DNA from: Paraphaeosphaeria minitans
Taxonomy: Eukaryota; Ascomycota; Dothideomycetes; Pleosporales; Didymosphaeriaceae
Length of the DNA: 64,000 nucleotides
Assembly: GCA_015832175.1 (NCBI GenBank)
Contig: WJXW01000003.1
Location: 310,001-374,000 of the forward strand
Direction: 5' to 3'
The translations under genes were made by a program, and so were the position numbers. Shown in pieces: positions 1-64,000 of the stretch; the stretch's first letter is position 1; each line of letters opens with the position of its first letter. The notes below the pieces were generated by a model. It saw only the letters and a list, made by a program, of their open reading frames with translations, was not told the origin of the DNA and searched no databases.

Positions 1-923
1 GAGCTCTGCGATACGATAGCAATCTTGGGAATAGTGCGCGGAGCATTCTCCTTCGTGTCCGCAATGCCCATTTCTACCGCAGCAGCTCTACGGATGTTTT
101 CCAAGAGTTCCAGCGCATCCCTGTTTTGCTTGAACTCGTGCGGCAGAATGGTGCCTGGAATGCCCACGGCGTCTGCGCGGATAAAAACGACGGGTACGGC
201 ACCATCGACGCAGGTGACATTGTATCCTTCAACCGTATCGACGGCATGTCCAGTAGGAAACATCTTGCGGGTGGTACTGCATGTGGGATCTTGGAAAGAC
301 AGACTGATCTTCGCTCCCTTCCCGTCCACGCCCTCGACCATGTGGCTGCCCGTTACTGCAGCCTGGCCTCCCACAACGGCGAAGGTGGACTCAACCAGCT
401 TCATTGTATTGGTATTCCGTATGGTGATTGTTATCTCTCCGTCTTTGATGGCGTAAATATCGGGCGGGAGCAGGCGTGCATTGTATGCATATGGACCCAC
501 GGCGCTGAGCAGGTTCCCGGAGTTTGCGTCTACTCCTTGATAGCCGTTCTTTGAATCGATGCTCACGTATGTATAGTCTACATGGGGGCTCGTCGCGTCG
601 TCTTCCTTGCTATTGTGGTACGGCTCAACCAGGCAGATATTTGCCATGCTCGCCGTATCTGGGGAAATGCGGCCGAGGGGCCTCCCATATATTTCTCCTA
701 GTCCCACGCTCCTCAGCACCTGGCGGAACAAGGGGTTCCATCTCGCGTAGCTAGCAGGCAGGTCCTGCGGTTGTAGGATAACGGCGCGCGAGGTGCCGCC
801 GCGGTAGTAGGCGGCGCGGATGGCAGTCTGTTCGGGCGCTTCTGTCACCCGCGGCGAAGGGTTACGGTTCGGGTTGCGCCATAATTTTTTGAGGCGCAAT
901 TGGCGAGGGAGCGTCGGTCTCAT
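1..923 (-). CDS. PrpF-like 2-methylaconitate isomerase family protein, 3' part beyond window
   Basis: The reverse strand reads without interruption from ATG at 923-921 to the window edge (about 307 residues seen). After a basic, possibly mitochondrial, leader of about 30 residues comes YYRGGTSRAVIL, the start of the PrpF/DUF453 family. These are diaminopimelate-epimerase-fold isomerases acting on 2-methylaconitate or related tricarboxylates. Further family segments are SPDTASMANICLV, VDYTYVSID and NSGNLLSAVGPYA. In the families I recall, the last one reads NCGN with an active-site cysteine; here that position is serine. The gene is divergent from GrpE, with about 250 bp between the two starts. 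The family call is secure. The substrate is not known, and the serine leaves catalytic competence open. Confidence 0.85.
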   Translation of the reverse strand, partial: MRPTLPRQLRLKKLWRNPNRNPSPRVTEAPEQTAIRAAYYRGGTSRAVILQPQDLPASYARWNPLFRQVLRSVGLGEIYGRPLGRISPDTASMANICLVEPYHNSKEDDATSPHVDYTYVSIDSKNGYQGVDANSGNLLSAVGPYAYNARLLPPDIYAIKDGEITITIRNTNTMKLVESTFAVVGGQAAVTGSHMVEGVDGKGAKISLSFQDPTCSTTRKMFPTGHAVDTVEGYNVTCVDGAVPVVFIRADAVGIPGTILPHEFKQNRDALELLENIRRAAAVEMGIADTKENAPRTIPKIAIVSQS

Positions 924-1176
924 AACGCGGCAGCCATAGACGAGTCTGATATTCTCCAGTAGACAGACTGCATGCAATGCATGGCGGAGCGCAAGCCGAG
1001 GAACGGAACGGTGGACCCTGTCGTCAGCCCGCACGGTGCATCCATCATCTCAGAACTTTTCCTCTCGCCGTGACGCACCAACAACATTCCCGTCTCTCCA
1101 TCACTCCAGCTATCCATCGCGCTTTCCACCGTCCTCCTCCCTCGACTTCCACATCCACATCCACATCCACTTCAAA

Positions 1177-1923
1177 ATGCTCCAACGGACACTCTTCCGC
1201 GCCTCAAGACAGGTCGCCCGCCCCGTCCAGCGCATACAACCCGCCTTTGCCCCCATCACACGAGCAACCCCCGCGATAAGATGGTACTCTGATGCCGCCC
1301 CCGCCGAGGCCAAGAAGGATGCCGAAGCTGCCGACGCGCCTAATGACACCGCCGCGCAATTGAAGGAGCAGCTGGAGAAGAAAGACAAGGAGGTCACCGA
1401 ACTCAAGGTACGTTGCGCCTCATCCATTGATTCGCCTCTGCCCTCGGCACCATCTCTCCTCTCCCTTCTCGTACTAACCATGATGCAGGATAAATACCTC
1501 CGCTCCATCGCCGACTACCGCAACCTCCAAGAGCGCACCAAGCGCGATGTCCAATCCAACAAAGACTTCGCGCTGCAGCGCTTCTCGCGCGACCTCATCG
1601 AGTCCGTCGACAACCTCGAACGCGCAATCAACACCGTCGACCCGGCCAAACTCACATCCGAGAACCCGGACCTCGTCACGCTGCACGACGGCCTCAAGAT
1701 GACCAACTCCATCCTCATCTCTACGCTGAAGAAGCATGGGTTGGAGCGCTTCGATCCCAGTGCCGAGAGCCAGAAGTTCAACCCCAATATCCACGAGGCC
1801 GTGTTCCAGATGCCGATGCCGGATAAGGAGGATGGCGTGTGCTTTCACACGCAGCAGAAGGGCTTCATGCTGAATGGGCGCATCTTGAGGGCCGCGAAGG
1901 TGGGTGTTGTGAACAACGCATAG
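1177..1923 (+). CDS. MGE1: Mitochondrial GrpE nucleotide-exchange factor of Hsp70
   Basis: Two exons, 1177-1407 and 1489-1923, give 221 residues. The intron (1408-1488, 81 nt) starts GTACGT, has GTACTAACC as branch site and ends GCAG. It is a multiple of three and has no stop, so an unspliced reading stays open. I start at 1177 because MLQRTLFRASRQVARP is a good mitochondrial presequence; the in-frame ATG at 1036 lies upstream in CA-rich leader DNA. GrpE hallmarks follow: a coiled coil (LKEQLEKKDKEVTELK), YLRSIADYRNLQERTKRD, then NPNIHEAVFQ and the beta-domain ending GFMLNGRILRAAKVGV. GrpE releases ADP from matrix Hsp70 (Ssc1) during protein import and folding. Confidence 0.95.
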   Translation: MLQRTLFRASRQVARPVQRIQPAFAPITRATPAIRWYSDAAPAEAKKDAEAADAPNDTAAQLKEQLEKKDKEVTELKVRCASSIDSPLPSAPSLLSLLVLTMMQDKYLRSIADYRNLQERTKRDVQSNKDFALQRFSRDLIESVDNLERAINTVDPAKLTSENPDLVTLHDGLKMTNSILISTLKKHGLERFDPSAESQKFNPNIHEAVFQMPMPDKEDGVCFHTQQKGFMLNGRILRAAKVGVVNNA

Positions 1924-2551
1924 ACGTCTTACCTCGCCTCTTTACTACAAATGAACGGATTGTAGAGCTTGTGTGTGCTTGATAATTGTACGAGTGTCAG
2001 GATCGGGACGGGGTTTTTAGTGGTTGGCTGGACACGTTAGACCGCACGGCGTTGCGTTGCGTTGGTTAAGCCTCATTCTCGACATCTGTCAATATTTCCC
2101 CTCTCTCTCTCTCTCTCCGCGGAAAAGGAACAAAGACCAACGAAACACTGTATTCACATTGTAATATATAACGACCCGGGGAACGGCAAGGGAACGATCA
2201 TATAGATGGTATCAATTGCTAATGCTCGATTCTGCCTCTCAATCTCATTGGAGTTTGTGAAATTAAAGGAACCCTATATCCTTGATGTGTGAGACTGGAT
2301 GACCGGCGCCGGACCATTTAGTCCTCGGCGCTGAGTTTTGGAAATCGTAAACGCCTCCCCATGCTGCATTGCGCAGAGCTCATTTCTCGTGGGCACACAA
2401 GCCTTCACAAATGCGTTTTTGCGCAGATGGGGACTGGCCCTGCTTGAGCCTTGCTTTTAAATCTGTCCTTGAAACTGTCGAATCTTGCGCCTGTTTCATC
2501 ATCGCGAGATTCACCATACGCATTCATAATAGAACACGTGTTGGTATGTGT
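1924..2551. other. Convergent 3' spacer between GrpE and RPB3
   Basis: The two flanking genes end toward each other here. I see no coding sequence. A pure CT run of about 18 nt lies at 2100-2117; the rest is presumably 3' untranslated sequence. Confidence 0.6.
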
Positions 2552-3675
2552 CTACCACCCAGATGTGCCGCCATATGGTGTCGCGCCATAAGGCGTCGTA
2601 CCTCCCGGATACGCGTTGCCTCCGCCGTATCCAGGTGTCGTGTAACCGTTGTCATTGCCGTACCCATCGTTTCCGAAACCGCCGTCCATGGTCGGGCTCT
2701 GCGCTCCGTCGAGACCCGCATTCGCCTCGTCGACGCCAGTCAGCTCCTTGATCACCGATGCCAGCTTCTGTTGCAGCACTTTGATGCCATTGTTGACGAT
2801 GGAGTCGGGCGATAGGCCGCCGACGGTTTCCACGTCGAAGAAGAAGCGCTCGGGGACGGCGTCGTAGTTAAAGGGCTCGTCTGTCTTCTCGGGGCCGCCA
2901 TCGAGATCGACACGCGTTTCGTCTACAGGCCTGTACACGTGAGATAAGCAAATCGCGCCTAAAGCTCTTGTATGTGAGAATTAACGTACCACTCCTTCTT
3001 CGGGTCGTCATCCTCATACCACAAGTCCAGATGGTGCAGCTTGTTCGCGGGGTCGTATTCAAACCCTATTGCTGCGCTAGGCGCCCACTTTGCATGCTCC
3101 TTTGCGATGCCCTTCTTCGCAATGCATCGCATGTCGATCGCTTGTCCTTTCCTTAGCTTTACAATGCAGCTCCCGTTCCCCTCCGCGTCCGTGATAACAG
3201 GCTGCCCGAGGCGGTCGCTCGGCGGCGTGCTCTCGATGACCAAGTCTCTTGCATATACCTTCATGACGTCGTTGCCCGTGCACTTTGCCTTGAGGTGCAG
3301 CGTCACCGAGCAGTTGTCGCAGCGCGAGTCCTCGCAGTCGCAGTCGCGGAAGTCGACCAGCTTGTCTACATCCTCTGCGATCAGCGGGATGAGGCCGAGC
3401 CGGTGCGCGATGAACTCGTCGGCGAGAACGGAGGTGTTGTCGAGAACTTCGACCGTGTCGATGGCGAGTGTAGGCACCTCGGCGAGCATTACGCGCCGCA
3501 GCGAGTTGGCCGTCTCGAGGTTCCAGTCGCGCACGATGAAATATGCGCGCTTATCATTGGCCTGGGGAGCGTCAGCGCCTTGTCTTTGTTCCACATGGAC
3601 CTGAAAAAAGGAGATTGAACGCACTTCTAGCATACGGCATGTAGGCTCCTTTGGGCCAAAATCGTCGATATCCAT
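2552..3675 (-). CDS. RPB3: DNA-directed RNA polymerase II subunit RPB3
   Basis: Three exons on the reverse strand: 3675-3625, 3561-2990 and 2930-2552, giving 333 residues. Intron 1 (3624-3562, 63 nt) begins GTGCGT, has branch GCTGAC and ends CCCCAG; it is in frame without stops and easily missed. Intron 2 (2989-2931) begins GTACGT. After splicing, the family core is clean: ETANSLRRVMLAEVPTLAID, ADEFIAHRLGLIPL, a zinc loop DCDCEDSRCDNCSV, and GIAKEHAKWAPSAAIGFEYD. The joined Trp in KKEW-PVDE matches RPB3 order. The C-terminal tail is Gly/Tyr/Asn rich, as in other fungi. RPB3 forms the alpha-like assembly platform with RPB11. Confidence 0.96.
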
Positions 3676-5543
3676 GTTGAAACGGGCGAATATTGGTGGT
3701 ACGGGAGACTAGGCGGATGGTTTCGATGGGCGCAGAAAGTGGAGTATGGAGGCGACGGTGGGTTCGGCGGTAGAGAGGCGGAGTGTGTGGGGTGAGAGGA
3801 TGCGCTGAGGGTACAAGGTACGCTCTTGCCTGAGATTCTTTGATGTTCAGGCGCACGGGCGCACGTGCAGAGGCGGCCGGGAGATCGCGACTGTACTAGG
3901 CTTAGTTTAGAAGAGTGCTGTGCCACAGCGAGCGCCACACTTCTGCACTTCGCCAGGTCTCTACCTTTACCTGCGTGTGTGAAAGGGGAAGGCTATGTGA
4001 GTGCGACGCGTGATCTCGTACGGTACATGCAAACAGCGCCGTGTGAGCATACGATAAGCGACGAGGACGTTTGCAAGTACACGACGAGTCGGCGCAGTAG
4101 GTATCATATGGCAGTGCAATAGGGTTAGCTTGCGTGCGCAGTATCAGCAAATGATAATGGACTTTGTCCTTGCATGCATGTCTTTGTGTGCATTCAGAGG
4201 TTTTTTGTGTGGAAGTCCGTAGACAGCGAATCTAGGTCATTTGCAAAACCTTTTGTTCGTAGCAATGCTCAACGTGGCCAAGGTAGCGAGATTCCCGCAA
4301 GTCAATAGGTAGGTATGGCGAAATAAGCATAGAAGCATTTCTCAGCGACGAATGCTTGTCGATGGACTGCTTGAGCGCTTGCCATCACACTGTACTCAGT
4401 ATCACAACGTAATGGAGTCCCTGATCATAGTGTATGTTTGCAGGCAAATGCTCTAGATGGTCGCACATGATCACGTACAAGAGTATACCCGGTCGAACCA
4501 GAACCCTTGGTTGCACTATATATGCTACAAAGCCAGACCTGCGACGTCCTCGAAGGCATGAAACCATCGTAAAGGACAATGAAAATGTGCGCAGTGGTAC
4601 ATGATCGGTAGAAGGTGTTACCGAAACAGGAACCGTGCCGTGCAAGTCAAGGCAGACTGAAGGTCCTTATCAAGTCGACGGTGGAATGGTGATTCGCAAG
4701 CAAGCCGGCCTCTCGGCATTTCTGAGTGAATAGCAGTGCCATGTGCTGTGCAGTGCAGATAGTCTACCCCTTGCCATCTCTTGACTCGCGCGGGACTACT
4801 CCTACTCTGCTCCGCAGAGCTGAGTGTTGAGAATCCCATACGCCGCTTCTGGCATGCGAATACCAGGAGGCGCCTAGGTGGTTTGCTGCCCCGCTCAACA
4901 AAGCAATCACACCTAATGAGCAGAATGCAAGATGGAAAGCGATGATTCAGCCTTGCATCACTCAAACATGTTCTCACGAGCCGCCGGCGCGGTCTTGTCC
5001 AGTCTTGGGTCTTGGTGATCTAAGCATGCGGACCGCACCGGGTCCGAAGACGCGCAGAGTAGCGATCCAAGTGTTCATTACTCAGGTTGTCCGCTGTGAG
5101 GCTGAGGATGGCGAAGCGGTCATGTCTGCTTGCGGCATCAGCCAGCCAGACTCTCATCGTGGCCGCAGCGAAATCATCACATTGACGACAATTCATTGAC
5201 GACAGCCGCGTGGTCCGCCGAGCCCCGGTGCACCGTGTGCTGTGTTTCCGTTGGAGAATATGTGATCCAGTTTGGGGGCAGTGCAAGGGCCGAGAATGTG
5301 GAACACATACGGTACTTATTAGTCGGCGGGGCAAACCCATGGACCAGTCACGAACGTCGACAGCCTTGGCGAGTGCTCCGCCTCTCTACTGGCTCGACGC
5401 TTGCGGCAAGAGCGACGGCTGCAACATATGCATACTTAAGACATACCACGACCTGACCTCTCTCCTGCAAAGTCTCCAAAATACCAGCAATAATCCTACA
5501 CTGCCATAAAAGCATATTGTAGTGCTGAGACATTATCACAGAC
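3676..5543. other. Long spacer between RPB3 and the calcineurin regulator
   Basis: These 1.9 kb separate two divergently transcribed genes. The open frames here are short, overlap each other on both strands and show no family motif. No tRNA-like fold or tandem repeat stood out. I regard it as promoter and intergenic DNA, though a non-coding RNA cannot be excluded by eye. Confidence 0.5.
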
Positions 5544-6375
5544 ATGACTACAACCATACCATCACCGCAGCGGTCGCGCGCTTCGTCACGATCCAAATCG
5601 CCACTGTCGCTCGATCTTTCGGATCTACCACCGCTGGTAGAACCGTCTCCGCCGTCCAACACACTCATAATCACAGTAAGTGCACTGGCTCTGCGCTCAA
5701 TGTATTCTAACCACCTCGCAGAACCTTGTTGAGCCTGAGATCTTCCACCCGTCGAACCTCGTACAAATACGGAAAACCATAAACACCTACGCACCAATAC
5801 ACACCTGGGCACCGCTCAAATCCCTCAAGCGCGTCGTTGTTTCCTTCTTCGATGCCGATTCTGCAATCACCATCCGCCAGAAGGTGGATGGCGAGCAGAT
5901 CATGGGATGCCGCGTTCGGGTATACTTTGGAGTGAACACACCGCTGAACCCAAGCGATCAACATTTGCCGCTTCCCAAGTCCGACAAACTGTTCTTCATA
6001 TCGCCACCACCGTCCCCTCCCATGGGCTGGGAGATGCGCAACGAGGACGCCCCGAACCAGATCGTACATGCGGAGGATCTGGCGGATGCGTTGGCGAACT
6101 TGCATGCAGACCACCGGGAGCCTCCTTCACCGACCGACGACGACCTGAGCCCTCGTGTTAAGAGGCGAAGGACCGGAAGCTCGGCGATCATCTACCACCC
6201 CGAAGACCACGGCGACAGCCCGCACCTTCCCGCGATCGCTGTCGAGGATACAACCGCGAGTCCGACGATCATGACGCCAGATGAGATGGATGACATAGAA
6301 GGCCCCATATCCGTGCAGAAGGCTTCAGGCAAGTTCGTCTCAACGTCGAGACCTCCCGTAGAGCTGATGCATTGA
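5544..6375 (+). CDS. Calcipressin, regulator of calcineurin
   Basis: Two exons, 5544-5675 and 5722-6375, give 261 residues. The 46-nt intron (5676-5721) starts GTAAGT, carries TTCTAAC as branch site and ends CGCAG. The protein has a Ser-rich N terminus, then an RRM-like domain (TLIITNLVEPEIF, and SLKRVVVSFFDADSAITIRQ). This is followed by the calcipressin signature FFISPPPSPPMGWE and a leucine-rich segment (AEDLADALANL). An acidic and basic tail holds KRRRTGSSAIIYHPEDHGDS. Calcipressins (RCAN/Rcn1) bind calcineurin through the SP-repeat and adjust Ca2+/Crz1 signalling. The tail has several possible GSK3/MAPK sites (SPP, SPTDD), typical for the family. Confidence 0.94.
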
Positions 6376-7182
6376 TTTCCTTACCTCTTTTCTATTTTGT
6401 ATTATATCCCAAAAGTGCAGTAGCGAGTGGGCACGGTTGGCGTTCGTATGGTGTTTTATCTTGGTGGTCCCCCCAAGCTTGGAAGGTTTCCAAATGTTAT
6501 GTAGGCAGGCACTCATAGGTACGGGCATGGGTTATTACAGCGAAATATGTTACACTGATTGTGGTCTTCGATATGAGATTAATGGAGTCCGAATTATTGA
6601 AACGATCCTACGCCATAGTCTTTGTGTGCTGGTGATTAATTCCTGGGTTTTTGTTTTGCGAACTTCGCAACGACCATGGGCATGGCAGTGCTGTGTTATT
6701 TACGGAATAGCTGTCAAATTTTTGCAGACTTTTGTTTACTGTCACTCTTCGAGTTTCACAGCATCTGGTACATGGTGATGTAGCCGGGTATGCTTCTTGC
6801 AAGCTGATCATGCCTCGTCTAGGTCTATTCTCGGTACGATTGCTATCAAGTGCGTACTGTGAGCCTGCTACAGTCTCACAAGATGAGGCGATGCAGGAGT
6901 CGTGGTCTCGCAGAGCCCCAGGTCAATATGAGCAGTCGGAATCTAGAGAATAGCAAAATCATGCCCGAGAAAGCCTCTCGCTGTTCACGCTGTATGGACC
7001 AAGTTCCAAAGCGATCGGAAGCTAGTGCATCACGTGAACGAGCACCACGGCTGAAAGTATCCCCTAGCGCGCACAAGCGAGGCTTGGCCACGGATCGTTT
7101 GGCAAAAGTTCCAACACCACAGCAAGCCTTTCGACAATCTACTAACGTTGCAGCTCCCGGCCTTCGCGACACCGCCGTCAAG
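6376..7182. other. Upstream region and 5' leader of RPS6, probable 5'-UTR intron
   Basis: No convincing gene lies here. CTACTAACGTTGCAG at 7138-7152 is a textbook branch site and acceptor 30 nt upstream of the RPS6 start, so the leader probably contains an intron, as is common in ribosomal-protein genes. I could not fix its donor. The RPS6 frame stays open upstream to 6850 by chance; that extension is not similar to S6. Confidence 0.5.
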
Positions 7183-8041
7183 ATGAAGCTCAACATCTCG
7201 TACCCCAACAATGGCACCCAGAAGCTGATCGAGATCGAAGATGAGCGCAAGCTCCGCGTCTTCATGGACCGCCGTATGGGCCACGAGGTCCCCGGCGACA
7301 GCGTCGGCGACGAGTTCAAGGGCTACATCTTCCGCATCACCGGTGGCAACGACAAGCAGGGTTTTCCTATGAAGCAGGGTGTCATGCACCCTACCCGTGT
7401 GCGCCTGCTCCTCGCCGACGGCCACAGCTGCTACCGTCCCCGCCGCACCGGCGAGCGCAAGAGGAAGAGTGTCCGCGGCTGCATCGTCGGCATGGACCTC
7501 TCCGTCCTCGCCCTCAGCATCGTCAAGAAGGGCGATTCCGACATCCCCGGCGTCACCGACACCGTCCACCCCAAGCGCCTCGGCCCCAAGCGTGCCACCA
7601 AGCTCCGCCGCTTCTTCGGTCTCAGCAAGGATGATGATGTGAGTCCGCTCATAGCTTCATCGCCAGCTCCCTACGTATTCGTGGGGGGCTGAGTCTGAGG
7701 AATGAATGTTGACAACCCGTGTAGGTCCGTAAGTTCGTCATCCGCCGTGAGGTCCAGCCCAAGAAGGAGGGCGCGAAGCCCTACACCAAGGCCCCCAAGA
7801 TCCAGCGCCTGGTCACCCCCCAGCGCCTCCAGCACAAGCGCCACCGCGTCGCACTCAAGCGCCGCCGCGCAGAGGCCTCCAAGGATGCTGCCGTAAGTTG
7901 AGCCTGCTACCTCAATTCCCCACGCAGACCTAATACAATGTGCAGAACGAGTACGCCCAGATCCTCCACAAGCGCATCACCGATGCCAAGTCCGCCCACG
8001 ACGAGGCCAAGAAGAGGAGGGCTTCTTCCATGAGGCATTAG
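7183..8041 (+). CDS. RPS6: 40S ribosomal protein S6 (eS6)
   Basis: Three exons, 7183-7638, 7725-7892 and 7946-8041, give 239 residues, close to the 236 of yeast. Introns: 7639-7724 (GTGAGT...GTAG) and 7893-7945 (GTAAGT...GCAG). The protein starts [20 protein letters not shown] and has the eS6 blocks [57 protein letters not shown] and [16 protein letters not shown]. It ends [10 protein letters not shown], keeping the C-terminal RRxSS site phosphorylated by S6-kinase-type AGC kinases. Codon use is strongly C-ending, as expected for a highly expressed gene. Confidence 0.98.
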
Positions 8042-8364
8042 ATTATGTCTACGAGTACATGAGTTCTGGGATGATCCTTTGGCGTCGGCTCAAAAACGTG
8101 GTGTGGGTTCTCATCTGAATGGAAGCTTCGGATTTCTAGGCATGGGCATTAACATACCCGGTACTGCATTTTGTAGCAGTCGGTTTTCAATGAAGCAATA
8201 GTATCATCCTGGTGTGCCTATACTACAAGACCCAGTACAACCATCCGTACGGCAATTGACTCGACCTATCTTACAAGCCTTCGTGTTTACTGTAAGCACA
8301 CCATCATCATGATCTTTTTTGGTATCCTGAAAAGCAGAAATACCCATTGTGTAAATCCCACCCG
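8042..8364. other. Convergent 3' spacer
   Basis: Between the ends of RPS6 and the reverse-strand APC/C activator. No coding sequence or repeat is seen. Confidence 0.5.
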
Positions 8365-11179
8365 CTATCGAATGGTTAGTTCACCCTCCCTCTCAATCCC
8401 ATGCAACGCCTCCAGAATATCGCTCCCACCCAGCAACCCCGCCGCTCTTCCCACTCCCTTCTTCCCCCCAGCCCAAATCTCATGGAACCTGATTGCTGCA
8501 TCGCTCGCCGCCACAACGATACATCCCTCCTCAACACCCCTACGCCACCACACTCCATCTTCCCCAGGCGATCTCGCATCCGTGCCCGCATCAGGGCCCC
8601 CAGGATACGGAATCGCATACAGCGCGCGGCTCTCATCGAACCACGGCACCGCAACAACCTGCTCGCAGCTCGGCCACGCGAAGACCGCGATGCGAAATGG
8701 GTGCTCCGGCTGCGCAAAGCCGAACGTAGCCGCGATCTCGCGTCTTGTCTGACTCCAGATGAGACTCGTAACCTGGGCCGCGCAGTCGATGGTCGCGAGG
8801 CAGGCACCCGTCATGGTATGGTAGAAGTGGATGCACCTGTCGTTAGACCCGCCTCCAATAGCCAGCAGACCGCGCTGCCAGGGGCAGAAAGCGATTGCTT
8901 TGACCGCGGCATTAAGCTCCCATTTGTGTTTTGCTTGCGTGTCTGAGATTTGTAGGACGTTGCTGCGACCGGGGGCCACAGTGTATATGCTCTCTCCGTC
9001 GGGACCGCGGCGCACGTTGACCGTATCGGGGGCGTTGTTGTCCGTGTTTGAGCTACTGAGTGCTTTCTTCGTCTCGAAGAGGTAGCATGCGTTGTCGTTT
9101 CCGCCGCTGGCGAAGAGCTCGCCGTCGGGGGACCATGCGAGACCGCAGATCTGCTGGGAGTGGACGGTCATGCGAGCCAGAAGTGTCATTGCTCCATTCC
9201 AGCCGAAAATAGCACTCTCAGTCTCGGTCGGCCATTCAATGCTGTAGAAATATATGTGCCCTGCCTCGTCTCCAACAAGCAGTTCCTCGGTAGGAACTGT
9301 CATATTGCTGTCACGGAGCGAGGATCTCTTGACGGTGTTTGGCCGAAATGCAATGCAGGATATAGGCTTGGGTTGCGTGGCGTCAAAGCGAGGTTCTAAA
9401 TCGAATGGGCTCCACAGCGCAATGCGACCATCTGCTCGTGCCACAGCCAAGATAGCTTGCCCACCAGCGTTCGAGGAGAATGAAAGAGATGTAACGTGTT
9501 GGACATCAACCATACCAGTGGTCGATAGGATGTTGAGGGACTCTGGTGTATCGACTCCTTTTCGCTCTGACCAAAGATGTACAAAATTACCTAAGCCTAC
9601 TGCAAGACATCTTGCGTTATGTGAGTATGCAAGAAGCGAACAGTAGTAGTCGTCTCGCAGTTGCGGTGCATCGAGAACCGTGTGTGATGTCAGTGTATAG
9701 TATTCGTATGTGAAATCGCTACTCATCTGAATGGTAAGACTGGTAAAGCTTTCCTCGCAACACTGCGTGAACGTTTCACTGCTTGAAATGGACGTCAGTA
9801 TGTCCAAGTCTTGCTTGGGATGTTGTGAACTAACACGGTGAGTTACTATGTTTAACCCACGAATTGTCTCTCCAAATGTGGACTGTGCGCCCAGCAGATG
9901 GAGGCGTTTCTCGTGAACCCATGGTATTTGGGCTGCTAGAGGGCGTCGAATGATTAAGGACGCGGTTCACCTGGTCTATGTCAAGAGCCAAAGCAACTCG
10001 CCGTTCATACGCTTCGAGCTCAGCATCTGGATCCGAACGACCGAGAAACATTGACGTGTAGAGCGGAGCATTCGTCCCGGTTCCTAACAGCCCGCCGTTG
10101 CCATTGGACACTCCCAGTACAGTATTACTAGCAGCGGAAGAACCGCCCACATTCCAGACGGCGCCTGCACTGATCTGGCGGGTTCCCATCGGAACAGGCC
10201 CACGACGAAAGCTAGGATCCGTGCGCCGTCGACTAAGATTGGATCGACCGGTGAGTATTGCATGCGTCTCCCGCAAGCCTCGAAGTTCTTCATTCATCCT
10301 CACCGACCGTCGAAGGCGCCGGCTGAACGGATCAGGTGCAGAGGAGCTACCAGGCAAGGTCCTCTCTTCAGCTGTCAATCGTTCTTCTGGTTTGTTCAAA
10401 TCGAAGCTTTGTTTCGTGATATTTGGTGGCCGGCGTGAAGGTACAAAGCGATCTGGTGCATGACTTGGATGTCGTGGCGCTGTCAACGAACCACCACGTG
10501 CCACCCACTGACTGTGACGTAAAGGAGAACTAGCAGAACGGATAGGGAGCCGAGCGAGAATCGACGGAGAAGATGCAGGGATATGAAAAAGCGTTTCTAA
10601 TGGTTGCACGGGTCCTGTGCTCGAATGGGGTGAGTTAGGGCGGCTGGGTGCAGGAGAAGTCGGTTCTTCCTCTGCACTCAAATAACAAGATCTTATCGAG
10701 GTATGATCATCACTCGACCTGAAAATAAGCGAAGTTCTACGAGGGACGGAGAGGGTGTCCGGTTGGGGCTCGCAGGATTGACCGGGATGACTTTTACCAC
10801 TGGAGGAACGAGCGTTGGGTAGAGCCAAAGGAGCGATGGGAGAAGTGTCCGGATCAACAACACGGAGGGAAGACTTCTTGGATGGTGAATCTTCGTATGG
10901 TGGCAGCGCGACGTCGTCGGGACTGAAGACTGGAGCGTCTGCAAGCCGAAGCGCGTTCAAACGTTTGGAAAGATTGGGCTTCGTCGGTGACTCTGGAGGG
11001 CTCTCCAAACTGCCATCTGAGCCACACCTGCGAGAGGCGAAGATGTTCCATGACCTGCGGGGCGATCTAGGCGTTTGAGGAGACAGCCAGCCTTCGGTGC
11101 TGATGGTCTTCGTGGGAGACAAGGGCGGCGTAGCATACGCCGAGTCGCAAGACTGTACGTCATCTTCGGAGTCATTCAT
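8365..11179 (-). CDS. Cdc20/Fizzy-family APC/C activator, AMA1-like
   Basis: Two reverse-strand exons, 11179-9837 and about 9778-8365, give about 918 residues. The intron (about 9836-9779) has branch ATACTGAC; its donor GTGTTAGT is weak, so the junction is tentative. The long N-terminal half is Ser/Pro rich with many SP sites and contains PDRFVPSRRP, which matches the C-box (DR[FY]IP.R) that docks on APC/C. The second exon starts the WD40 propeller with VLDAPQLRDDYYCSLLAYS and AVGLGNFVHLWSE, and has CGLAWSPDGELFASGGNDN. The protein ends in Ile-Arg, the IR tail that binds Cdc27/Apc3. It is closest in character to meiotic Ama1/Mfr1 rather than Cdc20 or Cdh1. The subfamily is inferred; the APC/C role is well supported. 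Confidence 0.85.
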
Positions 11180-11541
11180 ACTGCGGAAATAGGACGGATC
11201 GAGCGGGTTAATGGCTTGCTGAGCTGCGGATCTCGAACATGTCGAGATGAGCGAAAGTCAGCGGCACAGGTTGAGAAACAGGGGTTGGAAAGAGCCTGGG
11301 AGCCTGAGAGCCTGATATGCTGCTGCGTCGTTATTGCTGCTGGGTTAGTATAGCAATATGGTGATGTTTCATAGGAGGTCGGAAAGGTTTGGCGGACCTG
11401 AAAGCCATGACGAAGTGCACATTCTTCTTGGAAGGTTGGAGGGTGAATGAGGAAAGAGGCTCGGGCGGTAGAACTTATCTCCGGCGGGCGCGCGAAGGCG
11501 CGAAGCTCACGAGTTCCTCGTGCCTAAACGCATACTTCAAC
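11180..11541. promoter_or_regulatory. Shared divergent promoter region
   Basis: About 360 bp separate the start of the AMA1-like gene (reverse) from BET4 (forward). It contains no gene of its own and must hold both promoters. I recognise no specific operator. Confidence 0.45.
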
Positions 11542-12771
11542 ATGGCAAGCGTAAGTTATCAAAAGCCGACTTCACTGCAGATTACTGATCGCCGAAGCAC
11601 GGAATAACGCGCGCGACAGGTACGGCGGTGCGCACTGAAGAAGCCCGGCAACAACAACTTCGAGACATCGATGCATACAAGGAGCTGGTGGACCTCGTTC
11701 ACACGAAGGTGAGTGGGCGATACGTCGCTGATTCTGGCGACTAGAATTCTGACCCCGCGTTCTGCGAATTTATAAGCAAGGGCAGCTTCTGACGCACGAT
11801 TATTATAGATAACTGAAAGACAATACACACTTGAGGTCCTCGGTCTGGCCACGAAGATTTTGAAGCAGAATCCGGAGTACTACACGATCTGGAACCATCG
11901 TCGCCGTGTTCTGAATGCTTTGTTTTCAGGCAAAAATGCAGACGGATCCTCTAAACACGCCGTGGATGACTTACTTCGGAACGACCTCCAACTCACATTC
12001 GCACTATTGCGCCAATATCCCAAGTGTTATTGGATATGGAACCACAGAAATTGGCTGCTGGAGACCGCTGAATCTCAACAAGGAGATGACGTGGGCCGTC
12101 AGTTATGGTCCGGGGAGCTATTGCTGGTGAACAAGATGCTGAGTGCGGATAGTCGCAACTTCCATGCATGGAGCTACCGACGGTTCGTAACAACGCATAT
12201 TGAGCGCTTGACACCTCGCACCGAAGGACAAGCGCCACAATCTATGACCGAATCCGAATTCGAATATACGAGCAGTATGGTCAGGTCCAATCTCTCCAAC
12301 TTCTCAGCCTGGCACCATCGCAGCAAGTTGATACCCCGCCTGCTGAACGAGCGAAACGCCGATGCCGAAACTCGACGCGCTCTTCTGGATTCTGAGCTAG
12401 CACTGATATGCGAAGCTATCAACACTGATCCCTTTGACCAATCTATTTGGTTCTACCACCAATATCTCATGACCACCCTGTCCCCGAATTGCTCTTCTCA
12501 AGATAGGATTGTTCCAAATCTCAACAACGGCGATCGTCAACGATATTACGAGAACGAGATGCAATATATTCGTGAAATATTGGAAGACGAGGAGGATTGC
12601 AAGTGGATCTACGAGGGTCTGCTGTTCCTTGCAAGCGCGTATCTAGAGGTCGATAGCGACACGAAGGTCTTCACGAGGGCGGACATGCAATCGTGGTTGG
12701 AACAGCTGAGAAGACTCGATCCGTTGAGGAGAGGGCGGTGGGAGGACCTGGGTCGAAGTCTAAACCTTTGA
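11542..12771 (+). CDS. BET4: Rab geranylgeranyltransferase (type II) alpha subunit
   Basis: Three exons: 11542-11550 (only 9 nt, ATG GCA AGC), 11598-11708 and 11809-12771, giving 360 residues. Intron 1 (11551-11597) begins GTAAGT, has TTACTGAT and ends CGAAG. This acceptor gives MAS-HGITRATG, the MASHG start I recall from fungal BET4; the nearby GACAG acceptor gives a frame with an early stop. Intron 2 is 11709-11808. The protein has prenyltransferase-alpha repeats: YYTIWNHRRRVL, YPKCYWIWNHRNWLL, NFHAWSYRRFV, NFSAWHHRSKLI and DQSIWFYHQYLM. It pairs with BET2 and the escort protein MRS6 to prenylate Rab GTPases. Confidence 0.95.
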
Positions 12772-12792
12772 GATTAATACCGAAGTGAAGCG

Positions 12793-13200
12793 CTAAGGCT
12801 GCGGCTTTGAACCATCGCTATTCGTCCTGGCTGGCGGTTGTTCCTTCGCGGCACTGCCTTTGGGTGACCAAGCCCAGAAACCAAACATGGATGAGAGCTT
12901 TGACAGGTTCGTGGGCTCGGTTTGTGCGGGGAGCTGTTCTGGTTGTGAAGCTGGGATCGTGCTTGATGCCATTGGGGATGGGCCGCCGCTTGATTGAGTA
13001 GACGCACCTGCAGAGGCGAGGTCGCTATCTGTGTCAATATTAAAGTCTCAGCATTCTCAGGTTGCGTTTGGTTCGTACCGGTTGTATTCCTGCTGCAGAC
13101 GCCGTCTTTGCTGCTCTTTGAATTCCTCCCCGAAGGTCGATACACCGATTGTGACACCTGCGACGGTAGCTAGAGCGATTGGAAGGATGCGTCCCGCCAT
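12793..13200 (-). CDS. Small single-pass membrane protein of unknown function
   Basis: Two reverse-strand exons, 13200-13079 and 13024-12793, give 117 residues. The 54-nt intron (13078-13025) starts GTACGA and ends GATAG; this acceptor restores the frame, whereas the CACAG just upstream gives a stop. The N terminus MAGRILPIALATVAGVTIGV is one short hydrophobic segment without acidic residues, followed by a charged helix (FGEEFKEQQRRRLQQEYNR) and a low-complexity Ser/Pro tail. This layout suits an inner-mitochondrial or ER protein with a short N-terminal anchor. I do not recognise the family. It is divergent from the MUS7/MMS22 gene, with 243 bp between starts. Confidence 0.7.
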
Positions 13201-13443
13201 GGCGTTGAACCGGTAGCAAATGCACGAGATAAAGTTGCCGTGTGCGGTCGGGTGAAAGTGAGAGTGAACGACGGCGGCGAGACCGAGAATTACGTAGCAC
13301 CGCAGATCGCGGACGCGCTATTTTAATGGCACGTGATGGGCCCTGCCAGACGCGTCTTGACCTCGACGCGTCGTGCAACCACCATCCGCACTTTGTCCGC
13401 CCCACCACCAACCGCGCGCCGTACGCGATGCCGACGAGTCCCG

Positions 13444-16400
13444 ATGTTCAAATGGCGCGTCAAAGGATTTGTGCAAGACTCGGATGAAGAGGAGGAGGAT
13501 TTCGACTTCTCGACCACAAGCTCCGCCCGAAGCAGCCAACACTCACATAATGTGCAGGACACCACGAAGATAGATCGCAACGAGAACCGATCAAACACAG
13601 TCAGCAATTGCACACTTCCAAGGGAAACGCGTGGCCCACATGCTGGAACAAGATTGCCTCCCGACGAAGTACATGGCGCAGAACAACCTACATACCTTAC
13701 ACCGACTGCGGTGACCCGGGTAGCGGAGGCCACTCCCGCAAGCCAGCAGCCCGTGACGCCTCCGAAAAGTGCTGCTACCGATTTGGATACCAGAGAGCGG
13801 TCTGAGAGCCCTGATCCACTTCTAGGCTCGCCCACCCCAAAAGCGAAGCGGTTCGACGATCGTTCATATTCATCGCAAATTCTTGGGGCGCCCAGTGTTC
13901 CGCAAGGAACGCAAGAGTCGGCTCTCGGAAAGACTGATAATGGAAAAGTGAGGGATGCGTTTTTGTTCGACTTTTCCGACGACAGTGAGCTTTCTGATCC
14001 TCCTTCCGACCTCGATGAACTGCATCCGGAAGAGTTCAGGCGTGATACACAAATCCGCCCGGAACAAGTCGATCTGGCCAATGTAGAACATCTCGATCTG
14101 ACTCATCTTCCCCCTGAAGATGACGACTCATGCCTGCAAGAGACTATTTTTGCGTCACCAACACATCGGGCGACGGTACAGGTCGTGATTCCACCCTCTA
14201 CAAACCAGGAGCGACAACCACGAGTATTCGAACGATATGTCGACCGATCTTTCCGACAACGGAAGCCAATTCAACTGCATCCATACCTTCTGGAGGGTGA
14301 AAGATATCGTCGTGATCTGCGGGGGAGAGGGGTGAAGCCGGTGATCCGAGTGTTGTCACCAAAGCGGAAGCCCCACCACAACAATCAGGAATCGCAGGAA
14401 CAGGAGTTCGATCCTAACAAAGATTTAGCGCCAAATAGTTCTCCTGAGATCCCCGTCGCTACATCGATTGTTGGACGACCTATAGAAAGCGATCTAGGCA
14501 GCCCGCGTCAACAGATCATAGGTCGGCCACGACACATGGAATCTACTTCCACAATCCGCAGCAGCGCAAAGAGAAGGACACTGGGTCAGCCGCCACGTCC
14601 ATCTTCAGCGTCCCGGCACCCATCCACAGCATCAAGTGACCCATCTACTGCTGACGTGTGGGCTGTGCCTCAATCACCTCCATACTCTAGCAGCCCTCCT
14701 ATTAATCGCTCTGTGCGAAACCAGGTCAGGAGAACAATGGTTACACCTGTCCCGGATTTGCCTACGCCTTCGAACTCGTCTAGTGTGCCTGCAACAGGGG
14801 ATATGGATTCTGATGGTGGGCCAGTTCGTAGCGTTCAGCGTATAGGTCAAGGAACGCACCAGCCCATTCCCATTCTTAGCGACAGCTCCTCTTCGGATAC
14901 TGAAGCTTCAGAGAACGAAACACAGGCCAGCGACCATGAAATACAGAAGGTGGGGAGAAGGATCAGAGGTGTCCTTCCTGCCTCATGGCTCCGCCTCGAT
15001 CTTCAGGCTCAGAAAAAGCATGATGAGCAGAGGAGAGACCGCCTGAATAGCCTACAATCCCCGGGGCAAGGGGAACCTCAGCGCGGTGTCGCTCAGAAAG
15101 TCGTCAGGCGCCAGGCAACACCTTCAGGAGTAGGTGGACCGAGTTCAACCAACAATCGCGTTATCGAACTTTCAGACGGGTCTGATGACGACGCCGACGC
15201 GCCCGCCCCCCAGATCTCGACCGCTCAAGAATCGGAACGCGCAGCATTTGAGACAGCTGCTATGGTCGATCGCCGATACAACGACGAGGAATCAGATACT
15301 ATGGAGAACGATCGCTTGCATATTTTTACACTCGGCGGTGGCAAGAAACGAAAGAAGCAGTCCAAGTTGACAGATATGTTCGCAGCATCCAAGAGAAGGA
15401 AGATTACGGATGGAGGTGGCAAGCACATCAAGGCAACTTTTGGGTCGCATAAAGCTTCCAGAAGAGCGCGAAAACGAACGCCGCCACCTGCTCTTAGTAT
15501 TTTGGATCTCGAGCAGTCGCCTTCAAAAGACCAACGGGTACCACAATTCCTGCGCATTGCAAGGCGGCAGGCTCGCCGAAGACCAGATTATGCCCGCCAA
15601 TATCCAACCAACAAATACATCAGGCTGCATTCTGCACATGATACACATGACGCGAATGCTATTCTTCGGGAATGGAGACGTGGTGCTATCAAGCCAAAAG
15701 TCAATATTGCGCAGTCCAGCTGTATACCAGCGCACCGCCGACCTCTTATTGATATTGACCATAATCAATGGTCGCCGCTTGTTGACGCTGACGGAGTTCT
15801 CCAAGAATCGGACTCCGGAAGGCAATTCGCTCCCCAAACCCGGCCGACGCAAATGCGTGAGAAACAACGAGATATTATAAGACCTACGAACCAGTCACAT
15901 GTGCCTACGCCAACACGAAAGAAGACATCGCGGCATAGCAGGCCACGTCCTCTTCCGTTCAGAGATGCTCAATTGGAGGGGCTAGAAACAGATCATGGGT
16001 CCGGCGCCCGTAGGGCTGCTTTCCAAAGAGGCCTACAACGCGTCGATCGGCAGTTCGATCTTCTCAAACCACTTCACCAACCTCGAAATCCTCAACTGGC
16101 TCGTTTTCTTGCGGATGACGACGTCATCCTTCCACCGCTGCCATCCGTAGAGAACGTAGGAGATTCAGCCCCGAACTCGTCAATGCCGGAACCGCCCATT
16201 ATCAGGAGACGCCTCGTTCGAAAGCGTCGAGCGCAGCGTGTCGACGTTGAGATCAGAGAGTACCGACAACCAAGTGAGCCAGTGGTAGACGACTACCTTA
16301 AAGGTGTAGCGGGCCCGCCCATCCTTGACCCTGAACCAGGGCAAGCATATCAACAGTCGATACAGGGTCTTGGCCCACGCGGTACTCGATATCCCACCAC

Positions 16401-19400
16401 CTTCGACATTTCCCCTTTACCGGACGGTACGTATTTTCATGTGTCTACCTTCGTTGGTTCCGGCGCCTTACGTCGAGCATTGGCCTTTCATCAGAGCAAT
16501 GCAAGAAACCTGGATGAACCAGCGGGTTATTGTAACGTCGACTTTCTCCAAACGTCTATAAGATGCGGCCCCTGGGAAGATAGCATAGCCGCACTAATCG
16601 CAGATTCTACGAACGACATATGGAATGTCATCACCCGCCGAAATGAGGATGATGACCCCCTTTTGTCTGATGGAAGCTGCTTCGAGAAGGCATCTAACGT
16701 TACCCGGTCGCTCATTGTTTATGCTTCTTCACATCTCAGCTTTCACGACCCTATCGACCGGAACCCTTTCGTCATGAAAATGGAACAATGGGCTACTTCT
16801 ATGTTTGAGAGTATCATGTCGCACAGCCATGAAGGTCGAAAGTCGGACTTATTGGCGAAGGCCAGATCTTTAGGGCTTTTGCTGGTTCTGACTTTACAGA
16901 TCCACAAAATTGCACAGCATTCCGCTGTAGAGCAATCGGCCAAGTCTGATTTGATTGTGCTAATCACCAGTATTGGCAAGAGTCTCGTCGGAGACATCCT
17001 TGATCATGTTTCAGATCTCAGCGACTTTTTGGAAAACAACAAGCGATACAATGTGCGAGAGAATGGTATACGGGATTCTGATGTGTTACTTGAAGGGCTT
17101 GTTATCTGCCTACACACGCTCTCGCAGGCTGGCATACCGGGAACTACGTTCTGGGATATCGTAGGCCAGTCACTGTTACCGGCAGCCAAAAGAGCAACCC
17201 ACTTGATGGAATTCGAGTCGATCTGGGGCACTATATTCACTCTGCTTCCGTTCATCGAATTCAATGACCTTGGCATTCCTTCACGAGCCCGTCGAACATC
17301 GTTTAGAGAAGACAACTGGACGACTGTCAGAGCGCTAATACAACGAACTTTCGCGTTGTATCCTGCCACTTCGAAGGCGAATGATGTTTCTTTAGACGAC
17401 TACCTCCGAGCTGTCATGACAAGGTGCCACGAACTCGTCCATTTCTGGCATTGGAACCGCTGCGATCCGGTCCTGTACGCCATGTTTGATTTCTTCGTAG
17501 CGAAGAACGGCTTGAAGCATCTGAAGAGTGAACAGGGTAAAGACTTGGCCAGTTTCCTGGAACAGATCAACGATGGGTCTTTCAGTCGCATTGAACCGAA
17601 CACGAGGTCTTTCCACATCTTCCTCAGGTGTTTATATATTGGTATTCGGGGTATGCAAAACTGCTATCAAGCGAAGAAGCTTCGGAGCATTGTATTACGC
17701 CTTATTCCAAACCATGGACGAAGCCATCCCAAGGACCAACCTTTGGAAGTAGAGAGTTTGGAGGCTTTACAAAACCACCACGACATTCTATGCACGCTAT
17801 ACCGGGCTTCCCCGCTGCCTTGTCGTCCCAACTTGGAGTTGATCAAGAATCTTGTGCACCACGAAAACTCACATCGTGAGGCATGTCGGATAGGCATACG
17901 TTCGTGGGCGGACCTAGCCAAGTTTCAACTATCAACCGATGAGCCATACAATTCCCTGCAACCGTTCGCACAGTGGCACCAGGATATTCAGACGCAAACG
18001 TTGAAGCAATATTTACTAGCCAAAACAGAAGCCGAGGAGTATCTCAAGTCCGATGTTCTTAACAAATCAGAAGCCACCTCGCTAATGGTTAGACATACCA
18101 TGGAGAGGAACCAGGACCAAGTGATCGCATTACTGCGAGAGTGTATTGCTGGGTTGCTCAAGGCTCTTGCTGTTCGCCAAACTCAGGTTATGCTCAAAGA
18201 ATTCCTCGTGGATGCTGGCCTCGTCCAGCTACTTGAACTTCCGCATCTTCAGGATCGACGGCTGGTAGTCGTAATTCGAGACGCACTGGGTGTACTGCGG
18301 ACGTTTGCTAGTCTACCGCGTCAAACCACTACAGAGACCGTCATTCCTGAACCAGACGAAGAAAGTCAGGATTACGGTGATTCGTTCGACCTGGCCGACT
18401 TCATGGAGGTTGATCATGAACTGCAGCAGCCTGACGACTTCCTGCAGAGCCCGCTGTGGCATTTGCTTTCCAATGCTTTCGGCGCTGAAGCATCGCCTGA
18501 TGATAACCTTCTTATGGACTGCATTGACACTTGGTGCCTAATCGCCCTTTCCCAAGTATCTTCACACGCTCGCTCGTGGACCTACTATCTCGACCCGTTC
18601 AGTCAAGTATCGTGGCAGCAACTGCGACGCACAGAACAAACGCAGAAGTTTCGCCCGTACTTCTTAGCTTCGGTTCTGGGTTGTGATTCGATGTCATATT
18701 CTCAACATCGCCTTGACTTTCTGAACGCATTGCTGGTATCACTCGTCGACCGGGAGTCGCTGTTGAGGTTTCAACATCGCTTGCTAAGTGCCATCATAAC
18801 TGCAGTTCCCGATGAGCCGCTGCTTAAGGACTTACCTTTTTATGATGAAAAAGGCAACGGATCACTAGACATACACGCCGACACTGTCAGGGCACGGCGA
18901 CTGGCATTGATCTCCGTGATCCTGGCTAATATGCGAGGCGACTTTCTCGATACCACCCAACAGGGTGCGGCACATCTTGCAGAAGTGAAAGGTGGTTACG
19001 CCGCTATTCTGAAAGATCTTATGAACGCCATGAAGACCAACTACCAACAGCTCGGCTCTGGAACCACCGTAACTGGCGCATACGTTGAATTTGTTCAGAG
19101 AGTCGTCCAATTTCTACAACAATATACGGCCGATATTCATCCGGTTCTCGACTTTTTTACCAACTCAATTGCATTCCCGCTTCCAGCAGCCGATCCGACA
19201 TATGTGGTAGGTCGACTGTGTGGGTATGCGCCTAAACTTAATCAACCGGGCATTCCGAAACAGCTGTCCGTCTTCGTGCAGACGGTAGCACAGCAAGCTG
19301 CTACTGGAGGTCATCAGTCGTACCTAGTCCACCAATTACAAACCGCCCTTTGTATGGACCAAGCTCCTCCAAAGGATCAGGTTGCTTTACGCGATGCGCT

Positions 19401-20118
19401 TATACAAAGTATATTTCCAGCGTACGTCGAAGCCGCCTTCAATTCTGCTGTCGGCTTCGTAATCGCACAGCCAATCCTGCAATCTCTGCTCCCAACTATA
19501 GAAGCGATGCGCCTCAGCATCAGGATCTACGACGATGCGAATGTGCAAGCCATTTGCGACTGCCTCCTGGCAGTCTCTTACGCTTTCTTTCGAGGCGTTG
19601 AGAACATCAAAGATGACGAAGGATTGTTGCGATTTCCGTACATCCTTGAGGCACTTTCTCTCATGTTTCAGAACGCCACTTCGATAGCCATACTGTTAGA
19701 CTACATCTGTAGCAGATGTTCAGAATCATTGGCAAAGCCTACGATTGTCCAATACTTTGAGAGCTTCGCCCTCTTTATTGGCCAGACGTTGCACGAAGTG
19801 ACACCACAAGCCATTCCATCGTACCATGGCGAAGCAAGCCAATCGAAGACGAAGGCCACGGAGCTCCTAGATTTCTCTATGGATGGGCTGCAAACCGGAA
19901 TCAAGGCGAACTGGAGGGCCAGTGGGGAGAATATATACTTCGGGCAAGGTCATGCAAAGCGAGAGGTGTTGATCGACTGGAGTACAGTGGATGAGGCGAA
20001 AACGAACCTCGTTACGGCAATCGAGGAGTTTCTCGCCACGGCTTCGTCATCGAACGACGAAGTACGAAATGATGAGTATTTGGAAATAGATGCGTCAATA
20101 GGCGAGCTCGACGTGTAG
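13444..20118 (+). CDS. MMS22: MUS7/MMS22-family DNA repair protein
   Basis: A single uninterrupted frame of 2,224 residues. I start at 13444 because MFKWRVKGFVQDSDEEEEDF resembles the usual N terminus of Mus7/Mms22 (FVQDSDEEE). The frame is also open upstream to 13333, but that part is Arg/Thr-rich filler. The first 900 residues are disordered, with many SP sites and acidic clusters. The conserved core begins near RPDYARQYPTNKYIRLHSA (about 15570), a hallmark of the family. The rest is a long alpha-helical region. In yeasts Mms22 works with the Rtt101/Cul4-Mms1 ubiquitin ligase at stalled replication forks. Size fits filamentous fungi (S. pombe Mus7 is about 1,900 residues). No intron is needed. 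Confidence 0.92.
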   Translation: MFKWRVKGFVQDSDEEEEDFDFSTTSSARSSQHSHNVQDTTKIDRNENRSNTVSNCTLPRETRGPHAGTRLPPDEVHGAEQPTYLTPTAVTRVAEATPASQQPVTPPKSAATDLDTRERSESPDPLLGSPTPKAKRFDDRSYSSQILGAPSVPQGTQESALGKTDNGKVRDAFLFDFSDDSELSDPPSDLDELHPEEFRRDTQIRPEQVDLANVEHLDLTHLPPEDDDSCLQETIFASPTHRATVQVVIPPSTNQERQPRVFERYVDRSFRQRKPIQLHPYLLEGERYRRDLRGRGVKPVIRVLSPKRKPHHNNQESQEQEFDPNKDLAPNSSPEIPVATSIVGRPIESDLGSPRQQIIGRPRHMESTSTIRSSAKRRTLGQPPRPSSASRHPSTASSDPSTADVWAVPQSPPYSSSPPINRSVRNQVRRTMVTPVPDLPTPSNSSSVPATGDMDSDGGPVRSVQRIGQGTHQPIPILSDSSSSDTEASENETQASDHEIQKVGRRIRGVLPASWLRLDLQAQKKHDEQRRDRLNSLQSPGQGEPQRGVAQKVVRRQATPSGVGGPSSTNNRVIELSDGSDDDADAPAPQISTAQESERAAFETAAMVDRRYNDEESDTMENDRLHIFTLGGGKKRKKQSKLTDMFAASKRRKITDGGGKHIKATFGSHKASRRARKRTPPPALSILDLEQSPSKDQRVPQFLRIARRQARRRPDYARQYPTNKYIRLHSAHDTHDANAILREWRRGAIKPKVNIAQSSCIPAHRRPLIDIDHNQWSPLVDADGVLQESDSGRQFAPQTRPTQMREKQRDIIRPTNQSHVPTPTRKKTSRHSRPRPLPFRDAQLEGLETDHGSGARRAAFQRGLQRVDRQFDLLKPLHQPRNPQLARFLADDDVILPPLPSVENVGDSAPNSSMPEPPIIRRRLVRKRRAQRVDVEIREYRQPSEPVVDDYLKGVAGPPILDPEPGQAYQQSIQGLGPRGTRYPTTFDISPLPDGTYFHVSTFVGSGALRRALAFHQSNARNLDEPAGYCNVDFLQTSIRCGPWEDSIAALIADSTNDIWNVITRRNEDDDPLLSDGSCFEKASNVTRSLIVYASSHLSFHDPIDRNPFVMKMEQWATSMFESIMSHSHEGRKSDLLAKARSLGLLLVLTLQIHKIAQHSAVEQSAKSDLIVLITSIGKSLVGDILDHVSDLSDFLENNKRYNVRENGIRDSDVLLEGLVICLHTLSQAGIPGTTFWDIVGQSLLPAAKRATHLMEFESIWGTIFTLLPFIEFNDLGIPSRARRTSFREDNWTTVRALIQRTFALYPATSKANDVSLDDYLRAVMTRCHELVHFWHWNRCDPVLYAMFDFFVAKNGLKHLKSEQGKDLASFLEQINDGSFSRIEPNTRSFHIFLRCLYIGIRGMQNCYQAKKLRSIVLRLIPNHGRSHPKDQPLEVESLEALQNHHDILCTLYRASPLPCRPNLELIKNLVHHENSHREACRIGIRSWADLAKFQLSTDEPYNSLQPFAQWHQDIQTQTLKQYLLAKTEAEEYLKSDVLNKSEATSLMVRHTMERNQDQVIALLRECIAGLLKALAVRQTQVMLKEFLVDAGLVQLLELPHLQDRRLVVVIRDALGVLRTFASLPRQTTTETVIPEPDEESQDYGDSFDLADFMEVDHELQQPDDFLQSPLWHLLSNAFGAEASPDDNLLMDCIDTWCLIALSQVSSHARSWTYYLDPFSQVSWQQLRRTEQTQKFRPYFLASVLGCDSMSYSQHRLDFLNALLVSLVDRESLLRFQHRLLSAIITAVPDEPLLKDLPFYDEKGNGSLDIHADTVRARRLALISVILANMRGDFLDTTQQGAAHLAEVKGGYAAILKDLMNAMKTNYQQLGSGTTVTGAYVEFVQRVVQFLQQYTADIHPVLDFFTNSIAFPLPAADPTYVVGRLCGYAPKLNQPGIPKQLSVFVQTVAQQAATGGHQSYLVHQLQTALCMDQAPPKDQVALRDALIQSIFPAYVEAAFNSAVGFVIAQPILQSLLPTIEAMRLSIRIYDDANVQAICDCLLAVSYAFFRGVENIKDDEGLLRFPYILEALSLMFQNATSIAILLDYICSRCSESLAKPTIVQYFESFALFIGQTLHEVTPQAIPSYHGEASQSKTKATELLDFSMDGLQTGIKANWRASGENIYFGQGHAKREVLIDWSTVDEAKTNLVTAIEEFLATASSSNDEVRNDEYLEIDASIGELDV

Positions 20119-20662
20119 TCTCGTCTTTTCTTAATCTTGTATTGTCCCACATCAGCGGCATTGATGGCGTTGTTGGACTTCAAGTACGCATGATAGATAA
20201 CGAATTCAAAAGCCCTATGAATAGCGTACTACAACGGACGGCCCACGTTCTCATTATGTTACCGGCTTCTACAAAGCAGCGACTAAACCTAAAATGCCAA
20301 CAGCTCCCGATAGCCTAACTACCTCAATGACACTCCACGTCTGCTAAGGCTGCGCCCAAAATCTCGATGAGGTCGCTTGGAAATCGCCCTCGTTTCCCTC
20401 ATCGAGAGGAGCGCCATTTGTTTCTATGGCTCTTGGTGTTGCTGTATCTACAATCAGAGTTTCAGTAATTTCATCTGAGGGCATTAAAAGCGAAGGTTAC
20501 GCTTGACAAGGAAACTCAAATAGTCAGTATGTAGGATGTCGAATTGTGCGTGCCCAGCTCACGCTCGATAGGCCTTGATCAGCTTTCCGGCTTCAAAATC
20601 AAAATCCTGCGTCGTTACTTCTCGCGCGTGAAGACGACGGCTCTAACATACTCGCGAACGCT

Positions 20663-21296
20663 ATGATCTTCAATTACTCCATTCTTGCATTCGAGCTTGT
20701 AAGCATATCCCACATACTTTTTTTTTGGAAACATTGCCGGACACAGACACAGACCTTTTTAGGGGAGTCAAATTTTGAAACTTCGAGGCCTCAAGGACAT
20801 TGTCCTCGGAAACCCGACAATACAAAACGCCTATGTTGCGTCCCGCAGTAAAATGTAAGCTCACATTCATATTTAAGCACTTTCACGGGCTAAACTGCTT
20901 CTAGACAGCACATACCCCACCAGAGGCGTCCTCGACCTCAAAACCGAGCTTACAAACCTACAACTAATCGTCGCATACACAGCCCACTCACTCAGCTCAG
21001 GTAATATCATGTTCGGCGCTTCAGGCAACCAGATGTCTACAACGGTGAGCACATACAGTACTACGAAGAGATCCTGGACGGACTTCATTTGCGTGAGAAG
21101 TCCCCGTCTTGTCGATACTAGCAAATAGTTTTGTTCACTTGATACCGGGAGGATTAGATGTCATCAGGGGTTTGCCGCACCAGCTGGGAATTAACTTGAC
21201 TCGGATTTTGAATGGAGATAGGGATGGGGTGACTGTGAGGGCGTTGGAAGGGAGGCCTGTGGATTTAGGACAATTCATGGACTTTTTGCTTTAGTT
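20663..21296 (+). other. Possible small spliced gene or gene remnant, unrecognised
   Basis: A series of coding-like pieces in good splice context: MIFNYSILAFEL followed by GTAAGC; an acceptor TTTTAG leading to LRGLKDIVLGNPTIQNAYV; then GTAAGC...TTCTAG and a stretch with LDLKTELTNLQLIVAYTAHS. A last piece, IPGGLDVIRGLPHQLGINL, runs to a stop at 21294. Hydrophobic periodicity looks protein-like, but I could not connect the last two pieces in one frame and know no family with these words. It may be a broken gene or a novel small one. Confidence 0.3.
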
Positions 21297-21843
21297 ATTA
21301 GCTTTGCTATCTTCTTTTTGGTTGTTACATCATCAATATACATTTTCACGGACATGAACTGTTAGCTTTGTTAGTCAGACTCACCAAGTTTAACACAGCA
21401 CCTTTCTATCTGTCCGTGTACTCGAGCTTGACTATGTCACTCAAGAAAGCGATATTCTCAACACTTTACCGCAGCTTGCAGATGCGTTACATGCGGGGAC
21501 AGAACTACCACTACGGCTCGCGTGATCAACGCCTCACTATCGTCGCCTACTCTGTCTGGGTATTCGGCTCTTACCCACAGCATGGGCTTCCCGCCAAGCT
21601 CTCTCTCGCACACCACCCCTACAACTGACCTCTACCCCCCCCCATAATGTCGAAAGTCACACCTTACCCAATGTCGCTCTCCAAAATGTCCAAGCAATCC
21701 TCATCAAAATTCCGAATCCACCTCTTCCATACCATGGACGCACTCCGCACCACCACCTCCCCTTCACCCTATAATCTCCCCAGTGTCCCTGATCTGTCGG
21801 ATACAACACTGTACCTAGCACGCCCCCAAACCTATCACAAAGT

Positions 21844-22101
21844 GTATTCGCTCTTGCCGAGGTGGCAGCACACAACACGCCTGGGTCACTGTACTTGAGC
21901 ATCCACGAGAAAGTTTACGACCTAACAGACTTATAACACAACCATCCTGGTGGTAGAAGAGTGCATATCCCTTCTTTCCCTCACCTTTGATTAGTGAAAG
22001 TTTGAATATTTGTGGTTCTCCAGAAGCACGCTGAAAAAGACGCAACCAGGGTAAACCAGAAGTACTACCTTGCTGAGCCATGGAAAGAAGGTCGTAGGTA
22101 A
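21844..22101 (+). pseudogene. Cytochrome b5 heme-binding domain relic
   Basis: One frame reads FALAEVAAHNTPGSLYLSIH then EKVYDLTDL, a TAA stop, and HNHPGG. This is the cytochrome b5 fold, with the HPGG heme-ligand motif correctly spaced. The stop sits where the family has a hydrophobic residue, two codons before the HPGG pair of turn residues. After a non-coding stretch, KHAEKDATRVNQKYY in the same frame resembles the usual G-KDATKQFWKYH continuation. That version occurs in fungal cytochrome b5 proteins, some of them fused to acyl-CoA dehydrogenases. No intact open frame covers the domain, so I call it decayed. Proline-rich coding-like scraps upstream (21430-21840) may belong to it. Confidence 0.55.
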
Positions 22102-22557
22102 GCCTGGTGACTATAGTAGCCTGCTGAATACTGTCACGATCCAAGAGGTAATACTCATCGATCCCGGTAAGCGCACTGATACCTACTGGTCACTGAGCTT
22201 GAATTTGTCCCGATGCAAACCCACTCAGAGGAGCTCTACTACAATGGGCGCTAGTAGCTCTTGCAAGCACCAACCGCGACTAAACCAAACGGGTGCTGCA
22301 AGTATTGTGAGACATGAATGCGGTCCAGCGTAAGGTCGTATTTGATGTCGGCGTGGACGTTGTGGGACGGTGGGACCTGGTGGAGCAAAGTGCCAAGGCA
22401 CTGGGCGGCCAAAAGCGGCAGAATATTGCGCCGCCCAAAATATTTTGAAATGCGCATCTCCTCCACAACTTTGTGGAGGCGAAGTCTCCCGATCGATTCT
22501 ACAACAGATACCTGGCAAATCTGGTTTGACCGATTGCCGCATATTCCCCGGTCTACC

Positions 22558-24207
22558 ATGGCTTCGAACCCGCCCTCAAACTCCGTTGCGCCCCGCCCGA
22601 AGCCGAAGAAGACGCCCATGGACAATGCCGAAGCGCAATTGCAAGCAGAGTACGCACAAGCCGCAAATACACAGTATGGCCGTGGTCAAAAGATATCCAC
22701 AAAATCAGTAAAGGACAAGAAACTGCGGGCAAATCTGCGCGTACTAGAGCAGAAGAACAGGCAAGCGACGCTGCAGGCAAAACAGGCGGAAATTCTCCTC
22801 GACAACGAAGCAGGCCTCATAGAACCGGAAAATGACTTGGAACGGACATTTAAGGTGCGACAGGACGACATACGGAACGAGGTTAGCATCGAGACAGCAA
22901 AGAAGGGCTTCGAGCTGCGGCTGGATGCGCTGGGTCCGTACGATGCATGCGACTACACACGGAACGGGCGCGAGCTGCTCATTGCCAGCCGGAAGGGCCA
23001 TGTCGCCAACTTCGACTGGCGAGAGGGCAAGCTGGGCTGCGAACTGCAGCTCGGTGAGACGGTGCGCGACGCAAAGTGGCTCAACAACAACCAGCGCTTC
23101 GCCGTCGCGCAGAAGAAATGCGTCTACATCTACGCCGGCGACGGCGTCGAGATCCACCAGCTGAAGAAGCACCAAGAAGCCACACACCTCGAGTACCTCC
23201 CCTACCACTTCCTCCTCGCATCCATATCCACTGCAGGCATGATCCGCTACACCGACATCTCCACTGGCCAGATGCTTTCCGACCTCCCCACGAAGCTCGG
23301 CCAGCCCACAGCATTCGCGCAGAACCCTTACAACGCCATACTCCACGCCGGCCACCAGAAAGGCCTCGTCACCCTCTGGTCGCCCAACAGCCAAACGCCC
23401 CTCGTCAAGCTGCTGCCCCACCGCAGCCCCGTCCGCGCCATCGCAGTAGACAAGTCCGGTCGCTACATGGTCTCCGCCTCACAGGACCGCCAAATGTCCA
23501 TCTGGGACATCCGCATGTTCCGCGAGTTGCACAGCCACCACCTTAAAGCCCCCGCGCACAGCATATCCATCTCGGACTGCAACCTCACCGCCGTTGGCTG
23601 GGGCAGCCACGTCTCCGTCTACAGGCCAGACCTCTTCAGCCTCTCCCCGGACTCCTCCGTCGTCGTGCCCTCGCCCTACCTCAACTGGCAAGGTGACGGC
23701 ATGGGCGTATCAATGGCGAAATACTGCCCCTTCGAAGACGTCCTCGGCATCTCCCACGCCAAGGGCTTCTCCTCCATCTTCGTCCCCGGCGCCGGCGAGC
23801 CCAACCCCGACTCCCTCGAGCCCGGCACAAACCCCTTCGAAACCACCAAGCAGCGCCAGGAAGCCGAAGTCCACGCCCTCCTCGAGAAACTCCAGCCGCA
23901 GATGATATCGCTCGACCCGAACTTCGTCGGCAACTTGGACCTGGCCTCCCACGAACAGCGCGCTGCGGAGAAGGACCTGGATGCGAGGAAAGAAGACAAG
24001 GTCGAAAAGCTGAAGAAAAAGGCCCGGGGCAGGAATTCCGCCCTGAAGAAGTATCTGCGGAGGCATGGGCAGAAGAACATCATCGACGAGGAGAAGGTGC
24101 GCGCGAGGGAGGCCCTGGCGCGGAACGATGCGAAGCTGGCCGCGAAGCTGAAGAAGGACCAGGAGAGCTACGGGCCTGCGCTTGCGCGGTTCGCACGGAA
24201 GGCGTAG
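22558..24207 (+). CDS. UTP7: U3 snoRNP / SSU processome WD40 protein UTP7
   Basis: A single exon of 549 residues. I start at 22558 (MASNPPSNSVAPRPK); the frame is open to 22318, but that part is unlike UTP7. The N-terminal helical region (AQLQAEYAQAANTQYGRGQK, then RNEVSIETAKKGFEL) precedes a WD40 propeller: KGHVANFDWREG, ATHLEYLPYHFLLAS, AILHAGHQKGLVTLWSP, RYMVSASQDRQMSIWDIRMF. The BING4 C-terminal domain (PNPDSLEPGTNPFETTKQRQ) and a Lys/Arg-rich tail (KKKARGRNSALKKYLRRHGQ) follow. UTP7 (WDR46 in animals) acts in 18S rRNA maturation in the nucleolus. Codon use is strongly C-ending. Confidence 0.96.
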   Translation: MASNPPSNSVAPRPKPKKTPMDNAEAQLQAEYAQAANTQYGRGQKISTKSVKDKKLRANLRVLEQKNRQATLQAKQAEILLDNEAGLIEPENDLERTFKVRQDDIRNEVSIETAKKGFELRLDALGPYDACDYTRNGRELLIASRKGHVANFDWREGKLGCELQLGETVRDAKWLNNNQRFAVAQKKCVYIYAGDGVEIHQLKKHQEATHLEYLPYHFLLASISTAGMIRYTDISTGQMLSDLPTKLGQPTAFAQNPYNAILHAGHQKGLVTLWSPNSQTPLVKLLPHRSPVRAIAVDKSGRYMVSASQDRQMSIWDIRMFRELHSHHLKAPAHSISISDCNLTAVGWGSHVSVYRPDLFSLSPDSSVVVPSPYLNWQGDGMGVSMAKYCPFEDVLGISHAKGFSSIFVPGAGEPNPDSLEPGTNPFETTKQRQEAEVHALLEKLQPQMISLDPNFVGNLDLASHEQRAAEKDLDARKEDKVEKLKKKARGRNSALKKYLRRHGQKNIIDEEKVRAREALARNDAKLAAKLKKDQESYGPALARFARKA

Positions 24208-24680
24208 AGCCTTTGCGCGGCATCGGCAGGAAAAGTGACGAGCTTCAGCATCAGCGTGTGGCGTTTGGCGTTTGTGAGATGGGATGGGATAGCCCGGGTG
24301 GTATATACCCTCTTCACTTACAGAGGAATGAGATTCTGCTTTGCTTTGCTTTGCTTTGCTTATCTTCGACTTGCCATGCGTGTGCTGTTCGCTATCATGA
24401 TAACTATACGCAAGAAAAAAAAATTGAAACAAATATCCGCACCCATTGAAGCGTCGCCAGTAGCGCCTTCATGAGGGTATAAACGCCTAACCGATGATGC
24501 CTATCCCTATCGCCATCCTTATCCTTATCCTTATCCCTATCCCAGCCTAATCTAGCCAACACAATAAAATGCCATCCGAGTCCAGTCCTAGGGTATATCC
24601 ATCCATCCTTCCATCCGTCCATCCATCGCACCATGTAAATGAACTCCCCCGCCCCTCTTCCTCCCTTCCCCTCCTTTCCC
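24208..24680. repeat. Simple-repeat spacer downstream of UTP7
   Basis: Between two convergent genes. It contains (TTTGC)n near 24336-24360, a run of A at 24415-24424, (CCTTAT)n at 24512-24541, and a CCATC/CCATCC-rich stretch at 24596-24632. No gene is seen. Confidence 0.7.
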
Positions 24681-27395
24681 CTAATGCTCCTGCACCGCAT
24701 TACTCCCCCGCATATAAATCCTCTTCGTTCCCCCGACCTTGCCCAAATCCCCAAAGCTTGACTGACCCCTCACCCCCATCCTACTCTCACTCCGACTCTC
24801 ACAGCGACTCTCGCCCCTCGCCCCTTGTGGCGGTGCTTGGGGCGTAAACTGGTGCACGAGATGCCCGCTCACGCTGCGCGCCTGCTTCATCATGCCCTCG
24901 ACCCACTCCGCCTTCTCGTTGTCGAGGTCGATTTTCTTTGACTTGGGGCCTGCGAGCCCGACTTCCTGCCCGCGCCAGGAGCGCCTGCTCTCGCTCGACG
25001 ACGGCGTGGCAGAAGTCTCGTTGCTGCTGGTTGGGGGAGGCGTGGGCGAAAAGTGCGGCATGGGCGGCGGAGCCTCGTTGGTTGAGATGCCCGCGCGAGT
25101 AGCCGGTCTGTTGGGCGTGGTGCTCGGGGTGGTGATCTGCGAGCCGCCGCTGACACGCCTGTTGCGACTACTCATGACGCTTTCCGGGCGCGGTGACGGC
25201 TCCGCTCCGACTTCCAGGCCTAGAATCTCGAACTGCCCGTTGCTGGCTGTTCGACGGCCGTGGTGCTCGGCGTACTGCCGGAGGTACTCCCCAAGATCGG
25301 CCCAGCCGCCACCCACCCTGACCATGACGCGTTCGCCGTTCTCTCCCACGCGGCGGATGAACAGCTTGACGGGATGCTCTTTGCCGGGCTGGGTGAGATG
25401 GTACATGCGGATGTCGGTGTCAACGCGATATGACGCCATGGACCTTCTGCCTGAGATCGCGTTAGCTGAGTCGAAACCTTCCTTCACGGGTGACAAAGTA
25501 AGCTCGGGAGTCTTCAGGTTGCTGACTGAACGTGCAGCACGGAGATATCCCTTACTACTTTTCTGAGACACTACGCGTGAGGCTTTTGGGTTACGAGCAT
25601 CAGCTCCGTATCTTGACGTAAGCCGGATGTGGGCAGGGATGGTGGAGAGGACATCGGATATCTTTCGCTCGAAGTCGTCGGCTGTGGTCGGAGTCGTGTG
25701 AGAGAACTGTGTGGGTGGCCATGGCGTGCTTCCTGCAGAAGGTTCTGCCCCGTTCTTTCGTCGTTTGGGCATTGCTGCGTTGAGGGCAGGCCGAGGACCT
25801 CTTGTCATCCGATTTGTGGTATTACGTACAGAAGGCGACGGACTAAAAGCACTGGGAGGACTTGAGGTGTACGAAATGTCTGAAGCAATCGACCCCATAC
25901 TTTCTCGGCGGGGACGAGGGGTGTGAGGCCGAATGGGTGTGTGCTCGCCGTCTTCGCTGGTGACAATGATTTGAGACTTCGTGGGGCTCGTCGACTCAAA
26001 ATTTGACTGCACGAGTTCAGCAGGGTCATCTTCGATTTCGTTGTGAATGACTGTATCGCCTTCTTCAAACACGGACTCGTCCTCTTGAATGGAATCTTCT
26101 GTTTCGGTATGTTTCGGTGCTTCATCAATCGCCGTGCCTAGTACAGGGTGATGTTCCTCACTGTTAATGTCTGACCTAAATGCGGTAACTGATCGGAAGT
26201 CGTTTCTGTCTCCTTTCGCGCTAGGTGTACTGCTGCGCTCCTCAACTAAACGTCCAATGTTGTCGGTTTGTGCGGTTGCAACGACATTGTCTGGTTGTGC
26301 CACGGGCCCGCTTTGCTCCCTAGACTCGCCACTCGGGCCAGCATGCCTTCGCACGCCAAACTCGATGACCTTTCTTCTCGATTCCTGAGTCCACCGCCCA
26401 AAGTCTCGTTCGACGCCTTCGAAAACATCGATCCAGCGGTCAGGCAAGCAATCTTCGTGTCCTTCTAGCGCGTCCAGCATCTTGTCTAACCGACGTCCTA
26501 GGTCACTGACTCTACGTCGCATGACGCCCGAGATTGCATCCACGGTTTTCTTCCAGGTTTCGAACGCGTCATCGGAAGGGTCTTTCGGCGGCCCGAGGGC
26601 TTCCCAACCCAAGCGCATCGCTTTCTGGGCTACCTTGAGATCATCGAGGTATCGAGGCGCTTCGCGAAGTACGGTGACGCGTGCCGTCCACATCTGCAGG
26701 CGCTCCTTAAGCCGGAAGTGTTGTGGAAGCGCAGAAATGAGAGTATGCGTGATGAGGAAGTTGAAGTCATCCATGGGCTTGTAGCTGATGCGACTCGCTC
26801 CGTAGCCTGCAGACGACGGACGCGACCGGCTTCCGGGGTGCATGTCCAGCACATAGCCCTTCAGCTCCTCCACGTCGAGCGCTATCAAGTCGTCGCTGAT
26901 CTCGTCCAGGCGGGCTTCGTGGGCCTGCACCTCGACCGACAGCAGCGAACCCCAGTACTCTAGCGGAGCAAGGTCGTCGCTGGCCGCGGCTTCCTTCAAG
27001 TGCTCCTCGATGCGCAGCTGCAGGCTCTTTCGCCGGCGCTCCTTGTACTCGTCGCTGGGCTGCTCAAAGGAGCCAGACCACCCCCACTGGCCGATCTCGT
27101 CACACCAGGTCTTCAGCCGCTGCGCTGCCTTGGCCACTCGCGTCCCCAGATCTCTCTCTGCGGGGGTGAGGTTCTCGATGCAGGAGAAGATTCTGTACTC
27201 GTCCCTTGTGACATCGTATGGCATCGGTCGCTGGGTGAAAGCGCGGAGGGTTGTATTCGGCGACAGATGGCGCAGGTGGCTCTCGTCGGCGCTTCCCAGA
27301 GGGCGGCCTTTACGGACTCCTGGCGACATGGTAGGTGATGATGGTTGCCGGTAAGCCGCCTCGGGGGCCAGGAGATGGGGGGGTTTTGACAGCAT
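24681..27395 (-). CDS. GAR (GAS2)-domain cytoskeletal protein
   Basis: One reverse-strand exon of 904 residues. A nearer start at 27329 (MSPGVRKGRPLG) is equally possible. The N-terminal 330 residues are helical and charged (RDEYRIFSCIENLTPAERDL, DDFNFLITHTLISALPQHFR) and look like a conserved fungal-specific fold. A disordered SP-rich middle follows. Near the C terminus is the GAR domain: VKLFIRRVGENGERVMVRVG, then GGWADLGEYLRQYAEHH. GAR domains bind microtubules in animal Gas2 and plakins, so a microtubule- or septum-linked role is inferred. No calponin-homology domain is present. Confidence 0.88.
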   Translation of the reverse strand: MLSKPPHLLAPEAAYRQPSSPTMSPGVRKGRPLGSADESHLRHLSPNTTLRAFTQRPMPYDVTRDEYRIFSCIENLTPAERDLGTRVAKAAQRLKTWCDEIGQWGWSGSFEQPSDEYKERRRKSLQLRIEEHLKEAAASDDLAPLEYWGSLLSVEVQAHEARLDEISDDLIALDVEELKGYVLDMHPGSRSRPSSAGYGASRISYKPMDDFNFLITHTLISALPQHFRLKERLQMWTARVTVLREAPRYLDDLKVAQKAMRLGWEALGPPKDPSDDAFETWKKTVDAISGVMRRRVSDLGRRLDKMLDALEGHEDCLPDRWIDVFEGVERDFGRWTQESRRKVIEFGVRRHAGPSGESREQSGPVAQPDNVVATAQTDNIGRLVEERSSTPSAKGDRNDFRSVTAFRSDINSEEHHPVLGTAIDEAPKHTETEDSIQEDESVFEEGDTVIHNEIEDDPAELVQSNFESTSPTKSQIIVTSEDGEHTPIRPHTPRPRRESMGSIASDISYTSSPPSAFSPSPSVRNTTNRMTRGPRPALNAAMPKRRKNGAEPSAGSTPWPPTQFSHTTPTTADDFERKISDVLSTIPAHIRLTSRYGADARNPKASRVVSQKSSKGYLRAARSVSNLKTPELTLSPVKEGFDSANAISGRRSMASYRVDTDIRMYHLTQPGKEHPVKLFIRRVGENGERVMVRVGGGWADLGEYLRQYAEHHGRRTASNGQFEILGLEVGAEPSPRPESVMSSRNRRVSGGSQITTPSTTPNRPATRAGISTNEAPPPMPHFSPTPPPTSSNETSATPSSSESRRSWRGQEVGLAGPKSKKIDLDNEKAEWVEGMMKQARSVSGHLVHQFTPQAPPQGARGESRCESRSESRMGVRGQSSFGDLGKVGGTKRIYMRGSNAVQEH

Positions 27396-28396
27396 GGTTG
27401 CTATACGGAAAGAGCGACTGGGACATGAGGGAGGCGCGAGGGGTCGACGGTAGGAGCGACGCGGCTGTACGAACAGAGTATCTTGCCCTCCCTATTGCTG
27501 TGGATGTGGCTGTGGCTGTGAATGTCAGTTGTTGGTCTATCCCCATTGCCCTACCTGTGTTGACCGTCCGAGACAGTTTGGTTGTTGTTGTTTACCCGCC
27601 ATAGGCCATATCGGCCTGCGCAAACGATCGCTAGGCCAGGGGCTGGATTGGGCCTAGCTCCCAGATCAGTGATCACCAACGAGCCACGCCACACCGAAAT
27701 TGGACCCACGTTGACGTGGCTGTCGTCACCTCGCCCGTCACCTCGTCCGTCTTATTACCCAGCGCGATATCTACCTGGATTGTCTACAGATTCCATGCGA
27801 CGAAACGCGTCGTATGGAGTTTACATTCGATGACCGATGCCCAGGTAGGTACCTACGATATCGATACCTAGGTAGTCCGAGACTGCATTCAACCGCATGC
27901 TACTCCGGGTGTCGGAGCATCACCAGGCTCAACACAAGAAGCAGGCGGAACCAGCACAAGAAGCGGGCGGAACCAACACAAGAAGCAGGCGGAACCAGCA
28001 ACGCCCCCAAAACAGGGTGCGGTTGCGCTGCCACACCATGTTTCGCTATCCATCTTGAACCCAAGGCGCCGTTGGTGCACTTGAAGGTACCCCTCAAGGA
28101 TCACCGTCATGCCAAGGCGATATTGGAAAGCCTCCCCCCACGCAGGACTTCCTACCACCTGCCCAATGCAGGAAGATTATGCCCATTGCACCTACGGGAT
28201 CATGCCTAATTCCAGCAGATGCATGCTCTGCAGCGTCAATTACGTTCTGGCTCTCGTGCCGAACCCGACAAAGGAAAGCGACTATTGACGTTATCTCTCC
28301 GTGCCGCCGTTAACTACTTGCTGTGCCGTTGGTACTTTGATGTTGTGGCTCCAACACTCGCCCTGGGTCTCTTCTGTGTCAGGAGAGTCGTGCAAC
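27396..28396. other. Spacer between the GAR gene and the M28 peptidase
   Basis: One kilobase between divergent genes. It holds the CCTAGGTA/GGTAGGTACC motif at 27843-27876 and the 22-bp minisatellite at 27931-27996. Open frames over the minisatellite exist only because the unit has no stops. No gene is supported. Confidence 0.5.
27931..27996. repeat. 22-bp minisatellite, three copies
   Basis: Three head-to-tail copies of a 22-bp unit beginning AACACAAGAAGC and ending GGCGGAACC. Copies 1 and 3 are identical; copy 2 differs at two positions. Confidence 0.9.
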
Positions 28397-30739
28397 ATGA
28401 AATTGATACATGTGCTCGCCGCCGTGACAGGCGTCCAGGCTTGCCAGAAGGAGATAACCGCCAGGCACCCACATCGGCATTCGAAAAGACAAGACGCGAA
28501 TGTCACCTTCCCGCCGGTCTTGGATGCCAATGAACAGATAATAGTGAATTCGTTTGACAACACAACAATCTCGACTTGGTCCTACTATTACGGTCAGTCT
28601 ATCCCTGCCAGCCCAGAGCACATGCTGACTATCGTACGCAGCGTGAGTAGCTTCGAAGCACAATGCAGCAGTGCCTTTATAGACTCATGAGATATCCAGG
28701 CACGGAGCGCATCTTGCTGGAACGAACAAAACCGTAGCTCAGTGGACGGCCGACCGATGGGCTGATAATGGGTTTGTATCCAGACTTGACGAATACTGTA
28801 AGTTGCATCCACATTTTGCGCTGGGATGTTGTAACTGAAAACCACAGATGTCTATCTCAATTACCCAGTTTCGCATTCACTGACCCTCACATATGCAAAT
28901 GGCAGCACCTGGGAAGCGTCTCTGGAAGAAGCAGTCTTGGCGGCGGACGACAGTGAGTAGTCTAGTCCCCAACCGCAAGTGCCCAGTCTTCTGAACTCTT
29001 TTGTAGCCACGAGCTATCCAAACCGGATACCGACCTTCCACGGTTACTCACCGACAGGCAACGCCTCAGCTGAGTATGTCTACGTCGGAAGAGGGCAGCA
29101 GATAGACTTCGAACGCTTGAAAGAGCTTGGTGTCGAGCTTGAAGGAAAGATTGCTCTGGCTAAATACGGCGGACCCTTTCGGGGGTTAAAAGTAAAAAAT
29201 GCCCAAGACAACGGAATGGTCGGCGTGGTCACCTTCACAGATCCTGGGGACGATGGTAACATCACCGAAGCCAACGGCTACGCTGCTTACCCAGATGGCC
29301 CAGCCCGCAATCCCACTTCGGTACAGAGAGGAAGTGTGCAGTTTCTAAGCACTTACCCCGGCGACCCTACTACGCCCGGATATGCGTCGAAGAAGGATTC
29401 TCCCCGCGCAGACACAAGCATTAATCTACCATATATCCCTTCGCTGCCTATCTCCTGGTTGGAAGCCCAGCCGCTTTTGCAGGCATTGAACGGTCACGGC
29501 ACTAGTGGTGAGGAGGTCAATCGTACGAGGTGGGTTGGCGCAATTCCAGGCGCCGATTACAGCACGGGTGTAGGCTCTGGCGCCAGTCTTTCCCTTTCCA
29601 ACGTCATGAAAGAGAACTATACCACCATATGGGACGCCATCGGCATCATCAACGGCACCAACGCAGACGAGGTCGTCATCCTTGGCAATCACCGAGACGC
29701 TTGGATCGTGGGTGGAGCTTCAGATCCCAACTCCGGATCAGCAGTGTTGGTCGAACTCTCCAAGGCCTTTGGAAAACTAATGCAGACTGGCTGGAAACCT
29801 ACCCGCACTATCATTTTGGCCTCCTGGGACGCCGAAGAATATGGCTCGATCGGCAGCACAGAGTGGGTGGAAGAGTACATCCCGTGGCTCAAAACCGCCG
29901 CAGTGTCCTACCTCAACGTCGACATCGCCGTCTCCGGTCCCTACCCCTACACAGACGCGACCCCCGATCTGCACCAGCTCGCTACCTCCGTGATGAAGAA
30001 AGTAATCTACCCAACCCCCGGGTCTGCCTCGCAAACGCTCTACGACGTCTGGCTGAACGTCTCCGGCGAATTCGGCGTCCTGGGCGCTGGCTCAGACTAC
30101 GTTCCGTTCGTACACACGGGCGGCATCGCGTCTCTCGACCTAGGCGCCGGCGGTGGCGCTACCGATCCCATCTATCACTACCACTCCAACTACGACACCT
30201 ACCACTGGATGTCCGAGTTCGGCGACCCAGGTTTCCACACGCACAAGGCTATCGGCCAGTACATCGCCCTTCTCGCGTACCATCTCTCTTCCGACGTAGT
30301 CCTGCCCCTCGAGCCCGCGGACTACGTCCCCGAGCTTGAATCCTACCTCTCGGATCTAAACGACACCGTCGCCGAGGCGAACGCTACCATCGATCTCTCT
30401 GCCCTGTCCTCCGCCATCTCCACATTCGCCTCCGCAGCACAGGACTTTAACGCGCTCCGTTCGCAGGCAGTGCTCGCCAACGACATGGCGCTTGTTTCGA
30501 CCGTGAACCACAAGGCGCGCGACTTCTCGCGGGGCTTCGTCAGCCAGGGCGGTCTGGCGGGCAGAGAGTACTACAAAAACCTGCTCTTCGCGCCGGGCCT
30601 GGACACGGGGTATGCGCCTGTGACGTTCCCAGGGGTGGCGGAGAGCGTGACGTTTGCGAAGGACATTGAGGCGGCGCAGGAGTGGGTCGGGAAGACGGCG
30701 GATGCGGTGTTGGTTGCTGCGGGGATCTTGAAAACGTAG
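28397..30739 (+). CDS. Secreted M28-family glutamate carboxypeptidase-like metallopeptidase
   Basis: Exons 28397-28592, 28642 (a single C), 28700-28797, 28848-28952 and 29007-30739 total 2,133 nt and give 710 residues. MKLIHVLAAVTGVQA is a signal peptide, followed by a KR site (HSKRQ). A PA-domain region (GKIALAKYGGPFRGLKVKNA) precedes the di-zinc M28B catalytic domain: VILGNHRDAWIVGGASDPNS (His and bridging Asp), SWDAEEYGSIGSTEW (catalytic and ligand Glu), LNVDIAV (Asp) and YHYHSNYDTYHW (last His). A TfR-like dimerisation region follows. All metal ligands are intact. It is related to glutamate carboxypeptidase II/PSMA and is predicted to act extracellularly or in the vacuole. The 1-nt exon is needed to join exon 1 to the conserved HGAHLAGTNKT in frame. 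Confidence 0.9.
28642..28642 (+). other. Candidate 1-nt micro-exon of the M28 peptidase gene
   Basis: The context is CGTACGCAG|C|GTGAGTAGC. The preceding intron (28593-28641, GTCAGT...CAG) carries GCTGAC as branch site; the following one is 28643-28699 (GTGAGT...CCAG). Exon 1 ends in phase 1 and the next exon offers one base before its first codon, so exactly one base is missing. Confidence 0.6.
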
Positions 30740-31058
30740 AGTCGGATGGATTGGGTGCGTTCGTTCTGCGGTTGAGGGGTGCATGTTTGTAGAAGCTGGA
30801 TCGCTATCTAGGGGCTTTTGCTCAAGCTGATAGGTACTCTGATTGGACAACCTTTCATCCACCTTTGAAATCGGGTTCGAAGGTATTGGTGAACGCGTGG
30901 CACTCTGTAAGACTTTTCATTGCGCCTGTATTTATGGTACCGTATATTTACTCGTGCCGTGTAGCGCGATTCCACAGTAGGTACTCGTGGGTACCTAGGT
31001 AGGTAGGTAAAGCGAGCTCGGGCCTTGCCCCTCCAAAACAACAAAAAAAGCTCCGCTC
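30740..31058. other. Spacer with CCTAGGTAGGTAGGTA motif
   Basis: Downstream of the M28 gene. It contains GTACCTAGGTAGGTAGGTAA at 30991-31010 and no gene that I can support. Confidence 0.5.
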
Positions 31059-32323
31059 GTGACGCTCTCCGAATTAGCGGAGTGGATACACAACGTCAAC
31101 ACTGCGCAACCGGTGTGTGCGCGTGGCTCACAGCCTGTGTCCGGCGAGCAGCGACTACCACCTGTCGTTACCTACTTAGTCGACGACAAGGAAGATTCGC
31201 GGCCTTCAAAAAGGCGGCGTATGATGGAAAATGCCTTAGATCAGACCCCCGACCCTCGAAGCGGGCTCGCGACCTCGATGGTATGCCTCTTCCCCCCCTT
31301 CTCTGACTAAGAGCACCCCGAGCGCAGCTGGATCCGAAACATCCGAGGTAGAATCACATCGGAGTGGACACTTAAGCCCTCTGAAACAGCTCCAGTTGCT
31401 CGAAGACGAGGACCAGCCTGTCATGTTCTGTAATTTCGACGACGACCAGGAAGGGGAGGAACCGGCAGATGTTAGGGCAATGCGAAGCGCTATTCAACAG
31501 TTCGCAGATAGTGTGGAGATCTTGAGCTACGATGATGTCAATACAGTCACTTCTGAGTTGATGCAGACAGATAGGATGCGGTTCCAGTACCCGTGGGCAA
31601 ACGACCCGGGGAAACGCTCTGTGCTTGGATCAATGCCCCCATGGTGAAAGTACAAGACATCGTGGAGACTACACGGAAGTACGGTCGTGAAGCAGGTGTT
31701 TCTGAGGATGAATGAAACTCCGAAGTTCAACATTTACTCCTCAAACTCGCACGTAGCACATCCAAGCACCGACTTACGCTCGACATTCATAGCGTGTAAG
31801 TCAGTGTATCGTTCGGAAATTGAGGGTAAGCTGAAGAGTGCAGGAAAACGGCCAAGATCGAACCTGCATGGCTCGCGCGCAATAGTCTGCCTCGCCGCGT
31901 CGTGGACTACGTTGTCACGCTCAACCAAGATACTGCTACCGAGCAAGCCTGGCGGAATCTTCGCCCGCTCGAAGGTGCATCTGTCAAGTCGTGGAACCAC
32001 ACATGTCGCCAACGTCACAGCCCCATTGCTATCAACATTGATACCAAAGGCCCAATGAAGTCGTGGACGATGGCAAGCCTCAGATTGCGATATGGACTGA
32101 TGCGTGGCTGAAACGACTGAGCTTGATTTGTGGCGACGACGACAACAACATGAGACAGTGGCCTGCTATCCCGCTCCTGATCGTCCAAGGACATGACTGG
32201 CACCTTTTGATTGTCTCGAAGAATGGTCAAAACATGACCATCAGAGAGCAAATTGCCTTTGGAAGCACGAGATCGTGCTTTGATGCGATGAAAGTAATGG
32301 CGGTACTACATTGGCTTTTTTAA
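31059..32323 (+). pseudogene. Decayed fungal PD-(D/E)XK nuclease-like gene
   Basis: The pieces line up in order with a fungal family of PD-(D/E)XK-nuclease-like proteins. They start MTLSELAEWIHNVN, with a basic RPSKRRRM segment. Next are LSPLKQLQLLEDEDQPV, a DIVETTRKYGREAGVSEDE segment, AWLARNSLPRRVVDYVVTLN, then SPIAINIDTKGP, PQIAIWTDAWLKRL, HDWHLLIVSKNG and a C-terminal AMKVMAVLHWL. Three lesions break it: a frameshift near 31640, a TGA at about 31709 where the family usually has Trp, and a frameshift near 32060. A 31-nt GT-AG gap at 31281-31311 may be a shortened intron. The family's function is unknown to me. It is clearly not expressed as a full-length protein. Confidence 0.7.
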
Positions 32324-32871
32324 TGGGCAGTTGGCGTCCGTGGCTATTATCATTATCGTCTGGGTCGACGAGCGGATTCTTTGACCAATGAATGCTTTGC
32401 AGCGACTAAGATAGGTACCTAGAAACTACTACTACACTGTTCTCCGCACTTAACCTCTTCAACCCCTCTTACCATATCCGTGAAGGTGCTGCCTTTCAAC
32501 TGTTAAAGAACAGGGGTTGGTTGGAAGCGATGGTCATCCCATTCATCTAGTCGCGTTCGAATTGAGTACGAACGAAGGTAGGTTATACAAGACGGACTAC
32601 CATCCTCCCAGCGCCCGCAACGGTACGTAGTACGGCGAATACGATACCGTCCGGAGCTGAATTTGGGCAATCAGTACGGTAGTAAGCTTTCACCGTAATA
32701 GAGACCGTACCGTAGCAGATTTTGAGCCGTAGTATGGCAACTATTGTGTACGCAAAGCTATTCTTAATTAGGCCTAGCACAATCCTAACGTAGACAAGCT
32801 CTGGAATCTAGTCACCCCTACGCTAAACCTAATTAGGAAATTTATGTACGTTGCGAGCGCTGCATCCTCCA
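32324..32871. other. Spacer between the PD-(D/E)XK relic and DCL2
   Basis: Contains GGTACCTAG near 32414, a stretch rich in GTACGG/CCGTAC words (32610-32740), and the inverted-repeat element at 32764-32837. No gene is seen. Confidence 0.5.
32764..32837. mobile_element. Possible small inverted-repeat (MITE-like) element
   Basis: The left arm TTAATTAGGCCTAGC (from 32764) and right arm GCTAAACCTAATTAGG (to 32837) are imperfect inverted repeats, matching in all but two positions over about 14 bp. The interior is about 45 bp with no coding capacity. The size and AT-rich ends suit a tiny non-autonomous element or a solo terminus. No target-site duplication is obvious. Confidence 0.35.
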
Positions 32872-35800
32872 CTATTCGTCACTCAATGTCACGCCTCCAT
32901 CCTCGGTAAAAAACCACACCTCATCCCCACTCTGGTCTTCCACTGCCCTTTCCGTATCCAGATCCCCAGCCGCGTCTCCCACCATCTCGTTCCTTGCCTT
33001 CAACACCTTACAAGCCTCCCACGCAGCCACAGTCTCCGCATTCAGCCTCTTGACGCCCGCCACCACACCACCCACGTCCACCCCTCCTACCCTTACCTGA
33101 CACCTATATATTCTCTTCATGCCGCTCGACACATCGTCTTCACTAACTGGGACATACTGCACGCCCTTCTCGACGGCAAGAATCCCCAGCCGCTCCTTCG
33201 GATGCAAGCAATCGACTTCATCTCTCAGAATCCTATCCAAACACTCCAGAATCCCCAAATGTCCAACGAACACCTCGCACGCAGCGATGTCGCCCCGACT
33301 GTCGACGTAGACAGCCCCAAGCACCGACTCGACAATGTCGGAAAGGAACTTAGGGCTGTCGGTCAATGCGAGGACATGCCACGGAAACGCCTTCTCATGC
33401 TGCAGACCATGCCTAATCGCGTCCTTTGCAGCATCGTACTGCGCAACCGCTGCATCCCGCGTAGCCACCAGCGCCGCAGCGTCGGACCGCAGAAACTGCC
33501 ACAGACACCTGTGATGCACCTCTGTATGCATGTCCGGGGGTATCGTGCGCTCCTCCGGCACCGTGGTCTCGAACATGCGGAAAGCGAGGAACGCGGCGTT
33601 CGCCATCGCGGTGCGTATGCCGTGCATCTTCGCGTGTCCGAGCTCCGGCGCATGCGCGTAGAGCCGCCGTGAAATGATGTAGTCCAGCACTGCATCGCCG
33701 AGGAATTCGAGGCGCTCGTAGGAACAATTTTCCAGTGGGCCTCTGTAGGAGGCGTGGGTTAGGGCTTCTAGGAGAGCCATTTTTTTGGTGAAAGTGTACC
33801 CGATGAGTTTCTCTACCGTGGCGAGGTTGGTTATGGTTACGTCGGCGGGGACGGCGTCATAGAGGATGCGGTTTGCGTCTGGTACGGGGGTCCATGTTTC
33901 GATCGGGAGGAGAGTCTGCATGCAGGTGAGGGCTTTGTGGAAGCTGCCGATGAGATAGGAGGCGCCGACGAGGGACTCGATGACGTCGGCGAGGCTTTTT
34001 GAGGAGATTTTGGACGGGGTAGGTGTGGTGTCATTGTAGAGCACCTCCCCGGCGTAGCGGGGTCTCCATTTTGCGCCTGTGAAGCGTTTCCGGATGATGA
34101 ATCTGTCGAGACCGCAGGCTAGGGTTGCACGGGCGAAGAAGCCGTTTGAGACGATTTTGCCTGTACACGGTTGTTCGAATTAGTGGAAGCTACAACCTAG
34201 TCATGCAGTAAATCATAGATGTGAACAGCAATCTCGCAATATACCAAAGTATGGCAAACTTGTGCACTTCTGGGGGTATCTAGCGATTCGGAAATGCTCA
34301 CGTACCTTTCCTTCCTGTAAGAAAGCTTTCCGGCTTCCTCAGATGGCTTGCCATAAGGTGAACAGAAGCGATGAACTTGACGATGCAGTCTCCAAAGAAC
34401 TCGAGTCTATAGATACCTCGCATTAGAGAATGACCGAAGAATCAATAAGAGGGAAAGGAAAGGCCAAACGCCAGCGCAATGCTGTTCGTTTGGTCAAACA
34501 CACCTTTGATAATGAGCAATATCTCCCGTGCTCGACGAGGTCAGTGCTTGGATCAGCAAAGGCAGATGATCAACCTCGTGGAACTTCAAGGGTGCAAGGA
34601 GCCCAAGGCGTAGTGAATCCGTCGTCAAATACATCTCGTAGCGGTACAGAATTGCTGGCATCAGCATAGCGCAGACGGAATGGGAAACCGGTACCATGTC
34701 CACGAAGCATTCCGATATAGGGAACTCTTCTATTCTCGTATAGGCCTCGTTCTCTCGTTGCCTTTTCGGTACTGGGTAGAGGAAATCGCGCCGCTTGGGC
34801 ACCCGGGAGACTCGCAGCTTGGGTGTTGGTACGGAAGCAGAGTCTTCAGTGTGCAAATCGATGGATATCGGGAGCCACTTCCGCTCGTCTCCTTTGACTT
34901 TGATTTGACCCCATCGACTGAGATCGGTCTTGCCTAGGCTCAAAACGTATAGAGCTTCAAAACACCCAACTGCGTCCAATTTCCATTTCAAGAGTTTGTC
35001 AAGGTCCCAGCTCGATTGGGACGCATCACTTGGAACAAGAAGCCATAGGAAGTCGCAGCGTGACTTATAGATGCGTGTGCCATGTGCTGAATCCAGAATG
35101 GTCTGAGTGATGTAACGCATTGTCGAGAGTTCATTGGCAGACAGTGTGACCTCCTGTTGCCTGTGACTTCTTACGGTTATGCGCTTGGATTCATTCCAGA
35201 ACAAAGTAAAGTCGGGTACAGCTGGCAGTTGCACAGTAAGGTAGAAGTTCATGTAGAAAGGTTGCTCTTGCATGCCCTGGAACTCCAATGTTGTGCGGTA
35301 GTACCTGTGCTGGTTTTGCTCCCAACAAGTTGCAATGTGAAGCCAGGGATCGAGGGTAGGGGATATTTCGATCATCGAAGCAGTTCTGTCAGATTTCTGG
35401 AACTCTGCGGCCACGGCGTCCTCTTCTTCTTTCACCGGCAGAAGGTTGTTGCTCACCAGCCCATTTTTATGGAGCATCTTGTACGCTTCGAATGCCACGT
35501 CTTTTGCAGCCATGCGCTCTGTCCTCCAGGTCTGCAGGCTGCGCACTACTCTCAAGGTGGGATCGACGGCAAGCGGGAGTGTGACTTCAGCTGCGATGTT
35601 GCCGCTCTCGTCCTCGAACCCAAACTGTGGCCTGGTATCAACATACGGATCGGAGCTGAGGAGAGCACAGAAGTGATTGAGATGTGGCACGGCGTTATCG
35701 AGCGTAAGTAAAGCGCTATGGATACGTGAGTAAGTTTTGTTCCAGTGGGGCAAACACGCAAAAACGTACCCGGTACTTGCAACTCGGTAGAACCGCTCAC

Positions 35801-37817
35801 CCACTTCATGAACCATCTCCCTTTGCTCAGCAGTCTTCACGCGACGCAGGTCATCCTCATATGCATTTTTCATCTCTTGCTCGAGCATTTCCCACGTTGT
35901 TGGAGCTCGATCACCTACTCCACCCGGCGAGAATATGATGTACTTTGACTCCATTCTTCTTGCCCGCCCACGGCGCTGCACGAATGACTTGAGGTTCTTG
36001 GGACTCTCAAAGCAAATGACAAGATGACAAGCTGACACATCGATACCTTCTTCCAAAACGGTAGTCGCAATGATTAGGTTTATGTCTCCGTTTCTGAGTT
36101 TATCTAGGGTGTCCTGCTGGTTCTTGGGTTCGATCATGGTTGCGATGCTGGATTTTCGCTTTGAAGACACAGAGCTTCCCACAAATGTCCCTATGTTGAG
36201 TTTACCTTGCAACTTTGGGTGAATCGAGATGATTTCGGCCAGGGCGGCCACCCAAACTCTTTGCTCCACAAAAATGAGACCTGTCAAACTGGGGTTGGCT
36301 TCTGATGCGAGAAGATTAACTAAAGTTTCGACCTTGTGTGACAATTTGTCAAGCGACATGGGTCCAGAGGCGTAGTCCGTCGGCAAGGGAAGTCGGTCGA
36401 GTATTTTCAGAAGGTGGTCCATTTCCGCGTGGGACAAATCAAGTAGTTGATCAGAAGAGTGGTTCTTATACTAATTTCAGCTTGCGCACTGTATAAAACA
36501 TGAGTCGGTGTACCTTACACGCTTTCGAAACCGGGCGATGGCTTGTTGTAGGCACCAATCGGCTACAGAGGGCCCTAGCTCTGCTGTAGTGGTCTTATGT
36601 TTGGCCACCAGAGTCTTCAATTCGTTTAAGCTGTAAGTGGTGTGCTTGAAGTATGCGTCTTCAAGCTTCTTCGAAGCGTTGTGGTGCTTGTTGGGGTTGT
36701 TGACCAAGTCCAACACGTAAGGATCACTGTGAATGTCGTAGTTCAGGAGCTGTGAAATTAGCTCCGCAAACATAGGAGAATCCATCTCGACGGTGGGAGC
36801 ATAGCTGACTCGGATGAGCTGCGGTTTATGCACAAAGCGAAGAAGCTCAGAGCCTGATCGTTCATAAGCGTGAGTTATGTCGCTAGTCCTGCTCAAGAGA
36901 ACCTACGATGAATCTTCGGCGTCTTTGTGATTGCATTGAGATTTCTCTCAATTACTCTGTTTTTTTCAGAAATTTCTCACTTGACACATTTCGAGACCCA
37001 CTCTAGTGCCTCGTCATTAACTTTTGCTTTCATCACTGGACTCGCGGTGAGCCCAAGTATCTTAGGTAGATACACGCCCTCCCGAAGTCTTGGTAAATAG
37101 TGATCAGCCAATAATATATTGGCAGGATGTTTCCCAGTGCAATCTGGCATGTTAGCGCCGTGATATTTAACAAAATGTATCCCGAAACGTACGGTGCGCT
37201 AAAGAATGTTAACTTGTACGCAAGCAGTAATATCGTGGTTCCTAACCTTCGTCGAATATAAGTAGAGCCAGCTTGCTCATTTGCACAAATCCATGATCGC
37301 ATGCGTCAAGTAATACCTTGTGCGTGGATACCACAATACGGACGTTAGCGAGCACGGCATCCCAGGTCCTTTGGTCAGTCCAGTGATCGACATTGTCATT
37401 CCCAGTAAGCAGTTGTATTCCATACGCTGGAAGGCTTGACTTAAAAACTTTGAATTGCTGTTCGCAGAGTGCTACGTTGGGTGCGAGGAACCAAACGAGC
37501 TGGCTTTTATTAGGCCTTGAGTGGACAACATAGTAGCTGAGTTGGACGCACCTTGTTGGAATCGCAGGTTTCGAGCTCCGAAGCTGTCCGAGCTAGAGCT
37601 CTGCAGAAGTGTCAGTAGCGGATGAGCAAAGAAAACTGAAAAAAAAGCCCACGAACATATGCGTTTTGCCGCTGCCTGTGTCCTGGACTACGATAATATT
37701 CTCTTTGAGGCTCGCTTCAAGCATCTCAGCCTGATACGTGCGAAGGCGAATTTCTGCATGCTCGACATGTTGATCGATAGGTGCGTCTTTATCCTGTAAA
37801 CCGTTCACGAGCTCCAT
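32872..37817 (-). CDS. DCL2: Dicer-like protein 2 (RNA silencing)
   Basis: Ten reverse-strand exons: 37817-37657, 37600-37552, 37499-37247, 37198-37193 (6 nt), 37143-36981, 36944-36907, 36853-36519, 36470-35770, 35715-34504, 34406-34306, 34160-32872 (the 37143/36944 pair is split by a tentative 36-nt intron). This gives 1,435 residues in frame. The helicase domain has Walker [17 protein letters not shown] (DEAH box), [21 protein letters not shown] and QRRGRARR. A dimerisation domain ([13 protein letters not shown]) follows. RNase IIIa has [12 protein letters not shown] and [16 protein letters not shown]; RNase IIIb has [12 protein letters not shown] and [12 protein letters not shown]. The acidic residues of both sites are present. 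There is no PAZ domain and only a short C-terminal dsRBD-like region, as in fungal DCL2. It cuts dsRNA to siRNAs in quelling and antiviral defence. Despite relics on both sides, I see no disabling lesion. Confidence 0.94.
37193..37198 (-). other. Candidate 6-nt micro-exon encoding part of the DCL2 DEAH box
   Basis: On the reverse strand the context is TTCTTTAG|CGCACC|GTACGT, between introns 37246-37199 (48 nt) and 37192-37144 (49 nt). With it the protein reads FDEAHHCTGKHP, the canonical motif. Skipping it gives FDEDCTGK, which lacks the motif histidines, in an otherwise open frame. Confidence 0.75.
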
Positions 37818-38106
37818 CAAAGCTTGTCACGAAGACTTTGTTGTGTCGGATGGAGAGAAGGTTTGGCGCCCTCGAATGAAGGGTAAATGCAGCCCGCACT
37901 AAGCCTGATCTGGACAGGTTCGGCAGTGAACCTGTGTTCCAAAGGTGACCAGTCACACCACAGACATCAAAGCCAAATGTAAATGCACATTGCAGATACC
38001 ATCTATTTCATGTTCGTCATATGCCAGAGCGAGCCTGCGTGAGCGCCGGCAGTCGGTCTATCATTACATGCCCACCCGAGGTGCTGCTGCTAACGGATTT
38101 CGCACT

Positions 38107-39107
38107 CTACAGGTTCGTCAGGTAGTCCTCGACTTCTTGCGGACTCAGCTTTCTGAAGCGGGGTCCGACAGCCCCCTCGACACCCTCGACACCAAGTAAT
38201 CGCTCCTCTGGCGGGCCGACAATGCCGATCTCGACAGTGTCGCCGTTCATCTCACCTTCTATCGTCTCCTTGAGCGTGAGCAGGGCAATGTGGATGGCAT
38301 CCTCCAACTCCAAGCCTTCAGTATACCTCTTCTCGAGGAAAGTTTTCGCGCTGGTAGCGCTCTTGCCAATGGCCGTTGCTTTCCACGGGAAGTAGCTGCC
38401 GCTGGGGTCGACCTGGTACAGGCTGGGTCCGCCCTTCAGGATGCCGCCGGTCTTACCGGTAATCTTCTTCCTCTCTGCGTCTGCTTCCTCTTCAGTCTGC
38501 TTCGTCTCCGATTCCGGCTCAATTCCGTCATCCCACCCCGCAATCAGCAGGCTGACGCCGTACGGCCGAACACCACCCGACTGCGTCGCCTCCTGCATAA
38601 CACGCGCAACGTCCTGGACCAATATCCTCGTTGGCGGGTACTCGTTGTAGATGCGCTTGTAGCCGGTATGTGAGACTTTGCGCGCCTTGTCAACGAGCAC
38701 ACGGTAGTCCGGACCCATGCCTGAGTAGACCATGCCGATGTTGGGGGTGATCAAGCTGACTTTCGAGGACGACGACGAATCGATGAGCGGCGATGACGAC
38801 TTCTTTTCGGTTGCGAGGACGATGCCGTTTGTAGCTGATCGAATTCGTTAGTAGAGACTGGCCAATACAGAGATGCAAACTTACCCTTGATACCTAGAGA
38901 GGTGACACCCTGGTTGACCGCATTCAAGGCATACTCTAGAGTGCTGTTAGTCGCCATTTCGCACCTATGCTAAGCTTCCCGCGCGCCATCCGTACCTATC
39001 TGCACCAGCTTTCCGCTGCATCACAGTTAGCGAATGGCCTTCGAGGGGGCCAGAGGTATTTACCTGGGCGAGAATGTGGTGAGCGAGAAAGAGTATCGGT
39101 CGGCCAT
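38107..39107 (-). CDS. PRE8: 20S proteasome subunit alpha type-2
   Basis: Four reverse-strand exons: 39107-39064, 39015-38996 (20 nt), 38935-38885 and 38834-38107, giving 280 residues. Introns are 39063-39016, 38995-38936 and 38884-38835. The N terminus is [20 protein letters not shown], then [20 protein letters not shown], the proteasome-alpha signature. [11 protein letters not shown] and [16 protein letters not shown] follow. [20 protein letters not shown] and [18 protein letters not shown] are alpha2 blocks. It is about 30 residues longer than yeast Pre8 because of a charged loop ([20 protein letters not shown]), an insertion I believe is common in filamentous ascomycetes. Alpha2 is part of the gate ring of the core particle. 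Confidence 0.96.
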
Positions 39108-40132
39108 TATGCGTGCGTCGACAGCAGCGTATGGTCGAGGTAGGAGGTATCGAGGAGCGACCGAGAGGAGTATAGCAGGTAGAGCTGGGTGAGGCGGGAT
39201 CGAGGTGTTGTCGGAGCTTAAGGCGCAACAGTTGGTCTACGCGGCGAGCTTGCCTAGTCGCCAAGCTTGGAGCTGATGTCACGTGCACTAGCGTCATTGC
39301 TCCGCTGCCTACCCCCAAAGCTGAACCTCTTTCTCACGTTATCCCTTCTTTACTTCCAAGAATCCAATAATCTCTCAGCCTTCATCGACAACAATCCTAT
39401 CACACTGTTCAATCCGAGAAAGAATGCATCATCGCCTCAACGATTGTGAATACAAGCTATCGATACCTAGGTAGGTAGGTAGGTAGGTAGGTATAGGTAG
39501 CAGGTAGAACAAGTCACGAAACTCCGCAACAGCTGTTTCTCCAACGCAATATGCGGTAGAATCTTTACAAATGCCATCTTCAATGGGCATGGCTGTGAGC
39601 CATACGTCTTATAATTGTATGGTATATAGTATCAGCATACCCTCCGCATCAAATGTCCTTCTCGCGGGCCCAACACCCTCGCTGGCATTGAGATGGATTT
39701 GATGTCTCGTAATTTCTCAGGGTTAAGACTTAGGCAGGAGCCATAACTCATGGCGCAAACCCTTTCTAGATCAACTAGCTCGCAACTTATGGCAGGAATA
39801 GAAGCTCACGTTCTACGGCTTTGAGGTCAACGTCTCCTGAGCCCTCTTATTCGAAAGAGCTCGTGCTCGGCCCAGACTCGCGATTCTCGTCTTCCTCGTA
39901 CATTCAACTACCATCGGATTCCTTCAACTAGCCCAGATGATATTGTGCATTATTACCCGTTGCAGCTGCCATGGCCTGGAGCCTCAGGTATGGATGGATG
40001 TATATTGTGCACGTGACGGCTGCCCCGCACTTGGCTAGCGCATGCTCTGGGCGGCGACACCCCAACCAATAACCACCTCCACCATACCTACGTCACCAAC
40101 GACGTGATAAGCCGCGTGAGACGCATATAAAC
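39108..40132. other. Spacer with a GGTA microsatellite
   Basis: About 1 kb upstream of two divergent transcription units. At 39463-39505 lies GATACCTAGGTAGGTAGGTA continuing as (GGTA)n. TATA-like CATATAAAC at 40125-40133 sits directly at the start of the small gene at 40133. No gene is supported in between. Confidence 0.5.
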
Positions 40133-40339
40133 ATGCCGTCTTCCTTCTCCTCAGACTCGGCACGCAAACTGATCCAGGAATACTACGTGAATAAAGTCGA
40201 TACCGTCTCTCAGATCAAAACCGACGACGCCAAACCTACAGAACCAACAGAACAACTCGACGGCTTAAAGCTTGACGAAAAGAAGCCCCAACGCCCGCCT
40301 CCAGTTTACGCCCGGAAACCCGAACAGCAAAACGAATAG
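40133..40339 (+). CDS. Small hydrophilic protein, 68 residues, unknown
   Basis: An uninterrupted frame starting MPSSFSSDSARKLIQEYYVN. It has a short amphipathic helix (SARKLIQEYYVNKVD), then a Lys/Glu/Pro-rich tail (PTEQLDGLKLDEKKPQRPPP). Amino-acid composition looks like real protein rather than antisense noise. It ends five bases before the ATG of the next small gene on the same strand. It may be a separate gene, the first cistron of a two-cistron mRNA, or a long upstream frame. No family is recognised. Confidence 0.5.
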   Translation: MPSSFSSDSARKLIQEYYVNKVDTVSQIKTDDAKPTEPTEQLDGLKLDEKKPQRPPPVYARKPEQQNE

Positions 40340-40344
40340 CAAAC

Positions 40345-40735
40345 ATGCCTGTCCACCCCGCCGAAGAGAACGCCACTGGCAGTACGCACCGCACCTCCCT
40401 CGCCTGCCGATTCATTTTGCTGCTGTGCATCATGCTCGTGTTATGACGAACCGTGCTGATCATCATCGTTCAGGCATCACCGACCAGGTCGCCAAAGAGT
40501 CCCCCGACTCAAACGCGTCCACACACCAGCACCACGACGTGGACACCGGCGCTTCCTCTGGTGGCTCCAACGCGTCTGCGATGGCACACAAGGGTGCTCC
40601 CGTACGTGTTACCTCGCTGCACTTGAGCGAATGCAGCATACTGATTCTCTACAGGGACCCGTTCAATCCGAGAACATTGGCGAGCCCGCGAGCAAGGAGG
40701 AGCTCAAGAAGCGCGCTGAGGAGCTGAACAAATAA
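40345..40735 (+). CDS. Small acidic hydrophilic protein, 81 residues, unknown
   Basis: Three exons, 40345-40381, 40474-40601 and 40655-40735, close in frame and give 81 residues. Introns: 40382-40473 (GTACGC...TTCAG) and 40602-40654 (GTACGT, branch ACTGAT, CTACAG). The protein starts MPVHPAEENATGSITDQVAK, has a Ser/Asn/His-rich middle (ASTHQHHDVDTGASSGG) and ends with a charged helix (SKEELKKRAEELNK). There is no signal peptide, membrane segment or cysteine. Three well-formed exons in phase support a real gene. The function is unknown; the composition resembles small disordered stress-type proteins. Confidence 0.7.
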
Positions 40736-41021
40736 ACCTACGTACACTTGTGTGCCGGCATGCCGGATAATAGCATACAGCTACCCCTCAAGCAGAGCAG
40801 CACATAGGTCCTAGGAAATGAAATGAGGCACACAAGCTAACAGCACATTGCTGTGGGAAATACAATGTATTGACCTTTCACGGCACACGCGTCCTCGGCT
40901 TCCGGCACTCCATGATCCTTTCTATCAAGCAGTGAAACCTACGCAGTCTAAATCGTTTACTGACTCGATGGAGACACTTGCGGCATGTTCATCCTTCCAC
41001 TTGACTAGCAGCCTGCCCTCG

Positions 41022-41407
41022 TCACCGCACCCGCGGCCAAAATAGCGTCACTGCACCCACAACAATCACAGCCACAACCCCCAGCATGGCCCATGTGCCC
41101 TTCTTCTTCCATGAACTATACCCTGGCCACCTACTCGAAGACGTCGTCTGGCTTTCGAGATCAGCGTGGGTGGTGTATACCTGCTTTTTATCAGTATTAT
41201 CGTACGATGTAAATATGAGTAATGTGGAAGGGGCTTGGGAAGATGCTGCCATAGGGGGTAACAGACCCGCAAGGGCGGATGTGATCGTGTAGAAGCGTTT
41301 ACGAGCGTTGAAGCCGAGGAGAAGGTTTTTGTGGACGTAGTGGTGGGTTGCCTGGTGATACTGGTGGGGATTCTGGCTTGACGGAGGGTTTGTAGGTAGG
41401 TTGTCAT
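41022..41407 (-). CDS. Small mitochondrial-type single-pass membrane protein, 99 residues
   Basis: Two reverse-strand exons, 41407-41267 and 41180-41022, give 99 residues. The intron (41266-41181, 86 nt) begins GTCTGT, has TACTGATAA as branch site and ends AAGCAG; both borders are phase 0. The N terminus MTTYLQTLRQARIPTSITRQ continues with Ser, Thr, Arg and no acidic residues, a good mitochondrial presequence. After a soluble stretch (VYTTHADLESQTTSSSRWPG) comes WKKK and one transmembrane helix, AMLGVVAVIVVGAVTLFW, with a short basic end. A longer unspliced frame also crosses this DNA, but only the spliced model combines the presequence with the membrane helix. The family is unknown. Confidence 0.65.
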
Positions 41408-41988
41408 GGTTGGTGGTGAGGTTTCGGCTTGGAAAATGGGGAGTGCATAATGCATGGGGTTGGTGGTTCGGTGTGAGCATTTTGCTGGTGGAATGTGTGT
41501 TGCTGTGCGCTGTTTCGCAACAGTGATGGAAGTCTGATATGGGCATTGAAGGATTGGTGTGCTTCACATATGTTGCTGCTGCGGTCACACAGTCTACTTG
41601 GGGGGTATTCACGCGACATTCATCGCCAGAAAGTGAAGTGGGCCACAGCGACGGCATTCTTGCAGGTATTTGGGTCGGGTCTGATTCTAAGTTTTTTGGG
41701 TAGGCGGTAGGCATGGTCTTGTTCGAATCGTTGATAAGCTAAATATTTGAGTTGCCACATATACATCCGGTGCTATAAATACTGTAATTCTGGAGACCAT
41801 TTTCTAAAAGATCATTGTTGGTGAGGGGGAAGTGAAGCCTCCAACCTTCTAACATTACTTTGTGGGGATAACAAGCTGTCTTCAGCCCTACGAAAGAGCC
41901 GGTTTACATCAACGTCAAAAATTAAGGTAATTATAGCAATTCAGAGGACCCATGCATTCTCGCTGGATGCGAATACCGCACTCTCCTT
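41408..41988. other. Spacer upstream of the small mitochondrial-type gene
   Basis: No gene or repeat that I can support; presumably promoter DNA, running into the NRPS relic. Confidence 0.4.
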
Positions 41989-42790
41989 TTGAAGTGCAAA
42001 CCTCTGCATACTAGTGTCTACGATCAAACCAATGACATGAAGCCCTTCGAACACGGGTGCTTGCAGAGCATTGATCGAAGCGGCCATGAATTGGACGGTG
42101 TGTGCAAACTTCAGCACTTGATTGCTATCCATGACCGACAACCAACCGCTTCCGCCGAAATGTGCTGGAGCGAAAGTTCTTTTCAAGCTGTGGAGAAGTT
42201 GGCAACTTATCCTCTTACGGTTCGATTCTACGTGAACTATTCTAGCGTGGATGTGACAACGAACTACGATGAATCCGTTTTTTATGGAAAGCAGCTGGAG
42301 CTTGTACTGGCCAACTTCGAGCAGATTCTCCGTCAGCTTGCGACCGCATCCGTTAGGTAGCCGACCACTGAGGTCCCTGAACCCACTAGGTAAATGGAAT
42401 AACCAAAGAATCATGATGCTCAACCACAATATATCGGCAGGTCTTGAGACTTGTATAGATCAGCTCTTCGACATTCAAAGAGTGGCTTGGAGGCCGTACA
42501 TTCTGGGGACATTCAATTAAGTTACCAAGGCCTTTACGAATATTCTATCCGTCGCTCCTATCATCTGCCAATACCGGCTATTGGCCGTGAGGTCCTTGTA
42601 CCGCTGATTCGACAGGTCGACATGGACCATCGTTGCGCAGCTCGGTGTTCTATACGCGGGAGGTGCCTTCCTGGTCATGGGCACAACTCACCCTGTACAG
42701 CAGCTTACATCAATCCATTCAAGACACCGGTGCTCCTTTAGTCCTCGCTTCGAAGTCGCGCGAATAGCTTCGCCGCACCATCACACCCCA
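41989..42790 (+). pseudogene. Nonribosomal peptide synthetase relic (condensation end plus adenylation start)
   Basis: At 41989-42360 an open piece carries SSFQAVEKLATYPLTVRFYV and FYGKQLELVLANFEQILRQL, typical of the C-terminal end of an NRPS condensation domain. After stops, 42495-42615 reads LSYQGLYEYSIRRSYHL and GREVLVPLI, the A1 region of an adenylation domain. In a second frame, 42612-42715 reads MWTIVAQLGVLYAGGAFLVM-type sequence (here TWTIVAQLGVLYAGGAFLVM), the A2 motif. In a third frame, DTGAPLVLAS follows. The order C then A1 then A2 is correct, but at least two frameshifts and several stops break it, and the rest of the module is absent. It is a remnant of a once larger synthetase gene. 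Confidence 0.72.
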
Positions 42791-43160
42791 AGTCTTTGTT
42801 ATCCCCCTGAAACGATCGCGGCGGTACCATGGGAGGTAGAGCAGCAGGCCATTCTGCCAAGGGTCGAGTAGGTAGTAGGTAGACACTGTGCTGCCTCTAC
42901 CTAGAAAAAACGAAGACCACGGCGCTGCATGGACGTGAGCCAAGCCTCACGCGCAAATCATCACGAAAGATTGAGAAGGAAAAAAAATTCCGATGCATGG
43001 CTACGAGGGCTACTACCGTTCCATAACTTGATTTGAAAAAATACAGGCAAATGACCGACTAGCAAACAAACCGAGTACAAAAAACGCCAAAAGAAAGTAA
43101 AAACACCAGTTCTTCCCACGTACTTCATGCACTCCAATCATCGCCTTTCCTTCTGTCATT
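42791..43160. other. Spacer downstream of the giant LPMO gene
   Basis: Includes GTAGGTAGTAGGTAGAC at 42868-42885 and A-rich stretches (42906-43110). Probably contains the 3' untranslated region of the reverse-strand gene that ends at 43161. Confidence 0.4.
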
Positions 43161-46100
43161 TCACGTCCACCTCTTGACCCTCGCCTTCACCAACGGCGCA
43201 CCTGTCGCCCCCGGCACAGCCGGTGGCCAACTCCCCGTCACACCCGGCAGTCCCGGGACAGTAACGCTTACCATCGTGCTCGGCACGCTCGCACTCACAG
43301 TCTGCATTTCCACGCTTGATGGAAAGGAAGAGGGTGAGGGTGGGAAGTGGTGCAGATTCCACGGCCCGGGCCAGCGTAGCGTCACACCAGGGGGAACGAC
43401 AGGGCCGGGACCCATGATGAGCGGGAGGATGGATTCGAAGTCTGAGGAGGGGGTGGATGCGGCGTCGGCGGGGAGGGGGAGGTGGTGGGGGAAGATGCCG
43501 TCGCGCCAGGGGGTGGAGGGGGTAGTTGTGGGGATGGACGAGGGGGATGTGGTGTTTGCGGAGGTGGGGGTCGATGTGGAGTTGAGGAGAGGTGCCGAGA
43601 CGGGGGAGGCGATGAAGACAAGGGGTTGCGCTAGGATGGGCTTCTCGTCTTCGTTCTCGTCTTCTTCGAGCTCACTGTCGTCGGAGTCTTCATCTTCGTC
43701 TTCGTCCTCGTCATCCTCTTCATTGTCAGTGGACGTGAGCTCGCTATCCTCATCCTCCTCGCCCTCATCCTCAGCACCCTCAGCGTCATCTTCCTCGTCT
43801 TCAGAGTCAAACCTAATCGCCTCATCCTCACTCCCATCCGGTCCCAAACTCGCCAAACTCGGCGCCGCTCCCGCAACAGAAATATCAGGCACATGCTCCT
43901 CCGACACGACCTCCGTGGCGTTAATCCTAGGGATCGAAACAGACGGCCTCACACCAGGCTGGTTCGGCTGCGGCAGGAAGCCGTCCGGCCCACCGTCCTT
44001 GTCCAATATGCTCGGGTCGGCGGTAACGTCAAGACCGCTCGGCTTGGGAAGCGCACTCGGTGTGGCGTTACCATGGGGACGTAGCTTGCCGATGGGTCCG
44101 GTGATGGCTTCGGCCTCCGGAGGAGTCTCAGGGACGGCGTTGGCGTCTTCAAGCGTGTCGAAGTTGCCCTCGATGGAGTCGAAGAAGCCGGGGGCTGGTT
44201 TGGCCTTGGCCTTTACCGAGGGCGAGAAGCTGGGGATGGGGTCGACAAGAGCAATATCAGGAGTAGGGTGGATCTTGCCTCTGACTGGGGTGGACGCGGG
44301 TTCTTCGAGGGTGTCGCTGGGTCCGGTGCCGGGCGTGCTTGCGTCTATTTCGGAGGGCCTTGACTTGGCCTTTTTGCCCTTTGATGGAGGAGTGGGAAGA
44401 GGGCCTTCGGGGAGATCGTCTGGTGTGTTTGAATCCCCAACTTCTTCGGGAAGAAAGACGGGTGCGTCGGGGTTATCGTGGATGTCTACCGGTGCGGTGC
44501 TGGGCTTAACCGCGGGTCGAGCTCCAGGACTGCTGGGTTCAGGGGAACTGAAGCCTATAGTTGTAGGCTTTACCTTGTGACCTGGCAGGCGCGAGGGAGT
44601 CATTTTGATGACACCATCCACACCAGGAAGAACCGCAGACGGAGGTAGGGTAACTTCAGATAGAGCAGCTGGACGAGGACGGATGTCAAACGCTTGAGCC
44701 TTACCCATTGGGATAGGAACTCCCTGTCTTCCAGCCACCGGCTCCGATGAAACAGTCTGCTTAGCCGCGGCGGCTGGTGCTGTTTTGGTCGAGTGAACAT
44801 CATCTACAATTTGAACTGTCTCGTTCTGCGCCGCCTTGTCGTCGACGCCCCACTTCTGTTCATATTCCGAAGGCTCGTCGCCAAAGATAGCAGTAACGTC
44901 GTCGTCGACTCCGTCTCCACCATTCTTGCCGTCACTGAAGGTGAAATCGGCCGGTGCTTGCGTGTTTGGGATCAGAGGCACAATTTCATGCGGCACTACT
45001 TGCTGAGGCGCTGGGCTTGCAGCGGGAGCCTGAGCAGCAGCTTGACCTGCAGCAGGTTTCGGAGCAGTAGCTGGTACTGGAGCAGCCTGTCGCTTTCGCT
45101 TCTCGCCCCAGTCATATCTTTCGGGACTATTGAACTCCAAGCGACTTGGGTGCGTAAGATGCTTGAGGCCGCCTGGAGAGAGAACATTTAGTTTCTTCAT
45201 AGGCGCGGGAAGTGGCAGAGGTGACTTCTCATCCGACAATAGGTCCGGAAGGGGAAAGTGGTCAGCTAACGGCACCTCTGGAAGGCGAGGGGTTGGGAAT
45301 AACTCTCGCTGCGGCTGGGGTTGTTGCTCTTGTGCCTGCGTCTCAAATTTGTCAGAAACACCCCACTTGGCCTGGTAGTCAGATGGTTCTGCGCCAAAAA
45401 GAGTGGTAGCATCTTCCCCAACGCCATCGCCACCTTTCGAACCATCGCTGAATGTGAAGCCAGCGGGTACAGGGTCGTCCCGCCTGGTCAATGGTGCGGT
45501 AGATGACTGCTTCTCAGCTTCGTCAGAGACTCCCCATTTGGACTCGTAGTCGGATGGCTCGGTTCCAAAGAGTGCCAGCGGGTCCTCGTCAACGCCATCA
45601 CCTCCATTTGAACCATCGCTGAAGATAAAGCCGGTGGGTACAGGGTCGTCCCGCTTGGCCAAAGACGTAATAGAAGGCTGTGGCTGCTTCTCCGCTTCGG
45701 GAGCAACGCCCCACTCCTTCTCGTAATCCGACGGTTCATCGCCGAAGAGCGCAACGGGGTCTTCGTCCACGCCGTCGCCGCCGTTGGTCCCGTCGCTGAA
45801 GTTGAACCCAGCGGGCAGAATGACAGGGTCATCACGCTTGAGCCTGCGCGCTGTAGAGTTGTCCGAACTGTTGTCATCTTCTTCATCTTCTTCTTCCTCG
45901 TCAGCGTTATCGTCATTCGTGTCTTCTTCCTCATCTGCATCGTCGTCACCAGCACCCTCATCTTCATCTTCTTCGTCGCCGGAATCCTCAACATCGTCCT
46001 CCGAATCAGCAGAGGTTCCCTTCGTCGCATCTTTCGTCTCCGTGGCAGCCGGCTTAGCAGGTGCCTTCGAAGGCGTTTTCCCACTGGGCTTCGGGGCCGG

Positions 46101-49100
46101 CTCCTCAGGTTCATCTTCCGCATTCGGGTCAAGCTCCGAAGTGACGTCGTCTTCTTGTTTTCCAAACAGCGCCTGGGCAGCATCTTCAACGCCATCGATG
46201 CCGTTGCCGCCGTCTCCGCCTTCGCTATATTGGAAGCCGGGGACCTGAACATCGTCGCCGTAGTCCTGGCGTTTGCTTAGCTTGCGCTTCTTGGCGGAGA
46301 AATCATCGAAGTCGAAGTCGAAGTCGAAGTCATCAGACGCGTCGTCATCATCTTCTGCGAGTGTGACAAAGTCGGAGGAGTCGGAGTCGGAGTCGGAATC
46401 CTCTGGGGGAGAGCCGTCTGGAGCGTCGCCCGGGCGCGCAAAGGGGCCACCCGGAGCAAAGGGATTGGGGACTTTGGAGATGTTGGGATCGAAGGCGGGT
46501 TGGACGGGCTCATCGCTTTCCTCTTCTTCATCGTCTTCGTCATCGTCAGCGGGGACGGAACGTTCTGAGTCTTCGTCCTCGGAAAATTCGGCTGAGAGAT
46601 TGTTAGCTTGAATCCCATCGATTGAAATCGAACTGCGACTTACCAGTCGAATCATCCTCGTCCTCATCATCTTGCGAGGGGCGCGAGCTAGCTGCATCAT
46701 CGTCAACACTATCGCCACCAGGAACAAGCGAGATCTTTTGGGACGTGAACACCATCAAGTTCCAAAGCTGCGCCTTTAACAACATCTGCGGGGAGAGGCT
46801 TACCTGAAGCATTATTTCCCGCTTTGGGGGAGCTTTTCTTTCCGGTCTCTTCATCATCAAAATCCTCTGGAATAGTAGCGAAGTCATTACCCGGACGATT
46901 CGGCCTCTTCGGGGGGCTCGGTCGTTTAGGGCGCCTCTCGCCATTCCTAGATCCGGGGGGACCATCTTCCGACCCACGTGGCGGCGCGGTAGAACGTTCG
47001 TCATCTTCATCTTCATCTTCATCTTCATCGTCGTCGTCTTCGTCCTCGTTATCCTGGCCACTAACATCCTCAAACACCCCGTCGCCCAAGAAATCCCCAA
47101 AGTCTCCGGGATCGCTCACCCCCTCGCCAGCCTCGCCAGCCTCAACCTGCCTCTTCGCCGCCCACCCCTTCTTGTCCCAGGGAAACTTGGGCCGCTGATG
47201 CACGTACCCGTTTCCATGCGGCTTGCCCTTCTCGCCCGGCAGCAAGCCGCGGACGAGCCGGATGTAGCTCTTTAGCTTCGACAAGATAGGCTCGAATGGG
47301 TCACCCAGCTGGCCCTTGGCGACTTCTTTGTTCATGTCGTCTTTGCCGTACTGGCCGAAGAAGCCCCAGCCGCGCTTCCATTTAGAGTCCCACCCGCTGA
47401 GGCTCTTCAGTTTGTCGAATCTGTCTGAGAGGTCGTCCACTTGCCAGAGGATGTCGTCGAGGGGGTCGCGGTCGGACTTGTTCTTGTCTTTATCGGTGGA
47501 AGAGTAGCCTTTGTCGTTGTCGCCGTCATCACCGCCGAAAGAGAGCCACCAGCCGGAGCTGCGCTTCTGCGATTTTGAATTGTCCTTATTTTTTGAGGCA
47601 GTAAGGTCTTCGATAGTCCAATCGAGCGCGGACTCGAGTTTCTTGAGTTTGTCGGTGATGGTGACAAGCGGGTTTGACGGGACCTCGTTGCTGGGGTTGG
47701 AGCTGGAGATCCACCAGCCGAGTTTGCGCTTGAGAAGCTTGTAAGGCTGGTACCAGTCGTCGGTGTTCTTGTAGCCAGGTACATAGTCACCCTGCTTCCT
47801 CTTCTTGTTTGTAGCCAATTTTGGTACAGCCTTGATGAGGGTGTCTATCGCGTTGATGATGGGGTCGAGGGGGCTTTCGTCTTCGACATCTGAGCGCCAG
47901 CTGCTATCGTCTTGGCCAATATACCATCCGAAGCCTCTCTTACTTACGGACCGACGGTCAAGAGAGCGGCGGTTAATTTTTCCATCACTGCAAGCCATGC
48001 CCTCAGAGACATCGCGGAGCGCGCCGTAGGTCCAAGCATCACCGCCAAATTGGCCACATACCCAGAATTGCTTCTCGCCGTTGCAGAAGAAAGATCCCGG
48101 GGTGCATGCGCCTCCGGGTGCGGCAACGCTGGGGGCGGCTGGAAGAGGAACAGCCTCTGTGGGAAGGGGTTCTACGGGAGTGAATGGTACCGCTACAGAC
48201 GGCTCGTCGAGAGAGATAATGGCCTCTGTAGGAGTATTGGCAGACTCTGTAGTGGAGCTGATGGAGTCTGTGGGAAACAGAGCAAGCAGCTCCGTAGGAA
48301 GCTCCGTCCCACTTGCAGTAGGAGACGCAGTAGCATTTAAAAACGAGGGAGCAGAGAAAGACACGTTGGCTGGGACAGCTGCGTCATCCTTACCAATGAG
48401 ATCAAACAGAGATATCAGCTTAGTCGGTGTAGCAGCAGCGCCTTCGACACTAGAAGAGTCGAAGTCGGCCGTGGGCGTGGCAGCATCTTCCGATGTCGAT
48501 GCCTCGGACTCCGGGGCCGCAGTGCTCTCGGTATTTTCACCTGGAAAAGAGATACCCAGTCAGTAGTTAGTTCAAAACGATTGCAGCCATCCACTTACTA
48601 GTCTTCGTCTTGCTGTGCTTAGCCTTCTTCGACTTTGAAAACGAGCTGTGCTTCTTCTTCTCCACCTTCTGCCGATCGTAAATGCCACTGAATCCATCAC
48701 TCTCGTCATCAGAAGCATATTCGTCATCAGAAGTGTAATCGTCATCATCGAAATCGCCAATGATATCTTTCAGGAAGTCGGGAAGTGCATCGATGTCATC
48801 ATATTCGCCATAGTTCTCCCTGTTGGCAGCATCGCTGGAAGACTCTTCGACCTCGAACGACGGCGTCTTAGTGTGATCCTTGGGACGGCTTGAATGGCGC
48901 GAATCATCGTCGGAATCTGAATCATCGGAGGAGGCCTTGGCCTGGTGGTTGATGAAGTCGTAGTCAGGTGCGTTTGGAGCACCAGTTGGCTCTTCGTCGT
49001 CCGGCGGCTCGCGAGAGTGGATTTGCTGCGTCCTGAAATTGGGATCGGAGCCCTGGTCAGGTCTGTATTTGGAAAACTCGCCAGCGCTGGTGCGTTGCGT

Positions 49101-50562
49101 TCCCACGCGTGGGGAATGCTTGCCCTTCTTCGGGCTGGGGACGTTTTCTCTTTCGCTGTGGGAAACGCTGTATGTATGATCGCCCTCGCCGATGCTTTCG
49201 AGGTACGCAGCAAGCTCTTTCTCGACGTTTGTCATTGGGGCTTTGTGGGACGCGGAGGATGGATTAGATTTCCCGCTAGACGACTTCCCGGCGTTACTGC
49301 TGCTGCCCCCTGAAGATGAGCCAGAGTTCATGGCCATGGGGTGCGACTGCGCACTGCCGCCACTTGAAGAACCCACGTCGGGATGCCACTGTCCATCGTT
49401 GCCTCCCATGGAGCCGCTAGAAGACGATGAAGATCCAGAGTTTCCTGACGATGCCGCGCCGCCGTACTTCTCGGGATGCCACATGCCATCGTCGCCGCCG
49501 GTAGAGCCACCCGAAGACGCCGAGGATCCAGAATTTCCGGACGACGAAGAAGATCCAGAGCTACCTGATGAAGACGACCCAGAGCTACCCGACGAAGACG
49601 ACCCGGAGCCAGCATTTTTCTGGTCAGGATGCCACATCCCGTCTTGGCCAGCCGAAGAGCCGCTCGAGAAAGACGTAGACCCAGAGTCGCTAGAACCCGC
49701 CGACCCAGCAGACGCCCCAGAGCTACTCGAGTCGGAGCTCGAAGACCCCGCCGCTGTCCTCCCGACGCCAGAGCACGATCCTTTCCTTCGCATGATCCTC
49801 GAAGACGACGCGCTGAGCCCGTCGCCGTACACAACGTCCGAACCGGGGTTGTCGAACACCACGTCGACCGTCTCTTTTGTCGCGCAATCGTTCACGCTTT
49901 TCAGATTCGCGACGTACAGGTCTGGGTACAGTGACAGAGCGGCCTGCGCTACCGCCGCGCTGGAGGCCTTCGTGGAGGTGCGCTGGCGGGGAGATGAGGA
50001 GCTGCTGGCGCCGATGAGGTCGACGACTGCGCAGTTCATGTACATTTCTCTGTTGCCGATTTTGTTGAACCTACGTCCAGCGTCAGCATGTCTTGCTATC
50101 CCATTGCTCCGCTGACGGGAGTGAAACCTACCATGTCCACGCTAGTAAACACTTTTCGGCTGTTGGCACGTCGTTTGGAATCGTGAACTCATACTCCTTC
50201 TCAATCGGACAGTTCCCTTCCATGCTCTTAATCACGTTGAAATGTGTGTAGTCGCATGATAAGCTAATCTGGCAGCTGCCACCGCCGTGCGTGGCACCGC
50301 CCATGAGCCGGAGCGGATACGTTTTGCCGGCTTGATATTGAGCCACTGTGGTCAGTGGGGTGTTCCATTGGTATCCTTTGCAGGCGAAGTCGCTGCCATC
50401 AGGGTGGAGCGGGGTGAGGATGTTGTAGTCTTTTGGCTCTGCGGTGCGGTTTGAGTGCGGGTCACGCAGGGGCGAGGGCTCTTGCATCTGCATGTGGGCG
50501 AGAGCGCCCGGGATCAAGAGCGGCAGCGCACATAGCGTGCGGAGAGACGTGTGTCGAGGCAT
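43161..50562 (-). CDS. Giant secreted AA11 LPMO fused to a chitin-binding-like module and dibasic-punctuated repeats
   Basis: Five reverse-strand exons: 50562-50132, 50070-48599, 48540-46804, 46691-46644 and 46591-43161. They total 7,119 nt, closing exactly in frame to 2,372 residues. A signal peptide (MPRHTSLRTLCALPLLIPGALA) precedes His23, the histidine-brace N terminus. AA11 blocks follow: DGSDFACKGY, THGGGSCQISL (second His) and LAWTWFNKIGNREMYMNC (axial Tyr). After the catalytic domain (to about residue 240) come a Ser/Gly linker with three DG[MQ]WHP motifs, an acidic region, and a Cys-rich X278/CBM-like module (ACTPGSFFCNG, WVCGQFGGDAW, GMACSDGKI). Then follow four KR-delimited GW-rich units, a long acidic segment, and five FSDG/GGDGVDEDP units, four behind KR or RR. 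A Pro/Asp/Glu-rich tail ends KARVKRWT. The LPMO part should oxidise chitin. Processing of the repeats by Kex2 is inferred. Confidence 0.85.
44850..46275 (-). repeat. Five FSDG/GGDGVDEDP repeat units with dibasic leaders
   Basis: In exon 5 the units are introduced by SKR-QDYGDD (diverged), LKR-DDPVILPAGFNF, AKR-DDPVPTGFIF, TRR-DDPVPAGFTF, and a last one after KRKRQAAP with ADFTFSDG. Copies 2-4 share SDGxxGGDGVxED, FGxEPSDYxxxWGV and lie 57-61 residues apart. Confidence 0.88.
47155..47941 (-). repeat. Four KR-delimited GW-rich repeat units (plus a fifth KR)
   Basis: In exon 3, KR occurs before GFGWYIGQDD, KLGWWISSSN, SSGWWLSFGG and GWGFFGQYG, and again before QVEAGE. Units are 55-75 residues. 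Each has an aromatic start, a hydrophilic stretch, then a helix-like segment starting (D/N)P: DPIINAIDTLIKAV, NPLVTITDKLKKL, DPLDDILWQVDDL, DPFEPILSKLKSY. Sequence is diverged but the plan repeats. Confidence 0.8.
49379..49650 (-). repeat. Three Gly-Asp-Gly-Met-Trp-His-Pro motifs in the LPMO linker
   Basis: Within exon 2 of the giant gene the Ser/Gly linker carries AGQDGMWHPDQKN, GGDDGMWHPEKYG and GGNDGQWHPDVGS, separated by poly-Ser/Gly of 30-45 residues. The motif is the only aromatic content of the linker. Confidence 0.85.
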
Positions 50563-51102
50563 ATTGCCGTGGAGGAACCATGGACGGTTGTGGCTTGGCT
50601 GGGTCATGGTCGTGGGTAGGTTTTAAGGAGTGCAGCAAGGGGAGGGAATGAGCGGGTTGGTTGGCCTGTGTACGCGTCGAATTCCAAGGGTGGGGATGTT
50701 GACGAGTGAGGAAATAAAAAGCTGGGAAGGGAAAACGTGACTTTGAGAGCGTGAAAAGAGAAAGGGGAAAGCGGGCAATTGGAAAGAATTGGATGGGATA
50801 CAAGCGCAAAGGGATTTGAAACTTGTTGCTAATGATTGTTCTGCTTGAGTGTCGCTCTCATACGCTCTATTTCTCGCCATCTCATGTCGGTTGCTAAGCC
50901 AGCCTACGCCACATACCTGATGGGTGCTTCAGAAACGCAGGAATGCAGGTACCCGAGACGCTCATGCGCACTGCGGTCAGCGTCGACCGGTGGGGAAGAC
51001 GTCGATGACATGCAATCAAGGGGGCTTGCGTAACCAACTCGCACAGCTTGTGACAGCAACCACGCGGAGGTCGCCACCCAGGTCATTCGTCATGGTGTGA
51101 GC
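50563..51102. other. Spacer upstream of the giant LPMO gene
   Basis: Promoter side of the LPMO gene and 3' side of PGA2. No coding sequence or repeat is apparent. Confidence 0.5.
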
Positions 51103-51534
51103 TCAGTCCTCCAGCAAATCCGCAACGTCTTTCAGGTCCTCCTGCTCCTGCTCATCCTGCAGACGCTTCTCCTCCTTCTCTAGCGTCTCCCTGATGAACT
51201 TCCTCTGCCTGACACGAGCCTTTTTGCCCCACTGTCCTGGCTTGGCCTCGGTCTTCTCCTCCTCATCATCGCTGTCGACACCCGGTATCGCAACCTTCTT
51301 GCCTCCCCGTAAGTCGTTCGGGTGCAGCGCTGCGCCGGTACCAGCTGCTTCTGCCGCTTCTTTCTCGTGTTGCCGCTCCTGCGCACGGGCACCGAGTTTC
51401 ATGAGGTACGGTCTAAGGAGCATGTAGGCGCCCACGATCCATACGAGGCGGATCCAGCCTTCAGGCTTCAGGCGCGCAAACGAAGCCATGACGTTGCGGT
51501 AGCGGCTATCGAAGAATTCTTGTACGTTCTCCAT
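51103..51534 (-). CDS. PGA2: PGA2-like ER membrane protein
   Basis: A single reverse-strand exon of 143 residues. I start at 51534 (MENVQEFFDSRYRNVMASFA); the frame is open to 51630, but that upstream part is basic leader-like DNA. One hydrophobic helix, WIRLVWIVGAYMLLRPYLM, lies near the N terminus, followed by charged coiled-coil sequence (ARAQERQHEKEAAEA) and a highly charged tail (WGKKARVRQRKFIRETLEKE). This is the plan of the fungal Pga2 family, needed in yeast for maturation of Gas1 and alkaline phosphatase in the early secretory pathway. It is divergent from MHF1, with about 450 bp between starts. Confidence 0.85.
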   Translation of the reverse strand: MENVQEFFDSRYRNVMASFARLKPEGWIRLVWIVGAYMLLRPYLMKLGARAQERQHEKEAAEAAGTGAALHPNDLRGGKKVAIPGVDSDDEEEKTEAKPGQWGKKARVRQRKFIRETLEKEEKRLQDEQEQEDLKDVADLLED

Positions 51535-51981
51535 CGCGATTTGAGAGTGAGGGTGAGGGATGCGTGTGTTGTGGCGGCGACCGTTCAGGGTCAGGAACCG
51601 TGTGAATAGCTTCTTGCGTTGCTCCTTCAATACAGCACGCCGATGTAGGGTGCGGTGGTGATGTGTGGTGGATTGAATTAGGTAGAGTGCTCCGTCGCTT
51701 TTCTGTCTAGTCCGAGCAGGTAGGGTGGTGTGCGCAGCGCTCTTTTATACGTCTCCTCTATGCGCCTTGAAAAATCGAAATTGAGTGTCCGAGCCAAAAC
51801 AAGTCGCGGTCCCAAAATCGCGCGGCGGGCCCAAGTCCCAAACGGCGGCAGAACCATGGGCGGTCAAGTCAACGATAAAAGCATCTACCAATCGGCTCTT
51901 CATCGGGCCGGCGCGTCCCCTACGCGTCGCGCTCCCCACTCACGTTAGACTGTCGCTCAAGCGCTCGTCAACACTGCGGCA
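51535..51981. promoter_or_regulatory. Shared divergent promoter region, PGA2 and MHF1
   Basis: About 450 bp between two start codons on opposite strands, with no coding sequence of its own. No specific regulatory site is recognised. Confidence 0.45.
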
Positions 51982-52433
51982 ATGGCCTCGAGCGACGATG
52001 CGGCGGATCGCAAGGACGTAATGACAGCCCTCAACAGTCTATTTCTCGAAGAAGTCCAGCTAATGCAACCCAGCGGCTCCAATCCGCCCTCTGGTATACA
52101 ATCGGGCAATTCGTCGACAACGAAGGCGCAGAGGACTTCAATGCGACGCCGCAGTTCATCGGCGCCCTGACCGAGCTCGTCTACACCAAGATCGAGAACT
52201 CGGCCAAAGACCTTGAGTTGTTCTCCAAGCATGCCGGGAGGAAGGTTATCAATGCCGACGATGTCATGCTGTTGACGAGGCGGAACGAGGCGCTGGAAGA
52301 GACGTTGAAGAGAGAGTTGGATCGCATGAGGGCGGCTGAAGGACGCGTGGAGGAACAGTCCAAGAAGAGAGGAAGGCCTAGTGGTGCTGGAGCGCGAGCG
52401 GGTGCGAAGGGGAAAGGGAAGGCGAAGGCATAA
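51982..52433 (+). CDS. MHF1: CENP-S/MHF1 histone-fold protein
   Basis: Two exons, 51982-52017 and 52074-52433, give 131 residues. The intron (52018-52073) starts GTAATG, has GCTAATG as branch site and ends ACCCAG. The junction gives MASSDDAADRKD-RLQSALWY. Family blocks: LQSALWYTIGQFVD, NATPQFIGALTELVYTKIEN, SAKDLELFSKHAGRKVINAD, DVMLLTRRNEALEETLKREL, a complete histone fold. The C-terminal tail is basic (KKRGRPSGAGARAGAKGKGK), an AT-hook-like DNA-contact region. CENP-S pairs with CENP-X in the inner kinetochore and with the Fanconi-type helicase Mph1 at stalled forks. The MUS7/MMS22 gene in this window also acts at stalled forks, but no functional clustering is implied. Confidence 0.95.
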
Positions 52434-53042
52434 GCACAGGCGAGACGGCATGTGTATGGGAAGGCTGGTTGGGATGATGCAGCCTTCAGTCGAGGCTGCA
52501 GACTGGGTCAACACAGGGACCTGACTCACATGGCGTTTGGGCGTTTGCAACATACCCGAGATTGGATTGTGGAAGTAGCGATCAAGTGTACCAACCACTG
52601 GAGGCACGAACTGATTTGTCGAGTAAGTGGTCATGTAACTTTATCATCATAAACATACCCGCGATTGGGTTGTGGAAGTAGAGATGAGATATTCCCACGT
52701 CACAGCAGTCACGAGTTGATTGTCGAGTAAGTGGTCATGTAACTTCATCATCATAAACATACCCGCGATTGGGTTACGGTATTAGTGATCAACTATCCCA
52801 ACGTCACAAGATTCACGAATCGATCTGTGGAGCAAGTGCTTATGGAACTTCGTCATTATTTATTAGGTTCGTAACTCGTATCGTACAACAGGTAGTAGTC
52901 CCCAGCAAGAACTGTTCCAATCCCATGCTTCGTTTCCTGGTATCAAACGCTATCAATAATCTTTCATAGGAGGAAATATGTGCGAGCCACTCATGTGGCT
53001 AGTTTCAGCGAGAGGTACCGCTGAGCACCCATCACACTACTT
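52434..53042. other. Convergent spacer with tandem repeats
   Basis: Between the ends of MHF1 and the MARVEL gene; mostly filled by the three-copy repeat at 52550-52860. No gene is seen. Confidence 0.5.
52550..52860. repeat. Tandem repeat, three copies of about 103 bp
   Basis: Copies start at about 52550, 52653 and 52756, each with ACATACCCG(A/C)GATTGG(A/G)TT and ending near TGTAACTT(T/C)ATCATCAT. Copies 1 and 2 share long identical stretches (GAGTAAGTGGTCATGTAACT); copy 3 is more diverged. All three are stop-rich. Confidence 0.85.
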
Positions 53043-53894
53043 CTAGTAGTTGGTGACTGGAGCGGTGTGGTATCCACCGGTGAGAGGCTTGTTGTGCTCG
53101 TAGGGCCCAGTGCCCGCGACAGTCGAGCCAGTGTACGCGGTGTCGTGCGAGGGTCGGATATCATGGGCAGGCCCAGTGGCGAGGGTACCGGCACCAGCAG
53201 CAACTTCAGGGTCACGGAGGCCAGTGGTCTTGTTCTTGCGGCGGCCGAAGAAACCACCACGGCCGCGACCGCTAGTGTAGTTGTTGGCCGGGCTGGGACC
53301 GAAGCGCTTCTCCTTCTTGTGGTGCCGCGCAAGAGCGACCTGGACAAGAGCAGAGATGAGGAAGAGGAGACTGCGATCATTAGCGCGAGTTTTTACATGT
53401 GGTGTGTACATCACTTACGCTCCAGCAACGGCGACGGCGAAGCAGGCAGTGTTGAGTCTGCAGGCCGTGCCTAGAGAAACAGCGTACGTGTACTGACGCT
53501 CGCCGTTGGAGTCGTCGAAGCCCTGCTTGTCATTGGACTGGCCGTTTCCAAACGGAGTCCTGACGAAGCCGCTGCAGCTGTGCGCACCATCGCGAGTAAG
53601 CACGGCGATGGCGACAAAGGCACCACAGAAGGCGAGGTCGAGGAGGATAGCGATGAGGGCGAAGAATGACTTTCCGCCCAAGAAGCATGTAAGGAGGACA
53701 GCAAAGATGGTGTACAGGACTGCAGCGCCTGACATGCCCTCAACGGCCTTGGCCCATGTGTAGATGGTGAGGTCGCGGTCAGCGAGGGTCGCGAGGAAGT
53801 AGCTGTAGATGCCCAGTATTATGGCGGCACAGCAGAATTCGATGGCATAGAGGATGGTTTGGAACAGCTTAAGAGCCGCACCGCCGAAAGCCAT
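53043..53894 (-). CDS. MARVEL-domain membrane protein
   Basis: Two reverse-strand exons, 53894-53419 and 53370-53043, give 267 residues. The 48-nt intron (53418-53371) starts GTAAGT, has CTAATGAT as branch site and ends TCGCAG. Four membrane helices fit a MARVEL domain: LKLFQTILYAIEFCCAAIIL, AAVLYTIFAVLLTCFLGGKS, FFALIAILLDLAFCGAFVAI, and TACFAVAVAGA joined across the intron to LLFLISALVQVAL. A hydrophilic tail follows with KRFGPSPANNYTSG and a Gly/Arg stretch (SGRGRGGFFGRRKNK). Related fungal proteins (Nce102/Fhn1 type) sit in the plasma-membrane eisosome. The specific role here is not known. Confidence 0.87.
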
Positions 53895-53990
53895 TGTGGA
53901 GGGGAATCGGAAGAGGAAAAGAAGAGGGTATGCAAGGAGGAAGGAAGTGCTGGGATGGTCGTCGTGGATATGTTATGTGAGATAGGATGC

Positions 53991-54030
53991 TGGAGGATGC
54001 TGGAGGATGCTGGAGGATGCTGGAGGATGC
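53991..54030. repeat. 10-bp tandem repeat upstream of the MARVEL gene
   Basis: TGGAGGATGC repeated four times without change, with a partial unit before it, about 100-135 bp upstream of the MARVEL start codon. Its reverse complement GCATCCTCCA faces the gene. Confidence 0.9.
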
Positions 54031-54705
54031 GGAATGAAGGTGTCGCATCGCGAGGGCAATAGATATATCTGTGGGGTTGGGTTTGCGTTCGCGATGACGC
54101 AGCAGCCTCGTCCTTGCCTTGTTGGCCAGATGGACCATGGACGTGACATTCTGAACACAATCGACGTCATTCGCTGCCGATCTTGTTGCCTCCACCGCAA
54201 CCTAGCATTCGCCAGAACCCCTGCGCAGCCACACCAGATTTTTTCTTCCGACACACCAAACCACCCGTATTTGACCCCACTTGGCATGCCGATGACTTTA
54301 GAAGGCAGACTAATGCAGGGATTTCGTCACATGGAGCCCAAGCCTCGATCGCAAAGCCACGGCTAGTTTTGCTCAGCACCTGCAACTTGAGATGGGAACA
54401 AAAACCGGTTGCCGCACACGGGCGGACGGAGCCAAGGCGGCTGCGAGGCTTCAAGGTCACTAGCGTCTGCGTGGTACCTAATCACCCACGTCACTCTCGA
54501 CTCTCCATTGATGGACACAGCTGAGCTCCAAGGAAACACCTTTGGGTATTGCCTGATGATATTGCTACCGACTGCGTCGCTGACTCGACGGAGAAGAGAC
54601 CTAAGCGGATCCAACCCCCGGACGCAAACACGGTGAGCCTGTCGAGGTGCGTTTGGCGCGTAATCTGCGGTATTCCGACAGCAAGGTGCTCTCGGTTCCC
54701 TCCAT
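54031..54705. other. Spacer between the MARVEL gene and the butanediol dehydrogenase-like gene
   Basis: No coding sequence or further repeat supported. Confidence 0.45.
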
Positions 54706-56067
54706 TTAATCGTCGCCTCCAACCTTGACCAGTATCTTCACCTGGTTGTCTTTGTCGTTGATCAAAGTCTTGAACCCCTTTTCCTCCACTTCGTCCAATT
54801 CGATCCGGCCCGTGATCATCCGCTCGGGCTTCACGCTACCAGCGGAAATGGCATCCTACCCAACATTAGTCGCAAGCAAATTACTGCATCGAGACACGTG
54901 TTTCCTCTCTGGATCGGGTTTCGACTTTCGATGGGCGGCTGCAGTCTTGATTCGGCCATTTGAAGAACAGTACTTACGATGACTTCTTGGAAATCGCCAA
55001 CCTGGAAGGTCGCAACACCCATGTATCGTCGTTCCTTGAAAGTAAAGAGATTCGGCGTGATGGTGCAGGGCTTCTCCCAGATGGCGACGTTGACGATTGT
55101 CCCACGCGCTCGCGTGGCTTCTATGGCTGCATCAAGCGCGACCTGGACACCAGCGCAATCGAACACCACGTGGACGCCCTGGCCGTCGCAAAGCTCTCGG
55201 CACCTCTTGACAACGTCGTCGTTGATTGGGTCGAGGACGTGATGCGCACCAAAGTCCTTCGCATATTCTTGTCGCTTGCGGCTGACCTCGGAGACGATGA
55301 TCTTATCGGCACCTTTTGCTTGAAGCGCCAGCATCACAGCGATACCAATGGGTCCACTTCCTAGAATCAAAACCGCGTCGCCCTTCTTGAACGGACTGGC
55401 CTTGACAGCATGCCACCCGACCGAAAGGGGCTCCACCAGCGCTGAGGATATTAGCACGGTACAGCACCAGAACGTGAGGGTCCTTACCTCCTATTTGCAG
55501 TGGGATGTTCTTGGGAAGCCGATACAGGGCAGACGTCGGGACCACGATGTGCTCTGAGAGACCTCCGCCCCAGCCTAGGAATGTTAGCCGCGCTCCAATG
55601 GTCCATGTCCGGTCGGTCGCGTACCGCTAAGGCCTATGAAACCGTTGCTCCAACAGCAGTTGTGCAAATCATCCTGGCAAGCGCCACAAGTCCCATCGTA
55701 GATGATGGGTTGGACTGAGACGCGGTCGCCCACTACCCAATCATCTACGCCTTCACCGACTTCTTCGATGGTCCCGCTAAACTCGTGACCGAAGGTCAAG
55801 GGAACAGTTTCGCCGGTGATGGGGTGTGGGGTTGTGGGACACAATCCAGGTCCGCCGAGATACTCATGTAGGTCTAGGTGGTCTGTGAGTGCATTTTCCA
55901 CTGACGAGGAAGACAACGGAATTACCGCTGCCACAGATTCCAACCCACGCGGGCTTGATCTTCACCTGGCGTTTCTTCAAAGTAGGCACTGGAATGTCCT
56001 CGTACCGCAGGTCATGCTGGCCATGGAAACGCACTGCCTTCATGGTGGCACCATTGGTCGCCGCCAT
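54706..56067 (-). CDS. Zinc-dependent (R,R)-butanediol / sorbitol dehydrogenase-type MDR
   Basis: Five reverse-strand exons: 56067-55926, 55882-55625, 55574-55488, 55441-54978 and 54855-54706, closing in frame to 366 residues. Introns of 43, 50, 46 and 122 nt all have GT-AG ends. Catalytic zinc region: WVGICGSDHLDLHEYLGGPG and FGHEFSG; structural zinc-type loop: GTCGACQDDLHNCC; cofactor fold: DAVLILGSGPIGIAVMLAL. It ends GRIELDEVEEKGFKTLINDK. This is closest in character to fungal BDH1-like 2,3-butanediol dehydrogenases. The sorbitol/xylitol branch is an alternative, and the substrate cannot be told from sequence. It is NAD-type by the Rossmann glycines. Confidence 0.9.
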
Positions 56068-57229
56068 TCTTGTCCAGTCGCCTGGATCTGACTGAAGGTG
56101 GGGAAAGCTAAAGATGAAGGAGTTGGAGCGCGCTGGTTGTTGAGATGTTTACTTGTCACACCACCCCGGCCCGTTGCCAACGTAAAGCTTCCGCTCTGTC
56201 AATGTGTCCTCGACAGCGCAAGAGTAAAGCCCAAGCCGTGCGCGTACACGCCTTGTACGGTCGCGAGACAAGAGCACCTAGTAAAGGAAGCCCGCAGCTC
56301 TCGCGGGTAACCTAAACAGGCAGCGCCGGCCGAGGATCCAACAGTTACCCCGCCTTTGCGGGGTAAATGCTACCCAGGTGCCCGCGTGAAGAAGTCGCGA
56401 TGGCACTGCTGCTATGTAAATGACCCATACCCCCAGGCCGTGGAGTCTGGATCGCGGTGCATTGTTGCAGTCGGAATAATTCCATCTCCAGTGCAGATCA
56501 GGCATCCACTACAGGGGCAGTCATTGGCCGGAGCAGCATGCGTCAGGGCTTACATGGGTCGCTGGAAAGAGGCATGCAGGGTCAAGGAAAGGTCAGTTTG
56601 TGGTCTGGCATGCAGGGTCAAGGAAAGGTCAGTCGTGGATGGATGCTGACAAGACGCAAAACTCAGCGTTGCCAAGCCACACGATCTCGGAAGTCGGAAT
56701 AGCTTCGGAACACCCCGCAATGACGTTGGCTCTGAACGCGTGGGGTTGAAGAAGTCCCGGCGACTTTATACAGCTGCGGCTGGGCGATCCCCAATGGGAT
56801 TGCATTGGTTGGTCTACACCAGATGATGGAACCTCTTCCGTTGCCTTCGAGCGTCCGGGGTCGGCGAAACGAGACGGAAAGACACGTCGTCAACCATGTC
56901 TCCAAGTCGTTGACGCTACAGTGACGAAGGTCCACGATCAGGTCCACAATCGGGTCTCAAAGAAACCAGCAGCCCAAGTGCGCCAATCACACACAGCAAA
57001 ATCAGGGTGGCAGCGGGGGCTGGGCCCGATTGTCATCGACCATGACTTCATTGGCAATAGCGCTGCGTAGAGAATGCTCGCTGGCGGCTAGTCAACGACG
57101 ACTAGCGAACAATTGATAAAGCCGCTCTGCCCTCAATTGCCGACTTCTCCTACCTACCTGTCTGCTCTTCTACGACACGAAATCGAAAAGCAATTTCTGG
57201 TTCATTAATACTCCTTTACACTGTCCACG
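56068..57229. other. Divergent spacer between two dehydrogenase genes, with a 27-bp direct repeat
   Basis: About 1.2 kb between the reverse BDH-like gene and the forward ADH6-like gene. A perfect 27-bp direct repeat beginning GGCATGCAGGGTCAAGG lies at 56571-56597 and 56607-56633. ACCTACCTG occurs near 57152. No gene is seen. Confidence 0.6.
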
Positions 57230-58327
57230 ATGCCCTACCCCGAGACGACCGACGCTTTCGCCGTCACCGACATCAAGAACGGAAACTGGAGCAACTTCAC
57301 CCGGAAAGAGCTTCCGCTCAAGAAGTTTGAGGATCACGACGTCGACATCGCCATCGAGGCGTGCGGTGTCTGCGCGTCCGATGTCCACACCATCACCGGA
57401 GGCTGGGGAGAGGAGATACCACTCCCACTCTGCGTAGGCCACGAGGTCATCGGCAAAATCGTCAAGGTCGGCTCCAAGGTCAAGAATCTCAAGGTTGGCG
57501 ACCGTGCCGGAGTCGGTGCGCAAATCGGCGCCGACCTCACCTGCAACAACTGCAAGGCCGACCAGGAGAACTACTGCCCCAACGCCGTCGACACGTACGG
57601 CGCGCCCCACCCCGATGGCACAATCGCACAGGGCGGCTACTCCAGCCACATCCGCGCCCACGAGTACTTCACCTTCAAGATCCCCGACAACATCGAGACC
57701 TCCATCGCCGCACCTATGCTGTGCGCTGGCCTCACCACATTCTCCCCCCTCAAGCGGTTAGGCACCGGCAAGGGCAAGAAGGTTGCCATTGTCGGCCTGG
57801 GCGGGCTCGGCCACTTCGGCGTTCTCTGGTCCGTCGCCATGGGCGCAGAGACGTACGTCATCTCTCACTCGGACTCGAAGAAGGACGACGCGCTCAAGCT
57901 CGGCGCCAAGGAGTTCATCTCGTCCAACAAGGAGAAATGGTTCGAGCCGTACGCCTTCCAGTTCGACATCATCCTCAACTGCGCCGACGCCACGGACAAG
58001 TTCAACCTGCCCGACTACTTCAGCACGCTCAAGGTCAACGGCACCTTCCACATGGTCGGGTTCCCGGACAACAAGCTGCAGCCGCTCGACGCGAAGGCGT
58101 TTGCGCCCAACGGCTGCTACATGGGCGCGTCGCACATCGGCAACAGGGCTGAGATGGAGGAGATGTTCGAGCTGGCCAGCAAGCAGAACATCAAGAGCTG
58201 GGTCGAGACCATCGACATCAGCGAGGCGGGGTGCAAGCAGGCGGTCGAGCGCGTGTACAAGAACGACAAGGTGAGGTTCAGGCTCACGCTCGTCAACTTT
58301 GACAAGGTGTTTGGAAAGAGGACGTGA
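57230..58327 (+). CDS. NADP-dependent alcohol dehydrogenase, ADH6/cinnamyl-alcohol type
   Basis: A single exon of 365 residues with strongly C-ending codons. Start MPYPETTDAFAVTD. Catalytic zinc ligands: CGVCASDVHTITGGWG and CVGHEVIGKIVKVG. The structural zinc loop CNNCKADQENYCPN has fewer cysteines than the usual four-Cys loop. Cofactor fold: KVAIVGLGGLGHFGVLWS, followed by SHSDSKKDDA; a Ser/Lys pair after the second strand favours NADPH. FHMVGFPDNKLQPL and GASHIGNRAEMEEM are typical of yeast Adh6/Adh7. These enzymes reduce medium-chain and aromatic aldehydes. It is a different MDR subfamily from the neighbour at 54706-56067, so the pair is not a tandem duplication. Confidence 0.94.
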   Translation: MPYPETTDAFAVTDIKNGNWSNFTRKELPLKKFEDHDVDIAIEACGVCASDVHTITGGWGEEIPLPLCVGHEVIGKIVKVGSKVKNLKVGDRAGVGAQIGADLTCNNCKADQENYCPNAVDTYGAPHPDGTIAQGGYSSHIRAHEYFTFKIPDNIETSIAAPMLCAGLTTFSPLKRLGTGKGKKVAIVGLGGLGHFGVLWSVAMGAETYVISHSDSKKDDALKLGAKEFISSNKEKWFEPYAFQFDIILNCADATDKFNLPDYFSTLKVNGTFHMVGFPDNKLQPLDAKAFAPNGCYMGASHIGNRAEMEEMFELASKQNIKSWVETIDISEAGCKQAVERVYKNDKVRFRLTLVNFDKVFGKRT

Positions 58328-58963
58328 GCGTGGGAAAGGGTTGATGGTGGATGATGAGTGTGCAATGCCCGCGTTGAATAGATTGATACCAAGGTCAAAG
58401 GTTTCTTGCTCTGAATTGTGCCGCCGACGGGGATGCAGGTTGTATGTCGTGCTGCGTGGGATTGCCATGCTTGATCGGATAGATGCTCGTGATCGGATAG
58501 ATGCTAGCCATCGGCATCCCTCCAAGCCAGCACCTCTCTGCTCGGCTGACGGCAGCGGCTATGCAAAACACCACGCGGCGGGTAAGTCTAGATGAATCCT
58601 CGCCGTTGCATCTGCACCTGCGCCGAGCAAGCTGTGCTCTCGATCCGCTAGGGATTGTTGGGGAGGGGGATGGGACACGGTGGGTTCGGTGGTGGTGGCG
58701 GCATGAGTCTCGTCGCTGAGCCTCGGTTGCGCACTTTCCTTTCCTTTTTTTTTCTTTTTTTTTTTTTTCTTTCTTTTTTCTTCTCGTTCGATGAAGGTTT
58801 GTTTGCTGAGAGACGCTACCTACCTAGGTACCTATGCGTGTGTGGGGCGACGAGCGCATCGGGAGTCGCGGGCAGGAATCGTGACATGTGCTTCTAGGTA
58901 CACTGACAGTGAGACGCATACTTGCATGCAGACTCCTGACTCAGGTCGGCTTCTGCAGCCGTC

Positions 58964-59000
<37 letters not shown>

Positions 59001-60481
59001 TGTGTGTCTGTCTGTGTGTGTGGGCAATTGCTTTTTATGCTCGCGTTCCCCAGTCCGACACGACACGCCGGCGCTTTCGTCTCCAATCTTGTCTGTCCTT
59101 TGTTTCTTGCCGAACATCGGTGGCATGCACCGCGGGCGTGCATCTTTCCGTGACCGTCACCATCACTGTTGCCGCTGTTGTCGTCGCACCGCATGAATGG
59201 GAGCATCAAGGCTGAATCGTGTGGTACGGTGGAGGGTGTCTGCGAGGAGGCCAGGACGGGACTAGTCGGACCCAGCGTTCCGGGCACGATCGATTGCGCA
59301 TGCATCGTCTGAGCAAATCGAAAACAACCAGACGGTGAAACGAATTATAGGTACTCGTAGACTAGGTATCTATCTACACCTCGGCTCGTCCCGAGGGGTG
59401 CGCGCCTGCTGAAGCCCGCTATTGGATTGGGACGGAAAGCATAGAGGTAACTACCTAACGCTTTTATGCTGGCACATTCGGGCACACATTCCGCTCGGAT
59501 GGGCCCATCACGTCCTGCGAGACGAGTCCAAGCCAACCCGGGGCAGGTGCACCTTGGTGCAAGAGGGGGTGAATGGCACTGCGGCCAGCGATGGCTCCAC
59601 CTTCACACCATCCGTCAAGACCGCGGCGGGGAAGGGGAAGAGTGAAGAGTGAAGAGTACGACCTGAGGCCCTGGCGCTTCATAGGTAGGTATCCCGCCTC
59701 TTCCCCGCCAGTGACCTTGAGCCCGGCTACACCACACAGCTTCCCCGCGTTCTGCGTCCCTGGAGCTTTTAATTTCGTTTTCTTTCTTCCTCCTCTTTTC
59801 TTTCTTTCTTTTCTTCTTTGGAAAGCAAGCATCGCGGCTGCGACGGCCGATCTGAAGCCATCACATCCGCGTCTAGGATCGCGATGGAGCCGCGAGAGCG
59901 AAATGCCCCCGGCGCGACAGCAAGGGGACGCCGCATCTCCCCTGAAGCTGGACGACGCAGGGCTCGTGCTACGTCGTCTGCGGGGATCTGCGTTCCTGGC
60001 GCCGGATTGTGGCATTTTTTGTTATTATCCGCGGTGCTTCTGTCGTGCGTGTGAGCGCGAGCGTGCCCTAGAACGCCCGTCGGGCTCGTTGCTTTTTCAG
60101 CGGTACGCGACGCAATTTAATCAAAAGACTTTGGGCCAGGGCAGCGGGAATGGCGAGTCTAGTCCTGCCCTGTCCACTTACTTCCTTTCCTTCTTTCGCT
60201 CTGGATTCCGAGTTTGTTTCCTAACCTGGGCGTGCTGCTACGAAGCCTGCTGTCGTCCTATATCCTGCCTTCTCAGACCGACCGCGCAAGAACCTTCGTC
60301 TGGCAAATTCGACACCGACGATTCCTGTCCCAAACGTTTGATCGACCTGATTAGCATCAGGATACCATACCATATACACAAATCTCATTCCCATCGACGG
60401 CCTGTTGCGTTGGGATCTGCGCAGCGGATACGTTCCACCCATTCTCTGCACGTGCAAAGGACAACCCGGATCCCCTTACAC
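58328..60481. other. Repeat-rich intergenic region
   Basis: Over 2 kb without a supported gene. It holds a T-rich tract (58744-58786), the CCTACCTAGGTACC motif at 58816-58831, a TG microsatellite (58965-59023), and CT/TTTC-rich stretches near 59760-59820. A 372-codon open frame over 59573-60691 has the composition of random C-rich DNA in its first 300 codons. Confidence 0.5.
58965..59023. repeat. TG microsatellite
   Basis: (TG)n for about 35 bp uninterrupted, then TG with TC interruptions up to about 59023. Confidence 0.95.
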
Positions 60482-60691
60482 ATGTGCGAAATTCATTACA
60501 CGCTCTACGCATGTGGCTGCTGGAAGCCGTTGTCACAGCCCGGGACGAAGACCATGTTACGGCTCTGCAAAGTGTCGGAGAGCAACAGGCTGGACATGCC
60601 TTGTAAAGAGAAAGACGGGCTGGAGCACAAAGTGGTGAATAGGAGCCAGGGAATGTGTGATGCCTGCCTGTGGAAGAAGATAAGCAAGTAG
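60482..60691 (+). CDS. Probable small Cys-rich fungal protein, 69 residues
   Basis: Starting at MCEIHYTLYACGCWKPLSQP this frame gives 69 residues with seven cysteines. They include YACGCW, LCKV, MPCKEKDG and GMCDACLWKK. The MC-x-x-x-YTLY-x-CG start and the closing C-x-x-C are features I associate with a group of uncharacterised small fungal proteins that may bind a metal ion. No signal peptide is present, so it should be intracellular. The same frame runs open upstream to 59573, but that part is unlike protein. It stands alone in repeat-rich DNA, so expression evidence matters here. Confidence 0.5.
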   Translation: MCEIHYTLYACGCWKPLSQPGTKTMLRLCKVSESNRLDMPCKEKDGLEHKVVNRSQGMCDACLWKKISK

Positions 60692-61523
60692 GTGGATGCG
60701 TGTGCTGCCCAAGAACCAAAGTGTGCCCGGCCAAAGAGAAAATGAAAAGCGGCCTGGCAGCATCCGCGGTTGCGCAGAGGAGAAGGACGCGTGGATGGAC
60801 TTGCTGGAAAGTTGCGCTGGCGCGACATCGGATTTCGATACCCGGACACGGGAAGGCACGGAGGGCACGTGATGCGGGAAGGCGTGAGCTCCGCAAGGAA
60901 GGAAGGAAGGAAGGAAGGAACAGTTGGATTCTGGTGCAAGCAACAACGAGTGGACGGACCGCTCGCCCGTGCTTCGGCACACTCCATCTGGGCGATATTT
61001 TACTTTCGATACACGATACCCCTTCATTGCTGAGATCAGGAGCAAAGAGTTGTGGTGGGACAGGGCATGCTTAGATTCGTGTATAATGTTGAATGATAAT
61101 ATTGAGTACACACCTGGCTTCGACGTTCCCGAGGTCTTGTGTCGTGGGAAGGCGTCGGGTGGCTTGGGTTGACTGCACTGAGAGAATGGAACTGGAAGGA
61201 CAGGCTTGTCTGTGTCAGGTTGATGTGCCCGAATTGATACGCATAAAACGCAGAGCAATCTGAGCTCATCTCATACCGAGCATAATTCATGGCACGGGTT
61301 CTTTGCTATGCCCTTCACCGGTACGTCCATATCAGGCTAGCGCCAGAAACCGCAGGCAGGCGCGACTCACCTCCAGTGATAACGTCCGTGTTCCGCGCGT
61401 TTGTCTCACTTGACCTCGCATCTTTAGAAACACCACACGCACCTTCGCCCACCGCACCCCCACCTGAACGCTGGACCTCAGTATTGTTGACCCGGTCGGC
61501 TCACCTGTCTACAAGGCTGCAAC
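60692..61523. other. Spacer with a GGAA microsatellite
   Basis: Upstream of the E2 gene. (GGAA)6 at 60897-60920. Several overlapping open frames on both strands show no family features. Confidence 0.5.
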
Positions 61524-64000
61524 ATGACGCCCGAAGAAGAGGTCGATCATGCACTAGCTATATCACTCAATAAACAGCTTAACGTTTTCGACATTCCAGA
61601 AGTAAGTGATGCCCACTGTCACAAGATTTAAAAATCGCGGGCTTCTGTGGCCGTTGCCCCAGGGTACGCACAGCGACAGAGGTCCTCTTGTGTTACTTTT
61701 TTATGAAACGAATACTGATCGCCAGTGTTCAGGATTCCCCGGCGGTCGATCCCACCTCACCAGCCTCTCTTGGGGATACCAGTGATGACGCAGACCTGGC
61801 GCGCGCCCTTGCCCTTAAATGGGAACAGGAGATCTCTAATGGCGAAGCTACTGTTTACTCGACAGAATGGGAGGACGAAGACTTGATAGATGAACCTTCG
61901 TCGTCGAAATCTATGTTTCATTGGCCCAGCAAACCAGTTCGTACCGCGCAGCCGCTGCAGCGGAACATCTTTCCTGAGTTGTCTCGGAAACGCGACAGCG
62001 ATGTTGAAGAGCTATGTAAGGCAGACGGAGTCTTCTACGCCCGAGGTGTATCGAATGCGGGAGCTGAAGAAAGCTTCGGTTCTTTGAACGAGTTCATGGC
62101 TCACGTGCGCGATGCAAAGTGCACAATGTGCAATGCGGAGTACTCTGTTACGCCTGCAAGCATTTCCGCTTGGTTTACGAACTGGAGTGGAGGAAGTATC
62201 GCTCCTCTATCGTAAGTTGATTCCAGTCATCAGTTGGCCGTCAAGAGTCTTTCCCATACGGGCCCTGGCATATTCGACCACTAGATCCAGTTCATGATCA
62301 AATCACATGCACACTCAGACTGGGCCTCCCAGCTCTCAACAGCACCATCTGCACAAAATATTCTTTCAGCTAAGAAAGTAACCAGTTCACAAACAACATG
62401 CCCAAACTGCGGGATGGTGGCCTGTCTCTTCTGCGCACAAAGGGTACCGAAGGAGTCGTCCTGGGTTAAGATTCATGGCAAGGAGGTCTCATGGTGTTGC
62501 GCTAGCGGCAGACTCCTTTTGATCTGGATTCTACTTTGTGCATTCGACGACCGCTTCTACCCGACAGATAAACCCCTGGCAACTCCCCAAAAACCCGACA
62601 ACGAAAGCGCCGTGAATCTCACTTTCGACGAGATAGGAACAGTGAAGAAACAAAAAGCAGAGCCAAACATGCCCAGGAAAAAAGGCGTGGGATTCGGAGG
62701 CCCATCCATACATAATCTTTCTTTCGCCCCGTTTGATGGGCACCGAGAGCGCAGCCCAGGCAATGACAGTGGTTTAATACGAGCACAGCAGGCTCAGATG
62801 GATGAGGATACCCTTGGAAGCATGTTTTTGAGACTACTGGCAACGCTCTTACCAGTGCTTACCCGGGAGACCACCTTTGACCGGGACCCTCCTGAAGCGG
62901 TTGCCGCGATGTTGCTGGAGAGCAAGATTCTCGAGTACAGCGCTGCACTTCTAAGGAATGACTCACTGGATGATGTCTCGGTACGCCAACTGGTCTATCG
63001 AGACCTCTTCACGTTCGTCACCTTGCTTTGTGAGCATCACGCAACGTCCGAGTTAGTACATAAGGATCGCCTCGTAAGGTCAGATGGGCGCAATCTCTCA
63101 TCACGCTTTTCGCAAGGGTTATACAGTGTCCCTGAAGACAAGAGAGAATCTCTTTCCAATTCGTTACGCAACTTAGCGACGCAAAGTGGTTTGTTGGTGC
63201 AGCGTGCTCACGCGACGGACTTCACCACCCAGGATGATCAGGGCTTGATGAGGATGGCTCGGCACACTGCGGAACTATGGAACTTCCTCTCCAATAATAG
63301 TCCGGAGCATTTTGGATTGTACAAGTTGCCAAATGGCGCTGCTCTGAATGCGAATCCGGATCCCATCAGCCATCTGTCTGATGATCAGATAATGGCTTCG
63401 CACCATTTTGCACGCCAGGCACAAGGAATCCAGTACACGCCACACGGTCGAATGAGGAAGATAATCACTCACATTGCTAATTTGAGCACCGGGTTACCTC
63501 AAGGAATTCATGTGCGATATAGCATCGATCGCCCCGATGTTATGAAAGCGATAATCATAGGCCCTGCAGGAACTCCTTATGAGGGTGGAATCTTCGAGTT
63601 CGACATCTTTTGCCCTGCCAACTATCCGAATGAGCCTCCACGTGTCAAGTTCAGAACTACAGGTAATGGCACAGTAGACTTCAATCCCAACTTGTACAGC
63701 GATGGCAAGGTGTGTTTATCGTTGCTGGGAACCTGGCGGGGTCCGTCATGGGATCCCAATCATTCAACACTATTGCAAGTGCTTGTCTCGATCCAGGCCA
63801 TGATATTGTGCGAAGATCCGTGGTACAACGAGCCTGGTAAGTCTCCGGTACTCGATTGTCATTCCATATGTCACTGACATGTTGTCTTAGCACGCGACCG
63901 CAAAGATAGCGCCAGCTCCGCTGCCTATAACAAAACCATCCGAGCGCTCACCGTCGAACATGCAATCTTGGGATACGCAGATTGCCAGGGTCCGATTTGG
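61524..64000 (+). CDS. Ubiquitin-conjugating enzyme with two UIM-like motifs, BIRC6-type UBC domain, 3' part beyond window
   Basis: Exons 61524-61601, 61733-62211, 62386-63836 and 63891 to the window end give about 706 residues so far. Introns: 61602-61732, 62212-62385 (acceptor AACCAG, the only one near that keeps the frame) and 63837-63890. The start is [19 protein letters not shown], a ubiquitin-interacting motif; [18 protein letters not shown] is a second. Two Cys clusters follow ([20 protein letters not shown]), a small zinc module, then [19 protein letters not shown]. The E2 fold has [20 protein letters not shown] and [19 protein letters not shown], whose Cys is the catalytic residue. 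The UBC part resembles that of animal BIRC6 and the UBE2O group. A hybrid E2/E3 role with its own ubiquitin binding is inferred. Confidence 0.88.

What the first reader, a model, noticed from the sequence alone, without database searches (positions are those of the whole stretch)
43161..50562. A chitin-type LPMO fused to a Kex2-like repeat precursor in one 2,372-residue secreted protein
Five exons with GT-AG introns close exactly in frame from an AA11 LPMO signal peptide to the stop at 43161. AA11 enzymes are normally short, or carry one C-terminal binding module. Here the catalytic domain and chitin-binding-like module are followed by about 1,600 residues with two different repeat families introduced by KR/RR. 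This joins a wall-degrading or wall-remodelling oxidase with a peptide-precursor layout. Possible roles are delivering peptides to chitin surfaces, self-protection of the wall, or host/mate signalling. Function is inference.
Basis: partly seen in the sequence, partly recalled or inferred. Interest (0 to 1): 0.88.

Follow-up and report, generated by a model that had tools for sequence, protein, structure and literature searches.

The report
Chitin oxidase with kexin-cut peptide tail
A fungal chitin-oxidising enzyme appears to be made as the front part of a giant secreted precursor whose tail of about 1,500 residues carries conserved cutting marks in front of small repeats, a combination of two known designs whose peptides, if they are really released, are unknown.

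Summary
Five exons with GT-AG introns give one 2,372-residue frame; an NCBI entry from Paraphaeosphaeria minitans has the same length and differs at 4 residues. Residues 23-233 are an AA11 LPMO with intact copper site. Residues 781-826 resemble X278. About 1,546 residues follow, with two KR/RR-started repeat families. Relatives with long tails form one 100/100 branch whose named members are Pleosporales. In 23 such tails KR outnumbers RK 140 to 49, against 66 to 72 in control proteins. Gln follows KR in 26 of 118 cases; background is 4.5%. Acrodontium, on another branch, has AA11 followed by near-identical KR-separated repeats. The Kex2-type layout is well supported as sequence; cleavage and function are inference. 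Against: no transcript, an uncertain intron 3/4 join with an alternative open frame, no extra conservation after KR in Kalmusia. Best reading: an LPMO co-secreted with peptides that act in the wall. Novelty: new variant, joining LPMOs with long tails and Kex2-processed repeat proteins.

The parts
50132..50562 (-). exon 1: signal-peptide-like start (residues 1-22, by inspection) and first part of the AA11 domain with His23 and His92
   Evidence: residue positions; PDB match
48599..50070 (-). exon 2: rest of AA11 domain (to about residue 240, base 49782; Glu152, Tyr154), then Ser/Gly and acidic linker to residue 634, no intron between
49380..49643 (-). three DGxWHP motifs (residues 287, 338, 369) in the linker; a DGxW[HQ] motif occurs in 16 of 25 proteins checked
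46804..48540 (-). exon 3: linker, X278-like module and repeat family 1
47966..48112 (-). X278-like cysteine module, residues 778-826 (profile match 781-826), followed at once by RR/RR/KR
   Evidence: 15.3 bits with a profile of six own-genome AA11 paralogs; best of 2,000 shuffles 5.8 bits
47150..47941 (-). repeat family 1: four units from KR835, KR905, KR960, KR1023 (Gly/aromatic head, then Pro and a predicted helix), to KR1097
   Evidence: helices in a low-confidence model
46644..46691 (-). exon 4 (48 nt); flanking introns 3 and 4 are the least certain joins
43161..46591 (-). exon 5: acidic spacers, repeat family 2, Pro-rich part, C-terminus to stop
46116..46274 (-). repeat family 2, first copy: KR1336 QDYGDDVQVPGFQYSEGGDGGNGIDG..., kept in Didymosphaeria and Kalmusia
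45315..45839 (-). repeat family 2, three tandem copies from KR1481, KR1542, RR1599 (DDPV..GFxFSDGSxGGDGVxED..LFG; start-to-start spacing 61 and 57 residues)
44814..44969 (-). repeat family 2, fifth copy (about residues 1771-1822) without KR directly before it
43368..43508 (-). C-terminal motif WRDGIF ... GPGPVVPPGVTLRWP; its pieces recur in relatives' tails (9, 16 and 11 of 25 for the W.DG, [GA]PGP..P and WP patterns), evidence that the end belongs to the same gene
51103..51744 (-). upstream neighbour, PGA2 family; gene models P0007 and P0077 run PGA2 and this AA11 together, so the neighbourhood is shared

Best explanation
The gene encodes a secreted pre-pro-protein with two kinds of product. 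Signal peptidase frees His23, the first ligand of the copper site, giving an AA11 LPMO of the AfAA11A type (chitin active) with an X278-like module (sequence shown, activity inferred). In the Golgi the kexin cuts the tail at the conserved KR/RR sites (sites shown, cleavage inferred). If all sites were cut, this would release the LPMO part, four helix-bearing peptides of 46-74 residues, acidic spacers, and four pieces of 57-142 residues that start with the Asp/Gly-rich repeat. The simplest role is that enzyme and peptides reach the growing chitin wall in a fixed ratio, the LPMO loosening chitin and the peptides coating, plugging or assembling in the wall in the manner of Ustilago Rep1 (inference).
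For: AA11: 7p3u E 2.2e-54, 4mah E 1.1e-34, ligands kept. KR/RR in 23 long-group tails 218 against 80 expected, KK/RK 119 against 106; in 84 other AA11 tails KR/RR 83 against 54. KR:RK 140:49 in the 23 tails, 118:35 in the 20 without fused models; KR>RK in 21 of 23, ties in 2; control 66:72. Gln after KR 26 of 118, after RR 7 of 62, after KK 1 of 71, after RK 2 of 35, background 0.045. Gap-free aligned KR/RR kept 10 of 14 in Kalmusia, 13 of 17 in Didymosphaeria, 9 of 11 in P0049; KK/RK kept dibasic 2 of 12, 5 of 15, 6 of 10; Fisher p 0.008 and 0.031 for the first two. AA11 plus KR repeats on another branch, P0040/P0041. One P_proprotein (kexin-type) match in the genome. The repeat families match only this gene in the own genome, apart from a weak X278 match.
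Against: No proteome or transcript. KR/RR enrichment by shuffle is not significant in every relative: 22 of 28 proteins had p<0.05. The 20 residues after KR are more conserved than background against Didymosphaeria (0.76 vs 0.58) but not against Kalmusia (0.33 vs 0.32). Repeat units vary in number and sequence between families. Of six helix segments tested two are amphipathic at p<0.05. The structure model is poor, mean pLDDT 43 from a 4-row alignment. RR also lies at the AA11-linker border (239), so not every site need be cut, and family 2 sites would give pieces of uneven length (142, 61, 57 and 128 residues).
Confidence: 0.6

Rival explanations
1. The tail is cut by kexin but the peptides have no job of their own: it is a secretion, solubility or holding tail that is shed so that the LPMO-X278 part is free.
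For: In five of seven own-genome AA11 paralogs examined the X278 module is followed within three residues by KR/RR and a short end piece; tail sequences diverge fast; acidic low-complexity spacers are long.
Against: Repeat units with a kept head and predicted helix, a near-invariant KRQDYGDDVxVPGF peptide in three genera, and near-identical KR repeats in P0040/P0041 are more than a shed tail needs.
Confidence: 0.2
2. The tail stays on as a very long disordered C-terminal region that anchors or spaces the LPMO in the wall; dibasic sites are incidental or cut by other proteases.
For: Long disordered C-terminal regions are widespread in LPMOs including AA11 (PMC8615602, passages); in the AlphaFold model of a 331-residue piece 199 residues have pLDDT under 50, though the shallow alignment alone could cause that.
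Against: KR:RK asymmetry, Gln after KR and site retention are specific to kexin-type sites.
Confidence: 0.13
3. Two or more genes have been joined by gene prediction, for example with a break near 46.7 kb.
For: Splice choice at introns 3/4 is not unique; without intron 3 the upstream frame stops at 46709 and the downstream frame is open from 46754 with ATGs near 46700; the Didymosphaeria model differs there; some relatives' models are fused with neighbours (P0007, P0077, probably P0006).
Against: In the spliced frame no Met lies between residues 423 and 816 (48.3 kb) or between 1037 and 1694 (46.6 kb); the start near 46700 is basic and not signal-like by inspection; models P0002 and P0003 hold both halves in order; tail-end motifs sit with AA11 in one model in several relatives.
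Confidence: 0.07

Closest known systems
LPMOs with disordered C-terminal regions (dCTR), AA11 (PMC8615602, abstract and passages read)
   Same: AA11 catalytic domain followed by a long low-complexity tail, in 8% of AA11 cases with X278 between
   Different: there: median 152 residues for AA11, 'kexin' and 'dibasic' 0 times in the main text; here: about 1,546 residues after the module with KR-started repeat families
KEX2-processed repeat proteins (KEPs; PMC6339444, PMC7329392, abstracts and passages read)
   Same: predicted signal peptide, at least three similar fragments separated by KR/RR
   Different: here the repeats sit behind a catalytic LPMO domain; 'monooxygenase' occurs 0 times in either main text. 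Some KEP types there carry Pfam motifs, one of them Chitin_bind_1 in Neocallimastix and Piromyces, so domain-bearing KEPs are not new as such; supplements were not readable, so AA11 proteins may be in their lists
CWR-1 and other AA11-linker-X278 enzymes (PMC9550227, passages read)
   Same: AA11, Gly/Ser-rich linker, X278-like module
   Different: those end with X278; here the KR array and a further C-terminal part follow
Ustilago maydis Rep1 repellents (reference titles and one discussion passage seen; details recalled)
   Same: kexin-released surface peptides, wall associated
   Different: no enzyme in the same precursor (recalled); no sequence similarity tested
Ustiloxin-type RiPP precursors (passages in PMC7329392)
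   Same: KR-separated repeats
   Different: units here are tens of residues longer than the 8-14 quoted there, and no UstYa (DUF3328) gene lies near

Membership tests
AA11 LPMO | sequence match to solved AA11 enzymes | tested here: met
   7p3u (AfAA11A per PMC12186267) E 2.2e-54; 4mah E 1.1e-34; 9exj E 2.1e-34
AA11 LPMO | His1 at the mature N-terminus, second His, axial Tyr with Glu | tested here: met
   H23, H92, E152, Y154 aligned, positions; the cleavage before H23 is by inspection, no signal peptide predictor was available
AA11 LPMO | oxidation of chitin | not testable with these tools
   needs enzyme assay
X278 module | Cys/Gly pattern of the module in AA11 enzymes | tested here: inconclusive
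   15.3 bits with a six-sequence profile, shuffles at most 5.8; Didymosphaeria's copy 13.8 and P0049's 12.2, Kalmusia's only 3.5; by eye closer to the TPG-type module that precedes a second X278 in P0025 and others; the CAZy model itself is not held
KEX2-processed repeat protein (KEP) | signal peptide | tested here: inconclusive
   N-terminal hydrophobic stretch is the most hydrophobic window of the protein; no predictor run
KEX2-processed repeat protein (KEP) | at least three similar fragments between KEX2 sites (pipeline minimum in PMC6339444) | tested here: met
   fragments starting after KR1336, KR1481, KR1542 and RR1599, each bounded by dibasic sites, of 142, 61, 57 and 128 residues; the published pipeline itself was not run
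KEX2-processed repeat protein (KEP) | cleavage by kexin in vivo | not testable with these tools
   indirect site statistics only
Ustiloxin-type cyclic RiPP | UstYa/DUF3328 gene close by | tested here: not met
   none of the 27 matches is in the window; nearest on this contig about 166 kb from the gene

The most novel reading that the evidence does not exclude
Pleosporales (and separately an Acrodontium lineage) have turned the tail of a chitin-active AA11 LPMO into a polyprotein: one gene yields a wall-opening oxidase and, by kexin, a set of wall-acting or signalling peptides (several with N-terminal Gln, so possibly pyroglutamate), delivered together to hyphal chitin.
Probability: 0.35. Interest if true: 0.8.

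Novelty: new variant of a known kind. Interest (0 to 1): 0.62.

Why it matters
As far as I know, long disordered LPMO tails have no settled function. If this clade's tails are peptide precursors, part of that question becomes testable by ordinary secretome mass spectrometry. It would also give an enzyme-bearing class of Kex2-processed repeat proteins and a source of uncharacterised fungal peptides in well-studied genera such as Pyrenophora, Parastagonospora, Plenodomus and Didymella.

Tried and rejected
Intron 3 acceptor at 46709 together with intron 4 breaks the frame; replaced by 46692. Pfam on four pieces of the protein gave nothing above cut-off; the AA11 part only reached DUF7492 at E 0.048 and GLEYA at 0.19, so AA11 rests on PDB sequence matches. 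Joined-gene artefact: considered, not favoured. Copies of the repeats elsewhere in the own genome: none beyond this gene and a weak X278 match (only the best candidates are scored); Acrodontium-type repeat: no match. Excess conservation after KR: seen against Didymosphaeria, not against Kalmusia. The automatic repeat-family scan also lists many false families, made by overlapping windows or fused models (for example P0077, P0007, P0052, the Colletotrichum models); only non-overlapping ones are used. The GGDG unit pattern found 28 units in 12 of 88 proteins, 16 with KR/RR within 40 residues upstream, against 0.22 of random tail positions in those 12; the pattern missed two of five copies in this protein. 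Structure model too poor (mean pLDDT 43) for a fold search, so none was run. Plasmid collection: no match. Cyclic RiPP cluster: no UstYa near. A role specific to mycoparasitism was set aside because the branch includes fungi of other lifestyles (recalled).

Counts that left rows out: the long group of 27 proteins was picked by me from names and AA11 similarity, not by KR count. The dibasic counts used proteins with a recognisable AA11 active-site motif and at least 100 tail residues; 68 of 196 lacked these, among them 4 of the 27 (P0009, P0016, P0019, P0057), leaving 23. Twenty-seven models that looked fused or off-group to me were excluded from 'others' and used whole as the 66:72 control. 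Gln counts used 20 proteins, without P0006, P0007 and P0077. Several unnamed proteins that look like the long group (P0069, P0071-P0073, P0078, P0083) stayed among 'others'. The tree used 50 rows that I chose from 159 full domains plus two own-genome paralogs; 8 of the 27 had incomplete domains and are not in it. Protein searches only see candidates of 0.55 to 1.75 times the query length, and two of the three scored only the best 8,000 or so candidates.
Full report
What is there. The minus strand at 50562-43161 holds five exons (50562-50132, 50070-48599, 48540-46804, 46691-46644, 46591-43161) whose introns of 61, 58, 112 and 52 nt all start GT and end AG; together they give 2,372 residues with a single stop. 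A database protein of the same length, hypothetical protein PMIN07_000898 of Paraphaeosphaeria minitans, differs at four positions (580, 589, 1424, 1911), none in the AA11 domain, so the window is from that species or one extremely close. Abstracts I saw call this fungus (also Coniothyrium minitans) a mycoparasite of Sclerotinia. The genome held is 47.45 Mb in 30 contigs.

The enzyme. Residues 23-233 match AA11 lytic polysaccharide monooxygenases of known structure: 7p3u E 2.2e-54, 9exj E 2.1e-34, 4mah E 1.1e-34. 7P3U is AfAA11A, a clade I enzyme active on insoluble chitin, according to PMC12186267 (passages). His23, His92, Glu152 and Tyr154 (positions) correspond to the AA11 copper site described there. 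Like 7p3u, and unlike 4mah, the query lacks an insertion after the CP(I/L) stretch (alignments). Activity on chitin is therefore likely, but inferred.

The module. Residues 778-826 form a Cys/Gly module. A profile of the X278 modules of six AA11 paralogs of the same genome scores it at 15.3 bits; the best of 2,000 shuffles of this protein scores 5.8; the Kalmusia copy scores only 3.5. By eye it is nearest to a 'TPG' type of the module that stands before a second, terminal X278 in relatives such as P0025. Formal X278 membership is left open. In five of seven paralogs examined (L002, L003, L006, L007, L008; not L004, L005; 7 of 12 other AA11 matches in the genome) the X278 module is followed by KR or RR within three residues and then a short end piece. 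In this protein the same place reads GKINRRSLDRRSVSKRG, so the KR series begins where those AA11-X278 enzymes have their dibasic end.

The tail. About 1,546 residues follow. Family 1 has four units starting at KR835, KR905, KR960 and KR1023, each with a Gly/aromatic head, then a Pro-containing stretch and a predicted helix (the model is of low confidence, mean pLDDT 43). Of six helix segments tested two are amphipathic beyond shuffles at p<0.05 (860-876 and 1051-1067); the others give 0.07, 0.15, 0.53 and 0.55. Family 2 has units after KR1336, KR1481, KR1542 and RR1599 and a copy near 1771 without KR; ten columns are invariant in all five. Acidic spacers lie between. If kexin cut after every KR/RR, family 1 would give pieces of 46, 55, 63 and 74 residues, and family 2 pieces of 142, 61, 57 and 128. 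Near the C-terminus lies WRDGIF...GPGPVVPPGV...WP. Of 25 proteins checked with patterns, 16 hold [GA]PGP..P, 11 the WP pattern, 9 the W.DG pattern, 18 an upstream AYL pattern and 16 DGxW[HQ].

Relatives. One search found 9 proteins (8 besides the P. minitans entry), 83 (four of them already) and 140 (120 listed). Those that I grouped as long-tailed form one branch with 100/100 support among the 52 rows placed in a tree (19 rows). Every named member of my group of 27 is in Pleosporales: Paraphaeosphaeria, Didymosphaeria, Kalmusia, Plenodomus, Neocucurbitaria, Boeremia, Periconia, Decorospora, Ascochyta, Paraphoma, Parastagonospora, Pyrenophora, Didymella and one 'Pleosporales sp.' (order membership of the genera recalled). 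The upstream PGA2 gene (51103-51744) is also next to the AA11 gene in Boeremia and Pyrenophora tritici-repentis, as shown by gene models that run the two together.

Is the KR pattern real? By single-protein shuffles, 22 of 28 proteins have more KR/RR in the tail than expected at p<0.05; the other six are P0016, P0019, P0020, P0025, P0067 and P0077. Summed: 218 KR/RR in 23 long-group tails against 80.3 expected, while KK/RK gives 119 against 105.8; in 84 other AA11 tails 83 against 53.7 and 34 against 27.2. A cleaner control uses KR and RK, which have the same composition: 140 against 49 in the 23 tails, 118 against 35 in the 20 without fused models; KR exceeds RK in 21 of 23 proteins, ties in 2 and is never lower; in the other AA11 tails 41 against 23. 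In 27 fused or off-group proteins the count is 66 to 72. Gln follows KR in 26 of 118 cases and RR in 7 of 62, but KK in 1 of 71 and RK in 2 of 35; Gln makes up 4.5% of these tails. Retention: of 14 KR/RR sites aligned without gaps in Kalmusia 10 are kept, against 2 of 12 KK/RK; in Didymosphaeria 13 of 17 against 5 of 15; in P0049 9 of 11 against 6 of 10 (Fisher p 0.008 and 0.031 for the first two). Rows within a clade are related, so these numbers overstate independence; the direction is uniform. Against: the 20 residues after KR are not more conserved than background in Kalmusia (0.33 vs 0.32), though they are in Didymosphaeria (0.76 vs 0.58).

An independent case. P0040 (Acrodontium crateriforme, 770 residues) and the unnamed P0041 carry AA11 followed by about four near-identical KR-started units, spaced 26-30 residues, of the form KR-DSTATPASxxTSGLNLDSILEPVMAII, with a more divergent unit beside them. 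In the tree they sit apart from the long group. The KR-repeat tail of AA11 enzymes has therefore arisen, or been kept, in at least two branches.

Known background. LPMO tails predicted to be disordered are widespread, from 30 to over 1,000 residues, with a median of 152 for AA11; 8% of AA11 ones carry X278 before the tail (PMC8615602, abstract and passages). KEX2-processed repeat proteins are defined by a signal peptide, internal repeats and KEX2 sites between them, with at least three fragments (PMC6339444 and PMC7329392, abstracts and passages). Some KEP types carry Pfam motifs, one of them Chitin_bind_1, so KEPs with a recognised domain are not new in themselves. KR and RR as canonical Kex2 sites: PMC8528282 (passages). 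I found no paper joining AA11 and Kex2-type tails: searches for AA11+LPMO+Kex2 (one paper, on Geotrichum, listing only), lytic polysaccharide monooxygenase+kexin (three listings, not opened) and AA11+lytic polysaccharide monooxygenase+Pleosporales (seven listings, not opened). The library holds open-licence PMC papers only, and the KEP supplements could not be read.

Mechanism. Shown: domain order, site pattern, conservation. Inferred: secretion, kexin cutting (the genome has one P_proprotein, kexin-type, match), release of peptides, and their place of action. Occurrence across an order with many lifestyles (recalled), a tail found once in this genome and a shared neighbourhood favour a general wall function over a host-specific one. 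Rep1-like wall coating is the nearest functional analogue; the link is by layout, not by sequence.

Limits. No transcript or proteome evidence. The join near residues 1213-1230 is uncertain: part of this intron 3/exon 4/intron 4 stretch is read in another frame in the Didymosphaeria model, and the exon 5 frame is open from 46754 without introns, so a second gene starting near 46.7 kb is not excluded by sequence alone. No signal-peptide or disorder predictor was available.

Noticed in passing
L002, L003, L006, L007, L008 (own-genome AA11 paralogs): KR or RR follows the X278 module within three residues, then a short C-terminal piece (5 of 7 paralogs examined); a trimmed C-terminus may be common in AA11-X278 enzymes.
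   Followed up: partly
49380-49643: Three DGxWHP motifs in the Ser/Gly linker; a DGxW[HQ] motif occurs in 16 of 25 proteins checked. His/Trp content could suit metal or chitin contact; unknown.
   Followed up: partly
49191-49217 (residues 429-437): A short ELxAYLxxL helix-like motif; the pattern occurs in 18 of 25 proteins checked; role unknown.
   Followed up: no
P0006, P0007, P0077: Public gene models run this AA11 gene together with neighbours: PGA2 upstream in P0007 and P0077; a similar basic-rich C-terminal part in P0006 and P0007 looks like a downstream gene (by eye; it has no match in this window).
   Followed up: partly
51879-52433: CENP-S histone-fold protein (Pfam) on the plus strand beside PGA2.
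   Followed up: no
L004, L005, L007, L008 and further C15/C19 matches: A group of closely similar AA11-X278 paralogs lies on contigs C15 and C19 of this genome.
   Followed up: no
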